Assembly (NCBI RefSeq): GCF_001570905.1
Contig: NZ_BCSO01000001.1
Location: 186,001 to 250,000, forward strand
Source of the DNA: [Zimmermannella] alba NBRC 15616
GTDB lineage: Bacteria > Actinomycetota > Actinomycetes > Actinomycetales > Microbacteriaceae
Reading direction: 5' to 3'
Length of the DNA: 64,000 bases
Below, piece after piece: positions 1 through 64,000 of this stretch; position 1 is the stretch's first letter, and every line of letters starts with the position of its first letter. Under the pieces are notes generated by a model. That model searched no databases and was not told where the DNA came from. It saw only the letters and a list, made by a program, of their open reading frames with translations. A program made the translations under genes and the position numbers.

Positions 1-866
1 GCCTCGGAGGTGTAGCAGCGGGCGTAGGCCCAGCCGTCGGCCAGGGTGCGGTGGAATCTCTCGATCTTGCCGTTGGTCTGCGGCCGATAGGGCCTGGTGC
101 GCTTGTGCTGGATGCCGAGCTCGTGGCAGGTGTCGCGCCACTGGTGTGACCGGTACGCGCCACCGTTGTCCGACAGGACCCGCTCGACAGTGATGCCGCG
201 GGCGTTGAACCACTCGACAGCCCGAACGAGGACTGCGGTGGCGGTGAGTGCGGTTTCGTCGTCGTGGATCTCGGCGTAGGCGACGCGGGAGTGGTCGTCG
301 ATCACGGTGTGGACGTAGGCCTTGCCCATCAACGGATCCCGCCACTTGTTCTTGGGCTTGTCAGGTGTGGCAGCGCGGTTGCGGTCGCCTTGTTGTCGGC
401 CGACATAGCGCCAGCCTCCGCCGTTGGGGATGTTGCCGAGCTTCTTCACGTCGACGTGGAGCATCGCGCCGGGGTGGTCGTGTTCGTAGCGGCGGACGGG
501 TTCGCCGGTGGCGCGGTCGACGTGGGAGAGGCGGTTCAGGTGCGCGTCGGCCAGGATCCGGTGGACCGTCGACGGGGCGATGCCGAGTCGGCACGCGAGT
601 TGGACCGGTCCCTCGCGGAGGCGCATCCGGAGTTGGATGCAGCGCTTGGTCGTGGCGGGGCTGGTCTTGTTCGGCGACCGGTGCGGGCGTGAGGAGCGGT
701 CCTGCATGGACTGGCCGGCGCGGTACCGGTCAGCCCAGCGCTTCACGGTCGGCCAGGAGACCTGGAAACGCGCGGCAACCTCACTGATGGGCCAGTCTTC
801 GTCGACGACAAGGCGCCCCACCATCAGGCGATGGCGGGGCGTCAGGGCAGCGTTGGGGTGTGACAC
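1..866 (-). CDS. IS481-family transposase, C-terminus cut by window start
   Basis: A minus-strand frame opens with GTG at 866 (VSHPNAALTPRHR) and stays open to base 1, so at least 288 residues are present and the C-terminus is outside the window. An N-terminal helix-turn-helix (SEVAARFQVSWPTVKRWADR) is followed by a DDE integrase core: HVDVKKLG carries the first Asp, VLSDNGGAYRS the second, and PYRPQTNGKIERFHRTL the Glu. That order and spacing are typical of IS481-family transposases, which cut and paste their own element. A palindrome, GACACAGTGTC (862-872), overlaps the start and may lie near the right end of the element, but the left end is not visible, so boundaries and target duplication cannot be checked. 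The visible part has no frameshift or stop, so the copy may be active or recently active. Confidence 0.9.
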   Translation of the reverse strand, partial: MSHPNAALTPRHRLMVGRLVVDEDWPISEVAARFQVSWPTVKRWADRYRAGQSMQDRSSRPHRSPNKTSPATTKRCIQLRMRLREGPVQLACRLGIAPSTVHRILADAHLNRLSHVDRATGEPVRRYEHDHPGAMLHVDVKKLGNIPNGGGWRYVGRQQGDRNRAATPDKPKNKWRDPLMGKAYVHTVIDDHSRVAYAEIHDDETALTATAVLVRAVEWFNARGITVERVLSDNGGAYRSHQWRDTCHELGIQHKRTRPYRPQTNGKIERFHRTLADGWAYARCYTSE

Positions 867-896
867 AGTGTCCTCTGTGGAGACGGAGGTGGATTG

Positions 897-1502
897 ATGG
901 ATGACGTTCTCGGGGGCGTCGGGCCCCGGCTGCGTAGCATTCGTCAGGCGCGAGAACTCACGCTGGGCGATGTCGCCGAGGCGACCGGTATCTCGACCTC
1001 GACGTTGTCGCGGCTGGAGTCCGGTGGCCGGAAACCCACTCTGGAGTTCTTGCTCGCGTTGTCGACCCTCTACGACCTGCCCTTGGATGACCTTGTCGGT
1101 GCTCCTGCTGTGGGAGACCCCCGCGTCCACCCACGGCCAGTGCGTCGCAACGGCATGGTGGTGGTTCCGCTGACACACTTCCCGGGGCCACAACAGGCAC
1201 TCAAGATGGTCATCCCGTCCACCAGGTCGACACCCGCCCCGTGCCGACATGAAGGCCACGAATGGCTCTACGTCCTGTCCGGAGAACTCCGGCTCATCGT
1301 CGGAAACCACGACGTGGTGCTCACCGCCGGACAGGCTGCCGAGTTCGACACCACCACCCCGCACTGGTTCGGCAGCACCGGGACGGCGCCGGTGGAGGTC
1401 CTCAGCCTGCTGGGCCTGCAAGGACAGCGGATCCACCTGGCCGGCCCCGCACAGGCCGGGTCACGCGCCGCGACGCACGATAGCCCGGACGATCCGTCCT
1501 GA
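897..1502 (+). CDS. XRE-family transcriptional regulator with C-terminal cupin domain
   Basis: This 201-residue protein has an N-terminal HTH_3 domain (about residues 10-65; RQARELTLGDVAEATGISTS then LSRLESGGRKPTL) and a C-terminal cupin_2 domain (about 105-180; HEGHEWLYVLSGELRLIVG and AEFDTTTPHWF). HTH-cupin regulators usually sense a small ligand through the beta-barrel and repress nearby metabolic or transport genes. ATG 897 is preferred over TTG 894 because GGAGG at 885-889 lies 7 nt upstream. The 3' end overlaps the convergent DUF2938 gene by about 40 bp. The IS481 element abuts its promoter side, so the ancestral promoter may have been altered. The ligand and target are unknown. Confidence 0.85.
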   Translation: MDDVLGGVGPRLRSIRQARELTLGDVAEATGISTSTLSRLESGGRKPTLEFLLALSTLYDLPLDDLVGAPAVGDPRVHPRPVRRNGMVVVPLTHFPGPQQALKMVIPSTRSTPAPCRHEGHEWLYVLSGELRLIVGNHDVVLTAGQAAEFDTTTPHWFGSTGTAPVEVLSLLGLQGQRIHLAGPAQAGSRAATHDSPDDPS

Positions 1503-1967
1503 CAGCCAGATCCCCGCCCCATAGCTGCCGTGAGCTCGCAGACTGCCGAGACGAGCCTGCCGGGGATTGGGGGCCTTCGATGCTGCCACGCCCATCCCGA
1601 AGCAGGGCTGCATGAGCAGCCAAGGCGCGGCCACCGTGCCCAGTCCCCAGGCCACGGCCGGGACGAAACGAGGCCTCTCAAGCCATCCCGGGTCAACGAC
1701 TGCCAATGCCACCGCAAAGCCAGTTCCGATGGCGTAATGGGCCACCCAGCCCAGCTCCTTCTCATGAGGGACCGGCTCGGCGGCCATGATCGACTCGTGC
1801 TTGAACACACCCTCGCGCATGTGTCCGATCCACCGACCCACCATGGCGTAGTCCAACGACCTCGCACCCCGGGTCCGGCGAAGTACCTCCGCAACCCCGT
1901 CCATCGTCACCGTGGCCCCGACGCCCACCACAGCCGCTTGGACAACTTCACCCACACCAACACGCAT
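1461..1967 (-). CDS. DUF2938 family membrane protein
   Basis: The start ATG at 1967 follows an AGGAGAGGAAC ribosome site and gives 168 residues. Features typical of DUF2938 are visible: an N-terminal hydrophobic helix (VVQAAVVGVGATVTMDGVAE), the SLDYAMVGRWIGHM segment, HESIMAAEPVPHEKELGWVA, a second hydrophobic stretch (HYAIGTGFAVALAVV), and a third (VPAVAWGLGTVAAPWLLMQP) followed by GMGVAASKAPNPRQARLGSL. The family is uncharacterised; it consists of small polytopic inner-membrane proteins. The gene converges on the XRE/cupin regulator and the 3' ends overlap, so antisense interference is possible. HTH-cupin regulators and DUF2938 proteins could be functionally linked here, but that is only inferred from adjacency. 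Confidence 0.8.
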   Translation of the reverse strand: MRVGVGEVVQAAVVGVGATVTMDGVAEVLRRTRGARSLDYAMVGRWIGHMREGVFKHESIMAAEPVPHEKELGWVAHYAIGTGFAVALAVVDPGWLERPRFVPAVAWGLGTVAAPWLLMQPCFGMGVAASKAPNPRQARLGSLRAHGSYGAGIWLSGRIVRAIVRRGA

Positions 1968-2075
1968 GACCAGTTCCTCTCCTAGGTAGGTACCCATTAC
2001 TGCGCACACCTCGGAGATGCAGCAACTGCTCTTGCCGTTTCGGCAATCGTCAACCAACCTGTCCGGTCAGTACAG

Positions 2076-2552
2076 CTAGTTCTGCTCCTTGCAGGCGCGC
2101 TCGAACAGCTGCAGCGTGCGGTCCTGCAGGTGCGAGTGGAGGACGATCGCGCTCGTCGTACGCGTGACGGAGGGGATGGCAGAGATCTCATCGAAGACGC
2201 GCTGCAGATCGGCGTTCGACTTTGCGACCACGCGCATCGACACGTCAAAGTCACCGGTGATCGTGTAGAGGTCGAGCACCTCGGGGATCGTTGCGATGTC
2301 GCGGAGGAAGGCGTCGTGGCCGAGGCGCTGTTCAATGAGCACGCGGCACATGGCGGTGATCGGGTAGCCGAACTCGGCCGGATCCAGCACCGGAATGATG
2401 CCGGTGAGGGCACCGGAGGCCTGCAGCTTCGCCAGTCGAGCCTGCACCGTCGGGCGCGCAACGCCGAGCTGCTTCGCCGCCTGCACCATGCTCGTTCCGG
2501 GTTCGCGTGAGAACAGTTCGACGATGCCGTAGTCGAGTGCGTCAACCACCAT
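2076..2552 (-). CDS. Lrp/AsnC family transcriptional regulator
   Basis: The 158-residue protein begins at ATG 2552 behind AGGAGG with 8 nt spacing; longer upstream frames lack family similarity. It has an N-terminal winged HTH (LDYGIVELFSREPGTSMVQAAKQLG then VARPTVQARLAKL) and a RAM/AsnC effector domain from about residue 65 (MCRVLIEQRLGHDAFLRDIA, TGDFDVSMRVVAKSNADLQ). Lrp/AsnC proteins assemble as octamers or hexadecamers and respond to amino acids. The gene is divergent from an aromatic or histidinol-phosphate type aminotransferase across a 321-bp region, which suggests it controls that gene and itself. The effector cannot be deduced from the sequence. Confidence 0.9.
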   Translation of the reverse strand: MVVDALDYGIVELFSREPGTSMVQAAKQLGVARPTVQARLAKLQASGALTGIIPVLDPAEFGYPITAMCRVLIEQRLGHDAFLRDIATIPEVLDLYTITGDFDVSMRVVAKSNADLQRVFDEISAIPSVTRTTSAIVLHSHLQDRTLQLFERACKEQN

Positions 2553-2873
2553 GGTGTGTTCCTCCTGCTGGTCCAAGGCCGCTGAATGAAGACGAGCTGC
2601 ACCCTCGCGAGACACAGCTTGTCGAACTGTATACCGTATTGCGCTCCAGATGCGCATCATTGCGCGAAATGTACAGTCTCCGACTGCGACTTGCTCAGCC
2701 AATCTTCGATCGTTAGTCTCATCTCGTTCCTACGGGGGTGCACGGGTAACGAGGCCCGCTGTAACCATCCAGGACTGTCCCTGATCCATCCGCTTGAGCC
2801 GCACGAATCCGTGCGGTTTCGGCACGCCCTGCAACATCAACAACTTGCCGAACGACCACTTGAGGAGTCACAC
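2553..2873. promoter_or_regulatory. Divergent regulatory region between Lrp-type regulator and aminotransferase
   Basis: This 321-bp gap has no convincing gene. The part at about 2620-2710 is the most AT-rich and carries repeated TTGCGC/TGCGCA elements (around 2638-2675) that could be Lrp-type operator half-sites and promoters. Closer to the aminotransferase start is a perfect 7-bp inverted repeat with a 4-nt loop, CCGCACG-aatc-CGTGCGG (2799-2816), which could form a leader hairpin. No T-tract follows it. Roles are inferred from position only. Confidence 0.45.
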
Positions 2874-3941
2874 GTGATCCGTCAGCGCGACGCCCTGTCC
2901 AAGCTTCCCAACTACCGCCAGGGCGCCTCGCCCGAGACTGACGACGTCGTCAAGCTCTCGTCCAACGAGGTTCCTTTTGAGCCGCTCGCCGCGGTGAAGC
3001 AGGCCATCGCCGCCGAAATCGACACCGCCAACATCTACCCGGACATGATGGCGACCGCCCTGCGCGAGCGCCTCGCGCAGAAGCACGACATCGACCCGAT
3101 GCAGATCGCCGTCGGCGCGGGCTCGGTCGAGGTTGCAAGCCAGCTTATTGCCGCGACCTGCGACGAGGGCGACGAGGTGCTCTTCGCATGGCGTTCCTTT
3201 GAGGCCTACCCGGTCATGGCGCTCACCCACGGCGCCGAGCCGGTCATGGTGCCGCTCACCGAGGACGAGCGCCACGACTTCGACGCGATGGCCGCAGCCA
3301 TCACCGACAAGACGCGCCTCATCATCATCTGCAACCCGAACAACCCGACCGGTGCCACGTGCTCGCACGCCGAGGTTGAGGCCTTCATGCAGAAGGTGCC
3401 GAAGGACGTTCTCGTCGTCATCGACGAAGCATACGAGCACTTCAACCGCGACCCTGAGACGGCGCTCGGCCTTGACTTCTTCAAGCGCTATGACAACGTC
3501 GCCGTGCTCCACACCTTCTCGAAGGCATACGGCCTTGCGGGTCTTCGCGTCGGCTACGCCATCGCTCCGATCGAGGTGTGCGACAACCTCCGCAAGGTGT
3601 GCGTGCCCTTCGCCGTGACCGCACTCGCACAGCGCGCTGCTTGCGCTTCGCTCGACGCTGAGGACGAGCTCTCCGAGCGCATCGAGCAGCTCGTGTCTGA
3701 GCGCGAGCGCGTTATCGAGCAGGTTCGTGAGACTGGCTGGAACGTCGTCGACTCGCACGGCAACTTCTTCTGGCTGCGCCTCAATGAAGACACTGAGCGT
3801 GTGCTCGGCGTCCTCTTCGAGTACGGAGTCCTGTCGCGTCCCTTCCACGGTGAAGGTCTGCGCATCACGATCGGCGACCCGGCCGCGAACGACCGCGTCG
3901 TCCACGCGCTGCGCGCCGCACACGAGCTCATCTCGGCCTAG
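2874..3941 (+). CDS. pat: Aminotransferase, Pat/HisC-like (aromatic or histidinol-phosphate)
   Basis: This fold-type I PLP aminotransferase has 355 residues. GTG 2874 is chosen because GAGGAG lies just upstream and the family alignment begins there (RQRDALSKLPNY). Landmarks are KLSSNEVPFEPL near the N-terminus, IICNPNNPTGAT, VVIDEAYEHF, and HTFSKAYGLAGLRVGYA, in which Lys217 should bind PLP. HisC enzymes use histidinol phosphate; the actinobacterial Pat subgroup converts phenylpyruvate and other aromatic keto acids. The SSNEVPFEPL segment fits Pat better than the SNENP form seen in HisC, and there is no his operon beside it, but one gene may cover both reactions. The divergent Lrp-type regulator supports amino-acid-dependent control. 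Confidence 0.8.
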   Translation: MIRQRDALSKLPNYRQGASPETDDVVKLSSNEVPFEPLAAVKQAIAAEIDTANIYPDMMATALRERLAQKHDIDPMQIAVGAGSVEVASQLIAATCDEGDEVLFAWRSFEAYPVMALTHGAEPVMVPLTEDERHDFDAMAAAITDKTRLIIICNPNNPTGATCSHAEVEAFMQKVPKDVLVVIDEAYEHFNRDPETALGLDFFKRYDNVAVLHTFSKAYGLAGLRVGYAIAPIEVCDNLRKVCVPFAVTALAQRAACASLDAEDELSERIEQLVSERERVIEQVRETGWNVVDSHGNFFWLRLNEDTERVLGVLFEYGVLSRPFHGEGLRITIGDPAANDRVVHALRAAHELISA

Positions 3942-3959
3942 TCAGGCGTATCGATCGCG

Positions 3960-3965
3960 TACGCT
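3960..3965 (+). promoter_or_regulatory. Leaderless-type -10 box for the 3972 gene
   Basis: TACGCT ends 6 nt before ATG 3972, matching the TANNNT spacing seen at many other starts in this window. It predicts a transcript beginning at or next to the ATG. No clear -35 element is seen. Confidence 0.45.
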
Positions 3966-3971
3966 AGCGGC

Positions 3972-4373
3972 ATGAGTGAAGAGTCCGTCCCCGCATCGCG
4001 TGGGCGGACTCTTCGTTTGCGCGCGGGCCTGTTTCAAGCGGTCGGCCCGAACTGGATCGAGTCGCTGCTCTGGGGGACAGCAATTTTTGCGCTCGGCAGC
4101 CTTCCAGGCGTCTTCCCCGTGTTGATGGTGACAGGATGGGCGGTGACACTCGTCCAGTCACATACGGGCCATGAGATCACCGTCCCCTTTGGCCACATCT
4201 ATTCGATGTTGCCGGTCGCCCTGCTCGTTGGCGCGCTCATTATCGGCATCTGCTCTGGCGCCTGCCTCATCATCGCGCGCCTTCGCGGGCTGAAACTCTT
4301 CCCAATGTTCCTCGTCGCATGGCCCATGTTCGGGCTGACCGGCTACCTCTTCTTCCTGCTCACGACGCTGTAG
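3972..4373 (+). CDS. Small predicted membrane protein, unknown function
   Basis: A 133-residue product starts at ATG 3972 without a ribosome site but behind a TACGCT box, consistent with leaderless expression. After about 30 polar residues there are hydrophobic stretches near 33-60 (LWGTAIFALGSLPGVFPVLM), 77-103 (MLPVALLVGALIIGICSGAC) and 110-132 (FPMFLVAWPMFGLTGYLFFL), so three membrane segments are likely. No family is recognised. The first codons lie inside a long inverted repeat (3978-4014) that may also end the upstream aminotransferase transcript. The gene converges on the acidic-tail gene across a terminator hairpin. Confidence 0.6.
   Translation: MSEESVPASRGRTLRLRAGLFQAVGPNWIESLLWGTAIFALGSLPGVFPVLMVTGWAVTLVQSHTGHEITVPFGHIYSMLPVALLVGALIIGICSGACLIIARLRGLKLFPMFLVAWPMFGLTGYLFFLLTTL
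3978..4014. terminator. Inverted repeat overlapping the start of the 3972 gene; possible pat terminator
   Basis: GAAGAGTCCG (3978-3987) is the exact reverse complement of CGGACTCTTC (4005-4014), with a 17-nt loop that contains further pairing (TCCCC/GGG). It lies 37 bp after the aminotransferase stop, so it could terminate that transcript, but no T-tract follows. It also lies within codons 3-15 of the next gene and could affect its translation. Confidence 0.45.
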
Positions 4374-4420
4374 CAGGGGCAGGGGGAAGCGGGTTCCTCA
4401 CGCACGACCCCGGGCACGAA

Positions 4421-4454
4421 GCACGGGGCCCGGTGCAGTGACCGGACCCCGTGC
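4421..4454. terminator. Bidirectional terminator hairpin between convergent genes
   Basis: GCACGGGG-CCCGGT pairs with ACCGG-ACCCCGTGC around a short loop between the convergent 3972 and 4864 genes. The symmetric position suggests it serves both strands. Confidence 0.6.
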
Positions 4455-4465
4455 TGGGCGAATGG

Positions 4466-4864
4466 TTAGCGCTTGGACTCGTCGAGTTCGTCGTTCTCGT
4501 CTTCATCCTCGTCGTCGAAGTCGTCCGAATCGAAGTCGTCGTCCTCGTCGTCTTCTTCGTCGTCGAACTCTTCGAAGTCGTCGTCTTCGCCCGGGAGATC
4601 TTCATCGTCATCTGCCGCTGCGTCCTCGTCGATCCACTCGTCGAGGAGGTCTTCAGCGTCATCCTGCGACTCGGCCTCGGCCGGCTCTGCCGTGACCTCG
4701 TCGAGGTAGCGGCGAACGATCTGCACGTTGTCGGCATCCTCGATCGCGTCGTTTGCGGAGAACTCGAACTCGGTTGCGAGCTCGACGGCCTCCTGCTCGT
4801 CCTTGGCCTCGATGACGAGTCCCGAGGTGACTTCGTAACGGAACAAAACTGCGAAGGTCGGCAT
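4466..4864 (-). CDS. Small protein with a very acidic C-terminal half
   Basis: ATG 4864 follows AAGGAGCT and gives 132 residues. The first 65 or so are ordered-looking (MPTFAVLFRYEVTSGLVIEA, then KDEQEAVELATEFEF and IVRRYLDEVTAEPAEAE). The remaining half is almost entirely Asp and Glu, with runs such as EEFDDEEDDEDDDFDSDDFD, and ends DESKR. The N-terminus looks like a compact alpha/beta domain that I do not assign to a named family. Such acidic tails can bind basic proteins or metal ions or mimic nucleic acid, but nothing here shows which. The coding DNA is low-complexity (GTC/CTC/TCG repeats on the plus strand), so length variation between strains is likely. Confidence 0.75.
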   Translation of the reverse strand: MPTFAVLFRYEVTSGLVIEAKDEQEAVELATEFEFSANDAIEDADNVQIVRRYLDEVTAEPAEAESQDDAEDLLDEWIDEDAAADDDEDLPGEDDDFEEFDDEEDDEDDDFDSDDFDDEDEDENDELDESKR

Positions 4865-4994
4865 GGGAGCTCCTTGTTCAGGACGTGACGCGTCAAGTGA
4901 CGCACTTGTGAAGCTAGCGCGCGAAGCTGACTGGAACAAGCCCAGGCGCGTGGCGAGGCCGTGAATTCTCGGTCGACATTCTGGGGTATGGGGC

Positions 4995-5000
4995 TACGCT
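4995..5000 (+). promoter_or_regulatory. Leaderless-type -10 box for the nitrilase-family gene
   Basis: TACGCT is followed by exactly 7 nt and then ATG 5008. No ribosome site lies upstream of that ATG, which supports a leaderless transcript. Confidence 0.5.
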
Positions 5001-5007
5001 CGCCTCT

Positions 5008-5859
5008 ATGACGACCGCGACGCAACATGAATCAACACAGGTGACGATTGCCCTCGCCCAATATGCGCCGGGGGTCGATGCGGATGCGAACCGGCAGCGG
5101 CTGGTCGAAGCCGTCGAGGAGGGGGCACGTCGCGGCGCCGATCTCGTGCTTGCACCCGAGTACGCATCCTTCTTTGACGGTGCTCCGAGCGAGGAAGCGG
5201 TGCGCGCGGCCGAGCCGCTGGACGGGCCGTTCGTGACGGCCATGCGTGAGGCTGCTGCGCAGCACGGCATCGTCGTGGTGGCATCTCTCGTTGAAACGGG
5301 GGAGAACCCGAGCAAGTTCCAGAACACGACCGTCGCGATCGGGGCGGACGGCGAGACGCGAGCCGTCTACCGAAAGCTGCACCTTTATGACGCGTTTGGC
5401 GCGAGCGAAAGCCAGTTCGTTGAGGCCGGCTCGAGCGACGCCGAGCTGCCGATCTTTGCCGTGAACGGCGTGAGCTTCGGCATCCAAACCTGCTACGACC
5501 TTCGCTTTCCGGAGGTAACGCGTCGCCTCGCTGCTGCCGGAGCCGAGGTTATCCTCATGCCCGCACAGTGGGTGCCTGGCCCGCTCAAGGAACACCACTG
5601 GAACACGCTCATTGCGGCGCGGGCCATTGAGTCGACCGTCGTCGTTGCCGCGACGGACCACCCGATGCCGCACGGCGTCGGGCTTGCACAGCTCGTGGAT
5701 GCGAGCGGTGTCGTGCGCGAGAAGCTTGGCAGCGGTGAAGGGATTGGTCTCGTGAGCGTCGAGGCTGCGGACATCGCGCATGTCCGCGCAACGAACCCCT
5801 CGCTGTCGGTTCGTCGATTCGACGCAGTTGCTCGCACTGGCGTGGAGGCTCAGGCGTGA
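5008..5859 (+). CDS. Carbon-nitrogen hydrolase (nitrilase superfamily)
   Basis: A 283-residue nitrilase-superfamily enzyme with the full Glu-Lys-Cys triad: Glu51 in VLAPEYASFF, Lys123 in YRKLHLYD, and Cys162 in QTCYDLRFPE. Members hydrolyse carbon-nitrogen bonds of amides, carbamoyl groups or deaminated glutathione. The YDLRFPE form following the Cys is common in the Nit1/omega-amidase-like group, so an omega-amidase or deaminated-glutathione amidase type reaction is possible but unproven. The gene overlaps the HtrA protease start by 4 bp (GTGA), so the two are translationally coupled, although no shared pathway is obvious. Confidence 0.9.
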   Translation: MTTATQHESTQVTIALAQYAPGVDADANRQRLVEAVEEGARRGADLVLAPEYASFFDGAPSEEAVRAAEPLDGPFVTAMREAAAQHGIVVVASLVETGENPSKFQNTTVAIGADGETRAVYRKLHLYDAFGASESQFVEAGSSDAELPIFAVNGVSFGIQTCYDLRFPEVTRRLAAAGAEVILMPAQWVPGPLKEHHWNTLIAARAIESTVVVAATDHPMPHGVGLAQLVDASGVVREKLGSGEGIGLVSVEAADIAHVRATNPSLSVRRFDAVARTGVEAQA

Positions 5860-7535
5860 GCGAGCTGGAGCGTCAGAACCAGGACGCCCCGCTCAAGCCT
5901 CCGACGCCATTCACGGTGCCTGAGGCGGCACCGGAAGCGAGCACCTTCTCAGCGCAGGCCGAGGCACAGGACGGTTCGGCGCACGTCACCGCATCGTCGA
6001 TGACGACGCCACCGCCCCCACCGGAAGCTCCCACGGCACCTCAGCTGCAGCAGGACGAGTCGATGACGCCTCCTGCTGCATCAGAGCCCCCGGTCCCGGT
6101 GGCGTCCCCGACGCAGCCGGAGACGTCCACCGAGTCACTGCCGGATGCTCCGGTAGCCCAGCTCGCGGAGCCGTCGCAGCAGAACGCCACGGTGTTCTCG
6201 ACGAGCGATTGGGGCGTGCCGCCCATCGCGCAGCCGTCACCAGCACCGACCCCTGCAACATCCGCGCCCAGCTCCGCCTTTGGCGAACCCAACGCCGCGA
6301 CACCCGGCCCGCGCTTTGGTGCGACGCCGCCTGCTCCAACGATCGACGCGAGGGGACAGGCCGAGTTCCGGCGCGGACGACGCTTCGGGATGGGGACCCT
6401 CCTCACGACGGCCCTTGCTGCGGCCGCCGTCGGTGGTCTCGTCTCGGGCCTTGTCGTCGGCGGACTCGGCGGCGCGTTCAGCCCCGCCGAAGCAACGCAC
6501 AGTCAGATGGATGAGTCCGCCCCCGTCGCCGCCGAAGGCTCCTTCGCCGCAGCGATTGAACGGGCAAGCGCCTCGACGGTGCAGCTCGATGTGCAATCGG
6601 GCACCGGCAGTGAACTTGGCTCCGGCGTCATCGTCTCGAGCGACGGTCTCGTGCTCACGAACGCGCACGTCGTGACCGCGGACGGCACCTCGAATGATGC
6701 AAAGGTGCGTGCCACCACGCCGGACGGCCGCGTGTACGACGCGGTACCGGTTGGTCTTGACCCACTCGTGGACCTGGCCCTCATCAAACTCGAAGGTGCT
6801 CAGGGGCTCACGCCTGCCGAGTTTGCCGACAGCTCGCAGCTGGCCGCAGGTACTCCCGTCGCCGCGATCGGTTCGCCGCTCGGCTTGAGCGACAGTGCCT
6901 CGCAAGGCATCCTGAGCAACACCCAGCGGAGTATTGACGTGCGTTCGCCTGCGGCTCCCGAGGGTGATCCTGCCACGGCGCCCTACGCGATGGAACAGCA
7001 CCGCCCGGAAGGCGAGGGCGTTCGCGTTGCCGTCATCCAAAGCGACGCTTCCGTGAACCCCGGCAACTCTGGCGGGCCCCTCATCGACGGCCAAGGTCGA
7101 GTGGTCGGCATCAACGTCGCCATCGCGACTGGGTCCAAGGGACAGGGAGCGGCACCTCACCGCGGTGACACCGGCTCCATTGGCATCTCGTTCGCCGTGC
7201 CGTCGAACGTCGCCAATCGCATCGCGAACGAACTGCAGACGACGCATTACCCGAGCCACGGGGTGATCGGTGCATCCCTTCGTGACGAGAAGCCCGGAAA
7301 CGCCGACTCGACGCACATTGGCGCACGCGTCACCGCCGTCGAGCCCGGCCGTGCCGCGGCGAAGGCAGGGATCCAGGTTGACGATGTCGTGACACAACTC
7401 GATGCCGTCCAGATTCGCGAAGCGGGCGACCTCGCCGCGCAGCTGCGAGCGCTCCCCGCGGGCACGAACGTGACGATTCGCATCGTCCGAGGTGGCACAA
7501 CCGTCGACGTGCCGGTCACACTCGACGAGCTCTAG
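5856..7535 (+). CDS. HtrA/DegP-like membrane-anchored serine protease with PDZ domain
   Basis: This 559-residue protein has a Pro/Ala/Thr-rich, probably disordered cytoplasmic region (about 1-170), one membrane segment (about 178-206, TLLTTALAAAAVGGLVSGLV), a trypsin-like domain (about 225-445) and a C-terminal PDZ domain (about 455-555; VTAVEPGRAAAKAGIQVDDV). The catalytic triad is visible: His271 (LTNAHVV), Asp306 (DPLVDLALIKL), Ser405 (NPGNSGGPL). Actinobacterial HtrA proteases of this layout face outward and deal with misfolded envelope proteins. An insertion with low-complexity sequence separates GILSNTQRSI from the Ser motif. It starts at GTG 5856, overlapping the upstream stop, and ends at a strong bidirectional terminator. 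Confidence 0.92.
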   Translation: MSELERQNQDAPLKPPTPFTVPEAAPEASTFSAQAEAQDGSAHVTASSMTTPPPPPEAPTAPQLQQDESMTPPAASEPPVPVASPTQPETSTESLPDAPVAQLAEPSQQNATVFSTSDWGVPPIAQPSPAPTPATSAPSSAFGEPNAATPGPRFGATPPAPTIDARGQAEFRRGRRFGMGTLLTTALAAAAVGGLVSGLVVGGLGGAFSPAEATHSQMDESAPVAAEGSFAAAIERASASTVQLDVQSGTGSELGSGVIVSSDGLVLTNAHVVTADGTSNDAKVRATTPDGRVYDAVPVGLDPLVDLALIKLEGAQGLTPAEFADSSQLAAGTPVAAIGSPLGLSDSASQGILSNTQRSIDVRSPAAPEGDPATAPYAMEQHRPEGEGVRVAVIQSDASVNPGNSGGPLIDGQGRVVGINVAIATGSKGQGAAPHRGDTGSIGISFAVPSNVANRIANELQTTHYPSHGVIGASLRDEKPGNADSTHIGARVTAVEPGRAAAKAGIQVDDVVTQLDAVQIREAGDLAAQLRALPAGTNVTIRIVRGGTTVDVPVTLDEL

Positions 7536-7549
7536 TCGCACTCCACGTG

Positions 7550-7582
7550 AAGGGGCCCTCCGGACGATCCGAAGGGCCCCTT
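7550..7582. terminator. Bidirectional terminator between htrA-like gene and EcsC-like gene
   Basis: AAGGGGCCCTCCGG pairs with TCCGAAGGGCCCCTT around ACGA. The A/T-flanked GC stem sits midway between two convergent stop codons. Confidence 0.75.
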
Positions 7583-7604
7583 GGCGTGTTGATAACGGTG
7601 CGGC

Positions 7605-8474
7605 CTAGCGCTCGATTTCCTTGTGCTTGCGCGTGGGGAGCACCGGCCTGAAGAACATGAAGCTGCTCTGCTTCGTGCCCGGCTCCACCGTGAGATCACG
7701 GTGGAAGCCCGAGGGCAGCGGCCCGAAGGCACTGTGCGAGGCCTCGATGACGCGGTTCGCGAGCAGGCGGTTACCGGTACCGCCAACGACGGCGCCGATA
7801 CCGAAGGGGATAATGCGCCCGAGCGATCCCGCGCCCACACGTGTCATGACCTTCTTCGTGAACGATTTGCGGATCTGCTTCGCAAGCTCGCCCATGAGTG
7901 AGGCCGGCATGCTCTTCGCGATGAGCTCGCCCCAGAACGCCTGGCGGCCAGACGAGTCGAGGACCTGTTTACCGGAGAGCTGGCCAGCAAACTGCCGCAC
8001 GAGCTTCTTCGCCGAGTCGCCCAGCATGAGCGACATCACGAGCGTGCGAGCACGCGTCGGGTTGTTCGTCGCGATGCCGTGTAGCTCGGCGATGGCCTGG
8101 CCGTAGAGGGCGGTCACTTCAAGGAATGCGGCCGTTTCGACACCGGTGATCGTTGCCGAGGTGACCGTGCCGACGCCCGGCACCGCCGCAGCAGCACCGA
8201 CAGCGCCGCCGGAGAGCGTCACAGCATTTCGGTAGTCACGCTCGAGTCGCTTCACGAGCTCGACAGGAGACTCATCCGGGTGCTGACGACGAAGCTGGCG
8301 GATGCGAGCAACCACCACGGGACGCTGAATCGCGAGCAGCCGGTCGAGGACGCGCTCAAAGCCTTCAGGCGTGTCAACGCTCTCGATGTCTTCGATGCGC
8401 GGGGGCAGCGGTGCCTGCCCAGCCTTCTGCGGCTCCTGCGCATCGTCCGAGGCGTGACGGTGCTGGTCGGTCAT
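7605..8474 (-). CDS. EcsC-like protein of unknown function
   Basis: ATG 8474 behind AGGAGG gives 289 residues. The N-terminus is polar. A Gly/Ala-rich hydrophobic segment follows (LSGGAVGAAAAVPGVGTVTS, about 95-115), then FLEVTALYGQAIAELHGI, a basic helical region, and a second Gly-rich segment (RIIPFGIGAVVGGTGNRLLA, about 225-250). Two glycine-rich amphipathic segments around a helical core resemble EcsC-family proteins, often found near ABC transporters, and an ABC exporter is divergent here. The match is by eye and moderate. The C-terminus ends in a basic KHKEIER. An alternative reading is an unrelated peripheral membrane protein. The gene ends at the hairpin shared with htrA. Confidence 0.6.
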   Translation of the reverse strand: MTDQHRHASDDAQEPQKAGQAPLPPRIEDIESVDTPEGFERVLDRLLAIQRPVVVARIRQLRRQHPDESPVELVKRLERDYRNAVTLSGGAVGAAAAVPGVGTVTSATITGVETAAFLEVTALYGQAIAELHGIATNNPTRARTLVMSLMLGDSAKKLVRQFAGQLSGKQVLDSSGRQAFWGELIAKSMPASLMGELAKQIRKSFTKKVMTRVGAGSLGRIIPFGIGAVVGGTGNRLLANRVIEASHSAFGPLPSGFHRDLTVEPGTKQSSFMFFRPVLPTRKHKEIER

Positions 8475-8647
8475 GAGTAGCCTCCTGAACAGTGGGGGAG
8501 CGAGTAGCGGTGACTCGCCGCGCAGGAAGCGTACGGGCCACATCTGGTGCCCGGCTGGACGTTCGCGTCGGGCGGATTCCGGGTGTTCATGCTCCTGGAG
8601 GACAGGAATCCGCTTCATGGGCGAAGATCGATGTCTGCAGTGCTTGA

Positions 8648-8653
8648 TAGCGT
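8648..8653 (+). promoter_or_regulatory. Leaderless-type -10 box for the ABC ATPase gene
   Basis: TAGCGT followed by 7 nt and ATG 8661. It is the main reason for choosing 8661 over the upstream in-frame codons. Confidence 0.45.
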
Positions 8654-8660
8654 TGCAGGG

Positions 8661-9644
8661 ATGAACGAGCTGCCCCGAAACGATGCGTCCAACCGTGTCT
8701 CGCCCCCGAAGACCGACGGTGCACATGAGGCACTTGCACGCATGATGGAGCCCGCGGGCGAGCCTCAACGAGCCGCGGAATCGAACAAACCGCGCAACAC
8801 GCGTCTGGGTGCGGCAACCGCCGCGGGTATGTCGACGATGACGCCGCTCACCCCGCTCACGGGCGCCTCCGACCGCAAGGTCGGCGAGGTCGTCATGTCG
8901 CTCAACAACCTCACGAAGCGTTTCGGTCAGGTTGAGGCGGTCACTGAGGTGAACCTCGAACTTCGCCAGGGCTCCATCCTCGGTGTGGTCGGCCCGAACG
9001 GGGCCGGGAAGACGACGACGTTGTCCATGGCGACGGGGCTCCTTCGCCCCACGAGCGGCAACGTCGAAGTGCACGGCGTGGATGTCTGGCAGCAGCCTGC
9101 CGAGGCACACCGCCACATCGGCGTCCTGCCCGACCGCCTGCGCACCTTTGAACAGCTCACCGCATCGCAGCTCCTCTACTACACGGGCGTCATTCGCGGT
9201 CTCGAGCGCGAGGAAGCTGAGCAGCGGGCCGCCTCGCTCCTCACGGTGTTCGGTCTCGAAACCTCCGCCGACCGCATCGTCGCCGACTTCTCGGCCGGTA
9301 TGGCGAAGAAGATCTCCCTCGCATCCGCGCTCGTGCACGCCCCGCGTGTGCTCGTGCTCGACGAACCCTTCGAAGCGATCGACCCGGTCTCGGCGAGCGA
9401 GCTCTCGCACATCCTGCTCGACGTTGTCGAACGCGGCGGCAGCGTCATCCTGTCGAGCCACAGCATGGACCTCGTGCAGCGCATCTGTGACCGCGTTGCG
9501 GTCATCGTCGCCGGTGAACTGCTCGCCTCGGGCACCGTCGACGAGGTGCGCGGCGACGTCACACTCGAAGAACGCTTCCGCGACCTCGCGCAGGGAACTC
9601 GTCAGGAGGAGGGTCTGGATTGGCTGGACATTTCCTTCCACTAA
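8661..9644 (+). CDS. ABC transporter ATP-binding protein
   Basis: With the ATG at 8661 the protein is 327 residues long. About 75 polar N-terminal residues precede an ABC-2-type nucleotide-binding domain: Walker A at 111-119 (GPNGAGKTT), a degenerate signature FSAGMAKKISLASAL, Walker B VLVLDEPFEAID, and the H-loop SSHSMDLVQ. This organisation fits exporters for drugs, lipids or peptides. The next gene, overlapping by 25 bp, encodes the membrane partner. The start rests on a TAGCGT box 7 nt upstream rather than a ribosome site; ATG 8631 is an alternative. The long N-terminal extension is unusual for a stand-alone ATPase. The substrate is not evident. Confidence 0.88.
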   Translation: MNELPRNDASNRVSPPKTDGAHEALARMMEPAGEPQRAAESNKPRNTRLGAATAAGMSTMTPLTPLTGASDRKVGEVVMSLNNLTKRFGQVEAVTEVNLELRQGSILGVVGPNGAGKTTTLSMATGLLRPTSGNVEVHGVDVWQQPAEAHRHIGVLPDRLRTFEQLTASQLLYYTGVIRGLEREEAEQRAASLLTVFGLETSADRIVADFSAGMAKKISLASALVHAPRVLVLDEPFEAIDPVSASELSHILLDVVERGGSVILSSHSMDLVQRICDRVAVIVAGELLASGTVDEVRGDVTLEERFRDLAQGTRQEEGLDWLDISFH

Positions 9645-11188
9645 GGCGAGCGGCCCTCCGCGGCGCACACGACCGCACCTCACCGCAGCGCGCCCGCCGC
9701 ATCCGTTTCCTCATTGGCACGGCGCTCCTCGCGCTCGTGTGCCTCATGATCGCACTGCTTGATCACCGTCTTGGCGATGCTGCTGCGCCCGCGCTCGCGG
9801 GCGTCATCGCGACGCTTGGCGCCGGCTTTGGCGGCATGAACTATCACGATCTTGACCCGACACCGCCGCGAAAGCTCGCCATGCTCGGGGTCGGCGCAGG
9901 CAAGAGTGCTCGGGTCTCCTTCTCGCACAGCGTGCTCGGCCTGCCGTTCCTCATGCTCCTGCTCGCGTCGATCGTGTTCGTCGTCAAGGAGGGGCTCACG
10001 GCGGAGGATCCGCTCGCGTGGGCGTGGCTCGCCGGCGGTGCCATCATTGGTGCTGGGATGGTCGTCACCGCGGCTCGACTCGGCGGCATCCTCGGCACCG
10101 CCCTCGATCGCCTCCACGGGGCAGGGGACTGGTGGCGTGTCCTCGCGATTCTTCTCGGCCTTGGCCTTGCGCCCGCGCTCTTCCTCTCGCTCCTCGCACC
10201 CGAACAACAGGGCGGCATGCCCGACCTCGTGAGCCTCGTGCTCGCCTGGTCACCGTTCGGTGCACCGTGGGCTGCCGCCTCGGCCTACGCCTACGGCGGG
10301 ACGCTGCCTGCCGCTGTTCGCCTCGGTGTCGGTGCGGCCACGCTCGTCATCATGCTCGTGCTCTACGCCTGGTGGGCCCGCCGCCAGCACGCCTTCGCGC
10401 TCCACTCGGAGTGGCGAAAGCCTGGCCTTGCCCTCGGCATCTTCGACCGCTTCCGGGCAACTCCCGCCGGAGCCGTCGCGGCACGTTCCCTCGTGTACTG
10501 GATGCGTGATCCGCGCTACCAGGTGCTGCTCGCCGGCATCATCGCGCTGCCCATGATCATCCTCATCCCGCTTGCCTTCGTGGGCGTCGACCCGCGCGTG
10601 CTCGCCACCATCCCGGTGCCGGTGCTGAGCTTCCTCCTGGCGTGGATGCTTCACAACGACCTCGCCTACGACGGCTCTGCCATCTGGCTGCACGTCACCT
10701 CCGGCATGAAGGGCCTGAGCGACCGCCTCGGCCGCGCCACCCCCGCACTCATCGTCGGCGGCTTCGTTATCGTGGCCGGCACGCTCACGACGGCCCTCCT
10801 CACGCAGAGCTGGATAGCGGCACTCTCGAACGCCGGTATTGCGGCAGCACTCGTTGGCGGCGCTGCTGGCATCTCGAGCATCACGAGCGCACTCGCGCCG
10901 TATGCGGTGGCTCGCCCCGGTGACTCACCGTTCAGCCAGCCGGTGCGCTCTTGGGGTGCCGCAGCGCCCATCGCGCTTGCCGGCGCCGTGCTCTGCCTCA
11001 TCATCGCAACCCCCTCGATCGCGTGCTCGGTGCTCGGGGTGATGAACAACTCGTGGGTGTTCCACGTCTGCGGATTCGGCATCGGGCTTGTTCTCGGTGC
11101 CATCGTCCTCATCGTGGGGCTTCGCGTCGGCGGCCGCGTCTTTGAACGACGCACGAGCGAAATCATGTCGTTCGCTTCCACGCTCTAG
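9620..11188 (+). CDS. ABC transporter permease (ABC-2 type)
   Basis: This 522-residue polytopic membrane protein starts at TTG 9620, with AGGAGG 10 nt upstream, inside the 3' end of the ATPase gene. About twelve hydrophobic segments are visible, for example FLIGTALLALVCLMIALL near 31-48, VLAILLGLGLAPALFLSLL, IIALPMIILIPLAFVGV and VCGFGIGLVLGAIVLIVGL near the C-terminus. The size and doubled arrangement suit a fused or large ABC-2 permease pairing with the preceding ATPase. The loops contain no extracytoplasmic enzyme domain. The substrate is unknown. It stops 19 bp before the DUF3039 gene. Confidence 0.85.
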   Translation: MAGHFLPLRRAALRGAHDRTSPQRARRIRFLIGTALLALVCLMIALLDHRLGDAAAPALAGVIATLGAGFGGMNYHDLDPTPPRKLAMLGVGAGKSARVSFSHSVLGLPFLMLLLASIVFVVKEGLTAEDPLAWAWLAGGAIIGAGMVVTAARLGGILGTALDRLHGAGDWWRVLAILLGLGLAPALFLSLLAPEQQGGMPDLVSLVLAWSPFGAPWAAASAYAYGGTLPAAVRLGVGAATLVIMLVLYAWWARRQHAFALHSEWRKPGLALGIFDRFRATPAGAVAARSLVYWMRDPRYQVLLAGIIALPMIILIPLAFVGVDPRVLATIPVPVLSFLLAWMLHNDLAYDGSAIWLHVTSGMKGLSDRLGRATPALIVGGFVIVAGTLTTALLTQSWIAALSNAGIAAALVGGAAGISSITSALAPYAVARPGDSPFSQPVRSWGAAAPIALAGAVLCLIIATPSIACSVLGVMNNSWVFHVCGFGIGLVLGAIVLIVGLRVGGRVFERRTSEIMSFASTL

Positions 11189-11195
11189 CTGACCG

Positions 11196-11201
11196 TAGAA
11201 T
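11196..11201 (+). promoter_or_regulatory. Leaderless-type -10 box for the DUF3039 gene
   Basis: TAGAAT followed by 6 nt and ATG 11208. It lies just after the stop of the permease gene. Confidence 0.45.
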
Positions 11202-11207
11202 CCACTC

Positions 11208-11498
11208 ATGAGCTTTGACGGATCCCCTGAAGCGCCCGGCGGCCCCGACGCACCCGGTGGCGGCACGGCGCTCCTTGACCGAGAACTTGAGCAGCTCCTC
11301 AACGACGAACAGCTCGACGAGGGCGACCACGACAAGTTCTCGCACTACGTCCGCAAGGAAAAGATCCTCGAATCCGCGGTGACGGGTAAGCCGGTTCGCG
11401 CCCTCTGCGGCAAGAAGTGGCTCCCGAACTCCAACCCGGACCGCTTCCCGGTGTGCCCGACGTGCAAGGACATCTACGAGAACATCCTTCGCGACTAG
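11208..11498 (+). CDS. DUF3039 family protein
   Basis: A 96-residue actinobacterial protein matching DUF3039: an acidic, Gly/Pro-rich start, DHDKFSHYVRKEKILESAVT, PVRALCGKKWLPNSNPDRFP, and VCPTCKDIYENI. The Cys of ALCGKKW with the CPTC pair and His48 could form a zinc site. The family is conserved across Actinobacteria and has no established function. The gene probably has its own leaderless promoter and is followed by a strong hairpin, so it looks monocistronic. Confidence 0.9.
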   Translation: MSFDGSPEAPGGPDAPGGGTALLDRELEQLLNDEQLDEGDHDKFSHYVRKEKILESAVTGKPVRALCGKKWLPNSNPDRFPVCPTCKDIYENILRD

Positions 11499-11511
11499 AT
11501 CATGAGAACGG

Positions 11512-11546
11512 CTGGGGCGGACTCGACCGATTCGAGCCCGCCCCAG
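11512..11546. terminator. Bidirectional terminator between DUF3039 gene and pncB
   Basis: CTGGGGCGG-A-CTCGA pairs with TCGAG-C-CCGCCCCAG between convergent stop codons. Confidence 0.7.
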
Positions 11547-11559
11547 TCGTGTGACGTCG

Positions 11560-12897
11560 TTACAGCTCGACGCGGGAACCGTCGGCGTAGACGAGCACCG
11601 TCTCGAGCGCAGCGTCGCCGTCGCGAAGACGAAGCGCGGTGCGGGGAAGCTCCTTCATTGCGCGCGTGCAGTGCTCGCGTGCCGCCTCCACGCCCTTCTT
11701 GCCGAGCCACTTCTCGTTGACCTCACCGTCGGTGACGTAGTCCACCCACAGCTCGCGGTCATCCGCGTCGCCAACGGGTGCACCGTTCAGTCCGATGAGC
11801 TCGGCGGTGGCAGTGCCACGTTCAGAACGGCGACGGATAGGCACCTTCACACCACCGATCGAGGCCTTGCCGGGCGCCTTTTTCGCGACTGACACCCACT
11901 CTCCAGCCTCGTCCTTCCGGGCAACGAGCTTGTACACGAATCCGCAGGCAACATGGCCAGAACCCGTGACGACACTCGTGCCCACACCATACGAGTCGAC
12001 CGGAACCGCCTGCAGACCGGCGATCGCGTACTCGTCGAGGTCGTTCGTGACCGTGATCGTGGTGTTTGTCGCGCCGAGCGAATCAAGCTGCTCACGAACC
12101 TCGCGCACGAGCACCGGCAGATCGCCCGAGTCCAGGCGGATACCGCCGAGCTCGGGACCTGCCACGCGCACCGCGGTCTCGATTGCTTCGCGCACGTCGT
12201 AGGTGTCGACGAGGAGCGTCGTGCCGGTGCCCTGCGCCTGAATCTGGGCACGGAACGCGCCTTCTTCGGTCTCGTGCAGGAGCGTCCACGAGTGCGCAGC
12301 CGTGCCCATCGTCGGCACGCCCCAGCTACGGCCAGCCTCCAGGTTGCTCGTCGCACTGAATCCGGCAATGTAGGCGGCACGGGCGGCAGCGACCGCTGAG
12401 CGCTCACTCGTGCGGCGCGAACCCATCTCAGCGAGCGGACGGCCGCCAGCAGCCGACACCATGCGAGCGGCTGCTGAAGCGACCGCCGAGTCGTAGTTGA
12501 GGACCGAGAGGAACAGCGTCTCGAGAATGACACCTTCGGCGAAGCTCGACCGCACCTCAAGCAGCGGCGAATTCGGGAAATACAGCTCGCCCTCCCGGTA
12601 GCCGCGAATCGAACCCGAGAAGCGGTAGTTCGCGAGCCAGTCGAGCGCCGTGCTCGAGACGACCCTGCGCTTCCGGAGGAATTCGAGTTCCTCATCGTGG
12701 AAGCGGAAGTGCGTGAGCAGCTCCATTGCGCGGCCGGTACCGGCGACGATGCCGTAGCGGCGGCCATAGGGGAGCTTGCGGCCGAAGAGCTCAAAGATGC
12801 ACTCGCGATCGGCAGTGACGTCCTGGAGCGAAGCGTCGAGCATCGTGAGCTCGTACTGGTCGGTGAGGAATGCGGTGGATTCTGGGAGCGCAGTCAC
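11560..12897 (-). CDS. pncB: Nicotinate phosphoribosyltransferase
   Basis: This 445-residue NAPRTase makes nicotinate mononucleotide from nicotinate and PRPP in NAD salvage. Family landmarks are FLTDQYELTMLDA at the N-terminus, CIFELFGRKLPYGRRYGIVA, GVPTMGTAAHSW, LLVDTYDVREA, IRLDSGDLPVL (phosphate binding), ITVTNDLDEYAI, and YGVGTSVVTG. The length matches actinobacterial enzymes. The start is GTG 12897, with a TAGGCT box 6 nt upstream and no ribosome site. It is divergent from murI over 65 bp, so both promoters share that space. It ends at a bidirectional terminator. Confidence 0.95.
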   Translation of the reverse strand: MTALPESTAFLTDQYELTMLDASLQDVTADRECIFELFGRKLPYGRRYGIVAGTGRAMELLTHFRFHDEELEFLRKRRVVSSTALDWLANYRFSGSIRGYREGELYFPNSPLLEVRSSFAEGVILETLFLSVLNYDSAVASAAARMVSAAGGRPLAEMGSRRTSERSAVAAARAAYIAGFSATSNLEAGRSWGVPTMGTAAHSWTLLHETEEGAFRAQIQAQGTGTTLLVDTYDVREAIETAVRVAGPELGGIRLDSGDLPVLVREVREQLDSLGATNTTITVTNDLDEYAIAGLQAVPVDSYGVGTSVVTGSGHVACGFVYKLVARKDEAGEWVSVAKKAPGKASIGGVKVPIRRRSERGTATAELIGLNGAPVGDADDRELWVDYVTDGEVNEKWLGKKGVEAAREHCTRAMKELPRTALRLRDGDAALETVLVYADGSRVEL

Positions 12898-12903
12898 CCG
12901 GCC

Positions 12904-12909
12904 AGCCTA
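12904..12909 (-). promoter_or_regulatory. Leaderless-type -10 box for pncB
   Basis: On the minus strand TAGGCT is followed by 6 nt and the GTG start at 12897. Confidence 0.45.
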
Positions 12910-12949
12910 GGCTCTCGGCCGTTTGCGTGGCTTGAAAGGCACTGACGAG

Positions 12950-12955
12950 TAGGAT
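12950..12955 (+). promoter_or_regulatory. Leaderless-type -10 box for murI
   Basis: TAGGAT followed by 7 nt and ATG 12963. With the pncB box it gives a compact back-to-back promoter pair in 65 bp. Confidence 0.5.
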
Positions 12956-12962
12956 CGCCTCA

Positions 12963-13793
12963 ATGAGTACCGCGCCGATTGGAATCTTTGACTCCGGAGT
13001 AGGCGGCTTGACCGTCGCCCGGGAGATTCGAGCGCAACTTCCTGGTGAGTCGCTCGTGTACGTCGCCGACACGGCACACCAGCCGTACGGTCCGAAGCCC
13101 ATCGCAGATGTGCGCCGCTTCTCACTCGAGGTCATGGATGAGCTCGTGGCGGAGGGGGTCAAGATGCTCGTCATCGCCTGCAATTCGGCGAGCGCGAGCG
13201 TTCTGCGCGATGCGCGGGAACGGTACGAGGTGCCGGTCGTGGAGGTCATCCATCCCGCCGTCCGGGCAGCTGTGAGTGCCACTTCGAGCGGGCGGATCGG
13301 AGTGCTCGGCACGCAGGCGACGATCTCTTCCGGGGCCTACCAGGACGCGTTCATTGCGAATCCGTCCGTCCACGTCATCGCGCAGGCCTGTCCGCGCTTC
13401 GTGGAGTTCGTAGAGCGCGGCGACACGACGAGTGCCGAACTCCTGCACGTCACCGAGGAATACCTCGCGCCCCTGCTCGCCGACAAGGTCGACACGATGG
13501 TGCTGGGCTGCACGCACTACCCGTTCTTGAAGGGCGTCATCGGCTACGTCGCCGGGCCCGAGGTCACGCTCGTCTCAAGCGACGTGGAGACGGCGAAGGA
13601 CGTCTATCGGGTGCTCGCTGACCGTCAACTGCTTGCACCCTTCGACAACGTCGCCCGCTACACCTATCGTGCGACCGGTGCGAACACCGACGAGTTCCAC
13701 CGTCTCGCGAACAAGTTTCTCGGCCCGGATGTGGAGCGCGTCGAGCGTCACCACACGGGCATCATCGAACTCCCAACCCAGCCCACTGAGTGA
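12963..13793 (+). CDS. murI: Glutamate racemase
   Basis: A 276-residue glutamate racemase that supplies D-glutamate for peptidoglycan. [13 protein letters not shown] carries Asp10 and Ser11, and the two catalytic cysteines are Cys73 (VIACNSASA) and Cys182 ([10 protein letters not shown]). The size is normal. It heads a cluster with rph and rdgB, an arrangement common in Actinobacteria; rph starts 32 bp downstream. The transcript appears leaderless. Confidence 0.96.
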
Positions 13794-13825
13794 CCCCGAG
13801 CGTACGAACCCCTGAGGAAGAAGCG

Positions 13826-14569
13826 ATGAGCGATGTGACCCGCGCGGATGGCCGCGCACTTGACGAACTCCGTCCCGTGACGATTGAACGCGGATGGTCG
13901 GAGCACGCGGAGGGCTCGGCCCTCATCTCCTTCGGGAAGACCCGCGTGCTTTGCACCGCATCCTTCACCCCGGGCGTCCCGCGCTGGCTCACAGGTCAGG
14001 GCAAGGGTTGGGTGACCGCCGAATACGCGATGCTGCCGCGCGCCACGAATGAGCGCTCAAACCGCGAGTCAGTGAAGGGGAAAGTCGGTGGCCGCACGCA
14101 CGAAATCTCGCGTCTCATCGGTCGTTCACTTCGTTCAGTTGTCGACATGCGCGCCCTCGGTGAGAACACGATCCAGCTCGACTGCGATGTCCTGCAGGCG
14201 GACGGCGGTACCCGCACCGCCTCGATCACCGGCGCCTACGTGGCACTCGTCGAGTCGATCGCGTGGGCGAAGCAGCAGGGCCACATTCCGGCCTCCGCGA
14301 AGGTGCTCACCGACTCGCTCGCCGCGATCTCGGTCGGAATTATCGACGGCACGCCCATGCTTGATCTGCCTTACGAAGAGGACTCCCGTGCTGGCACCGA
14401 CATGAACGTCGTCGCCACCGGCAGCGGCGCCTTCGTCGAAGTGCAGGGCACGGCTGAAGGGAAGCCCTTCGACCGCGCCGAGCTTGACCAGCTCCTCAAC
14501 CTCGCGCTCGTCGGTACTCGACGCCTTGCTGAACTTCAGCGCGAGAGCCTCGCGGGGGTGGAGGCATGA
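13826..14569 (+). CDS. rph: Ribonuclease PH
   Basis: This 247-residue phosphorolytic 3'-5' exoribonuclease trims tRNA 3' ends. ATG 13826 ([18 protein letters not shown]) is preceded by TGAGGAAG and matches the family start. Motifs include [49 protein letters not shown] with the phosphate-binding Arg residues, [16 protein letters not shown] and [15 protein letters not shown]. It overlaps rdgB by 4 bp (ATGA), so the two are coupled. Confidence 0.96.
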
Positions 14570-15177
14570 GCGAGCTCGTGAAGGTTGTCCTCGCTTCTCA
14601 CAATCCGCACAAGCTCATTGAGCTGCGCCGTGTCCTCGGAGACGCGCTTGACGGGATTGAGCTCGTGAGTTACGACGGGCCCGAACCCGCCGAAACCGGC
14701 ACGAGCTTCGCCGAGAACGCGCTCCTCAAGGCGCGTGCTGCCGCGCAGCACACAGGGATCCCCGCCATCGCAGATGACTCCGGGATCTGCGTTGACCTGC
14801 TGGGGGGAGCGCCCGGCATCTTCTCGGCCCGCTGGTCTGGCCCGTCGAAGGATGCCCGCGAGAACGTGGACCTCTTGCTCTGGCAGCTCTCCGACATCCA
14901 TGACCCGAAGCACCGCGGTGCCCACTTCACCGCAGCCGCCGCGTACTCGATGCCGGACGGTGCTGAAGAAGCGGTGCTCGGTGAGTGGCGCGGCACGATC
15001 CTTCCCGAAGTGCGTGGCGAGAACGGCTTCGGCTACGACCCGATCTTCCAGCCGGAGGGGGAGGAGCGCTCCTCCGCAGAACTCAGCGACGCGGAAAAGG
15101 ATGCGGTGAGCCACCGTCGCCGCGCCTTCGACCAGCTCATGCCGAAGCTTCGTGCCGCGCTCGGTCTCGGCAGCTAG
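14566..15177 (+). CDS. rdgB: Non-canonical purine NTP pyrophosphatase (XTP/dITP)
   Basis: A 203-residue RdgB/HAM1 protein that hydrolyses dITP, XTP and ITP, keeping deaminated purines out of nucleic acids. Motifs are [18 protein letters not shown], the [14 protein letters not shown] segment, [12 protein letters not shown] with metal-binding Asp residues, [10 protein letters not shown], and [15 protein letters not shown]. It is the last gene of murI-rph-rdgB and shares a 4-bp overlap with rph. A 63-bp gap with no clear hairpin follows. Confidence 0.95.
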
Positions 15178-15228
15178 CGCACACCTCCCAACATTCTTCG
15201 AACGACTCGCCGACAGGGACACCACTGC

Positions 15229-15234
15229 GATAAT
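15229..15234 (+). promoter_or_regulatory. Leaderless-type -10 box for the 15241 cassette
   Basis: GATAAT followed by 6 nt and ATG 15241. It would drive the three overlapping genes that follow. Confidence 0.4.
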
Positions 15235-15240
15235 GACGGC

Positions 15241-15567
15241 ATGAGTGACGCGCAGCAGGTCCAAGTCCAGGCTCACTGGTCGGCGAACCCGTTTGATGTT
15301 CCTAGGCCCGTAAACCAGGTCATGGTGCAGGCCGGCGTGAGTGTGAACGGCGGCCAGTCGGATGAGTTTGTGATGACGCTTGGTTTCCTCAACCCGCCAG
15401 TTATTGCCCCTGGGACGACGCCGGAGCAGCTCATGCAGCAGCTCGAGGGGCAGACGATCCCGATCATCCCGGTTGGGCAATTTGCGTTGACACGGGGCCG
15501 ACTCGTCGAGCTCAAGAACCTCATCTCGCAAGTCCTTGAAGAGAGCGGTGGTTCAGATGTCGCCTAG
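15241..15567 (+). CDS. DUF3467-like small protein, first gene of a three-gene cassette
   Basis: A soluble 108-residue protein with no signal or membrane segment. The order of blocks, NQVMVQAGVSVNGGQSDEFV, TLGFLNPPV and FALTRGRLVELKNLISQVLE, resembles DUF3467-type small beta proteins, though the match is weak and by eye. It overlaps the next gene by 11 bp, which overlaps a RelE-like toxin gene by 4 bp, so the three are likely co-transcribed and coupled. It could be an accessory or chaperone-like part of the toxin-antitoxin cassette, or an unrelated gene under the same promoter. Its start has a GATAAT box at leaderless spacing. Confidence 0.6.
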   Translation: MSDAQQVQVQAHWSANPFDVPRPVNQVMVQAGVSVNGGQSDEFVMTLGFLNPPVIAPGTTPEQLMQQLEGQTIPIIPVGQFALTRGRLVELKNLISQVLEESGGSDVA

Positions 15568-15841
15568 CCCGCGCACGATCAGTGTCGCGATGGTCGCTGC
15601 TGCTTCCTCCTCGATGCTTGTCATGCCCGTTGCGAGCACTGTGGGGGTGTCAGTCGTGTCCTCGCCAGTATTCTCGACAGCTCCTGCAGGGGCCGTCACT
15701 CTCCCGTCTCAGGACTACTACTGGACGCCTGAGTGGCAGAAGAACGAGCAGATTGCGCGTGCCGAACTCGCGGCTGGCGAGTTCGAAGAGTTCGATAGTG
15801 CAGAAGAGCTCATCGCTTGGCTGCACGCCCCGGAAGAGTGA
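15557..15841 (+). CDS. Antitoxin-like protein with unusual hydrophobic N-terminus
   Basis: Read from ATG 15557, this is 94 residues. The C-terminal half (YYWTPEWQKNEQIARAELAA, then GEFEEFDSAEELIAWLHAPEE) looks like the toxin-wrapping tail of Phd/RelB-class antitoxins. The N-terminal half is rich in Ala, Ser and Val (TISVAMVAAASSSMLVMPVA) and lacks a recognisable DNA-binding fold. Checking the other two frames gave no better continuation, so a simple frameshift is not evident. It may be a degenerate or divergent antitoxin, or may bind DNA with help from the first gene. It overlaps both neighbours. TTG 15536 is an alternative start with no ribosome site. Confidence 0.6.
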   Translation: MSPSPRTISVAMVAAASSSMLVMPVASTVGVSVVSSPVFSTAPAGAVTLPSQDYYWTPEWQKNEQIARAELAAGEFEEFDSAEELIAWLHAPEE

Positions 15842-16119
15842 AGTACAGGCTCAAGGCGACGAAACACTTCAAGCGGGTCTACTCGAAGAAGCCGCAGAAG
15901 ATGAGAGACGCCATAGACCGATGCCTGGCCCTGCTCGCGAGTGACCCTCGATATCCAGGTCTCCAAGCTCACAAGATGCGGGGCCGCGATGGTGTTTGGG
16001 AAGCGTACGTCGATAAGGGCAACAGGGTCACATTCGAGTACGACAAGGACGATCCGCAGGTGATCCAGCTACTCAACAACTGCAATCACGACATGTTGTA
16101 TCGGAACCCAGCACCCTAG
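15838..16119 (+). CDS. RelE/ParE-superfamily toxin
   Basis: A 93-residue basic protein starting at GTG 15838, which overlaps the antitoxin stop (GTGA). The sequence KYRLKATKHFKRVYSKKPQK, RCLALLASDPRYPGLQAHKM, VWEAYVDKGNRVTFEYD and VIQLLNNCNHDMLYR follows the RelE/ParE layout: an N-terminal helix pair, then a beta sheet ending near an HDxxY-like tail. RelE members cut mRNA on the ribosome and ParE members poison gyrase; the residues seen do not decide which. A strong intrinsic terminator follows 14 bp later. Confidence 0.75.
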   Translation: MKYRLKATKHFKRVYSKKPQKMRDAIDRCLALLASDPRYPGLQAHKMRGRDGVWEAYVDKGNRVTFEYDKDDPQVIQLLNNCNHDMLYRNPAP

Positions 16120-16132
16120 CAACTGACGATGC

Positions 16133-16180
16133 TGCCGCCCCACCTTTCCCCATGCCGGGGAGGGTGGGGGCGGCATTTTT
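16133..16180 (+). terminator. Strong intrinsic terminator after the RelE-like toxin gene
   Basis: TGCCGCCCCACC pairs with GGTGGGGGCGGCA, with an internal CCCC/GGGG stem, and a T5 tract follows. It is the clearest rho-independent terminator in the window. Confidence 0.85.
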
Positions 16181-16416
16181 GGTGTCCATTTGCTGCGGAT
16201 TGCGCGGGTCAGGTGGGCAGTGCAGGCTCGTGTGGCGCGTGGTGGTGCGGATCTCGGGGTGTGATTCGTGCCCACATTTTGCCCACAACTTGGGTCAAAA
16301 ACGGTCAAAAACAGGCAACAACGAGCAACAATGAGGGAGGCGGCAAAACCCCCACGATCCGCACCAGCATGCGGAAGAAGCCCGAAAACACAAGGGAGTC
16401 GAGGAACCCAAAATGG
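16181..16416. other. Possible integration scar beside the tRNA-Leu 3' end
   Basis: No gene is supported in this 236-bp stretch. It is locally A-rich (TCAAAAACGGTCAAAAACAG near 16300) against the GC-rich background. It holds CCACATTTTGCCCACA (16272-16287), which recurs with one mismatch about 75 bp after the tmRNA 3' end (32401-32416). Elements integrating at tRNA 3' ends leave such sequence, so this may be an att-site scar. No integrase gene or direct repeat of the tRNA end is visible. Confidence 0.4.
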
Positions 16417-16497
16417 TGCGGGCGGAGGGACTTGAACCCTCACGCCTAGGGCACAGGAACCTAAATCCTGCGTGTCTGCCAATTCCACCACGCCCGC
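16417..16497 (-). tRNA. tRNA-Leu (anticodon UAG)
   Basis: The minus strand folds as a class II tRNA: acceptor GCGGGCG/CGCCCGC, D-arm GTGGAATTGGCAGACAC, anticodon stem CAGGA/TCCTG around TTTAGGT (anticodon TAG), a long variable arm, T-arm GAGGG-TTCAAGT-CCCTC, and discriminator A. No CCA is encoded. The long variable arm and UAG anticodon identify leucine. Its 3' end faces the possible integration scar. Confidence 0.95.
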
Positions 16498-16594
16498 AAA
16501 TGCCCATGAATTATATGCGAGCGTTCCGGGCGGCTCGTTTCGTTTGGGAGTAAAGTTGCAACCTGCTGCACCGACATCACTGGAGATGAGCGAC

Positions 16595-18067
16595 ATGACG
16601 ACCCCGGAGTCCCTTGCGTCCGATCCGACGACAACTGACGAGGGACTGAAGCGAGCGCTGAAATCGCGCCACATCAACATGATCGCGATCGGTGGTGCGA
16701 TCGGAACCGGCCTGTTCGTGGCCTCCGGCGCCACCATCTCCCAGGCTGGTCCGGGTGGTGCGCTCCTCGCGTACACCGCGATCGGCATCATGGTCTTCTT
16801 GCTCATGCAGAGCCTCGGCGAAATGGCCACCTTCCTTCCGCTCTCGAGCTCTTTCGAGGCGTACGGCACGCGCTTTGTGAGCCCCTCGTTTGGTTTTGCT
16901 GCGGGATGGAATTACTGGTTCAACTGGGCCATTACCGTCGCGGTCGAGCTGGTTGCTGCGGCATTGGTCATGTCGTATTGGCTGCCGGATGTGCCCGGAT
17001 GGATTTGGTCAGCAACATTCCTTGTCATCCTCATTGCCTTGAACGCGATTAGCGTCAAGGGATATGGCGAGGGCGAATTCTGGTTTGCCTCGGTCAAGGT
17101 ATTCACGGTGATCGTGTTCCTCATCATGGGTGTGCTCATGATCTTCGGCATCCTCGGTGGTAAGTCGCCCGGATTCGCGAACTGGATGATTGGCGAGGCG
17201 CCGTTCGTACAGGGATGGCACGGCATCATGTCCGTGTTCATGATCGCCGGATTCTCGTTCCAAGGCACCGAAATGATTGGTGTTGCGGCCGGCGAAGCGG
17301 AGCACCCGGAAAAGACGATTCCGAAGGCCATCCGCTCGGTGTTCGTGCGCATCATGCTCTTCTACGTCGGCGCAATCGCCGTCATCGGCTTCCTCCTTCC
17401 GTACAGCGACCCGCGCCTGCTTGGTGCCAGCGAAAGCGAAGACATTTCGATCGCCCCGTTCACGCTCATCTTCGAGCAGGCGGGCGTGCTCGGCGCCGCA
17501 ACGCTCATGAACGCGGTCATCCTCACCGCCATCCTCTCGGCTGGTAACTCGGGCATGTTCGCCTCGACTCGGATGCTGCACGGTCTCGCCATGTCGGGGA
17601 AGGCACCGAAGATCTTCACGAAGGTGACGAAGAAGGGCATCCCGCTGCCCGCGCTCATCGCGACGACCGCGGTTGGCGCGCTCTGCTTCCTCACGAGCCT
17701 TGTCGGTGAAGGTGAGGCCTACCAGTGGCTTGTGAGCGCGTCCGGTCTTGCCGGCTTCATCACCTGGATGGGGATCGCCTGGTGCCACTACAACTTCCGC
17801 CGCGCCTACGTGAAGCAGGGCAATGACCCGAAGGATCTCCCGTACCGCGCGAAGCTCTTCCCGATCGGGCCGGTCGTCGCGCTCATCATGTGCACGGTCG
17901 TGGTGATCGGTCAGGGCCTCGACTTCTTCACTGACCCCGCCGCGAACTTCGGCGAGATCATGATGACGTATCTCACGCTCCCACTCTTCTTCCTCCTCTG
18001 GGGCGGCCACAAGCTTGTGACGCGCGCCCCGGGCGTGAAGCTCGAGGAAGCCGACCTCACGCGCTAA
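16595..18067 (+). CDS. lysP: Amino acid permease, LysP-like
   Basis: A 490-residue APC-family transporter with about 12 membrane segments. ATG 16595 is preferred because GGAG lies 9 nt upstream; ATG 16586 is directly after that GGAG. The N-terminal region KSRHINMIAIGGAIGTGLFV, SGATISQAGPGGALLAY, MQSLGEMATFLPLS, and FGFAAGWNYWFNWAITVAVE closely follows LysP lysine permeases, which import lysine with protons. Substrate assignment within this subfamily is not certain; other basic amino acids are possible. It is divergent from the tRNA-Leu gene, whose 5' end is about 100 bp upstream. A terminator hairpin follows. Confidence 0.85.
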   Translation: MTTPESLASDPTTTDEGLKRALKSRHINMIAIGGAIGTGLFVASGATISQAGPGGALLAYTAIGIMVFLLMQSLGEMATFLPLSSSFEAYGTRFVSPSFGFAAGWNYWFNWAITVAVELVAAALVMSYWLPDVPGWIWSATFLVILIALNAISVKGYGEGEFWFASVKVFTVIVFLIMGVLMIFGILGGKSPGFANWMIGEAPFVQGWHGIMSVFMIAGFSFQGTEMIGVAAGEAEHPEKTIPKAIRSVFVRIMLFYVGAIAVIGFLLPYSDPRLLGASESEDISIAPFTLIFEQAGVLGAATLMNAVILTAILSAGNSGMFASTRMLHGLAMSGKAPKIFTKVTKKGIPLPALIATTAVGALCFLTSLVGEGEAYQWLVSASGLAGFITWMGIAWCHYNFRRAYVKQGNDPKDLPYRAKLFPIGPVVALIMCTVVVIGQGLDFFTDPAANFGEIMMTYLTLPLFFLLWGGHKLVTRAPGVKLEEADLTR

Positions 18068-18092
18068 GGCGGCCTACACCGTCAAAGTACGA

Positions 18093-18127
18093 AATCGGGC
18101 AGGTCCGCATCAGCGGCCCTGCCCGAT
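18093..18127. terminator. Bidirectional terminator between lysP and the VIT gene
   Basis: ATCGGGCAGG and its complement CCTGCCCGAT form a perfect 10-bp stem between convergent stop codons. The right edge is approximate. Confidence 0.7.
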
Positions 18128-18146
18128 CGTTCTCTGTGCTCGAAGG

Positions 18147-18872
18147 CTACGCGATGTTCGTGCCCATGAGCGCACCGATGAGGTAGGTCACGAGCAGGCC
18201 CGCGCCACCACCAAACACGACGCGGAGGATGGCCTTGATTCGCGAGGCGCCACCAAGGTGCGCCGAAATCCAACCGGTGATCGTCAGTGCGATGAGGACA
18301 CCGACCACAACCGCCGGGATACGCCAAGCCGCAGGGGCAAGAAGTACTGCGAGCAGCGGCAGCGCCGCACCAATGGTGAAGGCCAGAGCGGAAGCGCCAG
18401 CAGCAACCCACGGGTTCGACTCATCCTCTTCCGACATGCGCAGTTCGGTCTCAAGGTGCGCAGCGAGGGCATCGTGCGCCGTGAGTTCCTTGGCGACCTG
18501 CTCGGCAGTGCCGCGCGTGAGGCCCTTCGCTTCGTAAAGCTGTGTGAGCTCCTCGAGCTCCTCCTCAGGCAGGTTCTCAAGCTCCCAGCGCTCCTTGCGG
18601 ACGAGGGCGCGCTCAGTGTCGCGCTGGCTCGAGACTGACACGTACTCGCCAAGACCCATCGACACCGCACCAGCAATGATCGAGGCGACCGTGGCAATGA
18701 GGATGGCGTTGATGTCGCTCGTCGCTGCAGCAACACCAACGACGAGGGCAGCGACCGAGACGATGCCGTCGTTCGCGCCGAGAACGCCAGCACGCAGCCA
18801 GTTCAGGCGGCCAGAGAGGTTGCCAGCGTGAAGATCAGGGCCCTTGTGGGGGGATGCCGGGGAGGTGCTCAT
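18147..18872 (-). CDS. VIT1/CCC1 family iron or manganese transporter
   Basis: This 241-residue protein has the VIT architecture. An N-terminal helix bears NWLRAGVLGANDGIVSVAAL, and helix two has AGAVSMGLGEYVSVSSQRDT. A cytoplasmic Glu-rich helical region (about 95-155; ERWELENLPEEELEELTQLY) is expected to bind metal. Three further membrane helices follow. Plant and yeast homologues move Fe2+ or Mn2+ out of the cytosol; bacterial ones probably export excess metal. ATG 18872 has GGAGG only 1 nt upstream, so an in-frame GTG further upstream is possible. A sequence resembling an IdeR/DtxR box lies 37-55 bp upstream, which fits iron control. Confidence 0.88.
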   Translation of the reverse strand: MSTSPASPHKGPDLHAGNLSGRLNWLRAGVLGANDGIVSVAALVVGVAAATSDINAILIATVASIIAGAVSMGLGEYVSVSSQRDTERALVRKERWELENLPEEELEELTQLYEAKGLTRGTAEQVAKELTAHDALAAHLETELRMSEEDESNPWVAAGASALAFTIGAALPLLAVLLAPAAWRIPAVVVGVLIALTITGWISAHLGGASRIKAILRVVFGGGAGLLVTYLIGALMGTNIA

Positions 18873-18908
18873 GCCTCCATCATTCGTCACCAATGTGGTG
18901 AGCGATAG

Positions 18909-18927
18909 GAAGGTGAGGCTGCCCTCT
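18909..18927 (-). promoter_or_regulatory. Possible IdeR/DtxR-type iron box upstream of the VIT gene
   Basis: GAAGGTGAGGCTGCCCTCT matches 12 of 19 positions of the IdeR consensus, including AGGT-AGGCT and CCT. A second near-palindrome, GGTAAACC-aaa-GGTTACC, lies at 18932-18949. Both are in the promoter region of the VIT gene; binding is unproven. Confidence 0.35.
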
Positions 18928-18994
18928 CGAAGGTAAACCAAAGGTTACCAATTGCCCTGTGGATAACGTTCCGCAGATGTTCCATCAATAGGGC

Positions 18995-20233
18995 ATGATC
19001 CAGGCCGTGCAACAAGCAGGGGGAATCACAGAGCGGGTGCGCGAGCGCATTGCCGCCGAAGGAATTGACGTGCGTGACGAACGCGAGCGCGCTCGCGCCA
19101 TCGTCCACGAGGAAGTACGTCGGGCCGCAGAACAGGGGCTTGCGAGCCGGCACGGACACGGCTTCGACGAACAGGCCATGGTACGCGAGGTCCTCGCCCG
19201 CGTCACCGGCTTCGGGGCACTCCAGCCGTACCTCGACGATCCCGAGATCGAGGAGATCTGGGTGAACGCGCCGAGCCGCGTGTTCGTCGGGCGCGGAGGA
19301 GTTGCCGAGCTCACCCCGACCGTCATTCCGGAACACGAACTGCGCGACCTCATTGAGCGGATGCTGCAGTCGAGCGGCCGACGCATCGATCTCTCCTCAC
19401 CGTTCGTGGATGCCTCGCTGCCGGACGGCTCGCGCCTGCACGTGGCGATCCCGGACGTTGTACGGAAATACCCAGCGATCAACATCCGAAAGTTCACGCG
19501 GCGCCTGCGCGATCTCTCACACCTCGTCGAGCGTGACTCGCTCACCCACGACGCTGCGCAGTTCTTGCGTGCAATGGTCCGTTCGGGCGCGAGCGTCCTT
19601 GTCTCCGGCGCCACCCACACCGGCAAGACGACCATGGTCAACGCGCTCCTCGCGTCGGTCTCGCCACACGAGCGCATCATTACAGTGGAAGAAACCTTCG
19701 AACTTGACCTTGCCGCGCGCGACGTGGTCGCCATGCAGTGCCGGCAAGCAAGCCTTGAAGGAAGCGGCGAGATCACGCTGCGCCGCCTTGTGAAAGAAGC
19801 GCTCCGGATGCGGCCCGACCGACTCGTCATCGGTGAAGTGCGTGAAGCAGAAGCTCTCGACCTGCTCATCGCCATGAACTCGGGACTGCCGTCCATGTGC
19901 ACGATCCACGCGAACTCTGCCAGGGATGCGCTCCAAAAGCTCGCGACGCTGCCGCTTCTTGCCGGCCGCAACATCGACGCTGACTTCATCGTGCCGACCA
20001 TCGCGCAAAGCCTCGACCTCGTCGTCCACCTGGAACGCGCGAAGGACGGTCACCGCCAAGTGCACTCGATCCTTTCGCCCTCCGGCGCGGTGCATGCGCG
20101 CACGATCGAAGCCGCCACGATCTTCGAACGACGCGGAGCTGCGCTCGTCGCGACCGGCTCCTACCCGCCGAAGCCGCGCTTCGAGCCGCTTCGCGCAGAA
20201 CTTCGGACCGCACTCGATGGGCGCATCGCATGA
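18995..20233 (+). CDS. tadA: Tad pilus assembly ATPase TadA/CpaF
   Basis: A 412-residue secretion ATPase of the VirB11/CpaF type that powers Flp pilus assembly. Residues 65-175 form the N-terminal domain (LARVTGFGALQPYLDDPEIE). Walker A is GATHTGKT (205-212), the Asp box is IITVEETFELDL, Walker B is RPDRLVIGEVREAEA, and the His box is PSMCTIHANSARDAL. Walker A departs from the usual GGTGSGKT form but keeps the Gly-Lys-Thr. It opens a seven-gene Tad operon; the next gene overlaps by 4 bp. No CpaE/TadZ-like partner is upstream; the neighbour is the divergent VIT gene. Confidence 0.93.
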   Translation: MIQAVQQAGGITERVRERIAAEGIDVRDERERARAIVHEEVRRAAEQGLASRHGHGFDEQAMVREVLARVTGFGALQPYLDDPEIEEIWVNAPSRVFVGRGGVAELTPTVIPEHELRDLIERMLQSSGRRIDLSSPFVDASLPDGSRLHVAIPDVVRKYPAINIRKFTRRLRDLSHLVERDSLTHDAAQFLRAMVRSGASVLVSGATHTGKTTMVNALLASVSPHERIITVEETFELDLAARDVVAMQCRQASLEGSGEITLRRLVKEALRMRPDRLVIGEVREAEALDLLIAMNSGLPSMCTIHANSARDALQKLATLPLLAGRNIDADFIVPTIAQSLDLVVHLERAKDGHRQVHSILSPSGAVHARTIEAATIFERRGAALVATGSYPPKPRFEPLRAELRTALDGRIA

Positions 20234-21093
20234 GCGCCATCCTCGCTGCACTCTTCGGCCTCGGCGTCTGGCTCATCGTCACGCCAGCGCCCGCACGTGC
20301 AACTGCGGAAACCACCTCGAGCCTCGCTCGCCTGCAGCACAGCATCCGCGGAACACTCACCCGTGCAGGCCTTGAACGGATGCCGATCGGCATTGTCGCG
20401 GTGAGCGCACTCGTCTTCGGGCTCATGATCGGCGGGCTCACCCTCGGGCTCACGGGCGTCGTCATCCTGGCCCTGCTCGCCACCGTGGCCGGGACGGCAG
20501 CTCCGATCCTTCTCATCGCCTGGAAAGCGGGGCAACGTCGCCGGGCCGCACGCCTCGTGTGGCCGGATGCCGTCGACCACCTCGTCTCCGGTGTTCGGGC
20601 AGGCCTTGCCCTCCCCGAAGCGATCTCCGCGCTCGGCACGAGCGGCCCAGAACTCTTGCGAAGCGATTTCGAACACTTCGCCCGCGAATACCAGCGCACC
20701 GGCAACCTCAGCGCAAGCCTCGACACCCTCAAAGACCGCCTCGCAGACCCGACAGCCGACCGAATGATCGAAACGCTGCGCCTCGCACGCGAAGTCGGCG
20801 GCACCGAACTCCCGAGCATCCTCCGCTCGCTCGCCGTCTACCTCCGCGAAGAACAGGCCATCCGACACGAGGTCGAAGCACGCCAATCGTGGGTCATGAA
20901 CGCGGCCCGACTCGGCGTGGCAGCACCGTGGATTGTCCTCGCACTCCTCGCAACACGACCGGAAGCTGCCGAAGCGTACAACGCGCCCGGTGGTGTCTTC
21001 CTCATCATCGCCGGGTTGGCCGTCACCGTGCTTGCGTACCTCATCATGCGTCGCATTGGACGCCTCCGCGACGATCGGAGGTGGTTCGCGTGA
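20230..21093 (+). CDS. tadB: Tad inner-membrane platform protein TadB
   Basis: This 287-residue protein has N-terminal membrane helices (ILAALFGLGVWLIVTPA; IVAVSALVFGLMIGGLTLGL) and a T2SSF domain (about 110-230; VWPDAVDHLVSGVRAGLALP, EYQRTGNLSASLDTL). A C-terminal helix pair follows (WIVLALLATRPEAAE; FLIIAGLAVTVLAYLIM). TadB and TadC form the membrane platform that works with the TadA ATPase. ATGA overlaps tie it to tadA upstream and GTGA to tadC downstream. Confidence 0.9.
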   Translation: MSAILAALFGLGVWLIVTPAPARATAETTSSLARLQHSIRGTLTRAGLERMPIGIVAVSALVFGLMIGGLTLGLTGVVILALLATVAGTAAPILLIAWKAGQRRRAARLVWPDAVDHLVSGVRAGLALPEAISALGTSGPELLRSDFEHFAREYQRTGNLSASLDTLKDRLADPTADRMIETLRLAREVGGTELPSILRSLAVYLREEQAIRHEVEARQSWVMNAARLGVAAPWIVLALLATRPEAAEAYNAPGGVFLIIAGLAVTVLAYLIMRRIGRLRDDRRWFA

Positions 21094-22031
21094 ACCCGTC
21101 ACAGATCGGCTGGGGGCTTGCCCTCGGCCTCACGCTCGGACTCGGGCTCTGGTCGCTCGCGCTCGCGGTACCGGCACTCGGTCGCCCGCGCCTCCTCGAC
21201 CGCGTCGCGCCCTTCGTGAGTGATGTGTCCACTCCGGCACGGCTCCACCACGAGCGAACACTGCAGGATCCGCTTCCCGTTATCGGAGCGGTGGTTGGCC
21301 CGCTCCTGCATGCAGGACGAGCTCTCCTCACAGCCGTTCTCGGCGGTGAACAGCAGCTGCGTCTTCGCATTCGCCAGGCCGGGCTTGCCCTCACCGTTGA
21401 GCAATTGCGCGCGCAACAGGTCATGTGGGGCCTCGCGGCTGGTGCCGCTGGCGTGCTCGTGAGCCTCACGATCGGTGCTGTGCGCAGCGAGGTGAATGCG
21501 GGGCAGTTCGCGCTGCCCGTTCTGGCCGCGGTGACGGGTGTCCTTATGCGTGAGACCGTGTTGAAACAGCAGGCGATGTCGCGCATGCGCCGCATTTCGA
21601 GCGAATTTCCGACCGTGCTCGAGTTTCTGAGTTTGTCCCTTTCCGCGGGAGAAAGCATCCACGACAGCATTCGCCGCGTCGCCCGGGTGACGAGCGGAGA
21701 ACTCGCCAGCGAATTCGGGACGGTCGTGTCCCGCACCTCCGCTGGTGTGCCGCTCTCGACCGCTCTTGGCGAACTTGGCCGTGAACTCGGCCATGTGCCG
21801 CTCGAACGCTGCCTCGATCACCTCATCGCGGCGCTTGAGCGGGGTGCTCCGCTCAGCGAAATTCTGCGGGCGCAGGCCCGCGACGCGCGCGATGTGTCGA
21901 AACGTGAACTGCTTGAATCCGCTGGCCGCAAGGAACTGCTCATGATGGTGCCCCTCGTCTTCTTGATCTTGCCGACGACGGTGTGTTTCGCCATCTGGCC
22001 AGGCATTTTCGTCCTCAACACAGCCTTCTAA
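21090..22031 (+). CDS. tadC: Tad inner-membrane platform protein TadC
   Basis: The real start is GTG 21090, which overlaps the tadB stop (GTGA) and has GGAGG 8 nt upstream; a longer in-frame reading through tadB is spurious. The 313-residue protein has N-terminal hydrophobic segments (GWGLALGLTLGLGLWSLALA), a T2SSF domain (about 160-280; FPTVLEFLSLSLSAGESIHD; SGELASEFGTVVSRTSAGVP) and a C-terminal membrane helix (LMMVPLVFLILPTTVCFAI). It pairs with TadB in the pilus platform. A 52-bp gap with GGAG precedes the pilin gene. Confidence 0.9.
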   Translation: MNPSQIGWGLALGLTLGLGLWSLALAVPALGRPRLLDRVAPFVSDVSTPARLHHERTLQDPLPVIGAVVGPLLHAGRALLTAVLGGEQQLRLRIRQAGLALTVEQLRAQQVMWGLAAGAAGVLVSLTIGAVRSEVNAGQFALPVLAAVTGVLMRETVLKQQAMSRMRRISSEFPTVLEFLSLSLSAGESIHDSIRRVARVTSGELASEFGTVVSRTSAGVPLSTALGELGRELGHVPLERCLDHLIAALERGAPLSEILRAQARDARDVSKRELLESAGRKELLMMVPLVFLILPTTVCFAIWPGIFVLNTAF

Positions 22032-22083
22032 TCCATTCCTAATCCCGCCCACATTTGCCCGAACTACGACACAGGAGAACACA

Positions 22084-22281
22084 ATGACCTTCGTCATGAA
22101 CTACCTCATGAACCTCGTCTCAGCCCTCAGCGATCGCGCACGTTCCGAGCGCGGTGACGTACCTGGCTGGGTGCTCATCACAATCATGAGCGCAGGACTC
22201 GTCATCCTGCTTTGGACCGTCGCCGGCGAACTCCTCGTGCAGGTGTTCCAGGATGCGATCAACCGAGTCAGCGGCAACTAG
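22084..22281 (+). CDS. Flp-type pilin, non-canonical
   Basis: A 65-residue prepilin-like protein: a charged leader ending SDRARSERG, then a hydrophobic helix (WVLITIMSAGLVILLWTVAG) and a short tail. The Gly of SERG would be the processing site, as in Flp pilins, but the mature sequence begins DVPGW, with Trp at +5 where type IV and Flp pilins normally have Glu. Position just after tadC and ahead of two TadE genes supports the role of major pilin. An AGGAG site precedes the ATG. No prepilin peptidase gene is in the window. Confidence 0.75.
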   Translation: MTFVMNYLMNLVSALSDRARSERGDVPGWVLITIMSAGLVILLWTVAGELLVQVFQDAINRVSGN

Positions 22282-22282
22282 G

Positions 22283-22687
22283 ATGCTCGCGCGCTGGCGC
22301 TCCGAGCGCGGCTCCGCCCCGGCCGAGTGGGCGCTCGTCGCATCCCTGCTCACGCTCGTGTTTCTCACCGTGCTGCAACTCGGCTTCGCGATGTACGTGC
22401 GCACGGTCGCAACAGACGCCGCAGCCGAAGGAGCGCGGTACGCCGGTCTTGTCGGGGCCGATCTTGCCGCAGGTGAAGCGCGGGCACGGGATGTCCTCGA
22501 ACAAAGCCTCGCACCCGAATACGCCGAGCAGGTCTCGGCCCACTACACCGACTATCTCGGTGTACCCGCGGTTGAGGTGGTCGTCGTGGCGCCGCTGCCG
22601 CTCGTTGGCTTGCTTGGCCTGCCCGATGCGATGGAGGTGAAGGGACATGCACCGCGTGAAGAACTGCTGGCGCGGGCTCAGGGATGA
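22283..22687 (+). CDS. TadE-like minor pseudopilin
   Basis: Translation from ATG 22283, 2 bp after the pilin stop, gives 134 residues. After a basic leader (MLARWRSERG) the mature part begins SAPAEWALVASLLTLVFLTV, with Glu at +5 and a hydrophobic helix typical of TadE. The remainder is extracellular (AAAEGARYAGLVGADLAAGE and on) and contains VEVVVVAPLPLVGLLGL, usual for TadE. It overlaps the next gene by 41 bp in another frame. Minor pseudopilins prime or cap the pilus. Confidence 0.85.
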   Translation: MLARWRSERGSAPAEWALVASLLTLVFLTVLQLGFAMYVRTVATDAAAEGARYAGLVGADLAAGEARARDVLEQSLAPEYAEQVSAHYTDYLGVPAVEVVVVAPLPLVGLLGLPDAMEVKGHAPREELLARAQG

Positions 22688-23105
22688 CCGCGGCTCCGCG
22701 AGCCTCGAGTTCTTGACACTCGGGGTACTCCTCATGGTGCCACTCGCGTACCTCGCGCTGAGTCTTGCGAGCATTCACCAGGCGGCACTTTGCGCAGAAG
22801 GTGGAGCCCGTCACGCCGCGCGCATCCTCGCCGAGCCTGCGCGCGCCGACGACCCTTCGCTGCACGCGGCAGAGTCGGCCATCCTCTTCGCGCTCGCCGA
22901 CCACGGGTACACGGCTGAGCACGCCGACACGGTTATCTCGTGTGACGTGACGACGAATGGTTGTGCGGGGGAGGATTCCATCACGGTGAGCGTCACCGTG
23001 CGGGCGCCACTCCCGCTCATCCCCGCGTCCTTTGACCCAGAGGCACGCGCGAGTATCCCTGTGACGGCGAGCGCGACCTTCCCGATGAGTGGGGTGATGT
23101 CGTGA
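22647..23105 (+). CDS. Second TadE-like minor pseudopilin
   Basis: This 152-residue protein has ATG 22647 behind GGAGGTGAAGGG. The leader ends DDRG; the mature start SASLEFLTLGVLLMVPLAYL has Glu at +5 and a hydrophobic helix. The ectodomain contains a Cys pair (VISCDVTTNGCAGED), which could form a disulfide, and ends in beta-rich sequence (VTVRAPLPLIPASFDPEARA). Together with the preceding gene it gives the two minor pseudopilins usual in Actinobacteria. Confidence 0.85.
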   Translation: MHRVKNCWRGLRDDRGSASLEFLTLGVLLMVPLAYLALSLASIHQAALCAEGGARHAARILAEPARADDPSLHAAESAILFALADHGYTAEHADTVISCDVTTNGCAGEDSITVSVTVRAPLPLIPASFDPEARASIPVTASATFPMSGVMS

Positions 23106-23578
23106 GCGACGCACGTGAACTCAAAGGAGGCGGAGGAACTCGGCGTCGAGCCCGGCGAGATGATGAGGGCTCGATCCTCGTGCTGCTCCTCGGCTACACG
23201 GTCATCGGACTCATGCTCATCGCCGTGCTTGCGGCCGCCTCGAGCCTCTACCTCGCCGAGCGACGCCTCGTCGCACTCGCTGATGCGGCCGCGCTCACCG
23301 CTGCAGAGCACTACGACCTGAGCTCAGCCCAGCTTCGAGACGGCCGCGTCGAGGTCCAACTCGACGACGCGAACGTGGGTGAGAGCGTCAGACACTACAT
23401 CGGGCAGATCGACAGCACGCACTTCCTTTCGCTCGAGGTCGTGCGGGCAGAGAGCCCCGATGGCAAGAGCGTCGAGGTGGAGCTTCGAGCCATGTGGTCG
23501 CCGCCGATTGTGAGCGAGCTGCTGCCCGAACTTGTCGAACTTCGCGCAACCTCATCTGCACGCGCCGCGCTCGCCTAG
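23102..23578 (+). CDS. TadG/TadE-like pilus assembly protein
   Basis: A 158-residue protein starting at GTG 23102 overlapping the upstream stop. RRDDEGSILVLLLGYTVIGL begins a membrane helix, followed by LYLAERRLVALADAAALTAA, the segment typical of Tad-associated Rv3654c/TadG-like proteins. The ectodomain is small (SARAALA at the end). It is the last recognisable gene of the operon; its stop codon overlaps the end of a decayed gene on the other strand. Confidence 0.82.
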   Translation: MSDARELKGGGGTRRRARRDDEGSILVLLLGYTVIGLMLIAVLAAASSLYLAERRLVALADAAALTAAEHYDLSSAQLRDGRVEVQLDDANVGESVRHYIGQIDSTHFLSLEVVRAESPDGKSVEVELRAMWSPPIVSELLPELVELRATSSARAALA

Positions 23579-23766
23579 GCAGTCACGCGTGCCGAGTCGC
23601 CATGCACACGCAGCGAGAAGTTGACGATGTTGCTCCAGCTCTGTTCATTGATCGCGTAGACCACATCAATCTCGCTCATCGAGAGGTGGATGGTGGAGTA
23701 GCTCACGATGTCGCGGCCATCGGCCTACTCGATCGTGTACGCCTGCTGGGTCTCGAGCCAGCTCAT
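23575..23766 (-). pseudogene. Decayed coding remnant, family unknown
   Basis: The minus strand reads MSWLETQQAYTIE, an in-frame TAG, then ADGRDIVSYSTIHLSMSEID and VVYAINEQSWSNIVNFSLRV up to a stop that overlaps the tadG stop. Composition is protein-like (few Arg/Pro runs, unlike antisense frames here) but an internal stop breaks it. Upstream, about 23767-23824, another frame gives SSNTFAARDLEIDHELARP, so one or more frameshifts are likely. I cannot name the family with confidence. Confidence 0.45.
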
Positions 23767-23824
23767 GAGGGTCGCGCGAGCTCGTGATCGATCTCGAGAT
23801 CGCGCGCCGCGAAGGTGTTCGAAC

Positions 23825-24659
23825 TCACGAGAGCATCCGTGGGGTCGTGAAGCCCGCGAGCGCCGTCATGACGGGGTTGACGGTGTCACGGAGCGCCTCG
23901 GTGAGTGCCTCAATGTGTGCGTCGTCGGGTGTGTCCGTCCACCCGTCCATGAAGGTCTTCTTGAACTCGAGCGTGAGCACGCACGAGACGCCGGGGTAAC
24001 GCTCGTGCGCCCAGCGGGCGAGATTCGCACCCTTGAACTTCACGTTTTCGCGGACATCGAGCGGGCGGCCGTCAATCGTGGCTTTCGACATCGAATCGAT
24101 GAAGGCTTCGACGACATGACCGAAGTACTCGCGGTCGAGCGAGCCTGTCCCGACATTGACGTCAGGATTCTCTGCCCGAGCCTCGGGCACGGCGTCGGCG
24201 CCGTCACCGTCGCGGCGGTGGTTATAGGAGTGGCAGTCAAATTGGACGAAGGGGCCGTGCTTCGCGATCGGGTCGAGCAGCACGCCGAGCTGTTCGTAGA
24301 ACTCGTCGTGCACCGCGCGGCTGCGCTCTGCGACGCCCTCGTCGAGCGGCGAGCGGTGCCACACCTCGAGGCCCCAGCACTCATCCGCCGAGCGGTAGAC
24401 GTGACCGTCGCGGTCACGATTGAGGTCCACCTCAACGCGGGAGCGTCGAACCTCAATGCGGTCGGGGGACGTGGTGCGCAATGCGGTCAGTGAAGGGGTC
24501 CTCTTCACGGAAGCGAACCTCTTCGTCGAGCTTCATCGCGTCAGCGACTGCAGTGCGCAGTTCATGGCCCGCGTGGATGGCGGTCGCGACAACCGGTCCG
24601 GACCAGTCACCGATGACCACGTGGGCGGGGGATTGGGCCATGTCCTGCGAGTGCGTCAT
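23825..24659 (-). pseudogene. Frameshifted N-formylglutamate amidohydrolase-like gene
   Basis: Two frames together give an N-formylglutamate amidohydrolase-like protein. The 5' part from ATG 24659 contains AGHELRTAVADAMK and RFREEDPFTDRIAHHVP; the 3' part, one base out of frame, contains RIEVRRSRVEVDLNRDRD, CHSYNHRRDGDGA, NPDVNVGTGSLDRE and LTLEFKKTFMDGW. The switch lies at a run of five G on the plus strand (24464-24468); removing one base restores a single frame. The family cleaves N-formylglutamate or similar formyl-amino acids. The shift could be a genuine mutation or a sequencing error at the homopolymer. The neighbouring remnant favours real decay. Confidence 0.7.
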
Positions 24660-24885
24660 GATCTCAGCGTGACCGGCGTGGATGCAGGAGCGCGGCAATT
24701 CCTGGCATTCACGTTGGCGTTGACTGGTGGTCATGAGTTCGGAATATCGTCGGATCAGGGGTTTTGTATCTGAATGGCTGTGCGCTTTGCCAACCTCGCG
24801 TCACGAGACCCCAGGATGCCTCCAGCTCACCGTGCCGGACGGCGTCTTGGGCGTGGAGGGCGCCAGGTACGCTGGAGGAATCATG

Positions 24886-25998
24886 ATGCCTCTTGACCTC
24901 TCCGCCGAAATCCAGGCGCTTCGAGCCACCTTTGCCGACATTCGCACGGTGCTCGACCCGGACAAGCTCACGGCATCCATCGCCGAACTCGAGCGTGAAG
25001 CGAGCGAACCGAACCTCTGGGATGACCCCGAGAACGCCCAGGCCGTCACTTCAAAGCTCAGCCATGCGCAAGCCGATCTCAAGCGCCTGAACTCCGTCGA
25101 CCAGCGTCTCGACGATCTCGAAGTGCTCATCGACATGGCGAACGAAATGGAGGACGAGCAGACCGCGAACGAAGCTCGCGCCGAGCTCGACGCCATCACG
25201 AAGGTCATTGGCGACCTCGAAGTGCAGACGCTCCTCGACGGCGAATTCGACCCACGCCCGGCGGTCGTTACGATCCGCGCTGGCGCTGGCGGCGACGACG
25301 CCACCGACTTCGCCGAGATGCTCTTCCGCATGTACGTGCGCTGGGCTGAGCAGCACGACTATAAGGTGTCCGTGCTCGACACGAGCTACGCCGACCACGG
25401 TGTGAAGTCCGCCTCCTTCGAAGTGGATGCACCGTACGCCTTCGGCACGCTCTCGGTCGAAGCTGGCACGCACCGTCTCGTGCGCATGAGTCCCTTCAAC
25501 TCGGCGGGATCCCGCGAAACGAGTTTCGCCGCGGTCGAAGTCGTGCCGCTCATCGAGCAGACCGAGTCGATCGAAGTGCCGGAATCCGACATCCGTGTGG
25601 ATGTGTTCCGTTCCTCGGGCCCCGGCGGCCAGTCGGTGAACACGACCGACTCGGCCGTGCGCATTACGCACCTTCCGACCGGCATCGTCGTGAGCTGCCA
25701 GAATGAGAAGTCACAGATCCAGAACCGTGCCGCGGCCCTCCGCGTGCTGCAGTCGCGCCTTCTTCTCATCCGTCGCGAAGAAGAGAACGCGAAGAAGAAG
25801 GAGCTCGCCGGCAACATCACCGCCAGCTGGGGCGACCAGATGCGTTCATACGTGCTTGCGCCCTACAAGATGGTGAAGGACCTGCGCTCGAACTTCGAGA
25901 CCGGTAACCCAGATCGCGTCTTCGATGGTGATCTTGACGGATTCATTGCCGCGGGCATCCGCTGGCGCAAGCAGCAGCAGGCAGAAGACGCCGAATAG
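24886..25998 (+). CDS. prfB: Peptide chain release factor 2
   Basis: RF2 of 370 residues, which reads UGA and UAA. ATG 24886 has GGAGG 7 nt upstream; ATG 24883 is a close alternative. The codon-reading tripeptide is SPF ([15 protein letters not shown]) and the peptidyl-transferase motif is GGQ ([18 protein letters not shown]). There is no programmed frameshift site near codon 25, as is usual in Actinobacteria. It precedes ftsE, ftsX and smpB in the order common to this phylum. Confidence 0.96.
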
Positions 25999-26103
25999 TC
26001 GCACGGATCCGCTGCTGCGCCGTCCCGATCGAGCCTTCGTGAACGTACGGTGAGCGAATCCCACTCACGGCGCGCCGCGACGGAATGCCGGGCCTTGGCC
26101 CCG

Positions 26104-26109
26104 TAGCCT
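26104..26109 (+). promoter_or_regulatory. -10 box for ftsE
   Basis: TAGCCT is followed by 9 nt and ATG 26119, so the predicted leader is only 2-3 nt. Confidence 0.4.
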
Positions 26110-26118
26110 GAACGCGCC

Positions 26119-27018
26119 ATGATTCGATTTGACCACGTCTCCAAGGTGTTCCCGGGCAAGCCCGAACCCGCTCTCGGCGACATCACGTTCGAGATCCTTC
26201 GCGGAGAGTTCGTATTCCTTGTCGGCCCTTCGGGGTCCGGCAAGTCGAGCGTGCTGCGACTGATTCTTCGAGAAGATGCGCCGACGTCCGGCCAGATCCA
26301 CGTCCTCGGACAGGACCTCGCCGCGATTTCTTCCCGCAAGATTCCCTATTATCGCCGCAACGTCGGCATGGTGTTCCAGGACTTCCGCCTGCTGCCGAAC
26401 AAGACGGTCTTCGAGAACGTCGCCTACGCGCTGCAGGTGATCGGCAAGTCAAAGGGCTTCATCAACGAAGCCGTTCCGGACGTGCTCGAGACAGTTGGTC
26501 TCGACGGCTTCGAGCGCCGCTTCCCGCACGAACTCTCAGGTGGTGAACAGCAGCGCGTCGCAATCGCCCGCGCGGTCGTGAACAAGCCGCCGATCCTGCT
26601 CGCCGACGAGCCGACCGGCAATCTCGACCCGGAAACCTCGGCCGACATCATGAAGCTCCTCACACGCATCAACGCGAACGGCACGACCGTCATCATGGCG
26701 ACGCACGACGTGGGCATCGTGAATGAGGCAAAGCGTCGCGTCATCGCACTCGAGCAGGGTGACATCATCCGCGACGAAACCGGCGGCGTGTACCAGCCCG
26801 AGGTCATTAGCCTTGGCGAGCACGACGACCAGGTGGATGAGTCGCTCAACGTCGAGGAAGAGGTCGACGAGCGCACGCGCAAGTCGATCGCCGAGTCGAT
26901 GGCCGAACGTGTTGCCGCCGACGATGTCTTCGCTGACGACGCCTTCCTGGATGACGGCGAGTTCGGCGCGGAGGCACCCACCGACGACCACTTCACCTCG
27001 CGAGACGGAGGCCGATAG
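26119..27018 (+). CDS. ftsE: Cell division ATP-binding protein FtsE with acidic C-terminal extension
   Basis: A 299-residue protein. Residues 1-228 are a standard FtsE ATPase: Walker A GPSGSGKSS, Q-loop MVFQDFRLLPNKTVFENVAY, signature LSGGEQQRVAIARA, Walker B ILLADEPTGNLDP, H-loop MATHDV. FtsEX activates peptidoglycan hydrolases at the septum. About 70 more residues follow (DQVDESLNVEEEVDERTRKS, ESMAERVAADDVFADDAF, ending SRDGGR), mostly acidic and probably flexible; compact FtsE proteins are near 229 residues. ftsX begins 2 bp after the stop. Confidence 0.95.
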   Translation: MIRFDHVSKVFPGKPEPALGDITFEILRGEFVFLVGPSGSGKSSVLRLILREDAPTSGQIHVLGQDLAAISSRKIPYYRRNVGMVFQDFRLLPNKTVFENVAYALQVIGKSKGFINEAVPDVLETVGLDGFERRFPHELSGGEQQRVAIARAVVNKPPILLADEPTGNLDPETSADIMKLLTRINANGTTVIMATHDVGIVNEAKRRVIALEQGDIIRDETGGVYQPEVISLGEHDDQVDESLNVEEEVDERTRKSIAESMAERVAADDVFADDAFLDDGEFGAEAPTDDHFTSRDGGR

Positions 27019-27020
27019 GC

Positions 27021-27932
27021 ATGATGGGTTTCGTCTTTTCTGAGATGTGGCAGGGGCTTCGCCGCAACGCCAGCATGGTGATTTCGGTCATCCTCGTCAC
27101 CTTCCTCTCGCTCACGTTCGTGGGCGGTGCGATCCTGCTGCAGCTGCAGATCCAGTCGATGAAGACGTACTGGTACGACCGTGCGCAGGTTGCGGTCGAC
27201 ATGTGCACCGACACGTCCGCCTCCGCAAACTGCGCCGGTGGCAAGGCCACGCCCGAGCAGATTCAGGCCATTGAAGCCGAGCTCAAGGGTAGCGTCCTCT
27301 CCCCGTACATCAACCAGTACTACTTCGAGAACCAGGACCAGGCGTACGAGAACTTCCAGAAGCAATTCGCGGGCGACCCGATCACGAAGTTCGTGAAGCC
27401 GGAATACCTCAACGAGGCGTTCTGGGTGAACATGAAGGACCCGGCCCAGTCGGACATCCTCATCGAACAGCTTTCGACCATGCCCGGCGTGGAGTCGGTC
27501 ACCGACCAGCGGCAGTTCCTCGACGGCATCTTCGAGGCGCTCAACGTGGCGAGCCTCACCTCGATCGGTGTGGCAGCGGTCATGCTCATCGCGGCAGCGC
27601 TGCTCATCGCGACGACGATTCGCCTCTCGGCATTCTCGCGCCGCCGTGAGCTCGGCATCATGCGCCTTGTCGGTGCCTCGAACCGCCTCATCCAGGCCCC
27701 CTTCATTCTGGAGGGCGTGGTGTCGGCGCTCATTGGCTCGATCCTCGCCGCAGGTGCGATCTTCGGCGTCGTGCATTTCTTCGTGCGCGGCTACCTGGCC
27801 CCGAAGATGCCGTTCACCGCGCTCGTCAGCTACGGGGATGCGGCGATCGTCGCGCCGATCCTTGTCGTCGTCGGCGTCGTGCTCGCTGCGGTGGCAGGAA
27901 GCGTCGCGATCAGCCGCTACCTGCGCGTCTAG
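27021..27932 (+). CDS. ftsX: Cell division protein FtsX
   Basis: The 303-residue FtsX has a cytoplasmic N-terminus (FVFSEMWQGLRRNASM), membrane helix 1 (VISVILVTFLSLTFVGGAIL), an extracellular loop of about 140 residues with a Cys pair (VDMCTDTSASANCAGG), then helices 2-4 (IGVAAVMLIAAALLIATTIR; LIGSILAAGAIFGVVHFFV; PILVVVGVVLAAVAGSVA). RRRELGIMRLVGASNRLIQA is the typical FtsX cytoplasmic turn. It signals through its external loop to a hydrolase such as an RipC-like protein. It starts at ATG 27021; ATG 27024 is an alternative. Confidence 0.94.
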   Translation: MMGFVFSEMWQGLRRNASMVISVILVTFLSLTFVGGAILLQLQIQSMKTYWYDRAQVAVDMCTDTSASANCAGGKATPEQIQAIEAELKGSVLSPYINQYYFENQDQAYENFQKQFAGDPITKFVKPEYLNEAFWVNMKDPAQSDILIEQLSTMPGVESVTDQRQFLDGIFEALNVASLTSIGVAAVMLIAAALLIATTIRLSAFSRRRELGIMRLVGASNRLIQAPFILEGVVSALIGSILAAGAIFGVVHFFVRGYLAPKMPFTALVSYGDAAIVAPILVVVGVVLAAVAGSVAISRYLRV

Positions 27933-27946
27933 CTCAAACATGCGCT

Positions 27947-27981
27947 GAAGGCGGATCCGCTAAACTAGCGGGTCCGCCTTC
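27947..27981 (+). terminator. Terminator-like hairpin after ftsX
   Basis: GAAGGCGGA pairs with TCCGCCTTC, with an inner CCGCT/AGCGG stem. No T-tract follows, so it may be a weak terminator before smpB. Confidence 0.55.
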
Positions 27982-28040
27982 GTCGTCTGGCTTGCTGCCC
28001 AGCGTTGGCGGAGCCGCTGCACGAAACGAGGAGGGCGATC

Positions 28041-28517
28041 ATGCCAAAGGAACAGGGCAAGAAGGTCGTCGCCACGAACCGCAAGGCACGGCACGACTAT
28101 CTCATCGAGGACACCGTCGAAGCGGGACTTGTGCTCTCAGGCACCGAGGTGAAGGCCCTTCGCATGGGTCGCGCATCGCTCGTGGATGGCTACGCGCACA
28201 TCGACCGTGGCGAAGCCTGGCTTGAAGGCGTCCACATTCCCGAATACTTCCAGGGCACCTGGAACAACCACGCACCGCGCCGCACCCGAAAGCTCCTCCT
28301 GCACAAGCGTCAGATCGAGAAGCTGCACCTCAAGACGAAGCAGGGTGGCTACACGCTCATCCCGTTGAGCCTGTACTTCTCGGATGGCCGCGCGAAGGTC
28401 GAACTCGCGACCGCGAAGGGTAAGAAGGAATACGACAAGCGTCACGCGCTGCGTGAGCGTCAGGACAAGCGCGAGGCGGAGCGGGCGATGTCGCTGCGTC
28501 GTCGGCTCGGCGAATAG
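28041..28517 (+). CDS. smpB: SsrA-binding protein SmpB
   Basis: A 158-residue SmpB that binds tmRNA and brings it to stalled ribosomes. ATG 28041 has GAGGAG upstream. Motifs are [59 protein letters not shown] and the basic tail [20 protein letters not shown]. Its RNA partner gene ssrA is 3.4 kb downstream on the same strand, separated by the two minus-strand paralogues. Confidence 0.97.
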
Positions 28518-28525
28518 TGATTACC

Positions 28526-28599
28526 GCTCAGCTCAACCACGAGCTGAGCTCCTGCAGAACGACGAGTGGCCCGGAGGATTGCTCCTCCGGGCCACTCGT
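28526..28599. terminator. Two tandem terminator hairpins between smpB and the 30119 gene
   Basis: The first hairpin is GCTCAGCTC-aaccac-GAGCTGAGC (28526-28549). The second has a perfect 17-bp stem (28562-28578 with 28583-28599) around TTGC. They separate convergent stop codons. Confidence 0.8.
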
Positions 28600-28607
28600 A
28601 TCTCGGG

Positions 28608-30119
28608 TTACGTCGCGGCTGCCTGGCGGACGGCGTTGACGTATCCCGTGAGGGCGTCCTGGTGACCGCTCAGGATGCGCTTGAGGCTGCGGGACTGCCA
28701 TCCGGTCTTGTCCTGGTCGGTTGCGTCAGGGTCGATGCCCTTCCAGGCCTCCGCGACCTTCGCGTCACCGGCCTTCACGTGCTCGCTCGCGGCTTGCACG
28801 TTCGACTCGAAGTCGGGGTAGAGCGGCGAGCCTGCTTCGACGGTCGGCTCGTTGTTCCGGAGCGAGTCGGTGGCGGCCTTGTAGCTCGTGGCGGCTGCGG
28901 ACCATTCGCTCGCGTACGCGTCGCAGACCGTCTGCATGGAACTCAAGAAGCACTGCTTCTTCGCGAGGTCGGAGAAAGTTGAGTAGAAGGTCGTCGTGGA
29001 GGCATCGAAGGCATCCGCGAACTTCGTCCGGTTGTCCTGGTCCGTGAGATCCGGGCATCCCTCAGCCGAGTTGCACGTCCACTTCTTGCCGCCCTCGAGG
29101 GTGACCTTGTCGCCTTCTTGGAGTGTGAGGGTGGGCTTCAGGCTCGTCTCGAGGCTCGAGAGGTACTGGTTGTAGACGGTGTTGTACTGGGGGAGCGTGA
29201 GGCAGAACTCACTGAGGACGGTGAGCTCCTCATTGCCCTTGGTGACAAGCTCCTGCTCGGCGGCCGCCTTCGCCTCATTGGCGGATGCCGTGGCTTGAGC
29301 CTGACGGTACTTCTCGGAGGCATCCGCACCCGGTTCGCTCACGAGCGTCGGCATGGGGGCCGCCTGGAGCTCAGCCATCGCCTGCGCCGCGGATTCGACA
29401 GCCTTGCACTGCTCGTCGAAGGACTTCATCGAAGCCATCGACTGGGTGAAAAAGTCGCGCTTCTCTTCGAGCGTGTCGGCGAGCGAAATCGCCTCGATGC
29501 TCGCGAGACGCTCTTCCGTCCACGTCTGGTCGTGCGTGGCGAGGGCAGTCGTGTACTCGTCCGCGAGGCGGTCGCCGTGCTTCGCCTTGTTGAGGTTCAT
29601 GACGAGCGGGATCGCGATCGCGAGGATGAGCGCGAGAGCGAGTGCTGCCGCGATGCCGATGTAAAGCGGCTTCCGATACCAGGGGTGTGGCTGGCGCGGG
29701 CGCTTGTACGCTGCCTCGTCGGGAACGGCTGGTGTCGCGCTGGCTGCGCTGAGCGGCGTGCTGTTTGCTTCGTTCTCTGCGACCGGTGCTTGGGGGAAAA
29801 GTTCCGTGAGTTCGTCGTGAAGGGAATCCGCCGCCGCGTCGGCGTCGAGAGGGTGAGCGAATTCGGCGGTGGGGCTGAGCTGTGTTGCCTCGACGAAAGT
29901 CGGTGCCTCCGGAGCGTTCGTGAGCTCAGTCGTGGATGCTGCATCCTCGGCTCGCGTTGCCTGCTGACCGAACACCGTCGGCTCACGGTCGTGCGCAGAC
30001 GCGCCATCCTGGGGCTTCTGCCAGCGGATGGTGTCGTCGCTTGGCGACGAGTCGGTGGGTGTCGGGTCGAACGGCTCGCCGTTGTTCGGGGTCGAGCCAT
30101 TGCCGTTGGAGCCAATCAT
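28608..30119 (-). CDS. Single-pass membrane protein with six-Cys ectodomain, paralogue A
   Basis: I do not recognise the family. The 503-residue protein has about 165 disordered cytoplasmic residues rich in Pro, Thr, Ala and acidic residues, a WYRKPLY motif, and one membrane helix (IAAALALALILAIAIPLVMN). The rest is a helical ectodomain with six cysteines: DEQCKAV, EFCLTL, WTCNSAEGCPDLTDQD, and KQCFLSSMQTVC. The upstream paralogue has the same layout and all six Cys. ATG 30119 lacks a ribosome site but has TACCCT 7 nt upstream, an internal promoter within the 35-bp gap. The disordered cytoplasmic part and extracellular domain suggest a signalling or envelope-assembly role, but this is inference. 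Confidence 0.8.
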   Translation of the reverse strand: MIGSNGNGSTPNNGEPFDPTPTDSSPSDDTIRWQKPQDGASAHDREPTVFGQQATRAEDAASTTELTNAPEAPTFVEATQLSPTAEFAHPLDADAAADSLHDELTELFPQAPVAENEANSTPLSAASATPAVPDEAAYKRPRQPHPWYRKPLYIGIAAALALALILAIAIPLVMNLNKAKHGDRLADEYTTALATHDQTWTEERLASIEAISLADTLEEKRDFFTQSMASMKSFDEQCKAVESAAQAMAELQAAPMPTLVSEPGADASEKYRQAQATASANEAKAAAEQELVTKGNEELTVLSEFCLTLPQYNTVYNQYLSSLETSLKPTLTLQEGDKVTLEGGKKWTCNSAEGCPDLTDQDNRTKFADAFDASTTTFYSTFSDLAKKQCFLSSMQTVCDAYASEWSAAATSYKAATDSLRNNEPTVEAGSPLYPDFESNVQAASEHVKAGDAKVAEAWKGIDPDATDQDKTGWQSRSLKRILSGHQDALTGYVNAVRQAAAT

Positions 30120-30126
30120 GCCCAAC

Positions 30127-30132
30127 AGGGTA
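30127..30132 (-). promoter_or_regulatory. Leaderless-type -10 box for paralogue A
   Basis: On the minus strand TACCCT is followed by 7 nt and ATG 30119. It sits in the 35-bp gap behind paralogue B, so the downstream gene may have its own transcript. Confidence 0.45.
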
Positions 30133-30154
30133 CGCGGCCAGACCTGGAATCGCC

Positions 30155-31771
30155 TTACTTTGATCCAGCCACGTCGAGGTAGCCGGCCCGGCCTTCGCTG
30201 AGGTGGTGCTCGAAGCTCTTGAGGAGCCGCGTCACCATCGAGGTTTCCCACTCGGGCTTGTCATCCGCGAGCACTGCCGCATCGACCTTGCCTGCCTCGA
30301 GGTAGGCGAGGTGTTCAGCGTCGGCGTAGTTCTTCGTCTGGGTGGCTCGAGCCGCATCGAGATCGGGGAGCGGGGGCGTGGGGCCAGCCTCGTTCGGTTT
30401 CGGTGAACCGAGAGCGGAGGCAACATCCCCGTTGTCTTCCTTGTGGGTTGTCCATGCAGAGGACATGAGCACGCAGTACGGCGTGAGTGCGTCGAGCCAG
30501 CACTGCTCCGCGTAGTGGGTCGAGAGAGCAGTGTCGTGCTCTTCGGCGATGTCAGCCCACAGCTCGGAATACTGCTTGGCTTTGTCCTTGTTGGGGAGGT
30601 CAGGGCAGCCCTGTGCGTCCGGGCAGGCAACCGTAGCCTTGTCGAACTTCATCGCCGCACCCTGCTTGAAGGTGCGCAGCGGTGCGAGTTCGGTTTCGTC
30701 GCGAATGCCGCTCGCGTTTTCGATCGCGACGCCGAGCCGGAAGTTTGTGCAGAACTGCTGCAGCTGCGGCATCGTGACCGCGATGCCGTCGAGGAGCGCC
30801 GTGGCACTCGCGCGTTCACGCTCGAAGCTCGCGTCCTGGGCGAGGACATCCTGATACGCGGAGGAGAACTCGCCGCCTGCGATTTGCGCGACGCTCGGGG
30901 GAGGAGCCTGGGTCATCGCCGTGGCCGCGCGCGAGGCTTCCTCGAGGAGGCTGCACTGCGAGTCGAGATTCTTTTGCGCGTCCGCAGGCTGCTGGAGCGG
31001 ATTGTCAACGCTCGAGATCGCGGTGCTCGGCTTTGCGGCAATGAGTGAGCGGAGGTTGTCTTCCGACCAAGCCACTTCGTAGGCCTGCATGGCGCGCTGG
31101 TACTGTTCGGCGGCAGCGTTCGCTTCGTTCGTGGCCTGCACCTGGAGGTAGGCGGGCCAGCCAATACCGACCGCGAGGGCCACGACGAGCACGATGGATG
31201 CTGGCACCATGATCGCGAACTTCTTGTACCAGGGCTTCGGCGGCTTCGGCGGGGCAGCGTCGATGGCGCCCTCGATCGCGGTTGGCACGTAGTCCGGGTT
31301 CGAGATGGAAACACCGCGCACCTTCGAGGTGCGGTCGGCAAAGCCAGCGACGCCCTTGGATTCGCGGTCGGCGGCGCGACGAGCCTCTTCTTCGGCACGA
31401 CGGCGCTTCGCCTCCTGCTCGGCCTCGTACGCTTTGATGGCCTTCTTGCCCTTGAGCTTCTTGCCCTCTTCGTACGGGCCCTTCTTCTGCTGCTCGCGGT
31501 CGAAGGCGATGCGTTCAAATCCGCTGGGTGCCATCGGCTGGGCGGACTGCTGTTGGGTGCCCGTGCTGCCGATCGACTTCACGTACGAGGAAGCGCGGCT
31601 CTTCCGGCCCCACGGGGCCTGCACCTGCTGCGGTGCACCAAAACCCGTGCCCTCGGATGCAGATGCCGTGCCCGTGGCCTGGGACGTTCCCGAGGCGTTT
31701 CCAGCCTGGGCGAACGGGTCAATCTCCGGCAACTGCCGGTTGGGATCGAATCGGTCGGCGCGAGGTGACAC
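30155..31771 (-). CDS. Single-pass membrane protein with six-Cys ectodomain, paralogue B
   Basis: This 538-residue homologue of the neighbouring 30119 product is also of unknown family. The cytoplasmic part (about 1-180) is Gln/Ser/Ala-rich and then strongly charged (KKLKGKKAIKAYEAEQEAKR). PKPWYKKFAIMV precedes one membrane helix (IVLVVALAVGIGWPAYLQV). The ectodomain has the same six cysteines: DSQCSLL, QFCTNF, VACPDAQGCPDLPNKD and EQCWLDALTPYC. The GCPDL motif and spacing match paralogue A, although the rest is divergent. GTG 31771 is preceded by CTAGGAAAG at about 11 nt. Both genes lie between smpB and ssrA, transcribed against both; I see no reason to link them to ribosome rescue. Confidence 0.8.
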   Translation of the reverse strand: MSPRADRFDPNRQLPEIDPFAQAGNASGTSQATGTASASEGTGFGAPQQVQAPWGRKSRASSYVKSIGSTGTQQQSAQPMAPSGFERIAFDREQQKKGPYEEGKKLKGKKAIKAYEAEQEAKRRRAEEEARRAADRESKGVAGFADRTSKVRGVSISNPDYVPTAIEGAIDAAPPKPPKPWYKKFAIMVPASIVLVVALAVGIGWPAYLQVQATNEANAAAEQYQRAMQAYEVAWSEDNLRSLIAAKPSTAISSVDNPLQQPADAQKNLDSQCSLLEEASRAATAMTQAPPPSVAQIAGGEFSSAYQDVLAQDASFERERASATALLDGIAVTMPQLQQFCTNFRLGVAIENASGIRDETELAPLRTFKQGAAMKFDKATVACPDAQGCPDLPNKDKAKQYSELWADIAEEHDTALSTHYAEQCWLDALTPYCVLMSSAWTTHKEDNGDVASALGSPKPNEAGPTPPLPDLDAARATQTKNYADAEHLAYLEAGKVDAAVLADDKPEWETSMVTRLLKSFEHHLSEGRAGYLDVAGSK

Positions 31772-31932
31772 AGTGACGCTTTCCTAGGGACGGTTGGCAA
31801 GGGTCCCACCGTCGCATTCGCAAACAACATTCAGGTGAACATCGGCACGCATGGTTCGGATGACGTAGTATTACCTGATGCCCGGTCGTGCTGGGCAGCG
31901 ACAACTCAACAGTGGCTGTGATGCCGCACACG

Positions 31933-31950
31933 TCGGATGGCAACATCCGA
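31933..31950 (+). promoter_or_regulatory. Hairpin just upstream of the tmRNA 5' end
   Basis: TCGGATG-gcaa-CATCCGA forms a 7-bp stem closed by a GNRA-type tetraloop, 6 nt before the mature tmRNA start. It may be part of the precursor and guide 5' processing. Confidence 0.4.
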
Positions 31951-31956
31951 GTCCAA

Positions 31957-32326
31957 GGGGATGATCGGTTTCGACATTGCTTGCGACTCTGCGTGAAGCG
32001 GGTCGAGGACGCGGGGTTATCTCGTAAACGCCCCTCGCAAACTATAGGTGCCAATGCTAAGCGCACCGACTTCGCCCTCGCTGCTTAAGCGAGCCCGATA
32101 GTCCGTCAGACCGGGAGTGCTTCCGACCCGGACCCTGGCGTCATCTAGGGAGCTTGCTCCGTCACTGCGTCTCAGGGTGACGGGGGACTCTTTCTGAGGC
32201 TGGGCCTGTCAACCAACGTGTCTGCCCGAATGGTTGGGGCCGAGGAGAACGCTTCGGCAGACTGCACCCGGAGAAGCCGCAGGCTCACAGCAGTGGACGG
32301 GGGTTCAATTCCCCCCATCTCCACCA
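31957..32326 (+). ncRNA. ssrA: Transfer-messenger RNA (tmRNA)
   Basis: This 370-nt one-piece tmRNA has a tRNA-like end: 5' GGGGATG pairs with 3' CATCTCC, followed by A and an encoded CCA (32324-32326), with T-loop GGTTCAATTCC. The tag frame at 32050-32088 encodes ANAKRTDFALAA then TAA, typical of Actinobacteria. It tags proteins from stalled ribosomes, with SmpB encoded at 28041. Pseudoknot-like GC stems fill the remainder. A terminator starts 6 nt after the end. Confidence 0.96.
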
Positions 32327-32331
32327 GCCAC

Positions 32332-32374
32332 AAGGCCCCGAATCCCCAGTAAAACACTGGGAAGTCGGGGCCTT
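32332..32374 (+). terminator. Terminator after ssrA
   Basis: AAGGCCCCGA pairs with TCGGGGCCTT, with an inner CCCAGT/ACTGGG stem. A partly T-rich stretch follows. Confidence 0.75.
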
Positions 32375-32400
32375 ACGCTTTGGCCTCAACGCGGTTTTGA

Positions 32401-32416
32401 CCACATTTTGGCCACA
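32401..32416 (+). repeat. Copy 2 of a 16-bp motif also found beside tRNA-Leu
   Basis: CCACATTTTGGCCACA differs by one base from CCACATTTTGCCCACA at 16272-16287. Each lies within about 150 bp of the 3' end of a small RNA gene often used for integration. It could be an arm-type integrase site or a leftover of an integrase gene. Confidence 0.45.
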
Positions 32417-32496
32417 CTTTTTCGTGAAGCGCCACGCGACGAGAGGTGGTCTTGAGTGTCCTGGGCATGAGTAGTCGCTGCTGGGAAGGTGCATGT

Positions 32497-32524
32497 GTAA
32501 GACGCTGGGCGTACCGTGTCTTAC
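32497..32524 (+). promoter_or_regulatory. Operator-like inverted repeat before the RelB-like antitoxin gene
   Basis: GTAAGAC (32497-32503) is repeated inverted as GTCTTAC (32518-32524), 14 bp before the antitoxin ATG and just upstream of its ribosome site. Autoregulation by the antitoxin-toxin complex would fit. Confidence 0.55.
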
Positions 32525-32537
32525 GGAGGTGGTAGTC

Positions 32538-32801
32538 ATGGCATCCGTGACGGTTCGAGTTGATGAGTCAACGAAGGAACGTGCCGCGCAGATCGCGGAA
32601 GATCTCGGCTTTGACCTGTCGTCGGTAACGCGAGCTTTCTACCGTCAAATCGTGCGTGAGAACCGGATTCCCCTGAACCTCAGGTATCGGGAGCCAAACC
32701 GCGAGTCGATCGAGGCACTCCACGAAGCGGAGCACATTGCTGAGCGGGGCACTTCCCGCTTCGCCAACGCCGATGAGATGTTCGAGGTGCTCGACATCTG
32801 A
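32538..32801 (+). CDS. RelB/DinJ family antitoxin
   Basis: ATG 32538 behind ACGGAGGTGG gives 87 residues. VTVRVDESTKERAAQIAEDL then GFDLSSVTRAFYRQIVRENR is the ribbon-helix-helix of RelB/DinJ antitoxins, and the C-terminal part (REPNRESIEALHEAEHIAER) would wrap the toxin. The toxin gene follows after 8 bp. The perfect inverted repeat upstream is a probable autoregulatory operator. Confidence 0.9.
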   Translation: MASVTVRVDESTKERAAQIAEDLGFDLSSVTRAFYRQIVRENRIPLNLRYREPNRESIEALHEAEHIAERGTSRFANADEMFEVLDI

Positions 32802-32809
32802 ATTCCGAC

Positions 32810-33100
32810 ATGCTGCAACCCGAGTTCACCTCCAAATTCGAGCGTGACATCAAACGGCTCAAGAAGAAACATGTCGACGCCGCACCTCTGAAAGAGGTCA
32901 TTGGCTTGGTCGTCGCCAACGACGGACGGTCCATGCAGGTACTCCGGCAGCGTCATCGCATGCACGAGCTCAAGGGTGCATGGCGCAACGCGCGGGAATG
33001 CCATGTCGCAACCGCGGGGGACTGGCTGTACGTGTGGCAGGTTGTCGAGGATCTCGCCATCTTTCTGCGTACGGGCTCACACGACGACATCTTTGGCTGA
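32810..33100 (+). CDS. YafQ-family mRNA interferase toxin
   Basis: A 96-residue RelE-superfamily toxin of the YafQ branch: PEFTSKFERDIKRLKKKHVD, HRMHELKGAWRNARECHVA, GDWLYVWQVVEDLAIFLRTG and a final SHDDIFG. His residues in HRMH and CHV, the DW pair and the C-terminal SHDD correspond to the active-site residues of YafQ (two His, Asp-Trp, His). YafQ cleaves mRNA on the ribosome. It pairs with the preceding RelB-like antitoxin. It lies about 480 bp from the tmRNA end, at the edge of the accessory island. Confidence 0.9.
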   Translation: MLQPEFTSKFERDIKRLKKKHVDAAPLKEVIGLVVANDGRSMQVLRQRHRMHELKGAWRNARECHVATAGDWLYVWQVVEDLAIFLRTGSHDDIFG

Positions 33101-33161
33101 TCGGTGGAGGCCCGCAGGCCTCCATGTCCCGGAGGGCGACCTCAGTGTGGCACGCCAGCCC

Positions 33162-33395
33162 CTACGCCGGATCTGTTTCTGAAACAGTGTTGCTGCGGTT
33201 CGGACGGCCACGATCGCTACCGCTCCAGCGGCCTGAACCGGGGCGCCCTGCGTGCCAGGCATCGATCGTCTCGGGCAGCCAGCCCCGCATCGGCCCGATC
33301 ATGGCATCCGGTTCGGGCAGTGTGTACTTGGAAACCGTTGCACGAGTGACACCGATGCGGGCTGCGACTTCGGTGGTGTTGAGGTATCGGATCAT
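33162..33395 (-). CDS. Excisionase-like helix-turn-helix protein
   Basis: A 77-residue protein with ATG 33395 and GGAGG upstream. The N-terminus MIRYLNTTEVAARIGVTRAT then VSKYTLPEPDAMIGPMRGWL is the winged HTH of MerR/excisionase-type (HTH_17) proteins, and LPETIDAWHAGRPG is the usual end of that fold. In mobile elements such proteins direct excision or regulate integrase. No integrase is nearby, so it may be a leftover of an element that used the tmRNA end. It is convergent with the YafQ-like toxin gene. Confidence 0.7.
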   Translation of the reverse strand: MIRYLNTTEVAARIGVTRATVSKYTLPEPDAMIGPMRGWLPETIDAWHAGRPGSGRWSGSDRGRPNRSNTVSETDPA

Positions 33396-33529
33396 CGTTG
33401 TTTTGACCTCCAGGGTGGTTCGGTTACCGCAGAATCATGACTGTGGGAACGCTGGGTAGCGGGTCGAGCCCGTGATCTCGTTCACTGCCAGGCCGGTGGC
33501 GTGACACCTGCGTGTGCTGGAATGACGCC

Positions 33530-33751
33530 ATGGCTGATGAACTGTTTGAACACGAGACCGAGCAGACGATGACGCGTGAGCAGGCCGCTCAGCGGCTTCG
33601 GGAGATCGCCGACCAGCTGTCGCGTCACAACGAGGTGCGCGTCGACGTCGAAGGCCGTCCAGTGGTCGCGCAGGTCCCTGACCGCGTGGAGCTCGAAGTT
33701 GAACTCGAGCTGGGCGATGAGTCCGAGTTGGAGATGAGCATCAGCTGGTGA
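33530..33751 (+). CDS. Amphi-Trp domain protein
   Basis: This 73-residue protein starts at ATG 33530. The order ELFEHETEQTMTREQAAQRL, REIADQLSRHNEVRVDVEGR and VPDRVELEVELELGDESELE, ending in SISW, matches the amphi-Trp domain: a helix hairpin followed by beta strands with a terminal Trp. Function is not established. The coding region is acidic overall. It follows the accessory toxin-antitoxin block with no obvious partner gene. Confidence 0.82.
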   Translation: MADELFEHETEQTMTREQAAQRLREIADQLSRHNEVRVDVEGRPVVAQVPDRVELEVELELGDESELEMSISW

Positions 33752-34035
33752 GGCTCTGGCATTAGACGGGATGCGCTTTGTTGCTGAGCGGTGAATCTGC
33801 ACGAAGACATTCACTCTCGCGCAGAGGTGCGCGCCCCTGAGGCACCCGGAATAATCCTTCGAAATCGCCTTGGCGAGCGCCATCAATTCGGTTGTCTCGA
33901 CGAAGGTTTGTCTAGATGTGGTGCAGGGCGGCGGATAGCATTTTCCCTGACGTTGGACGAAGCTGTCGCGCGAAGAGAAGGGCGGCACAAGCAGCGGCTT
34001 GGTTTCAGATCATTCAGAAGAAGACTAGGTGCGAG
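33752..34035. other. Non-coding or decayed stretch before the 34036 gene
   Basis: I see no supported gene, repeat or RNA in these 284 bp. Short minus-strand frames give protein-like text (QTFVETTELMALAKAISKDY near 33900) without a recognisable family or ribosome site, so an old gene fragment is possible. Confidence 0.3.
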
Positions 34036-34902
34036 GTGACGGTTCAATTCACGGCGCAGCAGGCGCCCGTCCCGCTAACTACAGTGCGGGGAGTGGCGGC
34101 TTTTGACCCGACGACGTTGCTCGCAGCAGCTTGTGAACTTGACCGGCTCGGATTTGAAATCGTCGCCAACGAGGACCTCGACCAGCCAGTAGGAGGCCTG
34201 TTTCAACGCCTCGCCGTCATCACGTGCACACCAGCTGGCGAGGTCCCGATCAACGTGAGAGTCACTATCGACACGGGGAAACTGAACTGGTCGCGGCATC
34301 TTCATCCCGCCGAGACCTCATTCACCGGATATGACGGTCAATTCAAGAAAGGCGTTGATCTTGGATTGTTACCTGTTCTCGAAGCGGGGGATGTGCGGGT
34401 CACGCGTGCATCTCTGGAAGTCAGCGATTGTGGAGGCGAACACGTCTTGGCGTGGTTTGCTGAGTTGCAACAGGACACCAACGTCGAGGATGGATTTGAG
34501 TTACTCAAACTCGCCATGCGACACCAAGGCGACTGGGGGCGCCGAGGAGCGCAACACGTGATGAATGTCACTGTGCCGGTGCAAGACCTTGCGCATGAGT
34601 CTTCAATTCCGAGTTCGCTCGTGTGCATGAACGGGCAGATTGACGATATTTCGCAGCGGTTCAACCTGAGCCTTGATGAACGGGGTGCTCGGGTGTTCGC
34701 TCAAACGGAAATTTGTTGCACGGGAGTCCCTGATTTCTCGCGACTGCCCGAGTCGTGCACGTTTGGTAGCCGTGGGCCAGTCCTTGTATGGTTCAGTGCC
34801 ACAGAGCCTGGCTTGCCGTTCAGTATCGTCTACACGCGAGCCGAGGCATGGCGTGAGTCAAGTGACCACACGACCCCCGACTCGATCGCCTTCCTTGCTT
34901 AA
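34036..34902 (+). CDS. Orphan protein of unknown function
   Basis: Starting from GTG 34036 the product is 288 residues; an in-frame ATG at 33916 would add 40 residues that look non-coding. No signal peptide, membrane segment or known motif is seen. The sequence is mixed alpha/beta, with VPINVRVTIDTGKLNWSRHL, LEVSDCGGEHVLAWFAELQQ and GPVLVWFSATEPGLPFSIVY. Four Cys are scattered (TCTPAG, SDCGG, EICCTG). Codon use and GC content are looser than in flanking backbone genes, which fits acquired DNA. It lies between the amphi-Trp gene and the YefM/YoeB pair and could belong to a mobile or defence module, though nothing proves that. Confidence 0.6.
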   Translation: MTVQFTAQQAPVPLTTVRGVAAFDPTTLLAAACELDRLGFEIVANEDLDQPVGGLFQRLAVITCTPAGEVPINVRVTIDTGKLNWSRHLHPAETSFTGYDGQFKKGVDLGLLPVLEAGDVRVTRASLEVSDCGGEHVLAWFAELQQDTNVEDGFELLKLAMRHQGDWGRRGAQHVMNVTVPVQDLAHESSIPSSLVCMNGQIDDISQRFNLSLDERGARVFAQTEICCTGVPDFSRLPESCTFGSRGPVLVWFSATEPGLPFSIVYTRAEAWRESSDHTTPDSIAFLA

Positions 34903-34945
34903 CTCTCTCGGTATAACAGATCCCTGAGACGACGGGGTGCCCGCC

Positions 34946-35206
34946 TCACTGCCCGTAGTGGTATCTGCAGCTCGCGATGCGGATCTCGCCATTGACAATC
35001 TTGTGGACGAGACGGTGCTCATCCGTGATCCTGCGGGACCAATAACCGGATAGTCCGTGTTTCAGGGGCTCTGGTTTCCCGAGTCCCTCGTTACCGTTCC
35101 GATCAATATCGCGAATCAGAGCGTTGATGCGCTTGAGCACTTTTCGGTCCTGAGTCTGCCACCAGAGATAGTCCTCCCACGCAGACTCGTCCCATGCAAG
35201 TTGCAT
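34946..35206 (-). CDS. yoeB: YoeB/Txe family toxin
   Basis: An 86-residue YoeB: AWDESAWEDYLWWQTQDRKV, LKRINALIRDIDRNG, GKPEPLKHGLSGYWSRRI, TDEHRLVHKIVNGEIRIA, and SCRYHY at the C-terminus. The Glu of KPEPLK, the Arg of RRITDEHRLV and the His of RYHY match the catalytic set of YoeB, which cleaves mRNA at the ribosomal A site. It follows the YefM antitoxin gene by 3 bp, so the pair is one operon. Confidence 0.93.
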   Translation of the reverse strand: MQLAWDESAWEDYLWWQTQDRKVLKRINALIRDIDRNGNEGLGKPEPLKHGLSGYWSRRITDEHRLVHKIVNGEIRIASCRYHYGQ

Positions 35207-35209
35207 GCG

Positions 35210-35464
35210 CTAGCCCTCAAGCAGCTCGTGCGGTGCCCCTTCGCCTCGCTCGAGTCGCTCGATTGAATCGAGGAGGCGGCGCGCATTCATAGGGGAGCGC
35301 AGCAGGTAGGCCGTCTCGCGAAGCGATTCGTACTCTTCGAGTGACACGATGACGACAGGCTCGTGACCCGCACGCGTGATGATCGTTTCCTCGCGGTTGT
35401 TCACGACGTCATCGAGTACCTGGGCATAGTTCGCCCGTGACTCCGTGTAGCTCATAGTCTTCAT
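35210..35464 (-). CDS. yefM: YefM/Phd family antitoxin
   Basis: This 84-residue antitoxin starts at ATG 35464 after AGGAGG. The Phd/YefM N-terminal DNA-binding domain is MSYTESRANYAQVLDDVVNN, followed by REETIITRAGHEPVVIVSLE and EYESLRETAYLLRSPMNARR; the C-terminal tail ending GAPHELLEG would bind the toxin. Upstream is a TGTACA-type operator of the kind bound by YefM. It precedes yoeB in the same operon. Confidence 0.92.
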   Translation of the reverse strand: MKTMSYTESRANYAQVLDDVVNNREETIITRAGHEPVVIVSLEEYESLRETAYLLRSPMNARRLLDSIERLERGEGAPHELLEG

Positions 35465-35472
35465 CACGCACC

Positions 35473-35493
35473 TCCTGTACAGGAAAGTGTACG
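35473..35493 (-). promoter_or_regulatory. YefM-type operator
   Basis: TCCTGTACAGGA (35473-35484) is a perfect palindrome containing TGTACA, and a second imperfect copy TGTACG lies at 35488-35493, 12 bp away. YefM is known to bind paired TGTACA palindromes. Confidence 0.7.
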
Positions 35494-35532
35494 CCTGATG
35501 GCATGAGTCGTTCATTGGTCTCGACGCTGCGC

Positions 35533-35943
35533 TCACATTCCTAAGACGTGGATCAGCTCACCCAGACCGACAAAGTCGTCCGGATTTCTCGTGATGAGCG
35601 GAAGGCCTTCTGCACACGCAACCGATGCGATGAGGAGATCAGCAAATCTGCGTCGCGGGTGTCGGCCTTGAGCAAGTGTCGCCGCGTACACACGGCCGTA
35701 TGCGCGCGCAGCAGCGGCAGTAAAGGGGATTGGCTCGAAGGTTGCCTCGACGCGTTGAAGCCGGTCTTGGCGGCGCGACCGCTCGATCGGATCCTTTGCG
35801 GCGGCTGGGCCTGCTGCGAGCTCGGCCAGCGTGATGGTCGAAATCCCCAGTGAGCTGGGCAGTTCCTCGCGCTCGAGGAGAACTGGCAGGTCGATAACTG
35901 CCGAGGTGTCAAGCAGCGCGGCTGAGGTGGTGACGTCAGCCAC
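35533..35943 (-). CDS. vapC: VapC-type PIN-domain toxin
   Basis: A 136-residue PIN ribonuclease beginning at GTG 35943. Acidic active-site residues are visible in ALLDTSAVIDL, STITLAELAAG and RRFADLLIASVA, with a final TRNPDDFVGL. VapC toxins cleave tRNA or rRNA. It overlaps the antitoxin gene by 8 bp, so translation is coupled. It is the third type II toxin in this 3.7-kb island. Confidence 0.92.
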   Translation of the reverse strand: MADVTTSAALLDTSAVIDLPVLLEREELPSSLGISTITLAELAAGPAAAKDPIERSRRQDRLQRVEATFEPIPFTAAAARAYGRVYAATLAQGRHPRRRFADLLIASVACAEGLPLITRNPDDFVGLGELIHVLGM

Positions 35944-36190
35944 GGGGTTCGGTGTCCTGATCGATGATGTCATCGACGTCGCGGAAGAACTCCACGCGAT
36001 CGATGAGGGGCGAGCCCAGGAACGTTTGCTTGATCGTGGTGAGGTCGACGAGGCGTGCGCGGTGAAGAGGGATGAGCTCGCCGACAGGGTGGTCGTGCCT
36101 CGTAATGACAAAGGATTCGCCAGCGTCGACGGCACGCAGAATCCGCGCACTGTCATTGCGCAATTCGCGTTGGCTGATCGTCTCGGTCAT
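35936..36190 (-). CDS. vapB: VapB/Phd-like antitoxin
   Basis: This 84-residue protein begins at ATG 36190. TISQRELRNDSARILRAVDA then GESFVITRHDHPVGELIPL is the Phd/YefM-type DNA-binding fold used by many VapB proteins, and the C-terminal part (FLGSPLIDRVEFFRDVDDII) should wrap the toxin. It overlaps vapC by 8 bp. A palindrome overlaps its presumptive leaderless promoter, so autoregulation is likely. Confidence 0.88.
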   Translation of the reverse strand: MTETISQRELRNDSARILRAVDAGESFVITRHDHPVGELIPLHRARLVDLTTIKQTFLGSPLIDRVEFFRDVDDIIDQDTEPRG

Positions 36191-36196
36191 ACGCGC

Positions 36197-36216
36197 AGTG
36201 TAGCAACCAGTGCTAC
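36197..36216 (-). promoter_or_regulatory. vapBC promoter with overlapping operator
   Basis: On the minus strand TACACT (36197-36202) is followed by 6 nt and ATG 36190. The inverted repeat GTAGCA-accag-TGCTAC (36200-36216) overlaps that box, so a bound complex would block transcription. Confidence 0.55.
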
Positions 36217-36245
36217 GGCTGGTTCGGGTGAATCCCGTGCAGGCG

Positions 36246-37085
36246 TCAGCAGGGTGAGACGGCATACAGCCGTTGGCTCGTGGTCGCCACATCAGCGGCA
36301 ACGGTGTCGCCGCAAAGCGCGGTGAGCGTGTCGAGCGTGGAAGACAGGGCATCAGCGAGCTCTTGTGCGGCTGCTGCTGCAGTTTCCGAAAGTTCCGCGT
36401 CGGCATCCACATACACTGGCCCGACCGGGAGGTCGCTTTCGAGGAGCAGCCGCTCCGCGGGCACCTGCTGCACGTAGTGCCGGCCACGCTTCGTCTCGAA
36501 CATTTGCGGGTGCACCGAAATCGAGCCGCCAAGCCGGATGAGTGCCGTCAACTCGTCGCTCGTGCCGGTAAAACGGTGGAATACCGGGACGACATTCGCC
36601 TCGCACACACGAAGCTCCTCCAACAGTTCAACGACCGCACCGGCTGAGCGGACCGCGTGAAGAGAGAGCACGTACGGCTCGTCACGTGAGGTCGACGCGG
36701 CAGCATCCACGACAAGCTCGAGCACGCGGCGAAGCACCCACAGCTGCAGCTCGCGGGGCGCCTGCTCGAGCCGCTTGGGTACGAAGTCAAGGCCAATCTC
36801 GCCAATGAAGCGCGTAGACTCGACCGCCGCCGCAAACACCTGTAGCTCAGCCTCCGCCTGCTCGCGAGACGCAATGCGCCACGGATGGAATCCGAGCGAC
36901 CAGTCGGGGAGGGGGACGTCATCCATCGCGAGCTCGTCCGCGCTCCTCACGAGCTCAACGAAGGACGACGGGGTGAGCGTCTGCGCCACGATCCGCACCT
37001 CCCGCGCCGCGATCTCCCGCAGGAACGCGCGCCGCAGCTCGGTGCCCTGCAAGAAGTCGAAGTGGTAGTGCGAGTCGAGAAGCAT
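36246..37085 (-). CDS. TatD family metal-dependent hydrolase
   Basis: This 279-residue TIM-barrel hydrolase has the TatD metal ligands: His in DSHYHFD, Glu in EIGLD, His in SLHAV, His in FHRFTG, and Asp in ESDLP. TatD proteins are 3'-5' exonucleases or related phosphodiesterases. The FHRFTG and QMFETKRGRHYVQQVP segments suggest a divergent subgroup rather than housekeeping TatD. It lies 5 bp downstream of a TcdA-like gene, so the two are probably one transcript; a TatD/TcdA pairing is also seen in other bacteria. No direct functional link is established here. Confidence 0.85.
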   Translation of the reverse strand: MLLDSHYHFDFLQGTELRRAFLREIAAREVRIVAQTLTPSSFVELVRSADELAMDDVPLPDWSLGFHPWRIASREQAEAELQVFAAAVESTRFIGEIGLDFVPKRLEQAPRELQLWVLRRVLELVVDAAASTSRDEPYVLSLHAVRSAGAVVELLEELRVCEANVVPVFHRFTGTSDELTALIRLGGSISVHPQMFETKRGRHYVQQVPAERLLLESDLPVGPVYVDADAELSETAAAAAQELADALSSTLDTLTALCGDTVAADVATTSQRLYAVSPC

Positions 37086-37090
37086 CGGCG

Positions 37091-37846
37091 CTACGCCATC
37101 CTCGGACGAAGCACCGGTGGCTTCGGCATCGCCTCCATGCCGGTGAGACGCCGAATCGCGAGCCCCGCAAGCATCTGTCCCATGATCGGCGGCATATAGC
37201 TCATCGAACCAAGCGTCTCGCCCTTGGTGCGGGCGCCCGTGTGCTCCACCTTGAACGGTCTCTCGTCAGTGAAGAGCACTTCGAGCCCCGTGAGCCCACG
37301 CACGCGGCATTCGCGACGGATGACCTGCGAGAGCGGGCAGAACGACGTGTCGCGGATGTCCGCGAACTTCAACTTCGTCGGGTCGAGCTTGTTCGCCGCA
37401 CCCATCGACGCGAGAAGGGGCAAGCCCCGCTCCGCGCACCACTCATAGACGGCGAGCTTTTGCGAGACGGTATCGATGCAGTCGATGACATAGTCGGGAC
37501 GGGGGAGCGCATCGAGCACCTCCGCAACGTTCTCGCGCGTGAGGAATTGCTGCGATGCCACCACGCGAGCATCCGGATTGATGTCCGCGATCATCTCGCG
37601 CATGAGGTCCGCCTTGGGGCGACCGATCGTCGACACGAAAGCAATCGTCTGGCGGTTAATGTTGCTCTCGTCCACCGTGTCCCCGTCGAGCACGACGAGG
37701 GTGCCGACGCCGCCACGGGCGAGAGCCGCAGCACAGGCCGAACCCACACCGCCCAGCCCGAGCACGAGCACCGTCGAGCGCTCGAGAGCGGTCAATCCAT
37801 CGTCACCAAGCAAGAGGCGCAGGCGGGCAAGACGTTCACTCGGCAT
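37091..37846 (-). CDS. tcdA: tRNA threonylcarbamoyladenosine dehydratase (TcdA/CsdL)
   Basis: A 251-residue E1-like protein that cyclises t6A37 of tRNA to ct6A with ATP. The start at ATG 37846 follows AGGAG. LERSTVLVLGLGGVGSACAA is the Rossmann nucleotide-binding loop, GDTVDESNINRQTIAFVST the second conserved block, and RPDYVIDCIDTVSQKLAVYE the adenylation core. FCPLSQVIRRECRVRGL lies where the CsdL group has a Cys-Arg-containing loop. It is followed by the TatD-like gene. An alternative call is another ThiF-family enzyme, but size and motifs favour TcdA. Confidence 0.9.
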   Translation of the reverse strand: MPSERLARLRLLLGDDGLTALERSTVLVLGLGGVGSACAAALARGGVGTLVVLDGDTVDESNINRQTIAFVSTIGRPKADLMREMIADINPDARVVASQQFLTRENVAEVLDALPRPDYVIDCIDTVSQKLAVYEWCAERGLPLLASMGAANKLDPTKLKFADIRDTSFCPLSQVIRRECRVRGLTGLEVLFTDERPFKVEHTGARTKGETLGSMSYMPPIMGQMLAGLAIRRLTGMEAMPKPPVLRPRMA

Positions 37847-37900
37847 AAGGACTCCTGGCATCACACGGGACATTGCCCGGAAGAATCAATACGACTTAGG

Positions 37901-38389
37901 CTACGGGGTCGGGGATGCAGCGGCCCCGCCGAGGCCAGCGAAGGCGCTCCCGGTCGAGGGCTGGCCACTCGCCGACACCATCGAGCACAGCACGGCCCGG
38001 TCACCTTCGGCCCAGCCCTTCGCGCTCGGCCCGAAGAACTCGATGCTGTAGCGGTCGTTCTCGCTCGGCGAAGCCGCAGCTCGTGCGATGTACTCCGTCG
38101 TGCAGAAGTCATTCGCCGCATCCGTCACCGCGTCATCACCCGGGAAACTCGCGCCATCAAGCTCCTTCATCGCGAAGACTTCATGATCGTGCTGCCACGA
38201 GCAATCCGGCTTGACGAGGGCAAATGCTTCGTCTGCCGCGAGGTCAAAGCATTGGCCTGACTCGAGCTCAGTGACTGCGAGCGTAAACGGTTGCGGGTCA
38301 CCGCCCGCACATCCCGACAGGCTCAGCGCTGCCGCGACCGTCAGCGCAGCCGCGCCACAGGCGCGCAAGCAGAGGCCGGACCGAGACAT
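37901..38389 (-). CDS. Lipoprotein with septum-formation domain, copy 1
   Basis: The 162-residue lipoprotein starts at ATG 38389 with a signal peptide ending in the lipobox LSGC (about residues 23-26; ALSLSGC). The mature part has the septum-formation-type domain: VTELESGQCFDLAAD, KPDCSWQHDHEVFAMKEL, DFCTTEYIARAAA, and FGPSAKGWAEGDRAVLCSM. Four conserved Cys probably make two disulfides. Homologues in Actinobacteria are surface proteins of unclear role, named for a weak link to septation. A TAGAAT box lies upstream. The next gene upstream encodes a paralogue. Confidence 0.85.
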   Translation of the reverse strand: MSRSGLCLRACGAAALTVAAALSLSGCAGGDPQPFTLAVTELESGQCFDLAADEAFALVKPDCSWQHDHEVFAMKELDGASFPGDDAVTDAANDFCTTEYIARAAASPSENDRYSIEFFGPSAKGWAEGDRAVLCSMVSASGQPSTGSAFAGLGGAAASPTP

Positions 38390-38418
38390 CACACGCCAGA
38401 TTCTACGGAAGACACAAC

Positions 38419-38456
38419 ACGCGTGCGGCAGCGCCAGAAAGCGATGCCGCACGCGT
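38419..38456 (-). terminator. Terminator after lipoprotein copy 2
   Basis: ACGCGTGCGGCA and TGCCGCACGCGT form a perfect 12-bp stem. It lies between the two lipoprotein genes and should separate their transcripts. Confidence 0.75.
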
Positions 38457-38485
38457 GCGAAGTTGCGAAGTGATGTCCGGGGCTG

Positions 38486-39079
38486 CTACTTGGCAGCCGA
38501 ACCGGTCGTTTCCGAAGAGAAGCGCGACTCTGCGACGCAGAGGACCTCACGGTCGTCGTTCTTCTCCCACGAGTCCTGGCTCGGGCCAATGTAGTTGTAG
38601 CTGAAGTCACCCGAGTCGTTCACCCACGAGTCGAACTTCTTGCCGCACTCCTTCTCGGCGAAGTCCTTGACCGCGTAGTCGCCTGGGTAGGTCTTGTCAC
38701 CGGTCATGTTTGCCGAGTGGAAGGCTTCGTACTGGTGCTTTGAGTCGCAGCTCTTGAACAGCGTGACCTTGTCGATCTTAGTGCCGGTCGAGTCGTATGA
38801 GAAGCAGTCACCCGGCTTGATGTCCCAGATGCTCGTCTCGGTGCCCTTGTCGTCCGAAGCGCTGCTCGTCTCGGTCGGCTTCGTCGACTCGGTGGGCTTG
38901 GTGCTCGAGGTACCCTCGGCGGTCGTCGTCTCGGCGGTTGTCGTCTCGGCGGTCGGCGTCGTGCCGCCCTTGCCACCGCCAGCAACAAGCTCCATCAGCG
39001 AGCAGCCGGTGAGGCTGGCCGTCACCATGCCAGCAACGAGGACGGCGCCAGCAAAACGTGAAACGCGCGTGGTGTTCAT
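38486..39079 (-). CDS. Lipoprotein with septum-formation domain, copy 2
   Basis: This 197-residue protein begins at ATG 39079 behind GGGAG. The signal peptide ends in the lipobox LTGC (ASLTGCSLMEL). A Thr/Ser/Glu linker follows with short repeats (TTTAETTTAEG; TKPTESTKPTETSS), then the septum-formation domain: DIKPGDCFSYDSTG, FKSCDSKHQYEAFHSANM, KECGKKFDSWV, and IGPSQDSWEKNDDREVLCV. The same four Cys appear as in copy 1, so these are tandem paralogues anchored at different distances from the membrane. A terminator hairpin separates them. Confidence 0.85.
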   Translation of the reverse strand: MNTTRVSRFAGAVLVAGMVTASLTGCSLMELVAGGGKGGTTPTAETTTAETTTAEGTSSTKPTESTKPTETSSASDDKGTETSIWDIKPGDCFSYDSTGTKIDKVTLFKSCDSKHQYEAFHSANMTGDKTYPGDYAVKDFAEKECGKKFDSWVNDSGDFSYNYIGPSQDSWEKNDDREVLCVAESRFSSETTGSAAK

Positions 39080-39260
39080 GCTTGACTCCCTTGAATTCTC
39101 TCGATGCTGAATGCACGAGCTCGGGCTCTATGGTAGTCAACCGCTCGAACCGTCACGAGTCGTCTGAGCAATGTTCATCCCGTCAACTGACGCGTAATAC
39201 CGCACGACCGTGTGGCGGTAAAACCTTGGGATGACCTTTGCAACACCTTGGTTACATCGA

Positions 39261-39276
39261 CCCGCGACGACGCGGG
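39261..39276 (-). terminator. Small hairpin after hisN
   Basis: CCCGCG-acga-CGCGGG forms a 6-bp stem 16 bp after the hisN stop. It has no T-tract and is a weak terminator candidate. Confidence 0.4.
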
Positions 39277-39291
39277 TGAACCGGCCGTCTC

Positions 39292-40137
39292 TTAGGCCTG
39301 CTCGATGAAGTCCGCAGCACCGCCACCGGGGCGAAGCGCTGCCAAGAAGTCTTCATGGAGAATGCCGTTCGTGGCGAGTGCCGATCCGTGCCACGGGCCT
39401 TCCTCGCCGTCAACGCTCGTGAAGCGGCCGCCCGCCTCGGCGATGATCGGCACGATGGCCGCCATGTCATAGGGCTGCAGGTCGAACTCGCCGGCCGCTT
39501 CCAGCGCTCCCTCAGAGACAAGCATGTACGACCAGAACTCGCCGTAGGCGCGGGTACGCCAAACCTCGCGCTCAAGGCTCACGAGCTCGGCGAGGCGGCC
39601 CGCTTCATCCCATCCCTTGAGGGAGTTGTAGCTGATGGAGGCGTTCTCGAGCACGTCAACGCCCGACACCTCGATCCGGCGGTCGGTTGCGGTGTTCGAG
39701 TCGGAGAGGTCGTCGTCCATGTACGCGCCGTGGCCGGTTGCGCCCCACCAGCGGCGATTGAGGCCCGGCGCCGACACCACACCAACTTCTGGGTGGCCGT
39801 CGACGACGAGCGAGATGAGCGTGGCCCACACGGGGATGCCGCGCATGAAGTTCGCGGTGCCGTCAATCGGGTCGATGATCCACTGGCGGCGGCTTTCACC
39901 GCTTCGGCCGGACTCTTCGCCAAAGAACGAGTCGGAGGGGCGGGCTTGGGCCAGACGCTCGCGGATCGCTGCCTCGACCGCGCGGTCGGCATCCGTGACC
40001 GGTGTACGGTCTTCCTTCACGTAGATGCCGAGGTTGCGCGACTGGAAATGCTCCATCGACACCCGATCGGCGAGGTCAGCAAGCTCACGAGCAAGCCGCA
40101 GATCGGAGGAGATGGGGTGCAAAAGTTCTGTGGCCAC
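39292..40137 (-). CDS. hisN: Histidinol-phosphatase, inositol monophosphatase family
   Basis: A 281-residue IMPase-fold enzyme starting at GTG 40137, with TACGCT 6 nt upstream. Metal and phosphate motifs are FFGEESGRSG, IIDPIDGTANFMRGIPVWA, and YDMAAIVPIIAEAGG. In Actinobacteria this aroA-rsgA-hisN neighbourhood contains the HisN histidinol-phosphate phosphatase, so the step before histidinol in histidine synthesis is the preferred role; inositol-1-phosphate is an alternative substrate of the fold. It is 72 bp downstream of rsgA. Confidence 0.85.
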   Translation of the reverse strand: MATELLHPISSDLRLARELADLADRVSMEHFQSRNLGIYVKEDRTPVTDADRAVEAAIRERLAQARPSDSFFGEESGRSGESRRQWIIDPIDGTANFMRGIPVWATLISLVVDGHPEVGVVSAPGLNRRWWGATGHGAYMDDDLSDSNTATDRRIEVSGVDVLENASISYNSLKGWDEAGRLAELVSLEREVWRTRAYGEFWSYMLVSEGALEAAGEFDLQPYDMAAIVPIIAEAGGRFTSVDGEEGPWHGSALATNGILHEDFLAALRPGGGAADFIEQA

Positions 40138-40143
40138 GAGTCG

Positions 40144-40149
40144 AGCGTA
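40144..40149 (-). promoter_or_regulatory. Leaderless-type -10 box for hisN
   Basis: TACGCT on the minus strand is followed by 6 nt and the GTG start at 40137. Confidence 0.45.
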
Positions 40150-40209
40150 TCGAAGACTCGCCCGAGATTCCGGGCGACGAGCCGGGTTCGACGAAGCTCG
40201 GGCGTGCCC

Positions 40210-41262
40210 CTAGCCGCGTTCGCCGCCGCGTGCCGAATCGAGAAGGCGGCGGAGGGATTCTACGCGTGCGCGGCTGGCCTCGCCAAGGGTGCCCTCGCGG
40301 AGGGCTTCATCGAGCTCGCAGTCCGGCGCATCGGCCCGGTGCGTGCAACCGCGAGGACATTCGGAGACGGTATTGGCGAGGTCGGGGAAGCCGGTCACGA
40401 TGGACGCCGGATCGACGTGGCCGAGGCCGAAGCTGCGCACGCCTGGGGTGTCGATGATCCAGCCGCTCGCATCACCCTCGCGCACGCGGAGCGCGAACGA
40501 CGAACTCGAGGTGTGGCGACCGCGGCCAGTCACCTCGTTGACGTGGCCGGTCTCACGGCCAGCATCCGGCACGAGCGCGTTCACGAGGGTGGACTTGCCG
40601 ACGCCGGAATGCCCGACGAGGACGCTCACGTGCCCGAGGAGCTCCGGCACCAGGATGTCTCGGGGCGGGCGTTCGAGGGTCGATTCAAAGACGCGAATCC
40701 CGAGCGGATCCACGAGCGCGCGCAGTTCGTCGGCGGGCTTGAGGTCGGTCTTCGTGAGGATGAGCGCGGGCTCGATGCCCGCATCGAGCGCGGCGACAAT
40801 CGTGCGGTCGATGAGGCGCGGGCGCGGCTCCGGGTTCATGGTCGCGGCCACGATGAAGAGCCGGTCGGCGTTCGCGACGATCACGCGCTCGAACTGGTCG
40901 GAGTCATCGGCGCTTCGGCGAAGGAGCGTCGAACGGTCGCGAATACCGACCACGCGGGCGAGGGAGCCTTCCGCACCGGAGGTGTCGCCAACGAGTCGCA
41001 CAATGTCGCCCGTGACGATTGCCTGCTTGCCGAGCTCGCGGGCACGGGAAGCGGTCACGACGCGTTCGTCGGCGCCGTCCTCGTCGACCAAGACGGTAAA
41101 GCGGCCGCGATCGACGGTGAGGACTCGGCCATCTTCGGCGTCATCGTGGCTTGGGCGGTCCTTTGTGCGGGGACGGTTCGCTTTCGGGTTCGGGCGAACG
41201 CGGACAGCGTCTTCATCCCAATCGCCGTACGCGTCGTACGCGTCCGTGCTGCGCCAGCTCAT
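40210..41262 (-). CDS. rsgA: Ribosome small-subunit-dependent GTPase RsgA
   Basis: This 350-residue circularly permuted GTPase matures the 30S subunit. ATG 41262 overlaps the aroA stop. An OB fold comes first (about 55-110), then G4 LILTKTD, G1 GHSGVGKSTLVNAL, the switch region GRGRHTSS, G3 DTPGVRSFGL, and a zinc finger CPRGCTHRADAPDC. All essential motifs are present. Its position between aroA and hisN matches other Actinobacteria. Confidence 0.95.
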   Translation of the reverse strand: MSWRSTDAYDAYGDWDEDAVRVRPNPKANRPRTKDRPSHDDAEDGRVLTVDRGRFTVLVDEDGADERVVTASRARELGKQAIVTGDIVRLVGDTSGAEGSLARVVGIRDRSTLLRRSADDSDQFERVIVANADRLFIVAATMNPEPRPRLIDRTIVAALDAGIEPALILTKTDLKPADELRALVDPLGIRVFESTLERPPRDILVPELLGHVSVLVGHSGVGKSTLVNALVPDAGRETGHVNEVTGRGRHTSSSSFALRVREGDASGWIIDTPGVRSFGLGHVDPASIVTGFPDLANTVSECPRGCTHRADAPDCELDEALREGTLGEASRARVESLRRLLDSARGGERG

Positions 41263-42602
41263 TCGGCAACCTCCGCCTTGCGCGAGAGCATGCCAGCCCA
41301 CAGGGTCGGGAACTCGGGCATCGTCTTACTTGTGCAGGCGATGTCATCCACCCGGATGCCAGGGATGGCGAGCCCGAGGAGCGCGCCGCTCGTGGCCATA
41401 CGGTGGTCGGCGTAGCTGTGCCAGTGCGTGGTGCCGCTCGGCGGCTCACCCGGCGTGATCCGCAGGCCATCGTCGAGGACCTCGACACTCGCGCCAATCT
41501 TCGTGAGCTCGGTGGCGAGGGCTGCGAGGCGGTCAGTTTCGTGGCCGCGCAAGTGGCCGATGCCGCGAAGGATGGACGGAGTGCTGCAGAGTGCGCAGAG
41601 CACTGCAAGGTTCGGTGCGAGCTCGCCCGCCTCAGAGAGGTCGAGCTCCACGCCGTCGGGGCGGGCACCCGAGAGGATGCCGTCCCCGCCGTCGCAGCGG
41701 AAGACACCGTGCTGATCGAGTGAGCACACGGCGCCAAAGCGGGGGAGGAGATGAGCGAGCTGGGCACCCACCTGCGCCGTCGTGGCGGGCCAGGACGGGA
41801 TCGAGACAAGGCCGCCAGCGATGATTGCGGCGATGAGGAACGGCTCCGCATTCGAGAGGTCGGGCTCGAGCGTGAGCTCGCGCGCCCCAATCGAGCCCGG
41901 CTCCACGGGCCAGCTTGCCGTGCCGGTCGCCTGGGCGTTGACTCCGCGTGCCCGTAGACACGCGAGTGTCATCTCAATGTGGGGGAGGCTCGGCAACTCG
42001 GCGCCCTCGTGTCGGAGCGTGAGCCCGTCCGTGAACAGGGGCGCAGCGAGCAGAAGCGCTGAAACGAACTGGCTCGACTTCGACGCGTCAATCGTGAGCG
42101 CACCGCCAGCGACCTCGCCACGGCCGACCACAGTGAAGGGGAGAGCATCCCCGTTCTCGCGCTCAATCGTGACGCCGAGCACCTCGAGCGCATCAAGCAC
42201 CGCAGCCATTGGACGCAGACGCGCAGCCTCGTCGCCGTCAAAGCGAACCCGCGCCTTGGTGAGTGCGGCAAGTGGCGGCAGGAAGCGCATCACGGTGCCA
42301 GCGAGACCGCAGTCGATCGAGACCTCGCCCGTCATCTCGCCGAGGGAAGCTGGCGCGACATGCAGCTGGCCCTCGGCGTGCACAATCTCGGCACCGAGCG
42401 CCACGAGTGCGGCCTCGCAGAGCGCCGTGTCTCGAGCAATGAGTGGCTTGCGGATGACGCCGGGGGCATCGGCGATGGCGGCAAGCACGAGCTCACGATT
42501 CGCGAGGGACTTCGATCCAGGCACCTCGACAACGGCGTCAAGCGGAGCCTGCGCAGTCGGGGCAGGCCAGGGCCGGTCGGGGGAATACGAAGTGTGCGCC
42601 AT
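41259..42602 (-). CDS. aroA: 3-phosphoshikimate 1-carboxyvinyltransferase (EPSP synthase)
   Basis: A 447-residue EPSP synthase of the shikimate pathway. Substrate-binding segments are [55 protein letters not shown], and [18 protein letters not shown]. The GLAGTVMRF motif resembles the glyphosate-sensitive class (GNAGTAMRP in enteric enzymes) but has the Leu-Ala-Gly-Thr variant found in many Actinobacteria. It starts at ATG 42602, with TACTCT 9 nt upstream, divergent from the sigma factor gene. Confidence 0.95.
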
Positions 42603-42611
42603 CGGTTATTG

Positions 42612-42617
42612 AGAGTA
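42612..42617 (-). promoter_or_regulatory. -10 box for aroA
   Basis: TACTCT on the minus strand lies 9 nt before ATG 42602, predicting a leader of about 2-3 nt. Confidence 0.4.
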
Positions 42618-42652
42618 CCCCGATGAACCGGCGCGACGGAAAGGACGGCACC

Positions 42653-43402
42653 ATGCTTGCCACGCTGGAACGATCCGCGCCACGAGCCGCGGCACAGCCT
42701 CGACACCTACGATTGGCATCAATGGCTCACGACGTGCATGAATCCCTGGACGACCTCCGCACAGCAGATTCCAATGCTGACGCGGCAATGAAGCCGTCCA
42801 CGGTTGAGGTCGCGAGCGAAAGCGACGCAGAGCTGCGCGCCCGCTTTGAACGTGATGCCCTCCCGTACCTCGACCAGCTTTACGGCGCCGCCATGCGGAT
42901 GACGCGGAAACCAGCCGACGCTGAAGACCTCGTGCAGGAAACCTTCGTGAAGGCCTTCGCCTCGTTCCGCTCCTTCACGCCCGGGACGAATCTCAAGGCG
43001 TGGCTCTACCGCATCCTCACGAACACCTACATCAACGGCTACCGGAAGCAGCAGCGGCAGCCGTTCGAGAACGCCCTCGGCGAGCTCGAAGACTGGCAGC
43101 TTGGCGGCGCCGAGTCGCGGACGAGTTCGCAGTCGACCCGCTCCGCAGAGGCCGAGGCGATTGACCGGATGCCGGATAGCGCGGTGAAGCAGGCGCTCCA
43201 GGACCTCCCGGAAGATTTCCGTCTCGCCGTGTATCTCGCGGATGTTGAAGGCTTCCCGTACCGCGAGATCGCGGACATCATGGGCACCCCGCAGGGCACG
43301 GTGATGAGTCGTCTGCACCGCGGGCGAAAGATTCTTCGAGAGCGGCTTGCGCACCTCTCCCAGGCAGCGCAGACCGCATCGGTGAAGGAGGACAAGACAT
43401 GA
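42653..43402 (+). CDS. sigH: ECF sigma factor, SigH/SigR-like
   Basis: The protein is 249 residues from ATG 42653, chosen because AAAGGACGG lies 7 nt upstream; ATG 42623 and 42722 are alternatives. Region 2 is [20 protein letters not shown], then [20 protein letters not shown] and [20 protein letters not shown]; region 4 is [40 protein letters not shown] and [14 protein letters not shown]. This is the SigH/SigR group that controls disulfide and heat stress genes. It overlaps its probable anti-sigma gene by 4 bp. About 65 N-terminal residues before region 2 are disordered. Confidence 0.92.
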
Positions 43403-43653
43403 CCGGTTGTTCGTGCGGCGACGCGCAGCGCGAGATCGAGGAATACCTGCAGCGTGAATGCTGTGAGGAACGCCGCGACGAGATCCGTCGCCGCCTTGCC
43501 TGCTGCCCGGAATGCTTCGGCGAACTTGAGGTTTCCGAACGACTCGTTGATCGCGTCCGCGAATGCTGCCAGGAAGCGGCACCGAGCGAGGTGCGTGCAC
43601 GCGTGCTTGCCGCCATCCGGGTGACCCCGTGTGGCTCGGGCGGCGACTGCTAG
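43399..43653 (+). CDS. rshA: RshA-like anti-sigma factor, Cys-rich
   Basis: A small 84-residue protein coupled to the sigma gene by an ATGA overlap. [19 protein letters not shown] then [20 protein letters not shown] aligns with RshA/RsrA zinc anti-sigma factors, but the His of the usual H-x3-C-x2-C site is replaced by Arg (RRLACCPEC). It holds 11 cysteines, some beyond the known ligands ([20 protein letters not shown]). These proteins release the sigma factor on thiol oxidation. Other cysteines may complete the zinc site, or the protein may not bind zinc in the usual way. A bidirectional terminator follows. Confidence 0.85.
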
Positions 43654-43691
43654 GCAACGATCAGCCACCAGCTCAGTCTGACCACAAGACG

Positions 43692-43728
43692 GGGAAGGGG
43701 CGTGACCGATTCGGTCACGCCCCTTCCC
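43692..43728. terminator. Bidirectional terminator between rshA-like gene and kgd
   Basis: GGGAAGGGGCGTGACCGA pairs with TCGGTCACGCCCCTTCCC, an 18-bp stem. It separates convergent stops. Confidence 0.85.
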
Positions 43729-43738
43729 TGTAGGCGTC

Positions 43739-46700
43739 TTACTTGCCGAGGATCTGGTCGACGAGCTCGGCAGCCTGCGCCTGGTGCGCCTTCATCGTGC
43801 CGACCGAAGGAGCCGAGGCAGCCGGGCGGCCAATGCCGCGGACCTTGCGCTCGCCAAGGAGTTCACTCAGGTGCGCCTGCAGGAACGGCCATGCGCCCTG
43901 GTTCATCGGCTCGTCCTGCGCGAACACGAACTCGGCGTTCGGGTAGCTGTCGAGCACCTGCTGAAGCTCGTCGGCCGGCAGCGGGTAGTACTGCTCGAGG
44001 CGAACGAGCGCGATCGAGGTGTCCTCGAGCTTCTCGAGTCGCTGCTTGATCTCGTAGTGGAGCTTGCCCGAGTGGATGACGACGCGACGCACCGCGTTCT
44101 TGTCCTGGATGCGCTGGTCATCGAGCACCGGCTTGAATCCGCCCGAGGTGAAGTCTTCAAGCTGCGAGACCGCACCCTTGAGACGCAGCATCGACTTCGG
44201 CGTGAAGAGGATGAGCGGACGACGCGGGCGCACATACGCCTGGCGACGGAGCAGGTGGAAGTACGACGCGGGCGTCGACGGCTGCGCGATCGTCATGTTC
44301 TCTTCCGCCGCAAGCGTAAGGAAACGCTCGATGCGCGCCGAGGAGTGGTCCGGGCCCTGGCCTTCGTAGCCGTGGGGGAGCAGGAGCACGACGCCCGAGC
44401 GCTGGTTCCACTTCTGCTGGCTCGAGGCGATGAACTCGTCGATCACCGTCTGCGCGCCATTCGCGAAGTCACCAAACTGGGCTTCCCAGCACACGAGCGA
44501 GTCGGGGCGCTCGACCGAGTAGCCGTACTCGAAACCGAGCACCGCGTACTCCGAGAGCAGCGAGTCGTAGATCGAGAAGCGAGCCTGCTCATCCGAGAGG
44601 TTCGACAGCGGCAGCCAGTTCTGGTCGTTGACACGGTCGTGGAAGACAGCGTGACGCTGCGTGAAGGTGCCGCGGCGAGCATCCTGACCGGACAGGCGCA
44701 CCGGGATGCCCTCCATGAGGAGCGAACCGAAGGCGAGCAACTCACCGTAGGCCCAGTCGATGTCGCCCTTCTGCGACATTTCGACGCGCTTCTGCAGCAC
44801 CCGCTTGAGCTTGGAATGCACGGTGAAGCCTTCCGGAAGGTTGTCATGTGCCTCACCGATGGTGTCGATCGTGCCCTGCGAGATGGCCGTCGAATCGGGC
44901 AGTACGATCTCGTCGCCCTCACCTGAGCCGACCGCTGCAAGTTCCTTCGCCGAGATCGGGTTCGACTCGGTCTGCGCTTCGTGCGTTTCCGCGAAGGCGC
45001 GCTCGAGGCGGTCCTGGAAGTCGCGCTGTGCCTGGTCGAACTCCTCCTGCGTGATGTCGCCACGACCCACGAGCGCTTCGGTGTAGAGCTTGCGCACCGA
45101 ACGCTTTGCCTCAATGAGGTTGTACATGAGCGGCTGCGTCATCGACGGGTCGTCACCCTCGTTATGGCCGCGTCGGCGGTACGAGATGAGGTCGATGACG
45201 ACGTCGCGGTGGAAGCGCTGGCGGTACGCGAAGGCGAGCTCGGCAACGTGGGCCACAGCCTCCGGGTCGTCGCCGTTCACGTGGAAGATCGGCGCCTGGA
45301 TGGACTTCGCGACATCCGTCGAGTACATCGAGGAACGACCGTCCTGCGGGGACGTGGTGAAGCCGATCTGGTTGTTGATGTTGATGTGCACAGTGCCGCC
45401 GGTGCGGTAGGCGCGCAGCTGCGACATTTGCATGACCTCGTACACGATGCCCTGTCCGCTCATCGCGGCGTCACCGTGGATGAGGACCGGCAGGATGTTG
45501 TGCTCGTGCTGCTCGCCGTCACGGTCAAGCTTGCCGCGCACGATGCCCTCGAGGACACCGTTCACAGCCTCAAGGTGCGAGGGGTTCGCGGCGAGGTAGA
45601 TCGGCATCTTCTTGCCGGATGCCGCCGTGAACTCGCCCTCGATGCCGAGGTGGTACTTCACGTCGCCCGAGCCCTGGCCCTTGCGGGTCACACCCTCGAA
45701 CTCGCGGAAGATCTGACCGTAGGTCTTGCCAGCAATGTTCGTGAGGACGTTGAGGCGACCACGGTGCGCCATCGCGATGGCAACCGATGCCATGTCGTCC
45801 TCGGCAGCGCCCTGAATGATCGTGTCGAGGAGCGCAATCACCGACTCCGAGCCCTCGAGCGAGAAGCGCTTCTGACCAACGTACTTCGTTTGCAGGAAGG
45901 TCTCGAACGCCTCAGCCTCGTTGAGCTTGTTGAGGATGCGCATCTGCTCCTCATGCGTCGGCTTCTTGTACGGGTGTTCGAGCTGATCCTGGAACCAGCG
46001 ACGCTGCTCCGGATCCTGAATGTGCATGTACTCGATGCCGATGGTGCGGCAGTACGTGTCGCGCAGAATGCCGAGAATATCGCGCAGCTTCATCATGCGC
46101 TGCTGGCCACCGAAGCCTGCCGTCACGAACTCGCGCTCGAGGTCCCAGAAGGTGAGGCCGTGCGTCTCGATCTCGAGGTCCGGGTGGGTGCGCTGGCGGT
46201 ACTCGAGTGGGTCGATGTCCGCCATCATGTGGCCGCGCACGCGGTACATGTTGATGATCTGGTGGACGCGCGCCGTCTTGTTGAGCGCTGCGGCCGTGTC
46301 GACGTGAACATCCTGCGACCAGACGACCGGCTTGTACGGAATGCGCAGCGCCGCGAAGATTTCTTCGTAGAAGTCGTGCTGACCGATGAGGTGCTCGTGC
46401 ACGATCTTCAGGAACTCGCCCGATCCCGCACCCTGGATGACGCGGTGGTCGTAGGTGGAGGAGAGCGTGATCTGCTTCGAGATGCCCAGGTCGTCGAGTG
46501 CCTGCTGTGACATGCCTTGGAACGCGGCCGGGTAGGCGAGGGCACCGGCGCCGATGATCGCACCCTGGCCCTTCATGAGGCGCGGAACCGACTGCGCGGT
46601 ACCGATACCGCCCGGGTTCGTGAGCGAGATCGTCGTCCCCGCGTAGTCCTCACCCGTGAGCTTGTTCTGGCGGCCACGCTTGATGAGGTCTTCGTAGGCC

Positions 46701-47422
46701 TGCAGGTACTCGCGGAAGTTCATTTCCTCGGCCTGCTTGATGCTCGGGACGACGAGCGCACGCGTGCCATCCGGCTTCGGGACGTCGATCGCGATACCGA
46801 GGTTGACGTGCGCCGGTGTGACGACGGCGGGCTTGCCATCGTTCTCGTCGTAGTAGACGTTCTGGCTTGGGAACTTGATGAGCGCCTTGATGAGCGCCCA
46901 ACCGATGATGTGCGTGAACGACACCTTGCCACCGCGCGTACGACGCAGGTGGTTGTTGATGACGATGCGGTTGTCGATCATGAGCTTCGCGGGAATGTCG
47001 CGGTAGCTCGTCGCGGTCGGCACCTCAATTGAGATGTCCATGTTCTTGGCGATGGCCTTCGCCATGCCCTTGAGCACCGTCTTCTCGGCTTCCTTCGCGG
47101 GAGCCTTGGCCTTCGCCTCGGCCGGTGCATCAGCCGGGATCGGGGGAGCTTTCGGGGCAACCGCCGTCGTCTTTGCCTGCTTGCGCTCGCCAGCCTTCGC
47201 TGCCGGGGCAGGAGCCGGGGCCTTCGGGGCCTCCTTCGTGGACGTCGGGGCCGGGCTCGAGGAGGCCTGCTGCGTCGTTGCAGCAGCCGGAGCCGGGGCG
47301 CTCTGTCGCGCCGCGTACTGCTCGAGCGTCGGCCACCAGGCCTTGTCCACAGAGTTCTTGTCGGTGACGTACTTCTCGTACATCTCCTCAACGAGCCAGT
47401 CGTTGGCACCAAAATCGGCCAT
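43739..47422 (-). CDS. kgd: Multifunctional 2-oxoglutarate decarboxylase/dehydrogenase E1 (Kgd/OdhA)
   Basis: ATG 47422 gives 1227 residues, the size of actinobacterial OdhA/Kgd. An N-terminal segment FGANDWLVEEMYEKYVTDKN precedes an Ala/Pro-rich linker (about 40-130), an E2-like acyltransferase domain with the catalytic STYDHRVIQGAGSGEFL, and the ThDP-dependent E1 domain (RVHQIINMYRVRGHMMADID; AMAHRGRLNVLTNI; VLIHGDAAMSGQG; FTPKSMLRLKGAVS). It links the E1 and E2 steps of 2-oxoglutarate oxidation; in this phylum FHA protein OdhI/GarA inhibits it. No lipoyl domain is visible, as expected. A weak -10-like TAGGCT (minus strand, 47533-47538) implies a leader of about 105 nt. Confidence 0.95.
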   Translation of the reverse strand: MADFGANDWLVEEMYEKYVTDKNSVDKAWWPTLEQYAARQSAPAPAAATTQQASSSPAPTSTKEAPKAPAPAPAAKAGERKQAKTTAVAPKAPPIPADAPAEAKAKAPAKEAEKTVLKGMAKAIAKNMDISIEVPTATSYRDIPAKLMIDNRIVINNHLRRTRGGKVSFTHIIGWALIKALIKFPSQNVYYDENDGKPAVVTPAHVNLGIAIDVPKPDGTRALVVPSIKQAEEMNFREYLQAYEDLIKRGRQNKLTGEDYAGTTISLTNPGGIGTAQSVPRLMKGQGAIIGAGALAYPAAFQGMSQQALDDLGISKQITLSSTYDHRVIQGAGSGEFLKIVHEHLIGQHDFYEEIFAALRIPYKPVVWSQDVHVDTAAALNKTARVHQIINMYRVRGHMMADIDPLEYRQRTHPDLEIETHGLTFWDLEREFVTAGFGGQQRMMKLRDILGILRDTYCRTIGIEYMHIQDPEQRRWFQDQLEHPYKKPTHEEQMRILNKLNEAEAFETFLQTKYVGQKRFSLEGSESVIALLDTIIQGAAEDDMASVAIAMAHRGRLNVLTNIAGKTYGQIFREFEGVTRKGQGSGDVKYHLGIEGEFTAASGKKMPIYLAANPSHLEAVNGVLEGIVRGKLDRDGEQHEHNILPVLIHGDAAMSGQGIVYEVMQMSQLRAYRTGGTVHININNQIGFTTSPQDGRSSMYSTDVAKSIQAPIFHVNGDDPEAVAHVAELAFAYRQRFHRDVVIDLISYRRRGHNEGDDPSMTQPLMYNLIEAKRSVRKLYTEALVGRGDITQEEFDQAQRDFQDRLERAFAETHEAQTESNPISAKELAAVGSGEGDEIVLPDSTAISQGTIDTIGEAHDNLPEGFTVHSKLKRVLQKRVEMSQKGDIDWAYGELLAFGSLLMEGIPVRLSGQDARRGTFTQRHAVFHDRVNDQNWLPLSNLSDEQARFSIYDSLLSEYAVLGFEYGYSVERPDSLVCWEAQFGDFANGAQTVIDEFIASSQQKWNQRSGVVLLLPHGYEGQGPDHSSARIERFLTLAAEENMTIAQPSTPASYFHLLRRQAYVRPRRPLILFTPKSMLRLKGAVSQLEDFTSGGFKPVLDDQRIQDKNAVRRVVIHSGKLHYEIKQRLEKLEDTSIALVRLEQYYPLPADELQQVLDSYPNAEFVFAQDEPMNQGAWPFLQAHLSELLGERKVRGIGRPAASAPSVGTMKAHQAQAAELVDQILGK

Positions 47423-47670
47423 CGGGTCCTCGGATCCGTGCGTCGTGTTCGCGTTCGGCACTTCGAATCGCCGCCTTACTTCTGAGTCCGCGTGCGGGCG
47501 TCGCAGGTGTGCGCCGCCCTCTCCGACGGGCAAGCCTACCGGCATGAACAGAGTGAATCTGGCACGTCTGAGTAATGAACGGCGTTAGCTTTTTCGCCCT
47601 CGGAGGAATCCCGCTGATGGGAGCACAAACGGGCCGAAAATCAGGTCATTTCTCGGTCACACAGCCCACC

Positions 47671-47676
47671 TATGGT
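47671..47676 (+). promoter_or_regulatory. Leaderless-type -10 box for guaB1
   Basis: TATGGT followed by 7 nt and ATG 47684; divergent from kgd. Confidence 0.45.
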
Positions 47677-47683
47677 GGGAAGC

Positions 47684-49123
47684 ATGGAGTTCTACGGACC
47701 GGCCCCGCAATACGACCTCACCTACTCGGATGTGTTCCTCATCCCGAGCCGCTCGGAGGTCGGTTCGCGCCTCGGCGTTGACCTTGCGACGCACGATGGC
47801 ACCGGGATGACGATCCCGATCGTCGCCTCGAACATGAACGCCGTCACGGGTCCGCGCCTCGCCGCGCATCTTGCCCGCCGCGGCGGACTCGCGGTCCTCC
47901 CACAGGACATGAGCGACGAGGCGATGCTCGAAGCGATCGCCTGGGTGAAGTCGAGCGATCTGCTCATTGACCGCACCTTCGAATTCGAAGCCTCGATGAC
48001 GGCAGCCAAGGCGCGTGAAGTCGTGCCGCCGGTGGCAGGCCACGGAATCCTCGTTGTGGATGACGAAGGGGAACAGCTTGGCGTACTCGAAGCGCAGCGG
48101 CTGGAAACGGTTGCCCCGGATGCGAAGCTCGGCGACCTTCTCCACGCAGGCCCCGTCACCCTGCAGGTTGACGAGATTCGCGACGCACGAGGCGCCTTTG
48201 ATCTCCTCGTCGAGCACGAGGCCGACTTTGCTGCGGTCAGCGACGGCGAGCGTATCCTCGGCACGATCTCCCGCACGAGCGCCCTCCGCGCCACGATCAC
48301 CCCGCCCGCCGTCGACGCCGAAGGGCGACTGCTCGCCTCCGCTGCGATCGGCGTGAGCAAGGGCGTCGCCGAGCGTGCCAAGCTCCTCGTGGACGCGGGC
48401 GTTGACGTGCTCGTCCTCGACACGGCCCACGGTCACCAGGGCCAGATGCTCCGCGCCATCGAAGCCGTACGTGCCGCAGGCATCGAGCTCCCGGTCGTCG
48501 CGGGCAATGTCGTCTCTGGCTCCGGCGCACGCGACCTCGCAAACGCCGGCGCCTCGATCATCAAGGTCGGCGTCGGCCCAGGCGCCATGTGCACCACCCG
48601 CATGATGACCGCCGTCGGCCGCCCGCAGTTCTCGGCGGTGCTCGAGTGCGCTGATGTCGCCAGCTCCCTCGGCGCGGTCGTCTGGGCTGACGGCGGCGTG
48701 CGCTACCCGCGCGATGTCGCGCTCGCGCTCGCCGCCGGGGCGAGCGCCGTCATGATCGGCTCCTGGTTTGCGGGCACAGTTGAAGCTCCCGGCACGGTCC
48801 GCGTGGATGATGAGGGTCGCTGGTTCAAGGAGAGCTTTGGGATGGCCTCCACGAAGGCCGTCGAGGGACGCTTCGGCGGGCTCGACCCGTACGAGCTCGC
48901 GCGCAAGAAGCTCTTCGCGGAAGGCATCTCCTCGTCCCGCATCCTCATCGACCCGGCGCGTCCGAGCGTCGAAGACCTCCTCGACATGATCACGACAGGT
49001 GTTCGTTCCTCCTGCACGTACGCGGGCGCAAAGAATCTCGCCGATTTCCGCATCCGCGCAAAGGTGGGCATCCAGTCAGCCGCCGGCTACGAAGAGGGCA
49101 AGGCGCTCCCCGTCAGCTGGTAG
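47684..49123 (+). CDS. guaB1: GuaB1 family IMP dehydrogenase-related protein
   Basis: This 479-residue GuaB1 has an IMPDH/GMPR barrel with a CBS-pair domain inserted at about 95-205. Start motif MEFYGPAPQYDLTYSDVFLI matches the family; ATG 47684 has TATGGT 7 nt upstream, and an in-frame codon 12 nt earlier is less likely. GVGPGAMCTTRMMTAVGRPQ carries the catalytic Cys, with GASAVMIGSWFAGT and ESFGMASTKAVEGRFG downstream. Actinobacterial GuaB1 has been shown to act as a GMP reductase with CBS control, so GMP to IMP is the likely reaction. Confidence 0.92.
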   Translation: MEFYGPAPQYDLTYSDVFLIPSRSEVGSRLGVDLATHDGTGMTIPIVASNMNAVTGPRLAAHLARRGGLAVLPQDMSDEAMLEAIAWVKSSDLLIDRTFEFEASMTAAKAREVVPPVAGHGILVVDDEGEQLGVLEAQRLETVAPDAKLGDLLHAGPVTLQVDEIRDARGAFDLLVEHEADFAAVSDGERILGTISRTSALRATITPPAVDAEGRLLASAAIGVSKGVAERAKLLVDAGVDVLVLDTAHGHQGQMLRAIEAVRAAGIELPVVAGNVVSGSGARDLANAGASIIKVGVGPGAMCTTRMMTAVGRPQFSAVLECADVASSLGAVVWADGGVRYPRDVALALAAGASAVMIGSWFAGTVEAPGTVRVDDEGRWFKESFGMASTKAVEGRFGGLDPYELARKKLFAEGISSSRILIDPARPSVEDLLDMITTGVRSSCTYAGAKNLADFRIRAKVGIQSAAGYEEGKALPVSW

Positions 49124-49166
49124 CGGAACGTAGGATGCGTGCCCAGCTTCTGACACGCGGGCACCG

Positions 49167-49172
49167 TATACT
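49167..49172 (+). promoter_or_regulatory. -10 box upstream of the CNNM/CBS pair
   Basis: TATACT predicts a leader of about 80 nt before ATG 49261. The leader contains GGGGGC-n12-GCCCCC (49208-49231), a hairpin that might regulate expression. No known magnesium riboswitch is recognised. Confidence 0.45.
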
Positions 49173-49260
49173 CAACGGCAATCATGGACGACGCGCATAG
49201 TCCCAGCGGGGGCCTCCACGACGACGCCCCCTCCCCGGCCACGTTTGAGGATCCCATTCG

Positions 49261-50631
49261 ATGAACGAATGGTTGATGCTCGGCATCGGCGTGCTGCTCA
49301 CCTTCGGCACCGGCATTTTCGTGGCGAGTGAGTTCTCACTCGTTAACCTCGATCGCAACGAGCTCGAATCCCGTGCAAAGCGCGGGGAGCAGGGCCTTGG
49401 TTCGGTCATCAACGCACTCAAACGCACCGCGACGCACCTGTCGAGTGCTCAGTTGGGGATTACGCTCACGACGCTGCTGACTGGTTTCACCATGGAGCCC
49501 GCGATCTCAAAGCTCCTCGAGTCGCTCCTCACCCTCATGGGCGTGCCGCAGGTACTCCAGCGGGGCGTCGGCGCAACCGTTGCGATGGTCATCGCGACGC
49601 TCCTCTCGATGCTCGTCGGTGAACTCATCCCGAAGAACTTTGCGCTCTCGGTTCCGCTCGCCGCGGCGAAGGCTGTCGCGCCGCTGCAGATTGCTTTCAC
49701 CTGGTGTTTGAAGCCGGCCGTCTGGGCCCTCAACGGCTCCGCGAACGCGATGCTTCGGGCAATGGGTATCGAACCGCAGGAAGAGCTCTCGGGCGCACGC
49801 ACGGCGGAAGAACTCTCGAGCCTCGTGAAGCGCTCCGCAATGGAGGGCGTCCTCGAGTCTGAGCGTGCCGTGCTCCTCGCCCGCACCCTGCGCTTTTCCG
49901 ATCACACTGCGGCAGATGTCATGACGCCGCGCGGCCGCGTTCAGGCGATCAGTTCGGGCGCCACCATCAACGAACTCCTCCGTCTCGCCCGTGCCACGGG
50001 GCACTCCCGATTCCCGGTCACGGGGGAGGACATCGACGAGATCGAAGGCATCGCGCACCTCAAGGACGCGATGGCCGTGCCGCTGGAACGCCGAGATGTC
50101 GTCCCGGTCGGCGCGATCCGCGAAGAAGCGTTCATCGTGCCGGAGACGGTGCCCCTCGACCAGCTGCTCAGCGACCTTCGCAGCGGCGGCTTTCAGATGG
50201 CGGTCGTGCTCGACGAATACGGCGGGACGGCTGGCGTTACCACCCTCGAAGACCTCGTCGAAGAAATCGTTGGCGAACTCGTCGACGAACACGACCGCAG
50301 CCGATCCAGCGTCGTGGAGGGCAAGGGCAGCTACGTCTTTGACGCGCTGCTTCGCCCCGACGAACTCCACGAACAGTTAAACCTCACGATCGACGATGAA
50401 GGCCCGTACGAAACGTTGGCTGGCTTCCTCATGTTCCAGCTCGGCCGCGTGCCGGAGGTTGGCAACGCGGTGACGATCGACGAGGGCATCCTCAACGTCG
50501 AGCGGATGGATGGCCGCCGTGTCGACCGCGTCCGCTTCCTCCCGAACGAGCGCTACGTGCCGCGCACGGAAGTTGAGCGCGACATGGAAGCGCGCCGGAT
50601 TGAACACGAGCAGGGGGAGGGCGAGCGATGA
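49261..50631 (+). CDS. CNNM/CBS-domain hemolysin-family protein, copy 1
   Basis: A 456-residue protein with an N-terminal CNNM (DUF21) membrane domain of about four helices (WLMLGIGVLLTFGTGIFVAS; ITLTTLLTGFTMEPAISKL), a CBS pair (about 210-335; VMTPRGRVQAISSGATINEL; LDEYGGTAGVTTLEDLVEEI) and a CorC_HlyC domain (GSYVFDALLRPDELHEQLNL). The CNNM/CorC/YfjD class is tied to magnesium or cobalt efflux. GAGGA lies 8 nt upstream of ATG 49261. It overlaps the second copy by 4 bp. Confidence 0.92.
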   Translation: MNEWLMLGIGVLLTFGTGIFVASEFSLVNLDRNELESRAKRGEQGLGSVINALKRTATHLSSAQLGITLTTLLTGFTMEPAISKLLESLLTLMGVPQVLQRGVGATVAMVIATLLSMLVGELIPKNFALSVPLAAAKAVAPLQIAFTWCLKPAVWALNGSANAMLRAMGIEPQEELSGARTAEELSSLVKRSAMEGVLESERAVLLARTLRFSDHTAADVMTPRGRVQAISSGATINELLRLARATGHSRFPVTGEDIDEIEGIAHLKDAMAVPLERRDVVPVGAIREEAFIVPETVPLDQLLSDLRSGGFQMAVVLDEYGGTAGVTTLEDLVEEIVGELVDEHDRSRSSVVEGKGSYVFDALLRPDELHEQLNLTIDDEGPYETLAGFLMFQLGRVPEVGNAVTIDEGILNVERMDGRRVDRVRFLPNERYVPRTEVERDMEARRIEHEQGEGER

Positions 50632-51668
50632 ACGACTGGCTTGGCATCCTCTGGCTTGTGCTGCTCCTTGCGGGCAACGCGTTCTTTGTCGCGGCGGAAT
50701 TCGCCGTCATCTCGGCGCGCCGCTCGCAGATCGAACCGCGCGCCGAAGCGGGCAGCAAGGCGGCACAGCAGGCGCTCTACGCGATGGAGCACGCGACTGC
50801 GATGCTCGCCACCTGCCAGCTGGGCATCACGATCTGCTCGCTCCTCATCCTCAACGTCTCCGAGCCTGCGATTCATCACCTTCTGGAGGGGCCGCTCGGG
50901 CTCACCGGCATCCCGCGCGAGCTCGTGGGTGGTGTCGCCTTCGCGATCACGCTCGTGCTCGTCTCGTACCTTCATGTCGTGTTCGGCGAGATGGTGCCGA
51001 AGAACATATCCTTCTCGGTGCCCGACGGTGCGGTGCTGCTGCTCGCTCCGCCGCTCGTGTTCTTCTCGAAGCTTTTTGGCCCGATCGTTGCGCTCTTGAA
51101 CGGTGTCGCGAATGTGGTGCTGCGGATGTTCGGGGTGACGCCGAAGAATGAAGCCACGAGTGCCTTCACCTTCGACGAAGTGGCGGGCATCGTTGAGCAG
51201 TCGAAGCGTGAGGGCGTGCTCGATGACCCGAGCGGCACGCTCGCGAACGCCTTCGAGTTCACGGCAAAGCGCGTCGGTGAAGTTGCGGTGCCGATTGACC
51301 GGATCGTGAGCGTGCGCCACGATGCGGCGCCGGTGGACATCCAGCGGGCCCTTGGCCAGTACGGCTACTCGCGCTACCTCGTCACGGACCAGTCGGGGGA
51401 GCTCTCCGGCTACGTGCACGTGAAGGACATCATCGACCTCGACACGCCTCGGAAGTTCCATTCGCCGGTCCCAGCGAAGCGGATTCGTCAGCTGCGCACG
51501 ATGCTCGATTCGACCGAGCTCGAGGATGCGCTCGCGTCGATGCGTCGCACCGGCAACCACGTTGCGCTCGTGCGTGACCGAAGCGGTGCCCCCACGAGCG
51601 TGCTCTTCCTCGAGGACATCATCGAAGAGCTCGTCGGCGAGGTGCGCGACGCCACGCGTCGCCGGTAG
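50628..51668 (+). CDS. CNNM/CBS-domain hemolysin-family protein, copy 2
   Basis: A shorter 346-residue paralogue with the CNNM domain (LGILWLVLLLAGNAFFVAAE; LGITICSLLILNVSEPAIHH) and a CBS pair (VPIDRIVSVRHDAAPVDIQR; LVRDRSGAPTSVLFLEDIIE), but no CorC_HlyC domain. ATG 50628 overlaps the stop of copy 1, so the two are translationally coupled, an arrangement seen in other Actinobacteria, where the pair may form a heteromeric transporter. Confidence 0.92.
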   Translation: MNDWLGILWLVLLLAGNAFFVAAEFAVISARRSQIEPRAEAGSKAAQQALYAMEHATAMLATCQLGITICSLLILNVSEPAIHHLLEGPLGLTGIPRELVGGVAFAITLVLVSYLHVVFGEMVPKNISFSVPDGAVLLLAPPLVFFSKLFGPIVALLNGVANVVLRMFGVTPKNEATSAFTFDEVAGIVEQSKREGVLDDPSGTLANAFEFTAKRVGEVAVPIDRIVSVRHDAAPVDIQRALGQYGYSRYLVTDQSGELSGYVHVKDIIDLDTPRKFHSPVPAKRIRQLRTMLDSTELEDALASMRRTGNHVALVRDRSGAPTSVLFLEDIIEELVGEVRDATRRR

Positions 51669-51702
51669 CTGACGGGTTCGCGTGGCGAAAAGATTCGCCA
51701 GG

Positions 51703-51708
51703 TAGCCT
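51703..51708 (+). promoter_or_regulatory. Leaderless-type -10 box for nnrD
   Basis: TAGCCT followed by 7 nt and ATG 51716. Confidence 0.5.
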
Positions 51709-51715
51709 GTTCGGC

Positions 51716-52657
51716 ATGATTGCGACCCGCCCCTTCGAGCTCGATGATGCGCGGCGCCTCGTCACCGCGCCTGCCCTGCGAGACAGCAAGTACACACGCG
51801 GTGTGACGCTGCTCGCGACCGGCTCCGAGGAGTACCCGGGGGCCGCAGTCCTCAGCTGCGCCGGGGCACTCGCAGGCGGTGCTGGATTCATGCGATACCT
51901 CGGGCCCGAAACCCCCACCTCGCTCGTCCTCTCACGCCTGCCTGAGGTCGTTGTGGGTGGCGGCAGGGCAGACGCCGCGGTTATTGGATCGGGCATCGGC
52001 AGCGCCCGAGACGACGCACGGGCGACGGAGCTGCGTGAACTCGTCGAGATGGACCTCCCGACCGTCGTAGATGCTGGAGCGCTCGAACTCATCGCTGACA
52101 CGACGCCGAAGTCCTGCATCCTCACCCCGCACGAGAGTGAACTTGACAAGCTCTGCGAACAGCTTGGCCTTGGCACCATCTCGACGCAGAAGTCTGGCCG
52201 TCGCCGCACGCGCACGGCCCGCGGCAAGCAGGCCCGCAGTGTCGCCGAGCACACGGGACAAATCGTCCTCATCAAGGGTGCTGCCACCCGCATCGTCACC
52301 CCTGGGGCCGAGACCGCGCACCTCATCGAAGCACCGAGCCACTGGGCCGCCACCGCAGGCACCGGCGACGTCCTCTCCGGCATGATCGGCGCCTTCCTCG
52401 CGGGCGCGGCAGCCCGCTCCTCCATGTCCCTCACGAACGAGGAGATGGCCTGGCAGGCGAGCCTCGGCGCCTGGGTGCACGCCTGGGCGGCATGGACCGC
52501 TGCACGTCGCGCAAGCGGCGACCACATCACGGCAGAAGAAGTCCTCGACGCGATGTCGCACCCCGCGATGGCAGCCGGATTCATGGGGCCGATTCGTGCG
52601 AGCGATCTTGCCCGTGCCGTGCCGACCGTGCTCGCTGCCACGCTCGCCGAAGCATGA
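51716..52657 (+). CDS. nnrD: ADP-dependent NAD(P)H-hydrate dehydratase
   Basis: This 313-residue NnrD repairs hydrated NAD(P)H using ADP. Motifs are KYTRGVTLLATGSEEYPGAA, SCAGALAGGAGFMRYL, TVVDAGALELI, CILTPHESELDKLC, IVLIKGAATRIVTP and HWAATAGTGDVLSGMIGA (active site). There is no fused NnrE epimerase domain. ATG 51716 has a leaderless box. It overlaps the next gene by 4 bp (ATGA). Confidence 0.93.
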   Translation: MIATRPFELDDARRLVTAPALRDSKYTRGVTLLATGSEEYPGAAVLSCAGALAGGAGFMRYLGPETPTSLVLSRLPEVVVGGGRADAAVIGSGIGSARDDARATELRELVEMDLPTVVDAGALELIADTTPKSCILTPHESELDKLCEQLGLGTISTQKSGRRRTRTARGKQARSVAEHTGQIVLIKGAATRIVTPGAETAHLIEAPSHWAATAGTGDVLSGMIGAFLAGAAARSSMSLTNEEMAWQASLGAWVHAWAAWTAARRASGDHITAEEVLDAMSHPAMAAGFMGPIRASDLARAVPTVLAATLAEA

Positions 52658-53985
52658 TGCCGACCACCATCCACGATCGCAAGGAACTCCAGCCAACCCC
52701 ACCCCAAGCCGAGCGGCATTGGCATTCGATCTGGCTCATTTGGTTGAGCTTCGTGACGTTGTGCCTCGTCCTTGGCGGAATGAACCTCTACTCGGCCGCA
52801 TACCCCATGGGTGACGTGCTCGACGTGTACCGCGGGTGGACGGAAGAGGTCGCGAACGGCAGCATCCCCGGCATCGATGCGCCCTATGTGTACCCGATCG
52901 TGTCGCTCGTGCCCATGCTGCTCGCGGGAGCTGTGAGCGGGGGAGACCGGTTCGGTTTCGGTGTTGCCTGGCTCGTCATCGCGAGCTTCGCGTGGGCGGT
53001 GCTCATCGCGTACCTGACGCTGTGGAAGCCACGTAGCAGCACTGCTGCCGGTCGTCGCCGTATCGCGTGGTGGACCGTAGCCGCGCTTGCTGCTCTTGGC
53101 CCGATCGCCCTCGGACGCATCGACTCGGTGACCGCACCTCTCGCCGTGCTCGCGATGCTTGCGCTGCGACGTCATCCCGCGCTCGCGAGTGCCGGGATGA
53201 CGCTCTTCGCCTGGATGAAGATCTGGACCGTTGCGCCGTTCGCGGCAGCGTTCCTCAGCGAACGCCAGTCACGGCGGAGGCTCACCATCGGCGCGGTTGG
53301 CGTCTGCGCGGCAGTCCTCGGTTTCGCGCTCACGCTCGGCGGCTGGCCGAACGTGTTGTCCTTCGTGACGGAACAGACGGGCCGAGGACTGCAAGTGGAA
53401 TCCGTCGCCGCGACACCCTTCGTATGGCTGGCGGCACTTGGCGTGCCCGGCTACGAGGTCTACTACTCCTTCGAGATCCTCACCTTCCAGCTTCGAGGCG
53501 AAGGGACCGACGCTGCCGCAAGCATCCTGACTCCGTTCATGGTTGCTGCTCTCGCGCTCATCGGAGCCGTCACGGTGCTCCGTCGCCCGGGAAGCGAAGC
53601 CGGGCAGCGCCTGCTCATGCCGCTCGCAGGGAGCTTCACGCTCGTACTCATCGTGTGCAACAAGGTTGGATCGCCGCAGTTCAGTTGCTGGATCATTGCG
53701 ATTGCGCTCGCTGGACTGCTCCTGGAAGGGGAACGGTGGCGAGCTGCGGCTTTCCTCTCGCTTGCGATTGCCCTCCTCACGCAGTGGATCTACCCGTGGG
53801 GCTACGACTCGATTCAAGACATCAACATTTCCGGCGCGATGATGGTGACGGTTCGAAACGCCCTTGAGCTTGTGCTCTGTGCGTGGATGCTGCGGGAGCT
53901 TTGGCGCCGAACCCATGAGCGCCCGGCAGACGCTCTGCAGGACACCGGCATGGCTCCCGCCAACGACTCCGACTGCGCGCGCTAA
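52654..53985 (+). CDS. DUF2029/GT87-like polyprenol-sugar mannosyltransferase
   Basis: The start at ATG 52654, overlapping the nnrD stop, gives 443 residues; ATG 52657 is an alternative. It is a polytopic membrane protein with about ten helices (SIWLIWLSFVTLCLVLGGMN; FGFGVAWLVIASFAWAVLIA; RNALELVLCAWMLREL) and an early loop YRGWTEEVANGSIPGIDAPY containing the Glu/Asp-rich stretch typical of GT87. Actinobacterial members add mannose from polyprenyl-phosphate-mannose to cell-wall lipoglycans. The exact acceptor is unknown. It ends 4 bp into the convergent metX gene. Confidence 0.82.
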   Translation: MMPTTIHDRKELQPTPPQAERHWHSIWLIWLSFVTLCLVLGGMNLYSAAYPMGDVLDVYRGWTEEVANGSIPGIDAPYVYPIVSLVPMLLAGAVSGGDRFGFGVAWLVIASFAWAVLIAYLTLWKPRSSTAAGRRRIAWWTVAALAALGPIALGRIDSVTAPLAVLAMLALRRHPALASAGMTLFAWMKIWTVAPFAAAFLSERQSRRRLTIGAVGVCAAVLGFALTLGGWPNVLSFVTEQTGRGLQVESVAATPFVWLAALGVPGYEVYYSFEILTFQLRGEGTDAAASILTPFMVAALALIGAVTVLRRPGSEAGQRLLMPLAGSFTLVLIVCNKVGSPQFSCWIIAIALAGLLLEGERWRAAAFLSLAIALLTQWIYPWGYDSIQDINISGAMMVTVRNALELVLCAWMLRELWRRTHERPADALQDTGMAPANDSDCAR

Positions 53986-55184
53986 ATCTCGAGCGCCAAG
54001 AGTTCTGCGAGGTTCGGCCCGAGGATCACGTCCTCCACGAGGAAGCCGTCGTGCCCGCACGGCGACTCAATGACAAACGCCTCGTCGCCCGTGATCGAGT
54101 GCTGGATGCCGCGTGCGATGCGGTGCTGCGTCTCGATCGGGAAGAGCGTGTCGCTTGGGACCCCAGCAACGAGCGTCGGACAGGCGATCGTTGCGAGTGC
54201 CGCTTCCACGCCGCCTCGATCACGGCCGACATCATGCGAGTTCATCGCTTCGAGAAGCGTGAGGTAGCTGTTCGCGTCAAAGCGGCGCGTGAAGCGGTTG
54301 CCGTGGAAATCGAGGTACGACTCCACCGCATAGCGGCCATCGCTCGTGACCGGGGACCGCTCCGACTGCCAAGAGCGCCCGAAACGGTTGCCGAACTCGT
54401 CGGCGGCACGGTAGTTGATCATCGCGAGACGCCGGGCGAGGGCAAGGCCTCGCCACGGGCCCACCGAGTCGTAGTAGTCGCCGCCGCGGAACTCGGGGTC
54501 CAGACGAATCGCATCCGCTTGGAGCGTGTTCTCGGCGATCGTTCGCGCATCCGTCTCGGGCGGGGCAGCGAGCACGGCGAGGCGTTCGAGCCGCTCCGGA
54601 GCCAAGAGCGCCCACTCGAGGGCGAGCATCCCGCCCATCGAACCGCCAATGACCGTGTGGAAGCGGTCGATGCCGAGCTCGTCGGCGAGAAGCAACTGGG
54701 CACGCACCTGGTCGCGCACGCTCACGCGCGGGAAGCGTGGCCCAAACTGGTGACCGTTCGTGTCGTAGGACGCAGGCCCGCTCGTGCCCTGACAGCCGCC
54801 CAAAAGATTGCTGCACACCACGAAGAAGCGGTCCGTGTCGATCGCTTTGCTTGGCCCGACAAGGGCATCCCACCAGCCAGGGGTGAGATGCCCGTTCCCG
54901 GCGGGGCCCGCAATGTGCGAGTCACCCGTGAACGCGTGAAACACGAGCACAGCATTTCCGCGCGACTCATCGAGCGTGCCGAAGGTTTCGTAGGCGACGC
55001 GGAGGTTCGGGATGACCCCACCGTGCTCCGTCGTGAACGAACCCACCTGCGCGAAGCGGCGGCACCCCACGATGTCGCCGTCCTGCCAAGCACCCGTCGC
55101 AGGCGGGCGAAACACGGTCGCCCGCGGATCAGCGCCCAGGTGATCGACTTCACCCCACGCGCTCGGATCGTGCTCCCAGCGCAT
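53982..55184 (-). CDS. metX: Homoserine O-acetyltransferase
   Basis: A 400-residue alpha/beta hydrolase-fold enzyme making O-acetylhomoserine for methionine synthesis. Motifs are LRVAYETFGTLDESRGNAVL, HAFTGDSHIAGPAGNGHLTP, IDTDRFFVVCSNLLGGCQGT, the nucleophile VIGGSMGGMLALEW, the Asp of GVPSDTLFPIE, and the His of SPCGHDGFLVED. It starts 2 bp after the metY stop, on the same transcript. It could act with succinyl-CoA, but the GNGHLTPGWW region suits the acetyl enzymes. Confidence 0.94.
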   Translation of the reverse strand: MRWEHDPSAWGEVDHLGADPRATVFRPPATGAWQDGDIVGCRRFAQVGSFTTEHGGVIPNLRVAYETFGTLDESRGNAVLVFHAFTGDSHIAGPAGNGHLTPGWWDALVGPSKAIDTDRFFVVCSNLLGGCQGTSGPASYDTNGHQFGPRFPRVSVRDQVRAQLLLADELGIDRFHTVIGGSMGGMLALEWALLAPERLERLAVLAAPPETDARTIAENTLQADAIRLDPEFRGGDYYDSVGPWRGLALARRLAMINYRAADEFGNRFGRSWQSERSPVTSDGRYAVESYLDFHGNRFTRRFDANSYLTLLEAMNSHDVGRDRGGVEAALATIACPTLVAGVPSDTLFPIETQHRIARGIQHSITGDEAFVIESPCGHDGFLVEDVILGPNLAELLALEI

Positions 55185-55186
55185 CG

Positions 55187-56485
55187 TTAGCGCGAGGTCT
55201 CGGCGATCGCCCGCTCGAGATCGGCGATGAGGTCATCCTTGTGCTCAAGACCGACCGAGAGGCGCACGAGGCCCGGCGAGATACCCGCCGCGTGCTGCTG
55301 CTCGGGCGTGAGCTGGGCGTGCGTCGTGGACGCCGGGTGGCACACGAGCGAGCGCACATCGCCAATATTCACGAGGTGCTTGAAGAGCTTCACCGACTCG
55401 ACGAGCTTTCGGCCCGCATCCTGGCCGCCGCGAAGTTCGAAGGAGAGCACCGCACCGGCACCGTTCGGCGCGTACTTCCCGGCGAGCTCGTGCCAGGGGC
55501 TCGAGGCGAGGCCCGCGTAGTTCACCTGCACGATCTCGGGACGCGACTCGAGCCACTCTGCAATCGCGAGCGCGTTCTCTACGTGACGCTCCACGCGGAG
55601 CGAGAGCGTCTCGATGCCTTGAATGATCTGCCACGCGGATGCGGGGGAGAGCGTCGCACCAAGGTCACGCAGCAGCTGTACGCGCGCCTTCGTAATGAAC
55701 GCGATACCGTCGCCGAGGGCGCCCGTGTAGCTGAGGCCGTCGTAGCTCGGGTCGGGCTCGGTGAGGCCCGGGAAACGCTCCACGTGCTCGCTCCACGGGA
55801 AGCTGCCGCCATCCACGACCACACCCGCAACGACCGAACCGTGGCCGCCGAGGAACTTCGTCGCCGAGTGGACGACGATGTCGGCGCCGTGCTCGACCGG
55901 GCGGATCAGGAACGGCGTCGCAATGGTGTTGTCAACGATGAACGGCACGCCCGCCTCGTGCGCGGCATCCGCGATCGCTTGGATGTCAAGAATGTTCACG
56001 GCCGGGTTGCCGATCGTTTCCGCAAAGAACGCCTTCGTGTTCTCGCGCACTTCACGCTGCCACGCAGCCGGGTTGTTCTGGTCTTCCACGAAGCTCACCT
56101 CGATGCCGAGCTTCGCGAGCGTGTGCTGGAAAAGGTTCACCGTGCCGCCGTAGATCGACGCCGAGGAGACGATGTGGTCACCCGCCTGCGCAATGTTGAG
56201 GATCGCGAAGGTCGTAGCCGCCTGGCCGGAGGACAGCGCGAGCGCACCCGTGCCGCCCTCGAGCGACGCGATCCGCTCTTCAAGCACCGCCGTCGTCGGG
56301 TTCATGATGCGCGTGTAGATGTTGCCAGGCTCTTCCAACGAGAACAGCTTTGCCGCGTGCTCCGCGGAATCGAACACGTACGAGGTCGACTGGTAGATCG
56401 GCGTGACGACAGCCTTCGTCGTCGGGTCAGTCTGCGCACCAGCGTGAATCTGTCGGGTCTCAAACCGCGTTGCCTGATCAGTCAT
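55187..56485 (-). CDS. metY: O-acetylhomoserine sulfhydrylase
   Basis: This 432-residue Cys/Met-metabolism PLP enzyme makes homocysteine from O-acetylhomoserine and sulfide. ATG 56485 has GGGGAG upstream. Motifs are TRFETRQIHAGAQTDPTTKA, TPIYQSTSYVFDS, SSGQAATTFAILNIAQAGD, and the PLP lysine in VHSATKFLGGHGSVVAG. Position upstream of metX gives the usual direct-sulfhydrylation operon. No S-box or McbR-type box was recognised in the upstream region. Confidence 0.95.
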   Translation of the reverse strand: MTDQATRFETRQIHAGAQTDPTTKAVVTPIYQSTSYVFDSAEHAAKLFSLEEPGNIYTRIMNPTTAVLEERIASLEGGTGALALSSGQAATTFAILNIAQAGDHIVSSASIYGGTVNLFQHTLAKLGIEVSFVEDQNNPAAWQREVRENTKAFFAETIGNPAVNILDIQAIADAAHEAGVPFIVDNTIATPFLIRPVEHGADIVVHSATKFLGGHGSVVAGVVVDGGSFPWSEHVERFPGLTEPDPSYDGLSYTGALGDGIAFITKARVQLLRDLGATLSPASAWQIIQGIETLSLRVERHVENALAIAEWLESRPEIVQVNYAGLASSPWHELAGKYAPNGAGAVLSFELRGGQDAGRKLVESVKLFKHLVNIGDVRSLVCHPASTTHAQLTPEQQHAAGISPGLVRLSVGLEHKDDLIADLERAIAETSR

Positions 56486-56588
56486 GACGTCTCCCCATCG
56501 CTCAAGTACCTCTACCATCCCCGTCCCGCGATACTTCGGCAATGCGCAGCGTCACATTCCGACCCATTACCGACTGTTCAGTGCCACG

Positions 56589-57431
56589 ATGGATGCCATG
56601 ACGAACGAGCCTTGCCGCGACCATACCCACCGAACCGCACTCGTGACGGGTGCTTCGAGCGGCATCGGCCGCGCCACCGTCGAAACGCTCATCGAGCGAG
56701 GCTGGCGCGTCATCGCCACCGCACGCCGCGCCGACCGTCTCGCCGAGCTCACTGCGACAACGGGCGCCGTGAGCATTCCGTGCGACCTCACCGACGAGGA
56801 TGCACGCGAGGAGCTCCTCGTCGAACTCGAAACGCTCGCACCTATCCACGCGCTCGTGAACGTCGCCGGCGGCGCCATTGGCGTCGACTCCATTGAGGAT
56901 GGCAGCGCGGACGATTGGCGACGCATGTTCGAGATCAACGTCATCGCCACGAAGGAACTCACCGCCGGGATGCTGCCGATCCTCCGCGCGAGCGCCGCCG
57001 ACGATAAGGACGGCTTCCCGCACGCCGACATCATCACCGTCACGTCAACAGCAGCCGTCACCCCGTACGAGGGCGGTGCCGGTTACAACGCAGCGAAGGC
57101 TGCAGAACACATGCTCGTGAAGGTGCTTCGTCTCGAACTCGCGGGTGAACCCATCCGCGTCATGGAAGTGCTTCCCGGGCTCGTGCACACCGAGGAGTTC
57201 TCCACCGTGCGACTGCGCGGCGACGCAGCGGCAGCAGCGAAGGTGTACGAGGGCGTCGACCACCCGCTCACCGCAGACGACATTGCCCTCGCCATCGCTC
57301 AGGCACTCGAGCTGCCCGGCCACTTCAACGTGGATGAGATCATGGTTCGGCCGGTCGCTCAGGCGGCCCAGCACAAACTCGTTCGCGGCCCACTTGCCAT
57401 CCGCGAGCCCAACGAAGGAGTAAGCGCATGA
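56589..57431 (+). CDS. Short-chain dehydrogenase/reductase
   Basis: A 280-residue SDR. TALVTGASSGIGRATVETL is the NAD(P) loop, VNVAGGAIG the NNAG-like turn, and the catalytic residues appear as Ser in VTSTAAVTP and YNAAKAAEHM with Tyr-x3-Lys. The substrate is unknown. ATG 56589 and 56598 are both possible, with no clear ribosome site. It is divergent from metY and overlaps the next gene by 4 bp, heading the SDR-S51-ung-amidase run. Confidence 0.88.
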   Translation: MDAMTNEPCRDHTHRTALVTGASSGIGRATVETLIERGWRVIATARRADRLAELTATTGAVSIPCDLTDEDAREELLVELETLAPIHALVNVAGGAIGVDSIEDGSADDWRRMFEINVIATKELTAGMLPILRASAADDKDGFPHADIITVTSTAAVTPYEGGAGYNAAKAAEHMLVKVLRLELAGEPIRVMEVLPGLVHTEEFSTVRLRGDAAAAAKVYEGVDHPLTADDIALAIAQALELPGHFNVDEIMVRPVAQAAQHKLVRGPLAIREPNEGVSA

Positions 57432-58147
57432 GTGTCTTTCTGCACGGCGGCGGCATCGGCGACGCCCTGAACGCCCCGCTTGAGCGTTTCGTCGCAGAGG
57501 CTCGCGCTCGCGGTACGGGTGAGATTGCGGTCATCGTTGCGGCAGACGGTGGCGAGGTCGCGGGGTTTCAGCGAGCCCTCATCGAGCGTCTTGCTGCGCA
57601 GGGCGCGGGCGTGTGCGAGGTCATCGTCGACATCACCGCGGACGGTACGCCCACGCGTGAGATCGACCTCACCGAGATTTCGACCGCGAGCGGCATCGTC
57701 GTCGCTGGCGGCACCGTCCCACATGTCCACGCCGTCCTCGAGCCGATCTTCCACGATCTCCGTCGCCTCGTGAGCGAGGGCGTGCCGTACTTTGGCAGCT
57801 CGGCTGGCGCGATGCTCGCGGCAGCCCAGGCCATCGTTGGTGGCTGGCGAATCGGCGGCGTGCCCGTGCTGCGCGAAGCGTGGAATGAGGGCCTCGATGA
57901 GGTCGAGCTGCGCGATGCTATCGGCCTCATTGACGTCACGATCGACTCGCACGCGGTCGAGCAGGGGATGCTCACGCGCGCCATTGCGAGCGTTGAAGCA
58001 GGCCTCGCGGATGCCATCCTCGCGATCGACGAACAGGCCACGCTCGTGATTGCCGAAGGCGCTCTCGAAATCCTCGGCACGGGAAGCGTGTGGCGCGTGC
58101 TCGGCGGTGAGGAAGGCGTCCAGGTCCGTTCGGATCGCGCCGCATGA
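57428..58147 (+). CDS. Peptidase S51/cyanophycinase-like protein
   Basis: A 239-residue class-I glutamine-amidotransferase-like fold of the S51/cyanophycinase group. [16 protein letters not shown], then the nucleophile elbow [18 protein letters not shown] with its Ser, and [17 protein letters not shown] with a possible catalytic His support it. S51 members cleave after Asp, and cyanophycinases split beta-Asp-Arg, but the specificity is not clear here. It overlaps the SDR gene and ung by 4 bp each, so expression is coupled. Confidence 0.82.
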
Positions 58148-58836
58148 GCGCGCACACGCTCGAGGAACTCGTCGCCGATGGGCTCATGGATGCCGGATGG
58201 GCGAAGGCGCTCCAGCCTGTTGCCGCTGACATCGCGAAGATGGGCGAGTTCCTGCGCGCGGAAGGCGCTGCCGGACGAAGCTACCTTCCTGCGGGTCAGC
58301 ACGTCCTCCGGGCGTTCGCGCAGCCCTTCGACGAGGTGCGCGTCATCATCCTGGGACAAGACCCGTACCCGACGCCAGGGCATCCGATCGGTCTCTCCTT
58401 CGCGGTCGAACGGCATGTGCGTCCGCTCCCGCGGAGCCTGCAGAACATGTACCGGGAACTTGAGAGCGACCTCGGCATCCCGACCGCCGAACACGGTGAT
58501 CTCACGCGTTGGAGCGAGCAGGGGGTGCTGCTGCTCAACCGTTGCCTCACCGTTCGTCCGGGCGCGCCCGCTTCGCACCGCGGGCTTGGCTGGGAACAGG
58601 TGACGGCACGGGCCGTGAGCGCCCTCGTTGAACGTGGCGGCCCGCTCGTCGCGATCTTGTGGGGCCGGGATGCTCAGTCCGCGGCACCGATGCTCGGCCA
58701 GATTCCGCGCATCGAATCCCCACACCCGAGCCCGCTCTCGGCGTCCCGCGGCTTCTTCGGCTCGCGGCCCTACTCACGCGCAAATGAGCTCCTCGTGCAG
58801 CAGGGGAGCGCCCCGATCGATTGGCGGGTGGCCTAG
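58144..58836 (+). CDS. ung: Uracil-DNA glycosylase
   Basis: A 230-residue family 1 [22 protein letters not shown] contains the catalytic Asp, and [20 protein letters not shown] contains the leucine loop (HPSPLS). It removes uracil from DNA. It overlaps the S51 gene by 4 bp (ATGA), and the amidase ATG begins directly after its TAG. Confidence 0.96.
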
Positions 58837-60288
58837 ATGACGAACCAACTGCACGACCTCACAGCCATCGAACTGCGCGAGCAGATGCTCGCCGGTGAGG
58901 TGACCGCACGCGAGGTGAGCGAGCACTTCCTCTCCCGCGCCGAAGCGCTCAACGGAGAACTCCGTGCCTTCACGCACCTCTCGCCAGAGTGCGCCCGCGC
59001 CCGGGTCGACGAGCTCGAGCGAGAAGAAGGCCTGAAACATACCCTGCCGCTCTGGGGCATCCCGATCGGTGACAAGGATCTCGACCATCGGGCGGGCATG
59101 CCGACGAGCTGGGGGTCCCGGCTCGGGAGCTCCGAACCACAGCCCGAAAGTGGGCGCCTTGCCCGCGACCTCGACGCCTCCGGCACCGTGTCGATCGGCA
59201 AGACGAATTGCCCTGAGTTTGGCTTCCCCGCCTACACAGAAAACCTCATCGGCGAACCGGCACGAAACCCGTGGGATACGACGCGCACGCCCGGCGGTTC
59301 CTCAGGTGGAGCGGCCGTTGCGGTTGCTGCGAGGATGCTGCCCTGCGCTCCGGGTTCAGACGGCGGCGGCTCCATCCGCATCCCCGCCGCAGCCTGCGGA
59401 CTCGTCGGCCTCAAGCCCTCGCGCGGCCGTGTGCCCGGCGGCACGGGCATCGACCAACTTGCCGGCCTGCCCGTGTCCGGCCCGCTCACACGCACGGTTG
59501 AGGATGCGGCGCTCCTCCTCGACGGGATGATCGGCCCGCGTCACGGCGACGGCCGAGCACACGATCCCTTCGCACTCGACGCACCGCACCCGGAGCGCTC
59601 CTACTTGGCAGCTCTCCGTGCGAGCGAAACACCGAGGAACCTGCGTGTTGGCGTCTCCACCTGGACGCCGTGGACCGAGCGGATGGAGATCAGCTGGTCC
59701 GACGGTGTGCAGGACGTCCTCGAGCGCACCGTGTCACGTCTCGCCGCACTCGGCCATGACGTCCTGCCTGCGCCGACGCCGGAACGCTGGCAGGGTTACG
59801 CGGACGCGTTCCGTACCGTCTGGCAGGCCGGGGGAGCAGCTCTCCCCGTGACAGATGAAGCACTCGAGCACGTCGAACCGCTCACACGCTGGCTCGTCGG
59901 CGTTGGTCGACAGCGCACCGCCGCCGAACTCGCGCATGCGCTGAAGTGGCTGACCGAGTTCGAGGCGCGCGTCATCGCCGCCTACGAAGCCTTTGACGTC
60001 ATCCTGACGCCCATCTTGAACGACGTCGCGCCAGCCCTTGGCAGCTTCGATCCGGAGGACGGCGAGCGCAACTTCGAGCAGCAATGCCAGTTCACGCCCT
60101 TCACCTCGTATGTGAATGTTGCGGGCCTTCCAGCCATCGCCCTGCCAATCGCTGCCGATCCCTTGCCGATCGGTGTGCAGCTCATTGGCCGGGCTGGCGA
60201 CGAACTGACCCTGCTTCGCCTTGGCCAGCAGCTCGAACGCGAATTTGCCTGGCGCAAACGGGCGTGCCCGCTCGAGACGGTGCGCTAG
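58837..60288 (+). CDS. Amidase signature family protein
   Basis: This 483-residue amidase begins directly after the ung stop. The Ser-cisSer-Lys triad is visible in LWGIPIGDKDLDHRAGMPTS (Lys), TRTPGGSSGGAAVAVAA (cis-Ser) and PGSDGGGSIRIPAAACG (nucleophile Ser). The family hydrolyses amides, including glutaminyl-tRNA in GatA and small amides in others. No gatB or gatC is adjacent, so GatA is unlikely. The substrate is unknown. It shares 4 bp with the convergent HERVH gene. Confidence 0.9.
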   Translation: MTNQLHDLTAIELREQMLAGEVTAREVSEHFLSRAEALNGELRAFTHLSPECARARVDELEREEGLKHTLPLWGIPIGDKDLDHRAGMPTSWGSRLGSSEPQPESGRLARDLDASGTVSIGKTNCPEFGFPAYTENLIGEPARNPWDTTRTPGGSSGGAAVAVAARMLPCAPGSDGGGSIRIPAAACGLVGLKPSRGRVPGGTGIDQLAGLPVSGPLTRTVEDAALLLDGMIGPRHGDGRAHDPFALDAPHPERSYLAALRASETPRNLRVGVSTWTPWTERMEISWSDGVQDVLERTVSRLAALGHDVLPAPTPERWQGYADAFRTVWQAGGAALPVTDEALEHVEPLTRWLVGVGRQRTAAELAHALKWLTEFEARVIAAYEAFDVILTPILNDVAPALGSFDPEDGERNFEQQCQFTPFTSYVNVAGLPAIALPIAADPLPIGVQLIGRAGDELTLLRLGQQLEREFAWRKRACPLETVR

Positions 60289-60725
60289 CGAGCAGACCGA
60301 CGCACGTAGCCGCCATCCTCAAGGCCCGCTTCAATCTCAAAGTGGTTCTTGAGCGGATCGGAACCGGCAAGCCAGTACAGGATGGGGAAGAGAAGCCCGT
60401 ACTTCTTCCACTGATCAACGTGGACGCGCTCGTGGCGCAGTACCCGATCGCTCACGACATTGCCCGTGAGGTAGACGCTGCCAACGCAGGTGCCGCCGCG
60501 CGCGTACGCCCACTTCGGGAGCCCACGACACACAATGAGGCCATCCACGCGCTCGACGCGGCCCTGCGAGAGCGGAAGACCGATCATGAGCGCGCCAACT
60601 GTGGCAAGCTTCGCGCCCGCCTCAGTGAGCGGCGAGTTCACGAACTCACGACGTTCCAGCACCGCGAGGATGATCTTGAGCGCGAGACGGCCCAGAGCTG
60701 GAGGTACAGCAGCGATTCGAGACAC
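60285..60725 (-). CDS. HExxH-like small protein, unknown function
   Basis: From GTG 60725 the product is 146 residues; TATGCT lies 6 nt upstream. Hydrophobic segments near 5-22 and 37-48 (LATVGALMIGLPL) precede WAYARGGTCVGSVYLTGNVV, RHERVHVDQWKKYGLLFPIL then YWLAGSDPLKNHFEIEAGL. HERVH fits the HExxH zinc pattern, and the Glu of HFEIEAG could be the third ligand, so a small metallopeptidase-like fold is possible. Similar proteins in this order are named without evidence. The stop overlaps the amidase stop. Confidence 0.7.
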   Translation of the reverse strand: MSRIAAVPPALGRLALKIILAVLERREFVNSPLTEAGAKLATVGALMIGLPLSQGRVERVDGLIVCRGLPKWAYARGGTCVGSVYLTGNVVSDRVLRHERVHVDQWKKYGLLFPILYWLAGSDPLKNHFEIEAGLEDGGYVRRSAR

Positions 60726-60731
60726 GCGATG

Positions 60732-60737
60732 AGCATA
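60732..60737 (-). promoter_or_regulatory. Leaderless-type -10 box for the HERVH gene
   Basis: TATGCT on the minus strand is followed by 6 nt and GTG 60725. Confidence 0.45.
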
Positions 60738-60788
60738 GAGGCAACATCCTGAACGCATCCGTCGCATGGCCTCGACACGAGACAGCAG

Positions 60789-60820
60789 AAGGGGCGGTCC
60801 ACCGAAACGGACCGCCCCTT
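60789..60820 (-). terminator. Terminator after pspA-like gene
   Basis: AAGGGGCGGTCC and GGACCGCCCCTT form a perfect 12-bp stem around an 8-nt loop. It lies 15 bp after the pspA stop. Confidence 0.75.
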
Positions 60821-60834
60821 CACCACATCACGAC

Positions 60835-61626
60835 TTAGGCGTGCAGCGAGCCACCCTCGAGCTGCTCCGGCGTGAGCGCAGCGCTCTCGCCCTGGCCGAT
60901 CGTGCTCGGCGTGTTGCCGGCCTTGAGCGCGGCGAGGCGAGCCTCAACCTCGGTCATCTGGCCGAGGTCCTCAAGCTGCTCGAACTGAGCGTCAAGGCTC
61001 GAAGCCTGGAGTTCCTGCTGGCCGCGAACGCGGGCTTCTTCGCGGCGGATCTTCTCTTCGAAGCGGCCGATGTCGCTCGTCGGGTCGAGGACGTTGATCT
61101 TGCCCATCGCGTCCATGACCTTGCCCTGGGCCTCAGCGGTCTTGGCGCGAGCGACGAGCTCGTTGCGCTTGGCCTGGAGCTGCGAGAGCTTCGTGCGCAT
61201 GTTCTCGATGCCGGTCTTGAGCTTCTCGACGACCTCGGTCTGCGACGCGATCTGCGGCTCAGCGACACGCATCTCGCCCTCAGCCTGGAGCTGGCGCTGG
61301 AGGGCAACCTTGGCGAGGTTGTCGAACTTGTCGGCGTCGGTGGCGTTGCCAGCGGCGCGGAACTCGTCGGCCTTGCGGCTTGCGGCGAGGGCCTTGCCGC
61401 CCCACTCCTGTGCGGCCTGCTCGTCCTCGCGGTAGTCGTCTTCCATGAGGCGGAGGTTGCCGATGGTCTGGGCGACAGCGGCCTCGGCTTCCGAGATGTT
61501 GTTCGTGAAGTCGCGGATGAGCTGGTCGATCATGAGCTGCGGGTCTTCAGCCTGGTCGATCATCGCGTTGATGTTCGCGCGAACGAGCTGCGAGATACGG
61601 CCGAAGATGGACTGCTTTGCCGGCAT
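60835..61626 (-). CDS. pspA: PspA/IM30 family membrane-stress protein
   Basis: A 263-residue helical coiled-coil protein. It begins SIFGRISQLVRANINAMIDQ, AEDPQLMIDQLIRDFTNNIS, the conserved PspA start, then long charged helices (QLQAKRNELVARAKTAEAQG), ending with a short Gly/Ala tail. PspA/ESCRT-III-like proteins polymerise on damaged membranes. AGGAGG precedes ATG 61626. It lies downstream of the TPM-domain gene on the same strand, which suggests a joint envelope-stress module. Confidence 0.93.
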   Translation of the reverse strand: MPAKQSIFGRISQLVRANINAMIDQAEDPQLMIDQLIRDFTNNISEAEAAVAQTIGNLRLMEDDYREDEQAAQEWGGKALAASRKADEFRAAGNATDADKFDNLAKVALQRQLQAEGEMRVAEPQIASQTEVVEKLKTGIENMRTKLSQLQAKRNELVARAKTAEAQGKVMDAMGKINVLDPTSDIGRFEEKIRREEARVRGQQELQASSLDAQFEQLEDLGQMTEVEARLAALKAGNTPSTIGQGESAALTPEQLEGGSLHA

Positions 61627-61743
61627 GGTGCCTCCTGTCGGGGTGCGGAAAAGTCCCGCGGATGTGAATTGGTCGAAACGAAAAGGTGAGTCGTTGGTCG
61701 TGTGGTTTAGCTTGCCGTGCCCGGTTGAACGTGAGCCGAGCGC

Positions 61744-63831
61744 CTAGCGGAATCCGCCACCGCCGGAGGACGACCAGCCGCCGCCACCGGAGGAGAATCC
61801 GCCACCGCCGCCACCGCCGAAGCCGCCACCAAAGCCACCGCTTCGGCTTGAGCCGCCGCCCGAGAGCATGCCGCCGATGATGCCGCCGATGACGGCGCTG
61901 CCGAAGTCGGAGGAGCGGCCGCCGTAGTAGCCGCCGTAGCGGGAGCGGTAGCCGCTGCCGTAGCCGCCGTAACCTGGAGCGCCGAGCATCATGGCGCCCT
62001 GCTGGACGTCGTTCTCCGCGAGACGCATGGCTTCCTTCGTACGGGCGATGCACTGCTCAGCGTGCGGGCGAGCCTCCAGCGGGGCATCGTTCATGCGCTG
62101 CTGGGCGAGACCGAGCTCGGACTCTGCCTGAGCAAGACGCGTGCGCGCCTCGGTGCCCACGGCACCGCGGTTCGCGTTGATGTAGGAGCTTGCGCCGTCA
62201 AACTGCGAACGCGCCTGCATGAGGATGCCTTCGACGCGCGAACGGTCGCGCGCGATTTGTGCCTGTGCCTCACGCAGGGCACGCACTTGGACATCCAGTT
62301 CGTCATCCGCGGCGCGAAGCGCATCGAGGACCCCGATGGGGTTCCGCTGCGCGTTCTGCGCCGAGCTGGCAGCAGCGATTTCCTTGCGGGCACGTGCGAT
62401 GGCGTCGATCGCGGGCTGTGCCGGGTTCGACTGCTCGAGGAGCGTGATGTCGTTCTGCATGTCGGCGATCTCGGCCTGGATGAGCTGCGCGGCAGCATCC
62501 AGTTCCGTCTCGGCACGCTCGACACGGCCGAGGAGGACGTCGATCTGCGAGATCGCTTCCTGCGCGTCGCGAGCAAACACGGCGGCTTCACCGGGGCGAC
62601 CGGATGCATGGGCCGACTGCGCGTCGGTGACACGGTCGAGGGCGAACGCGAGGCGGTCACGCGACTGCTGCGGAGTATCCACGAGCGTCGAGAGCGACTC
62701 GGGTGTGTGACGCTGCTTGAGTCGCTCGAGGAGCTGCTCGACCGAAGCGATGCGGGCCTGCACCGCCTGGGCAGCTTCAGTCACGGCCATGAGCGTCGAC
62801 GGAACGTTCTTCGCCATGGCGCGAAGGTCGTCGAACTCCTTGCCAGCCTGGGCGAGCCGCTGCGATTCCCGTTCGGTGATCTCGAGGATCCGGGTATTCC
62901 ACTCGAACTGCTGCTCGGGGGTGTCTGGGATGTGGTCGAGGAGGAGGCCCTGGAGCTTGAACGCCTCACCCGCCTGCTCACGTACCGAGACGAGCACCGT
63001 GCGGTACGGCGCAATGGCCTCCTCACCAAACTCGGCACTCGCGAAGGAGAGCTCCTGCTCGCCAGACTTCAGCGCGTCATCCAGACGCACGAGTGACTGA
63101 CCGGCGCGCGTGGCGAGATCGTGCATGCGCTGCTGGGACGCCGCAGCGAGTGCCTGCTGCTCCTTCGCGCGCGTGTGTGAACGACGCCACGTGGCGATAC
63201 CAAAAATGCTGAAGAGGAGAATGGCAAGGCCACCCAGCAGGAAGATTGACGGCATGGCCGAGGCCATCGAGGTGCTTGGCGCGCTGCTCGCACCGGAGCC
63301 GCTCGACGCCCCGGTGATGTCCTTCCCCTGCAGCCCGAGGCGGGCACCGTCAGCCACCGCGATGGCGGCACCGGCAATGTCGTTCGCCTCGAGCTTGGTG
63401 CGGGCCAGCGACTCAATGTCGCGGATCTGGCCCGAGCTGAGGCCCAATTCCTTGCTTGCGTTGATGCCGAAGTCGCCCGCGCGCATCCCCACGTAGAAGA
63501 TGGCGTCCTGCTTGTCGTACCCCGACTTCTCGGCAACCTGGCTTGCCCAGTCGAACCCGTTCGAGGCGCCGTCGAAACGGTTAACGACAATGACGTGGAG
63601 CCGGGCACCGGTCTCAGATTCGAGCACTTCGATGGCCTGCTCGACCTCTGCCTGACGGCCATCGAGCGCGCCAGCCTCATCCCAGACCGCGGTATCGACA
63701 GCCTTGGCGGTCGCTGCAACAGCTGGCGACGTCGGCAGAAGGAAGGTGCTCGCAAACGCGGCGCTCAACACGGCTACCGCGAGTGCGAGGACCACCCGGT
63801 AGGGGAGCGCGAGAGAGGAATAGCGCGACAT
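61744..63831 (-). CDS. TPM-domain membrane protein with long coiled coil and Gly-rich tail
   Basis: A 695-residue protein from ATG 63831. It has a signal peptide (about 1-40; VLALAVAVLSAAFASTFLL), a TPM domain (about 45-175; KAVDTAVWDEAGALDGRQAE; DAIFYVGMRAGDFGINASKE), one membrane helix (about 191-212; IFLLGGLAILLFSIFGIA), a long helical region (about 215-600) and a Gly/Ser-rich tail (SGGFGGGFGGGGGGGFSS). The TPM domain faces outward and the coil is cytoplasmic. The ATG has TACCCT 6 nt upstream. The pairing with PspA supports a membrane-integrity role. Confidence 0.88.
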   Translation of the reverse strand: MSRYSSLALPYRVVLALAVAVLSAAFASTFLLPTSPAVAATAKAVDTAVWDEAGALDGRQAEVEQAIEVLESETGARLHVIVVNRFDGASNGFDWASQVAEKSGYDKQDAIFYVGMRAGDFGINASKELGLSSGQIRDIESLARTKLEANDIAGAAIAVADGARLGLQGKDITGASSGSGASSAPSTSMASAMPSIFLLGGLAILLFSIFGIATWRRSHTRAKEQQALAAASQQRMHDLATRAGQSLVRLDDALKSGEQELSFASAEFGEEAIAPYRTVLVSVREQAGEAFKLQGLLLDHIPDTPEQQFEWNTRILEITERESQRLAQAGKEFDDLRAMAKNVPSTLMAVTEAAQAVQARIASVEQLLERLKQRHTPESLSTLVDTPQQSRDRLAFALDRVTDAQSAHASGRPGEAAVFARDAQEAISQIDVLLGRVERAETELDAAAQLIQAEIADMQNDITLLEQSNPAQPAIDAIARARKEIAAASSAQNAQRNPIGVLDALRAADDELDVQVRALREAQAQIARDRSRVEGILMQARSQFDGASSYINANRGAVGTEARTRLAQAESELGLAQQRMNDAPLEARPHAEQCIARTKEAMRLAENDVQQGAMMLGAPGYGGYGSGYRSRYGGYYGGRSSDFGSAVIGGIIGGMLSGGGSSRSGGFGGGFGGGGGGGFSSGGGGWSSSGGGGFR

Positions 63832-63837
63832 AGCTGG

Positions 63838-63843
63838 AGGGTA
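63838..63843 (-). promoter_or_regulatory. Leaderless-type -10 box for the TPM gene
   Basis: TACCCT on the minus strand is followed by 6 nt and ATG 63831. Nothing else is recognised from here to the window end. Confidence 0.45.
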
Positions 63844-64000
63844 TCGACGACAGATGACACGCAGCCGAGTGTTCGCCCCGGGCTGCCGCAAGTTCGAACG
63901 CTACCGAAACGTCACGTCAATAACGGCTGAACAACGCCCGAGATGGGTCGAGAATCCGAGAGCTTCTCGTGATCCCGTGCCTACCATGGCCGCGCGTCCT

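Follow-up and report, generated by a model that had tools for sequence, protein, structure and literature searches.

Adjacent Pseudoclavibacter genes encode two members of an undescribed family of six-cysteine membrane proteins

We have defined an undescribed, mainly Microbacteriaceae family of membrane proteins that is absent from the family libraries searched, starting from two adjacent genes, P1 and P2, in a Pseudoclavibacter genome. The family is marked by six invariant cysteines beyond a single membrane helix and, in P1-type members, by a motif in the cytoplasmic tail. The explanation we favour, tentatively and from sequence patterns, is that these are disulfide-locked envelope proteins, the ancestral form of which may act as a scaffold on which PknB-type kinases and FHA proteins dock at phospho-threonines.

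The gene pair and its family

Both genes lie on the reverse strand of the window, the 64,000-nucleotide stretch of DNA that was analysed. The downstream gene, P1 (28608..30119), was called as an open reading frame of 503 amino acids with an ATG start, and the upstream gene, P2 (30155..31771), as one of 538 amino acids with a GTG start, ahead of which lies a Shine-Dalgarno-like AGGA (31782..31785, reverse strand). For P1, ATG 30119 is the most likely start rather than GTG 30251, because the latter overlaps P2, a TAnnnT box stands 5' of the former, and this layout recurs in relatives. An earlier note on this DNA had described two adjacent genes of the same architecture between smpB and ssrA. This description holds, as each of the two same-strand reading frames encodes a tail, a W-Y-K/R motif, a single membrane helix and an ectodomain, and the pair is flanked by smpB (28005..28517), convergent with it, and the ssrA tmRNA (31957..32326), both on the forward strand. 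The motif and helix are found at 29601..29687 in P1 (HPWYRK) and at 31151..31237 in P2 (KPWYKK), both on the reverse strand.

The proposed paralogy of P1 and P2 was established by direct comparison (23% identity over 366 columns, E 5e-23 as a single comparison), and a genome search paired them at E 7.2e-27. No tandem DNA repeats were found within the pair. P1 is the ancestral type and P2 a fast-diverging duplicate, found in 3 genomes.

The earlier note recognised no named family, and we likewise obtained no convincing match in Pfam, NCBIfam, PHROG or PDB. P1 had no Pfam match and P2 reached 17 bits against TPR_21, below the cut-off of 25.5; in NCBIfam the best P1 score was 14.4 against a cut-off of 150, and P2 had no match. 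Aligned relatives pointed to no convincing family in either library (best Pfam E 0.0012, DUF5129, in 3/21; best NCBIfam E 0.0024). Searches of PHROGs and PADLOC gave sub-threshold matches only, in each case to the P2 tail (E 0.0063 and E 0.036), sequence searches of the PDB with P2 and the family profile A3 matched nothing, and a literature search on membrane proteins or cysteine in Pseudoclavibacter or Gulosibacter returned unrelated papers only. A narrower profile, A1, found its own genome only in an order-wide search (1/297). Weak genome matches (G130, G218, G063, G203, G238 and G734) were dropped as non-members because they reach no further than the membrane helix or the beginning of the ectodomain. 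Matches to a six-cysteine regular expression 3' of smpB (L097 and L098) were set aside as Arg- or Cys-rich open reading frames, and the best E value of any open reading frame 3' of smpB against the family profile was 1.7.

All members of the family as defined here carry, beyond one membrane helix, six ectodomain cysteines at conserved spacing, and a remote relative from a different bacterial family (G519, L082) keeps all six together with one membrane helix. The cysteines occupy residues 238, 306, 349, 355, 390 and 399 in P1 (67-42-5-34-8 residues between them) and 273, 341, 383, 389, 424 and 433 in P2 (67-41-5-34-8). Their order is as originally reported, but two of the reported spacings need correction: C-x6/7-GCPDL reads C-x4-GCPDL in both proteins, and QC-x7/8-C reads C-x8-C in both. 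In an alignment of 20 rows spanning four genera, no column is invariant except those of the six cysteines and one proline. Ectodomain dN/dS was compared in nine pairs; the six closest gave ~0.01-0.10 and the three more distant 0.27-0.60. Given these sole invariant columns and the low ectodomain dN/dS, we conclude that the six-cysteine conservation seen in the aligned proteins is more than chance.

Cytoplasmic tails and a threonine motif

The tails, termed disordered on the basis of their composition, differ between the two proteins. That of P1 (29688..30119, reverse strand) is acidic (24 D+E, 7 K+R) and carries four sites of the form Thr-x-x-bulky hydrophobic: T30-I-R-W (30021..30032), T63-T-E-L (29922..29933), T84-A-E-F (29859..29870) and T105-E-L-F (29796..29807), all on the reverse strand. 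The P2 tail (31238..31771, reverse strand; 29 K+R, 22 D+E) has no such site and bears a motif of its own, GVAGF-x-D ... SNPxYxP (31283..31354, reverse strand), present in 3/3 P2-type proteins seen.

Threonine with [FYLIMW] at +3, a motif that came from scanning many residue pairs and a residue set picked after T-x-x-L had been seen in one tail, occurs 59 times in P1-type tails against 19 expected. The excess appears in both Pseudoclavibacter (24 versus 8.8 expected) and Gulosibacter (35 versus 10.5), with 0/500 shuffles reaching the observed count in either genus. Within P1-type tails, Ser, Asp and Asn with a hydrophobic residue at +3 showed no enrichment. The threonine motif was not enriched in 186 other proteins used as controls (685 versus 710 expected) or in 31 disordered-like segments of those proteins (29 versus 29.6), and P2 tails have 0 sites versus 2.9 expected. 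The first set considered, [FY], gave 8 sites versus 4.1 expected in Pseudoclavibacter alone, a count reached by 92/2000 shuffles, with no site in two of five Pseudoclavibacter tails. Repeats inflate such residue-pair scores, and in the pair scan FG, YG and ND score equal to or above the threonine motif; before F/Y, Q (-2), A (-1) and P (-4) are enriched as well, and Asn with a hydrophobic residue at +5 in Pseudoclavibacter likewise lies above all 500 shuffles. The threonine motif, which the earlier note did not mention, is the best clue to the function of this family, for which that note had put forward a sensor or assembly role as a possibility.

Candidate partners are encoded in the three genomes searched, with 4, 4 and 3 kinase-domain matches and 6, 6 and 3 FHA matches. 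Mycobacterial kinase motifs, in work by Prisic from 2010, reportedly favour hydrophobic residues at +3/+5. As we envisage it, those P1 tail threonines that are followed at +3 by a bulky hydrophobic would be phosphorylated by PknB-type kinases and recognised by FHA-domain proteins. P1 would thereby convey to the internal kinase/FHA network an event outside the cell, be it a ligand, contact with the wall or self-assembly. P2 is a duplicate that has retained the outer fold, with no threonine motif and with a basic-rich conserved tail, and is likely to be a partner or a specialised version. If the P1 tail is a phospho-threonine docking array, then P1 would extend the actinobacterial Ser/Thr kinase network by a client that spans the envelope, and the pair would form a natural experiment, with the docking code in only one of its copies. 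A bolder proposal, which we regard as doubtful, makes P1-type proteins a kind of phospho-threonine hub not seen before in Actinobacteria, spanning the membrane and coupling an exported, disulfide-locked bundle to a tail whose Thr-x-x-hydrophobic sites for the kinase/FHA network each lineage has rebuilt for itself (TPSW, TQAF, TEVL); P2 would have arisen by duplication as a co-receptor that lacks the motif and has a different, basic-rich tail.

FHA ligands are typed by their pT+3 residue, according to an excerpt of PMC5549992, and in the mycobacterial FHA ligand Rv2623-Rv1747 described there the residue at Thr +3 matters for recognition. P1-type tails appear to share with Rv2623, a universal stress protein in which that excerpt reports one such site, a threonine with a defined +3 residue; unlike Rv2623, P1 has several candidate sites and they lie in the tail of a membrane protein. 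Excerpts of PMC4389566 and PMC6213207 contain nothing on a Thr-x-x-hydrophobic motif. Another parallel, in layout, is MapZ (LocZ) of Streptococcus pneumoniae, for which portions of PMC7055233 describe a disordered N-terminal cytoplasmic tail with two threonines phosphorylated by the Hanks-type kinase StkP, one membrane helix, a C-terminal extracellular domain of two subdomains with a flexible linker, and binding to FtsZ. P1 shares the N-in, C-out single pass and the disordered, threonine-bearing tail, as assigned by charge and composition only. Unlike MapZ, P1 and P2 are modelled with one continuous helical domain bearing six cysteines, no MapZ model is among their Pfam matches, and tail phosphorylation is a prediction.

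The exported domain

In 20/20 proteins the segment just N-terminal of the membrane helix has a net charge of +2 to +6, against 0 to -2 for the segment past it. By the positive-inside rule, family proteins are predicted to be N-in and C-out, with the ectodomain cysteines on the exported side, and P1 and P2 would be bitopic envelope proteins. A VKOR gene was found in 10/10 genomes tested. Three disulfides in the ectodomain, as proposed in the earlier note, are plausible; made by the VKOR pathway, they would probably lock the exported bundle. A conjectural pairing in P1 would join C349-C355 and C390-C399 locally and C238-C306 from helix to helix.

The helical ectodomain anticipated in the earlier note is borne out by AF2 models of P1 (28611..29591) and P2 (30158..31141, both reverse strand), which are confident helical bundles (pLDDT 91.5 and 91.0; pTM 0.81 for both), with two short strands in P1, secondary elements in the same order and cysteines at matching places. 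In these models the membrane helix continues unbroken into the first ectodomain helix; the P1 model is continuous, with pLDDT of at least 85 in every 10-residue block from residue 31, and the P2 model has one block at 77. The modelled bundles are without a clear fold relative. With the P1 model, Foldseek found nothing in the PDB at E <= 0.001 (best E 0.35) and a best E of 0.041 among viral models. The best VIA-align matches, to a designed helical barrel for P1 (Z 8.6, 136 aligned, rmsd 3.4) and a designed bundle for P2 (Z 8.0, 161 aligned, rmsd 4.5), lie within the stated background for helical models. No ligand was hinted at by fold relatives of P1 in the PDB and viral models, or of P2 by VIA-align.

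It is unlikely that the ectodomain is an extracytoplasmic ligand-sensing bundle, chemoreceptor-like, with the tail merely a linker. Sensor bundles turn up repeatedly in fold comparisons with P1 (PilJ, Z 7.6, rmsd 9.3, 209 aligned; McpZ, Z 7.0, rmsd 19.4, 195 aligned; TorS, Z 6.8, rmsd 4.1, 123 aligned) and P2 (McpZ, Z 7.2; PilJ, Z 6.5 and 6.2; TorS, Z 6.1 and 5.9), but the fold tool's own note places Z values of 5.9-7.6 at the background level of helical bundles, several of the rmsd values are very poor, and Foldseek offered no match at its threshold. The PilJ, McpZ and TorS receptors have cytoplasmic signalling domains. P1 and P2 are likewise predicted to have extracytoplasmic helical bundles, but have a single membrane helix, no signalling domain (HAMP, kinase or MCP) over the Pfam cut-off and no sequence relation to them in the PDB sequence search with P2 and profile A3, and a sensing role would leave the tail motif unexplained. 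We give similarly little credence to a non-signalling role in structure or at the surface, as a spacer stiffened by disulfides or a bundle that anchors to the wall; the long low-complexity tail, the rigid predicted bundle, the lineage-restricted distribution and purifying selection on the ectodomain would suit it, whereas the threonine motif and the lack of a wall-binding domain among the Pfam matches speak against it. That the cysteines bind a metal or cofactor and form no disulfides is improbable: strict conservation would be expected of such ligands, but the conserved set has no CxxC, no histidine is among the invariant columns of the family alignment, the cysteines are on the predicted exported side, and VKOR is present.

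Genomic position and promoters

The order prfB-ftsE-ftsX-smpB-gene-ssrA was found in 9/9 stretches compared, and the position next to smpB is common to Pseudoclavibacter, Gulosibacter and two g71 genomes, though not to g98 or the f14 genome. By neighbours named by eye, the family gene of g98 has ribosomal protein L10 and a two-component system in its surroundings, and that of the f14 genome a GMP synthase-like gene; the 19 kb and 13 kb read, respectively, contain no tmRNA. A factor tied to trans-translation or FtsEX is thus very improbable, as this location is lost in g98 and f14, the gene is absent <=1.5 kb downstream of smpB in 30 Microbacteriaceae genomes (30 genera, one g71), and the family gene is convergent with smpB and therefore outside its operon.

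Separate promoters for P1 and P2, another suggestion of the earlier note, gain in silico support from the TAnnnT box ahead of the P1 ATG. In the 35-bp P2-P1 gap, TACCCT (30127..30132, reverse strand), 7 nt 5' of the ATG, is predicted to act as the -10 box for leaderless transcription of P1, following the consensus in PMC3898074. An excerpt of that source describes Mycobacterium tuberculosis leaderless genes with a TANNNT box spaced to put the transcription start on the ATG. The distance in P1 would likewise set the transcription start at the ATG, as predicted from sequence. The box recurs 6-8 nt 5' of the ATG in 17/17 P1-type genes of Pseudoclavibacter and Gulosibacter (one start each) and in 0/3 P2 genes and 0/4 distant relatives; among all candidate starts, 17/178 bear it.

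The P1/P2 pair and its family

We found that the six-Cys family is real and lineage-restricted, and that it carries one strong structural signature and one signalling motif, the latter suggestive. Its two members in the window, P1 (best start ATG at 30119, minus strand) and P2 (30155-31771, minus strand), are 35 bp apart and lie between smpB (28005-28517, plus strand) and ssrA (31957-32326, plus strand), as an earlier note had placed them. Their local alignment (23% identity, E 5e-23) runs from the W-Y-K/R motif to near the C-terminus, leaving the tails outside, and the Cys-Cys intervals are nearly identical (67-42-5-34-8 in P1, 67-41-5-34-8 in P2), bearing out the note's shared six-Cys ectodomain in tandem paralogues. 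The motif it gave as C-x6/7-GCPDL is C-x4-GCPDL in both proteins, and for the last pair, given as C-x7/8-C, x8 holds in P1 and P2 alike and x7 falls away.

The window's own 2.14-Mb genome, which groups with Pseudoclavibacter, has two family copies. With family profile A1, members were detected in nine of ten Pseudoclavibacter genomes, three of them with two copies; the genome without a match, G006, is 83% complete. Gulosibacter, the sister group, has one copy in each of 11 genomes. Profile A3 matched 24 of 398 Microbacteriaceae genomes, of which 22 were kept (nine Pseudoclavibacter, nine Gulosibacter and two each from the genera g98 and g71), the matches in G130 and G218 being discounted as membrane-helix matches. 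Order-wide, A1 matched 1 of 297 genomes, the window's own, and profile A6 matched 3 of 396: the window's own, G519 from another family (f14), where a single ORF that encodes one membrane helix and six Cys gave two matching pieces (E 1e-7 and 2e-6), and G734, discounted as a membrane-helix match. Because these profile searches fully score only about 5-6 candidates per genome, distant members may be missed. The libraries and literature searched yielded no known family or earlier report.

The order prfB-ftsE-ftsX-smpB-[six-Cys gene]-ssrA was found in all nine stretches compared (eight Pseudoclavibacter, one Gulosibacter), and tmRNA lies near the six-Cys gene in four more Gulosibacter stretches. 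In two g71 genomes the gene adjoins smpB, with ssrA farther along; in one (G619, L085 7970-9064) an ORF resembling 6-phosphofructokinase by eye intervenes. In all of these stretches where it lies beside smpB, the gene is convergent with it. In a survey of 30 Microbacteriaceae genomes, each from a different genus, smpB was present in all but no six-Cys gene was found within 1.5 kb downstream of it. The survey included one g71 genome, G081 (L095), which has no family match beside smpB or genome-wide, unlike its two congeners: presence varies within g71. In g98 and f14 the gene is located elsewhere, and no tmRNA was found nearby (19 and 13 kb read). The sole relative in G170 (g98; L061 9078-10346) adjoins what appears by eye to be a convergent histidine kinase/response regulator pair. 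Past ssrA in the window lies a toxin-antitoxin cluster with RelB/YafQ, YoeB/YefM and a PIN-domain protein by Pfam (32505-33100, plus; 34946-35464 and 35533-36003, minus), and islands may insert at the end of the tmRNA gene.

Divergence and expression of P2 and P1

P2 is a diverged duplicate, since single-copy Pseudoclavibacter genes are closer to P1 (E e-55 to e-65) than to P2 (e-14 to e-24), and the P2 sequences of G000, G009 and G004 group together (100/100) in a tree built from 24 ectodomains, where their shared branch, 2.24 changes per column long, is loosely placed. The g98 and f14 sequences are also long branches. When the window is compared with G009, identity in P1 is higher in the ectodomain (53%) than in the tail (34%), whereas in P2 the tail (57%) exceeds the ectodomain (51%).

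A TAnnnT box ends 6-8 nt before the ATG in all 17 P1-type genes whose upstream region could be read (nine Pseudoclavibacter, eight Gulosibacter), at one candidate start each and 17 of 178 overall, start choice and box having been judged jointly. No candidate start of the three P2 genes or four distant relatives has the box at the correct distance; all three P2 genes have Shine-Dalgarno-like sites. In M. tuberculosis, -10 boxes of the same form are described for 73% of primary starts, with their centres 7-12 bp upstream (PMC3898074). P1 thus probably has its own promoter within the 35-bp gap and is probably transcribed as a leaderless mRNA, in keeping with the separate promoters proposed earlier.

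Ectodomain structure and constraint

Alignment A3 (21 rows) has eight invariant columns, namely six Cys, one Trp and one Pro; in A6, whose 20 rows come from four genera, only six Cys and one Pro are invariant. Among nine pairs compared by the Nei-Gojobori method, the six closest have ectodomain dN of 0.007-0.039, dS of 0.12-0.63 and tail dN of 0.06-0.19; the three wider pairs have ectodomain dN/dS of 0.27, 0.60 and 0.59.

AF2 models beginning at the membrane helix, built from 12-row alignments of window sequences and related loci, reached pLDDT 91.5 (P1) and 91.0 (P2), each with pTM 0.81. A first long helix, membrane part included (7-55 in P1, 4-56 in P2), is followed in the P1 model by helices 58-65, 84-108, 125-136, 138-186, 217-244, 249-278, 291-318 and 330-358, with strands at 194-196 and 202-204. 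In model numbering, helices hold Cys 94 and Cys 162, Cys 205 and Cys 211 come after the second of the strands, and Cys 246 is in a loop that precedes the helix with Cys 255; the P2 positions match. Fold searches with both models found no clear relative. In 20 of 20 proteins the stretch immediately preceding the membrane helix has a net charge of +2 to +6 and the one following it 0 to -2, which points to an N-inside, C-outside topology. Ectodomain disulfides are feasible, as a VKOR gene occurs in all ten genomes tested.

The tail threonine motif

Twelve of the 17 P1-type tails with defined starts were analysed, leaving out near-copies (G001, G002, G005, G008, G328). T-x-x-[FY] occurs 42 times against 10.4 expected (0/1000 shuffles), in 10 of 12 tails; neither Thr at the other five spacings nor Ser is in excess before [FY]. 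The excess is 34 against 6.2 in Gulosibacter (0/2000) and 8 against 4.1 in Pseudoclavibacter (92/2000). With the wider set [FYLIMW], picked after the data were seen, counts are 24 against 8.8 in Pseudoclavibacter and 35 against 10.5 in Gulosibacter (0/500 each), and Ser, Asp or Asn with this set at +3 shows no enrichment in these tails. Controls show no excess for [FYLIMW] or [FY], either in the 186 other proteins predicted in ten stretches (685 against 710; 159 against 163) or in their 31 disordered-like segments (29 against 29.6; 5 against 7.6), and family ectodomains have 10 T-x-x-[FY] against 22 expected. The words differ by lineage: G003 has TPSW, Gulosibacter has TQAF and TEAF, and G007 has TEVL and TEIL. 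Four sites, TIRW, TTEL, TAEF and TELF, occur in the P1 tail of the window. However, other tail features argue against a simple Thr-motif reading: FG, YG and ND pairs are enriched equally strongly; Q, A and P at fixed positions before F/Y are enriched too; Ser at +1 is also enriched (5/500 and 6/500), and in Pseudoclavibacter so are Asn at +5 (0/500) and, weakly, Thr at +2 (39/500).

Our best reading, tentative and somewhat short of probable, is that the six-Cys protein may work like a phospho-Thr tail scaffold, outside the MapZ family. It draws on the resemblance to FHA-domain ligands, described as having Thr with a telling +3 residue (PMC5549992), on kinase and FHA domains in all three genomes searched, and on the precedent of MapZ, described as bitopic, with an extracellular domain and a disordered tail that is phosphorylated by a kinase (PMC7055233). 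One source (PMC5845002) names three of the eight phosphosite motifs of M. tuberculosis, and a hydrophobic +3 residue is not among these three; Pro-Thr(P), a motif from that source, is common to many P1-type tail sites.

P2 tails have no Thr-x-x-hydrophobic site (0 against 2.9 expected), and contain 29, 29 and 26 K+R against 7, 12 and 4 in the P1 tails of the same genomes. A GVAGF-x-D ... SNPxYxP motif in the P2 tail (31283-31354) is kept in all three P2 proteins.
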